From Acidobacteriota bacterium (GTDB lineage: Bacteria > Acidobacteriota > Terriglobia > UBA7540): 7,163 nucleotides of DNA. The notes beneath the pieces are model-generated. The model was not told the origin of the DNA. It searched no databases and worked only from the letters and a program-made list of their open reading frames with translations. A program made the position numbers and the translations under genes. The stretch is from the NCBI GenBank assembly GCA_003165615.1, contig PLWR01000596.1, forward strand, positions 1-7,163. The letters run 5' to 3'. Of this stretch, positions 1 to 7,163 are shown one piece after another; the first letter of the stretch is position 1; each line of letters begins with the position of its first letter.

Positions 1-126
1 ACCGGAGTGAAATACATACCCCCCAGTGGAGAATTGCTGTCCGCGGTTTTGCCCTGAGGGCGGCGGAACCTAGCGTTGATTCCAACGGCGCTTTTGGCCA
101 TGCTCTCAGGGGCGCCGAACCAACCC

Positions 127-134
127 GGAGGAGG
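127..134 (+). promoter_or_regulatory. Ribosome binding site that sets the start of the first small exported protein
   Basis: GGAGGAGG lies 7 nt before the ATG at 142. The reading frame is open back to a TTG at 76, but that longer start has no comparable site and would put 22 residues ahead of a perfectly formed signal peptide. The site therefore supports the ATG at 142. Confidence 0.85.
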
Positions 135-141
135 AATTCAA

Positions 142-453
142 ATGAAGAAGATAGTGCTGCTGACTTTTGCGGTCCTGGTATTTGGCAGTTTATCCTTTGC
201 GGGATCCAAAACCATCACCGGGGTTGTGAGTGACTCGCATTGCGGGGCGAAACACTCGGCCGCTGGAAACGCGGATTGCATCGAACATTGCGTTGCCGGT
301 GGAGCGTCGTACATCCTCGTATCGGATGGAAAAATCTACCAGCTTGATGCCCAGGACAAGTTCAAGGGATTGGGTGGTAAAGAGGTCACCGTGACCGGCA
401 AGTTCAAAGGTGACACCATCACGGTCAAGAGTGTGGCAGAGAAGACGAGCTAG
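142..453 (+). CDS. Small exported cysteine-motif protein, paralogue 1 (DUF5818-like)
   Basis: This is a 103-residue protein of unknown function. Residues 1-20 are a typical signal peptide (MKK, then a hydrophobic stretch ending LSFA), so it is probably secreted or periplasmic. The mature part has an SHCGAKH motif (C34, H38), then C46 and C50 in a DCxxxC arrangement, then GASYIL and GKIYQL. It ends in a beta-rich GKxVxVTGxxxGDTIxVxS segment that resembles the closing strands of a small OB-like barrel (inference). The three cysteines plus histidine could bind a metal or haem or form disulfides; nothing in the sequence decides this. The start is set by the GGAGGAGG site at 127-134. A close paralogue follows at 720-1052, and a terminator at 483-520 shows this gene is transcribed separately. 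The family link to DUF5818 is from memory and unchecked. Confidence 0.85.
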   Translation: MKKIVLLTFAVLVFGSLSFAGSKTITGVVSDSHCGAKHSAAGNADCIEHCVAGGASYILVSDGKIYQLDAQDKFKGLGGKEVTVTGKFKGDTITVKSVAEKTS

Positions 454-482
454 CTCTCGACCCTTTAATAACGAACACTGAG

Positions 483-520
483 CGGCCACTCGCGACCAGG
501 CGAGTGGCCGTTTGTCTTTT
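483..520 (+). terminator. Intrinsic terminator after the first small exported protein
   Basis: A perfect 11-bp stem (483-493 with 500-510, CGGCCACTCGC pairing with GCGAGTGGCCG) closes a 6-nt loop. It is followed directly by TTTGTCTTTT. It lies 30 nt after the stop codon at 451-453, the classic position for a Rho-independent terminator. Confidence 0.88.
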
Positions 521-589
521 GGGAATCAGCCTTCGCATAAGCGTTGGGGGAAGCGGGGCGCCGACCTTGGGCCATATGTTTTCAAACGA

Positions 590-618
590 TTGAGTAACCA
601 CACGCTCTCCAATAACAT
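590..618 (+). promoter_or_regulatory. Possible sigma70-type promoter for the second small exported protein
   Basis: TTGAGT (590-595) and TAACAT (613-618) are separated by 17 bp, and each matches the consensus at 4 of 6 positions. Transcription would start near 625, leaving a leader of about 95 nt before the ATG at 720. A separate promoter is expected because the preceding gene ends in a terminator. The match is weak and could be chance. Confidence 0.35.
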
Positions 619-719
619 CTAAACCGTGTGTGAAGCCGCCACGATCCAGACGGCGAGCACCATAGGGCAATGTGCAGTTCGGCTTAGTATCAGGAAAACC
701 AAAGGTTGCGGAGGTTGGC

Positions 720-1052
720 ATGAAGCGATTCACTTTTCTCGTCCTGGGATTGCTACTGGCAACGGGCCTCAGCTTTGCTGCCCCGGGCAAAGACCCCGCC
801 AGGACTTATGTGGGGAGCATTGGTGATTCCATGTGTGGCGCCAAGCACATGATGCCCGGCGAGAGTGACAAGGATTGCACCCTGGGATGCGTAAAAGAAG
901 GAGCCAAATACATTCTCATCGATCCCAGCGGGAAGATTTATCAACTCAGCGACCAGAAAAAGCCCGAGCCGTTTGCGGGCGCCAAGGTGAAGGTTACGGG
1001 CACACTCAGCGGCGACACCATTGCGGTGGACTCCATCGTCGCGGCAAATTAA
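720..1052 (+). CDS. Small exported cysteine-motif protein, paralogue 2 (DUF5818-like)
   Basis: This 110-residue protein is of unknown function and clearly homologous to the product of 142-453. Residues 1-21 form a signal peptide (MKR, leucine-rich core, LSFAA). The mature part repeats the same landmarks in order: DSMCGAKH (C39, H43), DCTLGC (C53, C57), GAKYIL, GKIYQL, and a terminal VKVTGxxxGDTIAVDSI. The spacing between the first and second cysteine is 13 here and 11 in paralogue 1, so that loop is variable while the cysteines are kept. GGAGG at 710-714, 5 nt before the ATG, fixes the start; the frame runs back to 672 without a better site. A role in binding a metal or redox partner outside the cytoplasm is possible but unproven. 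Tandem duplication is the simplest origin. Confidence 0.85.
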   Translation: MKRFTFLVLGLLLATGLSFAAPGKDPARTYVGSIGDSMCGAKHMMPGESDKDCTLGCVKEGAKYILIDPSGKIYQLSDQKKPEPFAGAKVKVTGTLSGDTIAVDSIVAAN

Positions 1053-1083
1053 CAGGTTGGGGAAACAGGCCCGGGGCACCGCG

Positions 1084-1149
1084 GTAGCGCCGGCTTCCAG
1101 CCGGCAGCCCCTTTAGGTTCATCAAAGGCCGGCAAGATGCCGGCGCTAC
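1084..1149. repeat. Inverted pair of GTAG-headed REP-like hairpins (BIME-like)
   Basis: Two 22-nt elements face each other. The first (1084-1105, plus) reads GTAG-C-GCCGGC, five bases TTCCA, GCCGGC. The second (1128-1149, minus) reads GTAG-C-GCCGGC, five bases ATCTT, GCCGGC. Each folds on itself by a 6-bp GCCGGC stem, and the two also pair with each other through 11 outer bases (1084-1094 with 1139-1149). A GTAG tetranucleotide ahead of a palindrome is the known signature of REP sequences mobilised by RAYT (TnpA-REP) transposases, and head-to-head pairs are BIMEs. No RAYT gene is present here. The pair may also slow transcription leaving the gene that ends at 1052, but there is no T tract. 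Confidence 0.75.
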
Positions 1150-1219
1150 AGCAGGCGTTGCCGGCAGACGCTCAAAGTTGACGTGCGCGATGAGCTCAGC
1201 AGGAAATTGAAATATCCGC

Positions 1220-1225
1220 TATAAT
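1220..1225 (+). promoter_or_regulatory. Possible -10 box (TATAAT) ahead of the 47-residue small ORF
   Basis: A perfect TATAAT lies 39 nt before the ATG at 1265. Transcription from it would begin near 1232 and give a short leader. I see no matching -35 at 16-18 bp (the bases at 1197-1202 are CAGCAG), and the TTGACG at 1178-1183 is 36 bp away. The call rests on the -10 box alone. Confidence 0.35.
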
Positions 1226-1264
1226 TATGGTGACGAGTCATACTGAGAGGATAAAAAAGGATTT

Positions 1265-1408
1265 ATGGATACAGAGAAGACCACGCCCGAAAGCAAGGAA
1301 TGGACAGTCCGCCGGGTGGGAACAGTAACATTCGCAATCTCCAAGCCCAAGAGAAGTCCGCGCAAGCTGCGCCAGATGCGCCTTAAGAACCGCCGGCGAG
1401 CGCGCTAA
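1265..1408 (+). CDS. Unassigned very basic small protein (47 residues)
   Basis: I do not recognise this protein. It begins at ATG 1265, ends at TAA 1406-1408, and has an AAAAAGG purine run ending 4 nt before the start plus a TATAAT box 39 nt upstream. The N-terminal third is mixed (acidic and polar, with W13). The middle is short and beta-like (VRRVGTVTFAI, residues 15-25). Residues 27-47 are extremely rich in Lys and Arg and end in RRRAR, with only hydrophobic L35, M38 and L40 between. Such tails usually bind nucleic acid or the ribosome, so an RNA-associated role is a guess from composition only. No signal peptide or membrane segment is visible. It could instead be a chance ORF, but the combination of -10 box, ribosome site and defined length argues for a real gene. 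Confidence 0.5.
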   Translation: MDTEKTTPESKEWTVRRVGTVTFAISKPKRSPRKLRQMRLKNRRRAR

Positions 1409-1507
1409 GCGGCGATGGGCCACAATAGTCGGAACCCAAAAATTCAAACCACGGGTTGATCGCGGGGCGTGGCGATTTCCATTTCGCCGAGGGATGAGTT
1501 TTATTGA

Positions 1508-1795
1508 ATGGTCCAGGCCCCGCGCGTCTTGACAGGAGCAGGGACCCACAGGGCGGATTCACTAAACTTCAATAATTGTCCCGACGAAGTCACCAGCGCA
1601 AGGTTGCCGCGGTTACTGGTCGAGAAGGGCCACCATGAAGTTTGGCCCCTCCTGGGTGGATTGAATGGGTGGGTGGAGCTTGGTTACCCCACCGAATCGG
1701 CGGTCGGAGACCGCCGCTGCAGCGTGATTTTTCACAGCTTCTCCCCGACGGGCCGGCCATACAACTCTTGGCGGCAGAAAAGACTCTATCAATAA
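1508..1795 (+). pseudogene. Remnant of a rhodanese-like gene, C-terminal third only
   Basis: An open frame of 95 codons carries a recognisable end of a rhodanese (sulfurtransferase) domain at residues 24-63: CPDEVTSAR, then LLVEKG, then PLLGGLNGW, then GYPTE. In intact relatives the active-site loop reads roughly YCxCPxE, with the first cysteine catalytic. Here the matching residues are F21, N22, N23, C24, so the catalytic cysteine appears to be asparagine. The frame is blocked by TGA at 1505-1507, and the preceding 20 residues do not resemble a rhodanese N-terminus (no DxR or GHIPGA part in any frame that I can find). Homology stops at E63 (codon 1694-1696), and a REP-like hairpin begins at 1698, so the tail to the TAA at 1793-1795 is repeat-derived. 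There is no good ribosome binding site. It is most likely a dead fragment. Confidence 0.65.
1698..1720 (-). repeat. Second type of REP-like hairpin
   Basis: On the minus strand this reads GCAG-C-GGCGGTC, loop TCC, GACCGCC, forming an 8-bp perfect stem (1698-1705 with 1709-1716) with a 3-nt loop. The head GCAG differs by one base from the GTAG head of the pair at 1084-1149, and the architecture (head, one C, stem) is the same. The stem sequence differs, so this would be another REP class. It sits directly at the point where rhodanese homology ends. Confidence 0.55.
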
Positions 1796-1843
1796 GAATC
1801 TTCCGCAGGTTTTGGAAGTGCGAGCAATAACGGGTATCCCGCG

Positions 1844-3259
1844 ATGAAATCAGATTTCAAACTTGGCAAAAGAATTGTGATGGGAGTCGTCCTGCTGGTG
1901 CTGGCCGGCTTGATCAGTTTGGCCAACGCCCCCGCGGATTCACCGCTGTCGAAGGACGACATCACCCTGCTTCTGCTGGGAAGCTCACCCAGTAGCAAGA
2001 TCATTCAAATGGTTGAGCAGCGTGGCGTGGACTTCCCAATGAATCCGGACCTGGCCAAGACGTTCCACGACCAGGGCGCCAGCGACGATTTGATTGACGC
2101 TTTGCGCAAGGCGGGAAATAAGGCGACGGCAAAGGCCAGCGCGCCTGCCCCTGCTCCCGCATCGCAACCGTCGCCCCCGGCAGCGGCCAATCCCAACCCC
2201 TCTCCCGCTCCGGAACCCTCACCCGAGGGTAAACCCAATGCTCCGGACGCCCCGGAACCCCGGGCGACGGAAGCTCCGCCGGCTGCTCCCTCGGCGCCCG
2301 TTGCCCCCACGATGCGTGAGTCGTCACCCTCTTCCGATGAGCCCGTACTGCACACACGGCATTCCGCTGCCCCGGAAGCGGCGCCGGCGGAGAGCGCTCC
2401 TTCCCCTGCGCCCGCCGCACCGAGCCTGGGGTCATCCTCCGAGCCGGTTATGCATGAAGCTGCCAAGAAGGAAGCTCCGCCGGTGACTCCCGCTACCGCG
2501 AGCGCCCCGGGTCTGAAGGATCCCGACGCGCAAGGAATCCAGCACATCATCCAGGAATTTGCCGCCAAGGAGAAGGTCTTTCGCGAGGCCCGCAACAATT
2601 ACACTTACCACCAGATCAACAAGGTTCAGGAACTCGGCGCAGAGAATGAAATTGTGGGGACCTTTGAGCAGGAGTGGGACATCCTCTATGACGACGCCGG
2701 CAAGCGCATCGAGAAGGTCACCTACGCGCCTTTGAACACGCTGAAGGGATTGATTGTCACCAAGGAGGACATGGAAGGCTTTCGCAATATTCAGCCCTTT
2801 GTCCTCACCACCGACGAGTTGCCGGAGTACGACATCAAGTATCTGGGCCACGTCAAGGTGGACCAGATTACCGCGTACGTGTTCTCCATCCGGCCCAAGG
2901 AGATGGAGAAGAACCACCAATATTTCCAGGGTGAAGTGTGGGTTGACGATCGGGACTTGCAGATTGTCAAGAGCAACGGCAAGCAGGTGCCCCAAGCCAA
3001 GATGAGCCACGGGCAGGAAAACCTGTTCCCGCGGTTTACCACCTGGCGCGAGCAGGTGGATGGTAAGTTCTGGTTTCCCACTTACACCATGGCCGACGAT
3101 ACCCTCTACTTTTCCCAGGGCCCGCCTGTCCACATGAAGGAAGTTGTTCGCTACACCGACTACAAGCAGTTCAAGTCGGGCGTGCGTATCCTGACGGTGG
3201 AATCGGTTGATAAACAGAAGGATCAAACAACCCCGGCGGCCACTCCGCCGAAAAAGTAA
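1844..3259 (+). CDS. Secreted two-domain protein: small helical domain, Ala/Pro linker, LolA-like C-terminal domain
   Basis: This 471-residue protein has no assigned function. Residues 1-29 are a signal peptide (KLGKR, hydrophobic core, SLANA). Residues 34-91 form a small helical unit (LSKDDITLLL, VEQRGVDF, DQGASDDLIDALRKAG) of a kind found singly or repeated in other exported proteins. Residues 96 to about 220 are a disordered Ala/Pro/Ser linker that contains two related motifs, SSDEPVLH and SSSEPVMH. The rest (about 226-460) looks like the outer-membrane lipoprotein-sorting (LolA/LolB-like) fold, with GEVWVDDRDLQIVKSNGK as its most typical stretch, then FWFPTYT. It may bind a lipid or hydrophobic ligand in the periplasm (inference). 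It lacks a lipobox cysteine. The ATG at 1844 has no clear ribosome binding site; ATG 1880 is an alternative but would drop the positively charged start of the signal peptide. trmJ follows after 32 nt. Confidence 0.82.
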   Translation: MKSDFKLGKRIVMGVVLLVLAGLISLANAPADSPLSKDDITLLLLGSSPSSKIIQMVEQRGVDFPMNPDLAKTFHDQGASDDLIDALRKAGNKATAKASAPAPAPASQPSPPAAANPNPSPAPEPSPEGKPNAPDAPEPRATEAPPAAPSAPVAPTMRESSPSSDEPVLHTRHSAAPEAAPAESAPSPAPAAPSLGSSSEPVMHEAAKKEAPPVTPATASAPGLKDPDAQGIQHIIQEFAAKEKVFREARNNYTYHQINKVQELGAENEIVGTFEQEWDILYDDAGKRIEKVTYAPLNTLKGLIVTKEDMEGFRNIQPFVLTTDELPEYDIKYLGHVKVDQITAYVFSIRPKEMEKNHQYFQGEVWVDDRDLQIVKSNGKQVPQAKMSHGQENLFPRFTTWREQVDGKFWFPTYTMADDTLYFSQGPPVHMKEVVRYTDYKQFKSGVRILTVESVDKQKDQTTPAATPPKK

Positions 3260-3275
3260 GCGCGGGCTGACACTC

Positions 3276-3284
3276 TGTTACAAT
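3276..3284 (+). promoter_or_regulatory. Possible extended -10 promoter giving a leaderless trmJ transcript
   Basis: TGTTACAAT at 3276-3284 is an extended -10 element (TGn followed by TACAAT, 5 of 6 to consensus). The ATG of trmJ begins at 3292, just where transcription from this box would start. No Shine-Dalgarno site precedes that ATG. Both facts fit a leaderless mRNA. No -35 is recognisable, as is usual for extended -10 promoters. Confidence 0.45.
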
Positions 3285-3291
3285 TCCTTCC

Positions 3292-4065
3292 ATGAAGCCC
3301 CTTAAATTGAATTGGCGCATGGTGCTGATGCGCCCGCGCAATCCCTTGAACATCGGGGCGGCAGCGCGGGCGTGGGCGAATTTCGGCTTGCTGGATATGG
3401 CGGTTGTTGCCCCTTTTGAACCCACATGGCACGAGGCGCACACGGCGGCGGTAGGCGCAGGGCCGGTGATCGCTTCGGCGCGTGCGGTGCCCACCCTTGC
3501 TGACGCCATGGGCGACGCAACGGTGGTAATCGGCACCACCACCGGCTCCCGTCGCCATCTTGGCCGCGAGATACTGCCACTGCCGGAACTGGCCGCCTGG
3601 CTGCGCCGACGCCGAGCCCGCGGAAAAGCCGTCCTGCTTTTCGGCTCAGAGAAGACCGGCCTTTCCAACGAAGATATGAGTCATTGCCACACGCTGGTGC
3701 GGATTCCCACGACGCCGGATTGCCCTTCCATGAACCTGGGGCAGGCGGTAGCGGTCTGCGCGTATGAATTGGTCCGCGCCGGCATCGTCTCGTTGCCGCC
3801 CGCCGAGGTAACCGTGCATCGCTCAGAACCCGCCAACCAGCAGGCGCTCGATCACATTTTTGCGCACGCTGTCCAGCTCCTGGAGGCATCGGGGTATTTC
3901 CACCCCAAAAGCCGGGCAGCCATGCTGATGAAGCTGCGCCGCACCTTGCTCGATTTGAACCTCACGTGCAACGATGTCCGAGTCCTGGGCGGAGTACTCT
4001 CCCAGGTGGAATGGAAGCTGGAGTCAGAAGGCGGGACACGGGACACGGTAGACGGGAAACGATAG
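3292..4065 (+). CDS. trmJ: tRNA (cytidine/uridine-32-2'-O)-methyltransferase, TrmJ-type SPOUT enzyme
   Basis: This 257-residue enzyme should methylate the ribose of nucleotide 32 in the tRNA anticodon loop using S-adenosylmethionine. The three SpoU/TrmH motifs are all visible: RPRNPLNIGAAAR (14-26), VLLFGSEKTGLSNEDM (114-129) and IPTTPDCPSMNLGQAV (138-153). The last two form the trefoil knot and cofactor site, and the catalytic arginine is R26 by comparison with the family. Residues about 170-245 match the extra C-terminal domain that distinguishes TrmJ from TrmH/TrmL (FHPKSRAAMLMKLRRTL, LGGVLSQVEWKL). E. coli TrmJ is 246 residues. Residues 247-257 are encoded by a heptamer array (4033-4065), so this tail is probably not functional. 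There is no Shine-Dalgarno site; translation may be leaderless or coupled to the gene 32 nt upstream. A generic TrmH-family RNA methyltransferase is the fallback. Confidence 0.9.
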   Translation: MKPLKLNWRMVLMRPRNPLNIGAAARAWANFGLLDMAVVAPFEPTWHEAHTAAVGAGPVIASARAVPTLADAMGDATVVIGTTTGSRRHLGREILPLPELAAWLRRRRARGKAVLLFGSEKTGLSNEDMSHCHTLVRIPTTPDCPSMNLGQAVAVCAYELVRAGIVSLPPAEVTVHRSEPANQQALDHIFAHAVQLLEASGYFHPKSRAAMLMKLRRTLLDLNLTCNDVRVLGGVLSQVEWKLESEGGTRDTVDGKR

Positions 4066-4067
4066 GC
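4033..4067. repeat. Heptamer array, GGGACAC type, across the trmJ stop codon
   Basis: Five units follow in exact 7-bp register: two perfect GGGACAC (4033-4046), then GGTAGAC, GGGAAAC and the degenerate GATAGGC. They encode the last residues of TrmJ and its stop (4063-4065). An inverted unit, GTGTCCC, stands at 4108-4114. It belongs to the same kind of array as those at 4544-4729 and 5691-5852. Confidence 0.65.
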
Positions 4068-4121
4068 GCAGGCGGGGTAAGAAAACCACATCGCCACCCT
4101 GCACCCCGTGTCCCGTTTTTT
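4038..4121 (+). terminator. Possible terminator after trmJ built from facing heptamers
   Basis: ACGGGACACGG at 4038-4048 is a perfect 11-bp complement of CCGTGTCCCGT at 4106-4116, and the second arm runs into TTTTTT (4116-4121). The loop is 57 nt, far longer than in ordinary terminators, and a shifted pairing (4032-4042 with 4105-4115) competes. The T run overlaps the -35 box of the next promoter. Confidence 0.4.
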
Positions 4122-4148
4122 GACCGTAGCGCCGCCGGGCGTTATAAT
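4120..4148 (+). promoter_or_regulatory. Strong sigma70-type promoter for the FmdB-like gene
   Basis: TTGACC (4120-4125, 5 of 6) and a perfect TATAAT (4143-4148) are separated by exactly 17 bp. Transcription should begin near 4155, giving a leader of about 25 nt. Because it lies downstream of the upstream in-frame start at 4108, it supports the TTG at 4180 as the true start. Confidence 0.82.
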
Positions 4149-4179
4149 TAATTGGGATTTCATCAACAGGGAGGCTTGC

Positions 4180-4533
4180 TTGCCGCTTTACGAGTACGAG
4201 TGCAGGAAATGCGGGCGAAGGATGGAGAAAATCCGCAAATTCTCCGATCCGCCTCTGACGAAGTGTGAAAACTGCGGAGGGAAACTCGAGCAATTGCTCT
4301 CATCGCCAGCCATCCGGTTCAAGGGATCGGGTTGGTACATCAACGATTACGCGAAGAAATCGTCCCCTCCCAGCAGCAGTTCGTCTGGCGATTCTTCCCC
4401 CTCATCGGAAAAGAAGGAAAAGGCAGAGGCCAAGGCGGATGTGAAGTCAGAGGCAATGTCAGAGATGAAATCAGAGACCAAGGATTCCAGCAAGTCGAGT
4501 AAACCTGCCAAGACCAGTTCCAGCAAGGAGTAA
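4180..4533 (+). CDS. FmdB-type zinc-ribbon protein with a Ser/Lys/Glu-rich tail
   Basis: This 117-residue cytoplasmic protein starts with MPLYEYEC, the standard beginning of the FmdB regulatory-protein family (zinc ribbon, CxxC_CXXC_SSSS class). Two zinc knuckles are present, C8-x2-C11 and C29-x2-C32, followed by the usual LLSSPAIRFKGSGWYINDY (39-57). Family members are named after a putative regulator of formamidase, but their real role is unsettled. Residues 58-117 are a low-complexity, probably disordered tail of Ser, Lys, Glu and Pro, as is common in the family. The TTG at 4180 is chosen because it begins the canonical N-terminus, has AGGGAGG at 4168-4174 (5 nt spacing), and lies downstream of the promoter at 4120-4148. 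The frame also runs back to 4108, but that part contains the promoter. galU is convergent. Confidence 0.9.
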   Translation: MPLYEYECRKCGRRMEKIRKFSDPPLTKCENCGGKLEQLLSSPAIRFKGSGWYINDYAKKSSPPSSSSSGDSSPSSEKKEKAEAKADVKSEAMSEMKSETKDSSKSSKPAKTSSSKE

Positions 4534-4542
4534 GAACAGGCG

Positions 4543-4568
4543 CCAGGTGTCAGGTTCCAGACACCTGG
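4543..4568. repeat. Hairpin made of heptamers between fmdB and galU
   Basis: CCAGGTGTC (4543-4551) pairs perfectly with GACACCTGG (4560-4568) around an 8-nt loop. The bases also read as 7-bp units (CAGGTGT at 4544, CAGGTTC at 4551, CAGACAC at 4558, CTGGACT at 4565). It starts 10 nt after the fmdB stop and could end that transcript, but no T run follows, so I call it a repeat and not a terminator. Confidence 0.6.
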
Positions 4569-4680
4569 ACTTACAGATGTTAGATAGCGAAATAACTTTC
4601 ATCTTCTGGAGCGGCGCAGGTTGTCACGCTATTTTGCCAACCTCGATGCGTGCCAAGTTTAACGAAGAACCGCCGATATC

Positions 4681-4729
4681 CCAATCCCTGACACCTGACA
4701 CCCGAAATCTCCCACCCGACACCTAAATA
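4681..4729. repeat. Heptamer array, CTGACAC type, at the galU 3' end
   Basis: Two perfect CTGACAC units (4688-4701) are followed in 7-bp register by CCGAAAT, CTCCCAC, CCGACAC (4716-4722) and CTAAATA (4723-4729). The last unit supplies the galU stop codon (CTA at 4723-4725 read on the minus strand). CCTGACACCTG at 4687-4697 is the perfect reverse complement of CAGGTGTCAGG at 4544-4554. Confidence 0.6.
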
Positions 4730-5601
4730 TGCAGTGAGCGGAGATAACTCCGAAAAGCTTTGCCCAGGTCAGGCCGGTCGAGCGCAATTTCCACGGTGGC
4801 TTGCAGGAAGCCGAGTTTATCACCCGCGTCGTATCGCTTACCCTCGAAGACATAACCGTAAACGGGTTCCTTGGCGAGCAGCCGCCGCAGGCCATCGGTG
4901 AGTTGGATTTCTCCCCCCGCGCCCGGAACAACGCTGGAAAGGGCTTTCCAAATCGAAGGCGTCAGAATGTAACGCCCGATCACGGCCAGGTTTGAGGGGG
5001 CTTCTGACGGCGACGGCTTTTCGATCATGTCCTCAATCTGGTAAAGCCGCCCCGGGCACTCGTCATCCTGCACCAGACGCCCGCGAATGATTCCGTAATT
5101 TGAAACCGACTTTCGGGGAACCCGCTGAATAGCAACAACCGTGTGCCCACAACGGTCATAAACTTTCAGCATCTGCTTCAGGCAGGGCACCTCATTCACA
5201 ATGATGTCGTCGGAGAGCAGCACCGCAAAGGGTTCATCCTCCACCAGGTTGCGCGCGGTGAGGATGGCATCACCTAATCCTCTGGGGATTTGCTGCCGCA
5301 CATAGGCGAAGCGCAGCATGCCGGAAATCGATCGGAGTTGGCGACGGAGATCCTCCTTGCCTTTTCCTGCCAGCTCCCGCTCCAGTTCGGTAGAGACATC
5401 AAAGTGATTTTCGATAGCCTGTTTGCCACGCCCCGTAACAAAGACCACCATGGGTATGCCGGATGCGGCCACTTCCTCCACCGCATACTGCACCAACGGC
5501 TTGTCCACGATCGGCAGCATTTCCTTGGGTTGGGCCTTGGTTGCCGGCAGGAAACGCGTCCCCAGCCCGGCCACCGGTAACACCGCTTTGCGGATCCGCA
5601 T
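4723..5601 (-). CDS. galU: UTP--glucose-1-phosphate uridylyltransferase (UDP-glucose pyrophosphorylase)
   Basis: This 292-residue cytoplasmic enzyme makes UDP-glucose from UTP and glucose-1-phosphate for exopolysaccharide, lipopolysaccharide and sugar-nucleotide pathways. The family signature is complete: KAVLPVAGLGTRFLPATKA (5-23) for nucleotide binding, QPKEMLPIVDKP (24-35), QIPRGLGDAI (104-113), LLSDD (128-132) with the metal-binding aspartate, IEKP (193-196), GEIQLTDG (230-237) and RYDAGDKLGFLQA (256-268). Length is typical. I choose the ATG at 5601 because GAGGG lies a few bases upstream on the minus strand and MRIRKAV is the usual start; an in-frame ATG at 5628 would add 9 residues without a ribosome site. 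RmlA-type thymidylyltransferases share the fold, but QPKEMLP and GEIQLTDG favour GalU. It is convergent with fmdB and divergent from tsaD. Confidence 0.95.
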   Translation of the reverse strand: MRIRKAVLPVAGLGTRFLPATKAQPKEMLPIVDKPLVQYAVEEVAASGIPMVVFVTGRGKQAIENHFDVSTELERELAGKGKEDLRRQLRSISGMLRFAYVRQQIPRGLGDAILTARNLVEDEPFAVLLSDDIIVNEVPCLKQMLKVYDRCGHTVVAIQRVPRKSVSNYGIIRGRLVQDDECPGRLYQIEDMIEKPSPSEAPSNLAVIGRYILTPSIWKALSSVVPGAGGEIQLTDGLRRLLAKEPVYGYVFEGKRYDAGDKLGFLQATVEIALDRPDLGKAFRSYLRSLHI

Positions 5602-5655
5602 GTGCCCTCGCTCGCCTTGTGATTTCATTGCCACAGGATTCCCTGGGCGACGTTC

Positions 5656-5684
5656 AGTTTACCCCTCGCTTCCACACTCGTCAA
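5656..5684 (-). promoter_or_regulatory. Likely sigma70-type promoter of galU
   Basis: Read on the minus strand, TTGACG (5684-5679, 5 of 6) is followed after exactly 17 bp by TAAACT (5661-5656, 4 of 6). Transcription would start near 5649, giving a leader of about 48 nt before ATG 5601. The heptamer array begins only 6 bp upstream of the -35 box. Confidence 0.6.
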
Positions 5685-5690
5685 AGCATG

Positions 5691-5753
5691 TATTGCCGAT
5701 TGTCGATTTACCATTGCCGATGGACGATTGTCGATTGTCGATTGCCGAATGCC
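5691..5753 (+). repeat. Heptamer array, GATTGTC/GATTGCC type, forward arm
   Basis: Nine units lie in perfect 7-bp register with no indels. Consensus is GATTGYC: three units are exact GATTGTC (5698, 5726, 5733), one is exact GATTGCC (5740), and the other five differ by one to three bases. One distinctive unit, GATGGAC (5719-5725), is also found in the reverse arm. The array lies between the galU promoter and tsaD and encodes nothing I can support. Confidence 0.85.
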
Positions 5754-5782
5754 GAGGAGCAACAAGGAAATCATCCTCCGCT

Positions 5783-5852
5783 TTCAATCGGCAATCGTCA
5801 ATCATCCATCGGCAATTGACAATCGTTAATCGGCAATCGACAATCGTCAATG
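5783..5852 (-). repeat. Heptamer array, GATTGTC/GATTGCC type, reverse arm ending at the tsaD start
   Basis: Ten units in perfect 7-bp register run in the opposite orientation to the forward arm (plus-strand consensus GRCAATC). They include GGCAATC twice and GACAATC twice. The unit ATCCATC (5804-5810) mirrors the odd GATGGAC of the forward arm. A 29-bp spacer (5754-5782) separates the arms. The last unit ends 2 nt before the tsaD ATG, so the array takes the place of a ribosome binding site. Confidence 0.85.
5816..5844 (+). promoter_or_regulatory. Possible tsaD promoter formed inside the heptamer array
   Basis: A perfect TTGACA (5816-5821) arises at the junction of units GGCAATT and GACAATC. 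Exactly 17 bp further lies GACAAT (5839-5844, 4 of 6 to TATAAT). Transcription would begin near 5851, almost on the ATG at 5855, which would make the mRNA nearly leaderless. The first base of the -10 box is wrong, and similar GACAAT words recur in the array, so chance is possible. Confidence 0.4.
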
Positions 5853-5854
5853 TG

Positions 5855-6991
5855 ATGTTGGTTCTGGGAATTGAATCGAGTTGCGATGAAACGGCAGCGG
5901 CAGTAGTGGCCGACGGCGAGAGGATTTGCTCGAGCGCGGTGGCCTCACAAATCCTCATGCACGAAAAATACGGCGGCGTGGTTCCGGAACTCGCCTCACG
6001 CGAACACTTGCGCGCCATCGGGCCGGTTGTGGATGAGGCCTGCCAGCAGGCCGCGGTGACTCTGCGCGAGGTGGACGCGATCGCTGTTACCGAAGGCCCG
6101 GGCTTGATCGGCTCACTCATGGTGGGACTGGTTTACGGCAAAGCCCTGGCCTTATCCTTGCACAAGCCTCTGGTGGGAGTGAATCACCTGGAAGGCCACA
6201 TCCATGCCGTGCTGCTTGAAAATAAAATCGACCGCGCCGCCGGCAAGCCTCTTCCGGAAGCGCAGGTTCCCGCTGTTACCCTGGTGGTTTCCGGCGGCCA
6301 CACCACTCTGTTTCACGTTGCGCCCGGTGCTTCAGGAGCTCAGCAAGCCTTTCCGCCATTCGCTTATACCCAGCTTGGCCACTCGCGCGACGACGCTGCG
6401 GGCGAAGCGTTCGACAAGGTCGCCCGGCTGCTCGCCCTGGGATATCCTGGCGGGCCGATCATTGATAAGCTCTCCCGTTTCGGCGATCCCCACGCGGTGG
6501 ATTTTGGCCACATCAGGATGAAAGGCAATCCTTTCGATTTCAGTTTTTCCGGACTTAAGACCGCCGTGCTCTACCGCGTGCGCGGCAAGGATCTGGCGGT
6601 CGAAGCGGAGGAGCGTCGCGCCTGGCGCAAAACCGTTCAGCGCCCCAACCTGGATGAGCTGCGCGGCCGTTGTTCGCAGGCGACGCTTGACCTCATCGCC
6701 AGCTTCCAATATGCCGTGGTGCAGGACTTGGTGGAGCGCACCCTCGCCGCCGCCGAAGACTCCCACGTCGATAACATCTTTGTCTCCGGAGGCGTGGCGT
6801 GCAATTCACTGCTGCGCCAGCGCTTTGCCCACCGGTGCAAGGGATTCCAGGTGTTTTTTCCTTCCCCATCTCTTTCCACGGACAATGCCGCCATGATTGC
6901 CGCCGCCGGTTACTATAAACTCCTCGCGGGCGAGCGCGCCGGCATCTCCCTTGCCCCCCAGGCGTCGTTTCCTCTTGGCGTGAAACGGTAA
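5855..6991 (+). CDS. tsaD: tRNA N6-adenosine threonylcarbamoyltransferase TsaD
   Basis: This 378-residue cytoplasmic enzyme transfers threonylcarbamoyl from threonylcarbamoyl-AMP to A37 of ANN-decoding tRNAs, working with TsaB and TsaE, which are not in this window. Visible Kae1/TsaD motifs are VLGIESSCDET (3-13), the metal-binding HLEGH (H111, H115), VSGGHT (145-150), GEAFDK, GYPGGP, FSFSGLKTA (229-237), VSGGVACNS (310-318) and TDNAA (342-346), with D343 as the third metal ligand by family comparison. It is longer than the usual 337-350 residues. About 25 extra residues, rich in charged side chains, lie between FSFSGLKTA and the next helix (near 243-268). The start at ATG 5855 gives the canonical N-terminus; there is no Shine-Dalgarno site. 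The frame is open back to 5423 through the repeat arrays and over antisense galU, which I do not consider coding. Confidence 0.95.
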   Translation: MLVLGIESSCDETAAAVVADGERICSSAVASQILMHEKYGGVVPELASREHLRAIGPVVDEACQQAAVTLREVDAIAVTEGPGLIGSLMVGLVYGKALALSLHKPLVGVNHLEGHIHAVLLENKIDRAAGKPLPEAQVPAVTLVVSGGHTTLFHVAPGASGAQQAFPPFAYTQLGHSRDDAAGEAFDKVARLLALGYPGGPIIDKLSRFGDPHAVDFGHIRMKGNPFDFSFSGLKTAVLYRVRGKDLAVEAEERRAWRKTVQRPNLDELRGRCSQATLDLIASFQYAVVQDLVERTLAAAEDSHVDNIFVSGGVACNSLLRQRFAHRCKGFQVFFPSPSLSTDNAAMIAAAGYYKLLAGERAGISLAPQASFPLGVKR

Positions 6992-7163
6992 TAGGCCGCT
7001 GAACACGTTTTGCAGGGGCTGGACTTGGCCTGCCGTGGGAACCCCAAGGGGTAGCTTGCGCAAATCATGGCAATAACTTGCTTGCCTCATCCCACAGAGG
7101 GACCCGAGGGTAAAAAAGGGTTGGGCAACATTTTGCGGACCTGTCATCCTGAACCCCGACGCC
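6992..7163. other. Intergenic region after tsaD, no gene seen
   Basis: These 172 bases hold no supportable ORF, no clear terminator and no promoter I would defend. ACCCCAAGGGGT at 7041-7052 is a near-palindrome of little strength. The last bases, TGTCATCCTGA at 7142-7152 followed by a C-rich run, resemble the edge of a common intergenic repeat of environmental Acidobacteria genomes (from memory), but the window ends before a partner arm could be seen. Confidence 0.4.

Follow-up and report, generated by a model that had tools for sequence, protein, structure and literature searches.

The three heptamer-repeat loci in the window, the whole 7,163-nt stretch of acidobacterial DNA analysed, are one thing: in each, two inverted arms of degenerate heptamers surround a loop. 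A period of 7 (with some arrays of period 8), inverted pairing, locus-specific units, a mostly extragenic position, and presence/absence and loop inversion between relatives are all observed directly. The preferred reading, tentative and at not quite even confidence, regards the arrays as arms of foldback elements lying between genes, whose remodelling would come from slippage and from template switching inside the hairpin they form; why the register should be 7 nt lies outside this model.

Element 1 begins in a SpoU-family (TrmJ-like) RNA methyltransferase gene (3292–4065, plus strand; PF00588, 2.5e-23; stop at 4063–4065). Its left arm of GGGACAC-type heptamers (4023–4061, plus; TRF, inverted repeat I8, period-7 score 17) extends into the 3' end of this gene, and its right arm (4103–4124, minus; I8, 20 nt, 85%) contains CCCGTGTCCCG at 4105–4115 followed by T6, so that the element also looks like an intrinsic terminator. 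Directly 3' of the stop of an FmdB-like zinc ribbon gene with a TTG start (4180–4533, plus; PF09723, 3.2e-15), the left arm of element 2 carries CAGGTGTC-type units (4539–4568, minus; inverted repeats I9, I12 and I13). A 118-nt loop (4569–4686) separates it from the right arm, whose CTGACAC-type units (4687–4724, plus) reach the stop of a galU-like nucleotidyltransferase gene (4723–5601, minus; PF00483, 1.9e-28). Element 3 occupies the gap between this gene and the divergent tsaD (5855–6991, plus; PF00814, 7.8e-79; ATG at 5855), with a left arm of ATTGCCG/ATTGTCG units (5692–5755, minus; period-7 score 31), a 28-nt loop between the two arrays (5756–5783) and a right arm of CAATCGT/CGGCAAT units (5784–5851, plus) that ends 3 nt 5' of the tsaD ATG. 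TRF reports the arrays as CGGGACA at 4032–4061 (score 39), CCTGACA at 4687–4724 (score 34), ATTGCCG at 5692–5755 (score 65) and TCAATCG at 5784–5851 (score 73). The inverted arm pairs 4023–4042/4105–4124, 4539–4554/4687–4702 and 5692–5755/5788–5851 bear out the original prediction that all three loci hold units in both orientations; the repeats it placed at 5783 are also present, not as a single array but as two arms, the left of which lies before that position. In the related locus L001, the gap matching element 2 has AATTAAG/AATTCCC arms in place of CTGACAC-type ones, and the counterpart of element 3 has an array on the right-arm side only (9960–10000). The window comes from a soil bacterium, and related bacteria carry such elements, with other repeat words, between their genes.

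The window repeats are real. Against dinucleotide shuffles, elements 1, 2 and 3 fold with z-scores of −4.4, −2.4 and −8.2, and 0, 3 and 0 of 200 shuffles fold equally well; the predicted energies are −44.9 kcal/mol for element 1 and −82.9 kcal/mol for the hairpin of element 3. Three window arms pass the cut-off of 13 in the period-7 scan (17, 31 and 30). The array at 4687–4724 falls below it, and its support is its inverted partner and folding. Rfam, searched at the gathering score, returns no match in the window or in six relative loci. Over the window and 80 relative loci (1.33 Mb), 46 period-7 segments score at least 16, compared with 0 in one shuffle, and G001, the genome closest to the window, has 59 period-7 arrays compared with 0 in its shuffle; the predicted excess over shuffled sequence is thus present.

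The arrays belong to a widespread class with a fixed period, as had been proposed: 3.29 Mb sampled from acidobacterial relatives holds 346 arrays of period 7 and 41 of period 8, and periods 4, 5, 10, 11 and 13 give 2, 0, 5, 4 and 6. Sampled densities range from 0 to 280 per Mb across genomes, with no arrays in the 42-kb and 34-kb samples of G003 and G009. An assembly artefact seems unlikely, since the arrays sit within contigs of up to 1.1 Mb and the flipped loops described below show ordinary divergence. Unit families vary from locus to locus, and one genome contains many units. A preferred core with a changing triplet does recur across arrays, but the constant GACA core originally named is too narrow and fails in the window itself: the first two arrays have one 7-spaced GACA pair each, and the third locus has one 7-spaced TGTC pair (5729/5736) and arm consensus units without GACA. 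Among 149 array consensuses, GACA is enriched as anticipated (17 vs 9.2 expected with letters permuted, equalled in 1 of 200 permutations), but CTGA/TCAG is enriched more strongly (42 vs 10.3). In the larger set GACA occurs in 61 of 346 consensuses (21.2 expected), in a set partly retrieved around GACA matches, and 42 of these 61 read CTGACA. CTGANNN triples are found in 97 of 151 genomes and GACANNN triples in 57; across the 151, the hand-summed total is 410 GACANNN triples vs 1376 of the same pattern read backwards. This reversed control outnumbers GACANNN triples in G001 (29 vs 12), G035 and G019; in G033 and G041 it does not. GACA was therefore rejected as the general core despite its enrichment, and is a secondary core. 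The model in which one enzyme fixes the period and a GACA core while leaving the triplet free agrees with the fixed period, the preferred core and the GACA excess, but is scarcely credible given that most GACA-bearing consensuses of the larger set read CTGACA and the reversed control outnumbers GACA triples in several genomes.

The arrays tend to pair as inverted arms. In G001 and the window, 32 of 75 arrays have an inverted partner within 200 nt, compared with 5 having a direct partner and 4 in the control; among adjacent array pairs, 37 of 53 are related in the inverted sense and 9 in the direct sense. Stretches of two genomes contain 50 two-arm elements with a median length of about 203 nt. 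By crude gene calls in a 348-kb sample of the single genome G001 (coding fraction 0.75), 8 of 72 arrays lie within called genes, 27 of 48 arrays in tandem gaps begin within 60 nt 3' of a stop, and divergent gaps, which make up 28.5% of gap DNA, hold only 6 of 58 intergenic arrays. The two arms have units in common, not unit order. When arrays are found independently of each other, an unbiased design, the mirror score is 13.8 vs 13.3 shuffled (Fisher p 0.98), and the mirrored order suggested by arms picked by their own best match (p 1e-17) was rejected. Such a loss of order is expected if registers slip, and it indicates that arm pairing is not kept perfect. Against unit-shuffled arms, folding has a mean z of −1.0 over 95 stems, a value biased by selecting arms by their own match. 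Support for copying between neighbouring units is weak. In the first analysis, units become less alike the farther apart they lie along an array, whereas for arrays found at lag 14 identity goes from 0.73 to 0.69 in G001 and stays at 0.696 elsewhere; since the decay is mostly lost, ascertainment explains part of the earlier trend.

The comparison of G041 with G074, over 349 kb at 85.1% identity, reveals how the elements change. An array is present in the same G074 gap for 27 of 28 mapped G041 elements, whereas 5 of 34 mapped G074 elements have no array in G041, and within shared gaps the units change. Of 13 sites with comparable loops, 3 are inverted, 4 direct and 6 not alignable, the three inversions coming from this single genome pair and one of them being weak (z 8.6 and 7.0 in two analyses); control segments are direct in 26 of 26 cases. 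The inverted loops, about 75–130 nt long, lie between unchanged flanks. At the clearest site, C2 16772, the flanks are kept and the loop aligns only as its reverse complement.

In the foldback reading, the arms would pair with each other as single strands, and replication would slip or switch template within the hairpin, through which heptamers could be added, swapped or homogenised in any 7-nt register. Occasionally, the loop would be copied in reverse and thereby flipped. The unit sequence would be free, with a CYGA core favoured, since what would count is the register and the pairing of one arm with the other; the elements would persist chiefly 3' of stop codons because such DNA would do the least harm there. 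Template switching has been reported to create stems, insertions in one stem half and loop inversions (PMC8794818). Some copying from place to place would occur as well: four G041 loci have the same 28-nt unit order, with arms identical over 28–30 nt, and four gaps in L196 contain related composite elements, loops included, in both orientations. These recurrences count against local remodelling as the whole account and call for dispersal as well; the higher numbers of Y1 transposases in array-rich genomes (below) also speak against the model.

Simple slippage of microsatellites with a preference for 7 nt, the inverted pairs being left by chance or by old terminators, would fit the known bacterial heptamer excess, ascribed to the polymerase footprint in PMC4692102. 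It is very improbable and hard to defend, as inverted partners outnumber direct or control partners 6- to 8-fold and loops invert. Selection for RNA hairpins, in which a stem in the transcript would terminate, protect or process mRNA while its sequence drifts and its cores pair, is unlikely, though it agrees with the position of arrays after stops, their rarity in divergent gaps, the strong folding at the window loci and the retention of an element in the same gap while its units change. At four G041/G074 sites, with gapped columns excluded, identity is also 92% in arm cores vs 86% in flanks, a weak figure because alignment within repeats favours core matches. Against this stand the unmirrored unit order with its imperfect pairing, element 3 between divergent genes, the samples of G003 and G009 devoid of arrays, and a T-run of at least 4 within 10 nt past the right arm in only 5 of 95 stems. 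Most elements are thus not intrinsic terminators, which were rejected as a general identity, with element 1 of the window as an exception.

Mobile elements of a non-autonomous (MITE- or REP-like) type, with the arms serving as terminal inverted repeats for a transposase such as a Y1 enzyme, are rather improbable. Y1 enzymes act on single-stranded hairpins. The identical arms at four G041 loci and the related L196 composites are consistent with movement, as are three sites at which the gap measures 25–31 nt in G041 vs 211–254 nt in G074. Four sites read for target duplication, however, have none that is clear, with blurred borders and unit remnants at two, and the arms are not one family, their units differing by locus and, within gaps, over time. 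The original prediction called for a protein family that co-occurs with the arrays. Y1_Tnp is a candidate for this, with matches in 33 of 40 genomes of the initial survey: all 20 CTGANNN-rich genomes have it (2–36 matches), compared with 14 of 20 without such triples (0–7), and the medians are 8 vs 2 (p 4e-6, or 6e-5 when counted per Mb; kinship ignored). CTGANNN-rich genomes are also larger. Arrays, however, are no nearer to Y1 genes than expected (within 500 nt of 2 of 26 matches, 2.9 expected), the two or three Y1 flanks read carry other, ordinary palindromes, and the array-rich G024 and G067 have one weak Y1 match and none. Neither reverse transcriptase nor Ku follows the arrays. RVT_1 occurs in 20 of the 40 genomes surveyed but is missing from the array-bearing G011, G024 and G035 (drafts, where absence is soft), and a reverse transcriptase was rejected as maker; Ku is present in 7 of 20 rich genomes and in 11 of the 20 poor ones (p 0.34). 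SbcD reaches full score in none of the 20 rich genomes, which favours the foldback reading, and in 2 of the 20 poor ones; 6 rich and another 5 poor genomes have weaker matches, which makes 13 of 40 with any match at E 0.001. As a full-score SbcD is mostly missing in poor genomes too (18 of 20), its loss is at most a permissive background.

In many bacterial genomes, heptamers are over-represented among simple repeats; existing explanations invoke special units (quadruplexes, binding sites) or the polymerase footprint. Here, gaps differ in their unit but keep the period and the hairpin layout, which argues that register and folding are preserved rather than unit sequence. Flipped loops between relatives offer a rare view of how bacterial seven-base repeats evolve, and a directly countable event for testing template switching in bacteria. 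A more general statement, that a sequence-independent 7-nt ruler builds paired arms in a large fraction of intergenic gaps, with a liking for CYGA, both arms of one unit family but in free order, several families nested in a hairpin and invertible segments of 75–130 nt, is possible but doubtful; if true, small hairpins that can flip back and forth would be numerous 3' of genes in an array-rich genome.

Among open-licence titles and abstracts, the matches listed include no heptamer hairpin arrays in Acidobacteria. The STRR heptanucleotides of filamentous cyanobacteria are likewise heptamer arrays with several units per genome; we know of neither inverted arms nor loop inversion in them. REP-type palindromes, including the GTAG and CGTC groups (PMC3733652), are also extragenic and present in many copies, and Y1 transposases with flanking repeats are reported from Koribacter and other Acidobacteria; the RepRanger survey (PMC12306157) tabulates Acidobacteriota genomes. 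Unlike REPs, with their 20–40 bp of conserved sequence, the acidobacterial elements are longer and periodic and vary in sequence by locus; neither a conserved 20–40 bp genome-wide palindrome of REP/BIME type nor the conserved terminal inverted repeats of MITEs are found, as unit families and arms vary by locus and only some arms recur. The TAACTGA repeats of marine Beggiatoaceae are intergenic heptamers that contain CTGA, but according to PMC4679880 they comprise one unit, in 169 direct sets and a single inverted set, mostly 5' of a start codon, with related heptamers rare. Template-switch and chloroplast hairpins share with these elements the formation of new stems, insertions into one half of a stem and inversion between inverted arms. 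The bacterial loops of about 75–130 nt and their periodic arms differ from the 4–8 nt inversions reported for RNA-gene loops (PMC8794818) and the 5–50 bp small hairpin inversions of chloroplasts, where larger ones involve other short inverted repeats (PMC12928735). As template switching predicts, loops are inverted between inverted arms in 3 of 7 alignable cases; on average, an arm is not a faithful reverse copy of its partner.

In layout and period, the arrays match the GGGAATC heptamers of Xanthomonas (PMC4692102), so the kind is already known; this match, the pairing of arrays as hairpin arms and the invertible loops were absent from the original prediction. Rehm et al. 2015 describe GGGAATC and GGGGA(C/T)T heptamers in Xanthomonas and Nostoc with some free positions, mention three Calothrix heptanucleotides and call the role of such repeats still open (PMC4692102). 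As described there, 89% and 93% are intergenic, at a mean of 28 nt past the 5' neighbouring ORF, 7–8% lie between divergent ORFs, Xcc, with 186 patterns, has 70 cases of two nearby sites in opposite orientation and Xac, with 183, has 75, and relatives mostly share gaps, with length and sequence varying much. The acidobacterial arrays resemble this type in their degenerate 7-nt units, their intergenic position near an upstream stop, their rarity in divergent gaps and their frequent inverted pairs. In contrast to the one G-rich, quadruplex-forming unit described for the Xanthomonas type, they comprise many units per genome, with GGG or CCC in 40 of 346 consensuses, and are distinguished from it by their CYGA preference and invertible loops.

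In the window, Pfam matches identify two DUF5818 genes, a SpoU/TrmJ-like methyltransferase, an FmdB-like zinc ribbon, a minus-strand galU-like gene and tsaD, together with a weak, below-cut-off LolA-like match; the labels TrmJ, FmdB and galU are our own assignments from these matches. Arrays of period 7 span 4032-4061, 4687-4724, 5692-5755 and 5784-5851, and every one has an inverted partner, the pairs being 4023-4042 / 4105-4124 (element 1), 4539-4554 / 4687-4702 (element 2) and 5692-5755 / 5788-5851 (element 3). Since the arrays form inverted pairs and all three elements fold better than their shuffles, each of three adjacent gaps in the window is read as holding one hairpin element; in order, these gaps are tandem, convergent and divergent. 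The two DUF5818-domain genes, perhaps paralogues, sit side by side at 142-1052. A different type of palindromic intergenic repeat, GTAGCGCCGGCTTCCAGCCGGC ... GCCGGCGCTAC; GGCGGTCGGAGACCGCCGC, occupies 1071-1152 and about 1690-1725, and strings resembling it occur 5' of tsaD in two loci of relatives, L021 and L007.

A tsaD scan returned 420 matching stretches, from which 80 named loci were kept, all titled acidobacterial and mostly MAG. Across these loci and the window (1.33 Mb), 46 period-7 segments score at least 16 and 80 score at least 12, against 0 and 2 in one shuffle. The excess at period 8 is smaller (28 versus 3 shuffled, score at least 12), and periods 14 and 21 are also raised, as multiples of 7. 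In the nearest genome, bog_367 (locus L001, TsaD identity 87%), a GACAATC array lies immediately 5' of tsaD without the left arm, and the fmdB-galU gap carries AATTAAG/AATTCCC arms in place of the window's CTGACAC arms. The gap between galU and tsaD contains TCTGCCT and GGGATTA in L006 and AGACTAG in L016; no array is seen in this gap of L002, L003 and L004.

The right arm of element 3 (5784-5851) ends 3 nt ahead of the tsaD ATG (5855), so close to the start codon that tsaD has no separate Shine-Dalgarno. The corresponding L001 array spans 9960-10000. By eye, a TGCTA(A/G)CAT-like motif stands 5' of tsaD in most of 22 relatives inspected and is absent upstream of tsaD in the window and L001. 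The element 3 array contains TTGACA and may supply the tsaD promoter.

Array density at score 14 is 280 per Mb in G024, 268 in G035, 169 in G001 (the closest genome), 127 in G050, 88 in G011, 56 in G002, 49 in G056, 25 in G027, 20 in G008 and 0 in the samples of G003 and G009; the samples, of 34 to 348 kb, give rough rates where small and draw on tsaD-locus stretches of several genomes already known to contain arrays. The whole pool (3.29 Mb) contains 346 arrays at period 7 versus 41 at period 8, and 2, 0, 5, 4 and 6 at periods 4, 5, 10, 11 and 13; because the G121, G041 and G074 stretches were partly picked around pattern matches, 346 is no density for the class. Octamer arrays, some as inverted pairs, are present in L007, L060, L063, L183, L186 and L187 (ATTGANTC, TTGAAACC, GATCGGGT). 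One orthologous gap in L033 and L073 holds heptamers and octamers with related sequence, as if periods 7 and 8 interconvert. In G121, about 17 heptamer arrays of several families are crowded into less than 7 kb (L183 12397-18773).

The original prediction placed a constant GACA core in the units. With rotation and strand left free, motif fitting yields TCAG in G001 (information 2.95 versus 2.35-2.48 column-permuted) and CTGA at the other loci (3.50 versus 2.54-2.84). Among 149 array consensuses, CTGA occurs in 42 (10.3 expected), GTCA in 29 (10.6), AATC in 25 (7.9) and GACA in 17 (9.2, equalled in 1 of 200 permutations). In the enriched pool of 346 consensuses, CTGA occurs in 119 (25.9 expected), CYGA in 160 (47.5) and GACA in 61 (21.2, the maximum of 200 permutations being 33), and 42 of the 61 GACA-bearing consensuses read CTGACA. 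GACA is thus enriched, and CYGA is the favoured core; it is a preference and no rule. Fewer than half of the arrays carry it, and in the window CTGA appears in one of the four array consensuses, CCGA in another and neither in the remaining two. The commonest units in the G041 and G074 stretches are TCAGGTG, TCAGTTG, TCAGCTA, TCAGCCA and TCAGAAG. CTGANNN triples are present in 97 of 151 genomes of the class and GACANNN triples in 57. The reversed pattern serves as a comparison and not as a null, because it may be a unit in its own right. Against it, CTGANNN counts are 199 versus 0 in G045, 171 versus 0 in G133 and 305 versus 12 in G035, but 110 versus 63 in G001, 46 versus 55 in G089 and 0 versus 23 in G114. 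GACANNN falls below it in G035 (18 versus 270) and G019 (80 versus 336), exceeds it in G033 (17 versus 0) and G041 (27 versus 2), and totals 410 versus 1376 over the 151 genomes (summed by hand). At L072 650-1080, a roughly 90-nt repeat occurs four times, each copy enclosing a TCAGNNN array with different units.

The arms are predominantly inverted. For 75 arrays, a partner within 200 nt is inverted in 32, direct in 5 and found in 4 for the control; 53 adjacent, independently found pairs are inverted in 37 cases and direct in 9, with no mirrored unit order found between their arms. By eye, hairpins of G041 and G074 nest several unit families, for example outer AGTTGTC and inner AGCTATC facing GCTGANN and ACTGACA. 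Of 72 G001 arrays, 8 fall within gene calls and 6 at the ends of contigs; the other 58 occupy tandem (48), divergent (6) and convergent (4) gaps. Of the 48 tandem-gap arrays, 27 follow a stop and 17 precede a start by no more than 60 nt, as counted from a list with a home-made gene caller that misses the window's FmdB-like gene. Foremost among the rival explanations, the elements may function as RNA hairpins.

Alignment of G041 with G074 (349 kb, 85.1% identity) places an array in the same G074 gap for 27 of 28 mapped G041 elements and leaves one without, a count made on individual arrays, some of which have the same length in the two genomes and may be coding; 5 of 34 mapped G074 elements have no score-12 array in G041, and 9 elements are unmappable. 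At 13 two-sided sites the loops align directly in 4 cases, inverted in 3 and not at all in 6, whereas nearby control segments are direct in 26 of 26. Doubling the stretches adds two unalignable sites, loses one site and yields no further inversion. With the arrays masked, BLAST again finds two of these inversions along with four direct pairs; it also gives two matches that link separate places, and its controls are direct in 9 of 9. At C2 16772 the loop aligns solely as the reverse complement and the flanks align forwards; loops have inverted between these genomes. Over the four direct sites, identity excluding gapped columns is 92% in arm cores, 71% at arm variable positions, 69% in loops and 86% in flanks; at site 65975, by eye, TCAGC/GCTGA is kept in both arms and changes fall mostly between them. 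Three gaps measure 211-254 nt in G074 versus 25-31 nt in G041, and a few units are still present by eye in two of the short gaps, which makes loss no less probable than gain.

Four G041 loci have a 28-nt unit order in common, and exact matches between arrays at separate places run longer than those in unit shuffles: pairs sharing at least 20 nt number 27 in G041 (5 shuffled), 8 in G074 (0), 20 in G121 (9), 3 in G001 (0), 4 in G035 (2) and 3 in G050 (0). At L196, related 200-nt elements occur in four gaps in both orientations. Together these features indicate some copying between places, which may proceed by exchange through the arms or by transposition. Also in L196 (G041), at about 17130-17500, lies a tandem repeat of about 92 nt with copies 94-97% identical. 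Y1 transposases occur in 20 of 20 CTGANNN-rich genomes (median 8) and 14 of 20 CTGANNN-poor genomes (median 2), in a comparison that ignores kinship and in which the rich genomes are also larger. In the G041, G074 and G121 stretches, proximity is not seen: arrays lie within 500 nt of 2 of the 26 Y1 matches, with 2.9 expected. The three Y1 flanks inspected carry palindromes of other kinds. In L241 and L247, Y1 transposase genes sit amid many short palindrome copies (GCCCGGTTCACCGGGC; GTCCCTACGGGAC), apparently ordinary REPs unlike heptamer arms.

In E. coli, SbcD belongs to a hairpin-cutting nuclease. Among 40 genomes of the class, 2, both CTGANNN-poor, have a full-score SbcD match, at a family cut-off that 8 of 14 control genomes pass; 18 of the 20 poor genomes lack such a match too. 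Template switching is marked by inverted loops, by insertions into one half of a stem and by the creation of stems (PMC8794818), and chloroplasts commonly show short hairpin inversions (PMC12928735); remodelling by slippage and template switching is therefore proposed. Each element would be remodelled within its own hairpin, a scheme that would cover the remodelling and not the 7-nt register, and we infer that loop inversion takes this route. Rehm et al. (2015, PMC4692102) describe one G-rich heptamer of Xanthomonas that, like the acidobacterial elements, lies between genes, forms inverted pairs and is rare in divergent gaps. We take the acidobacterial elements to be of the same kind, differing from the single Xanthomonas heptamer in that their unit is set free.
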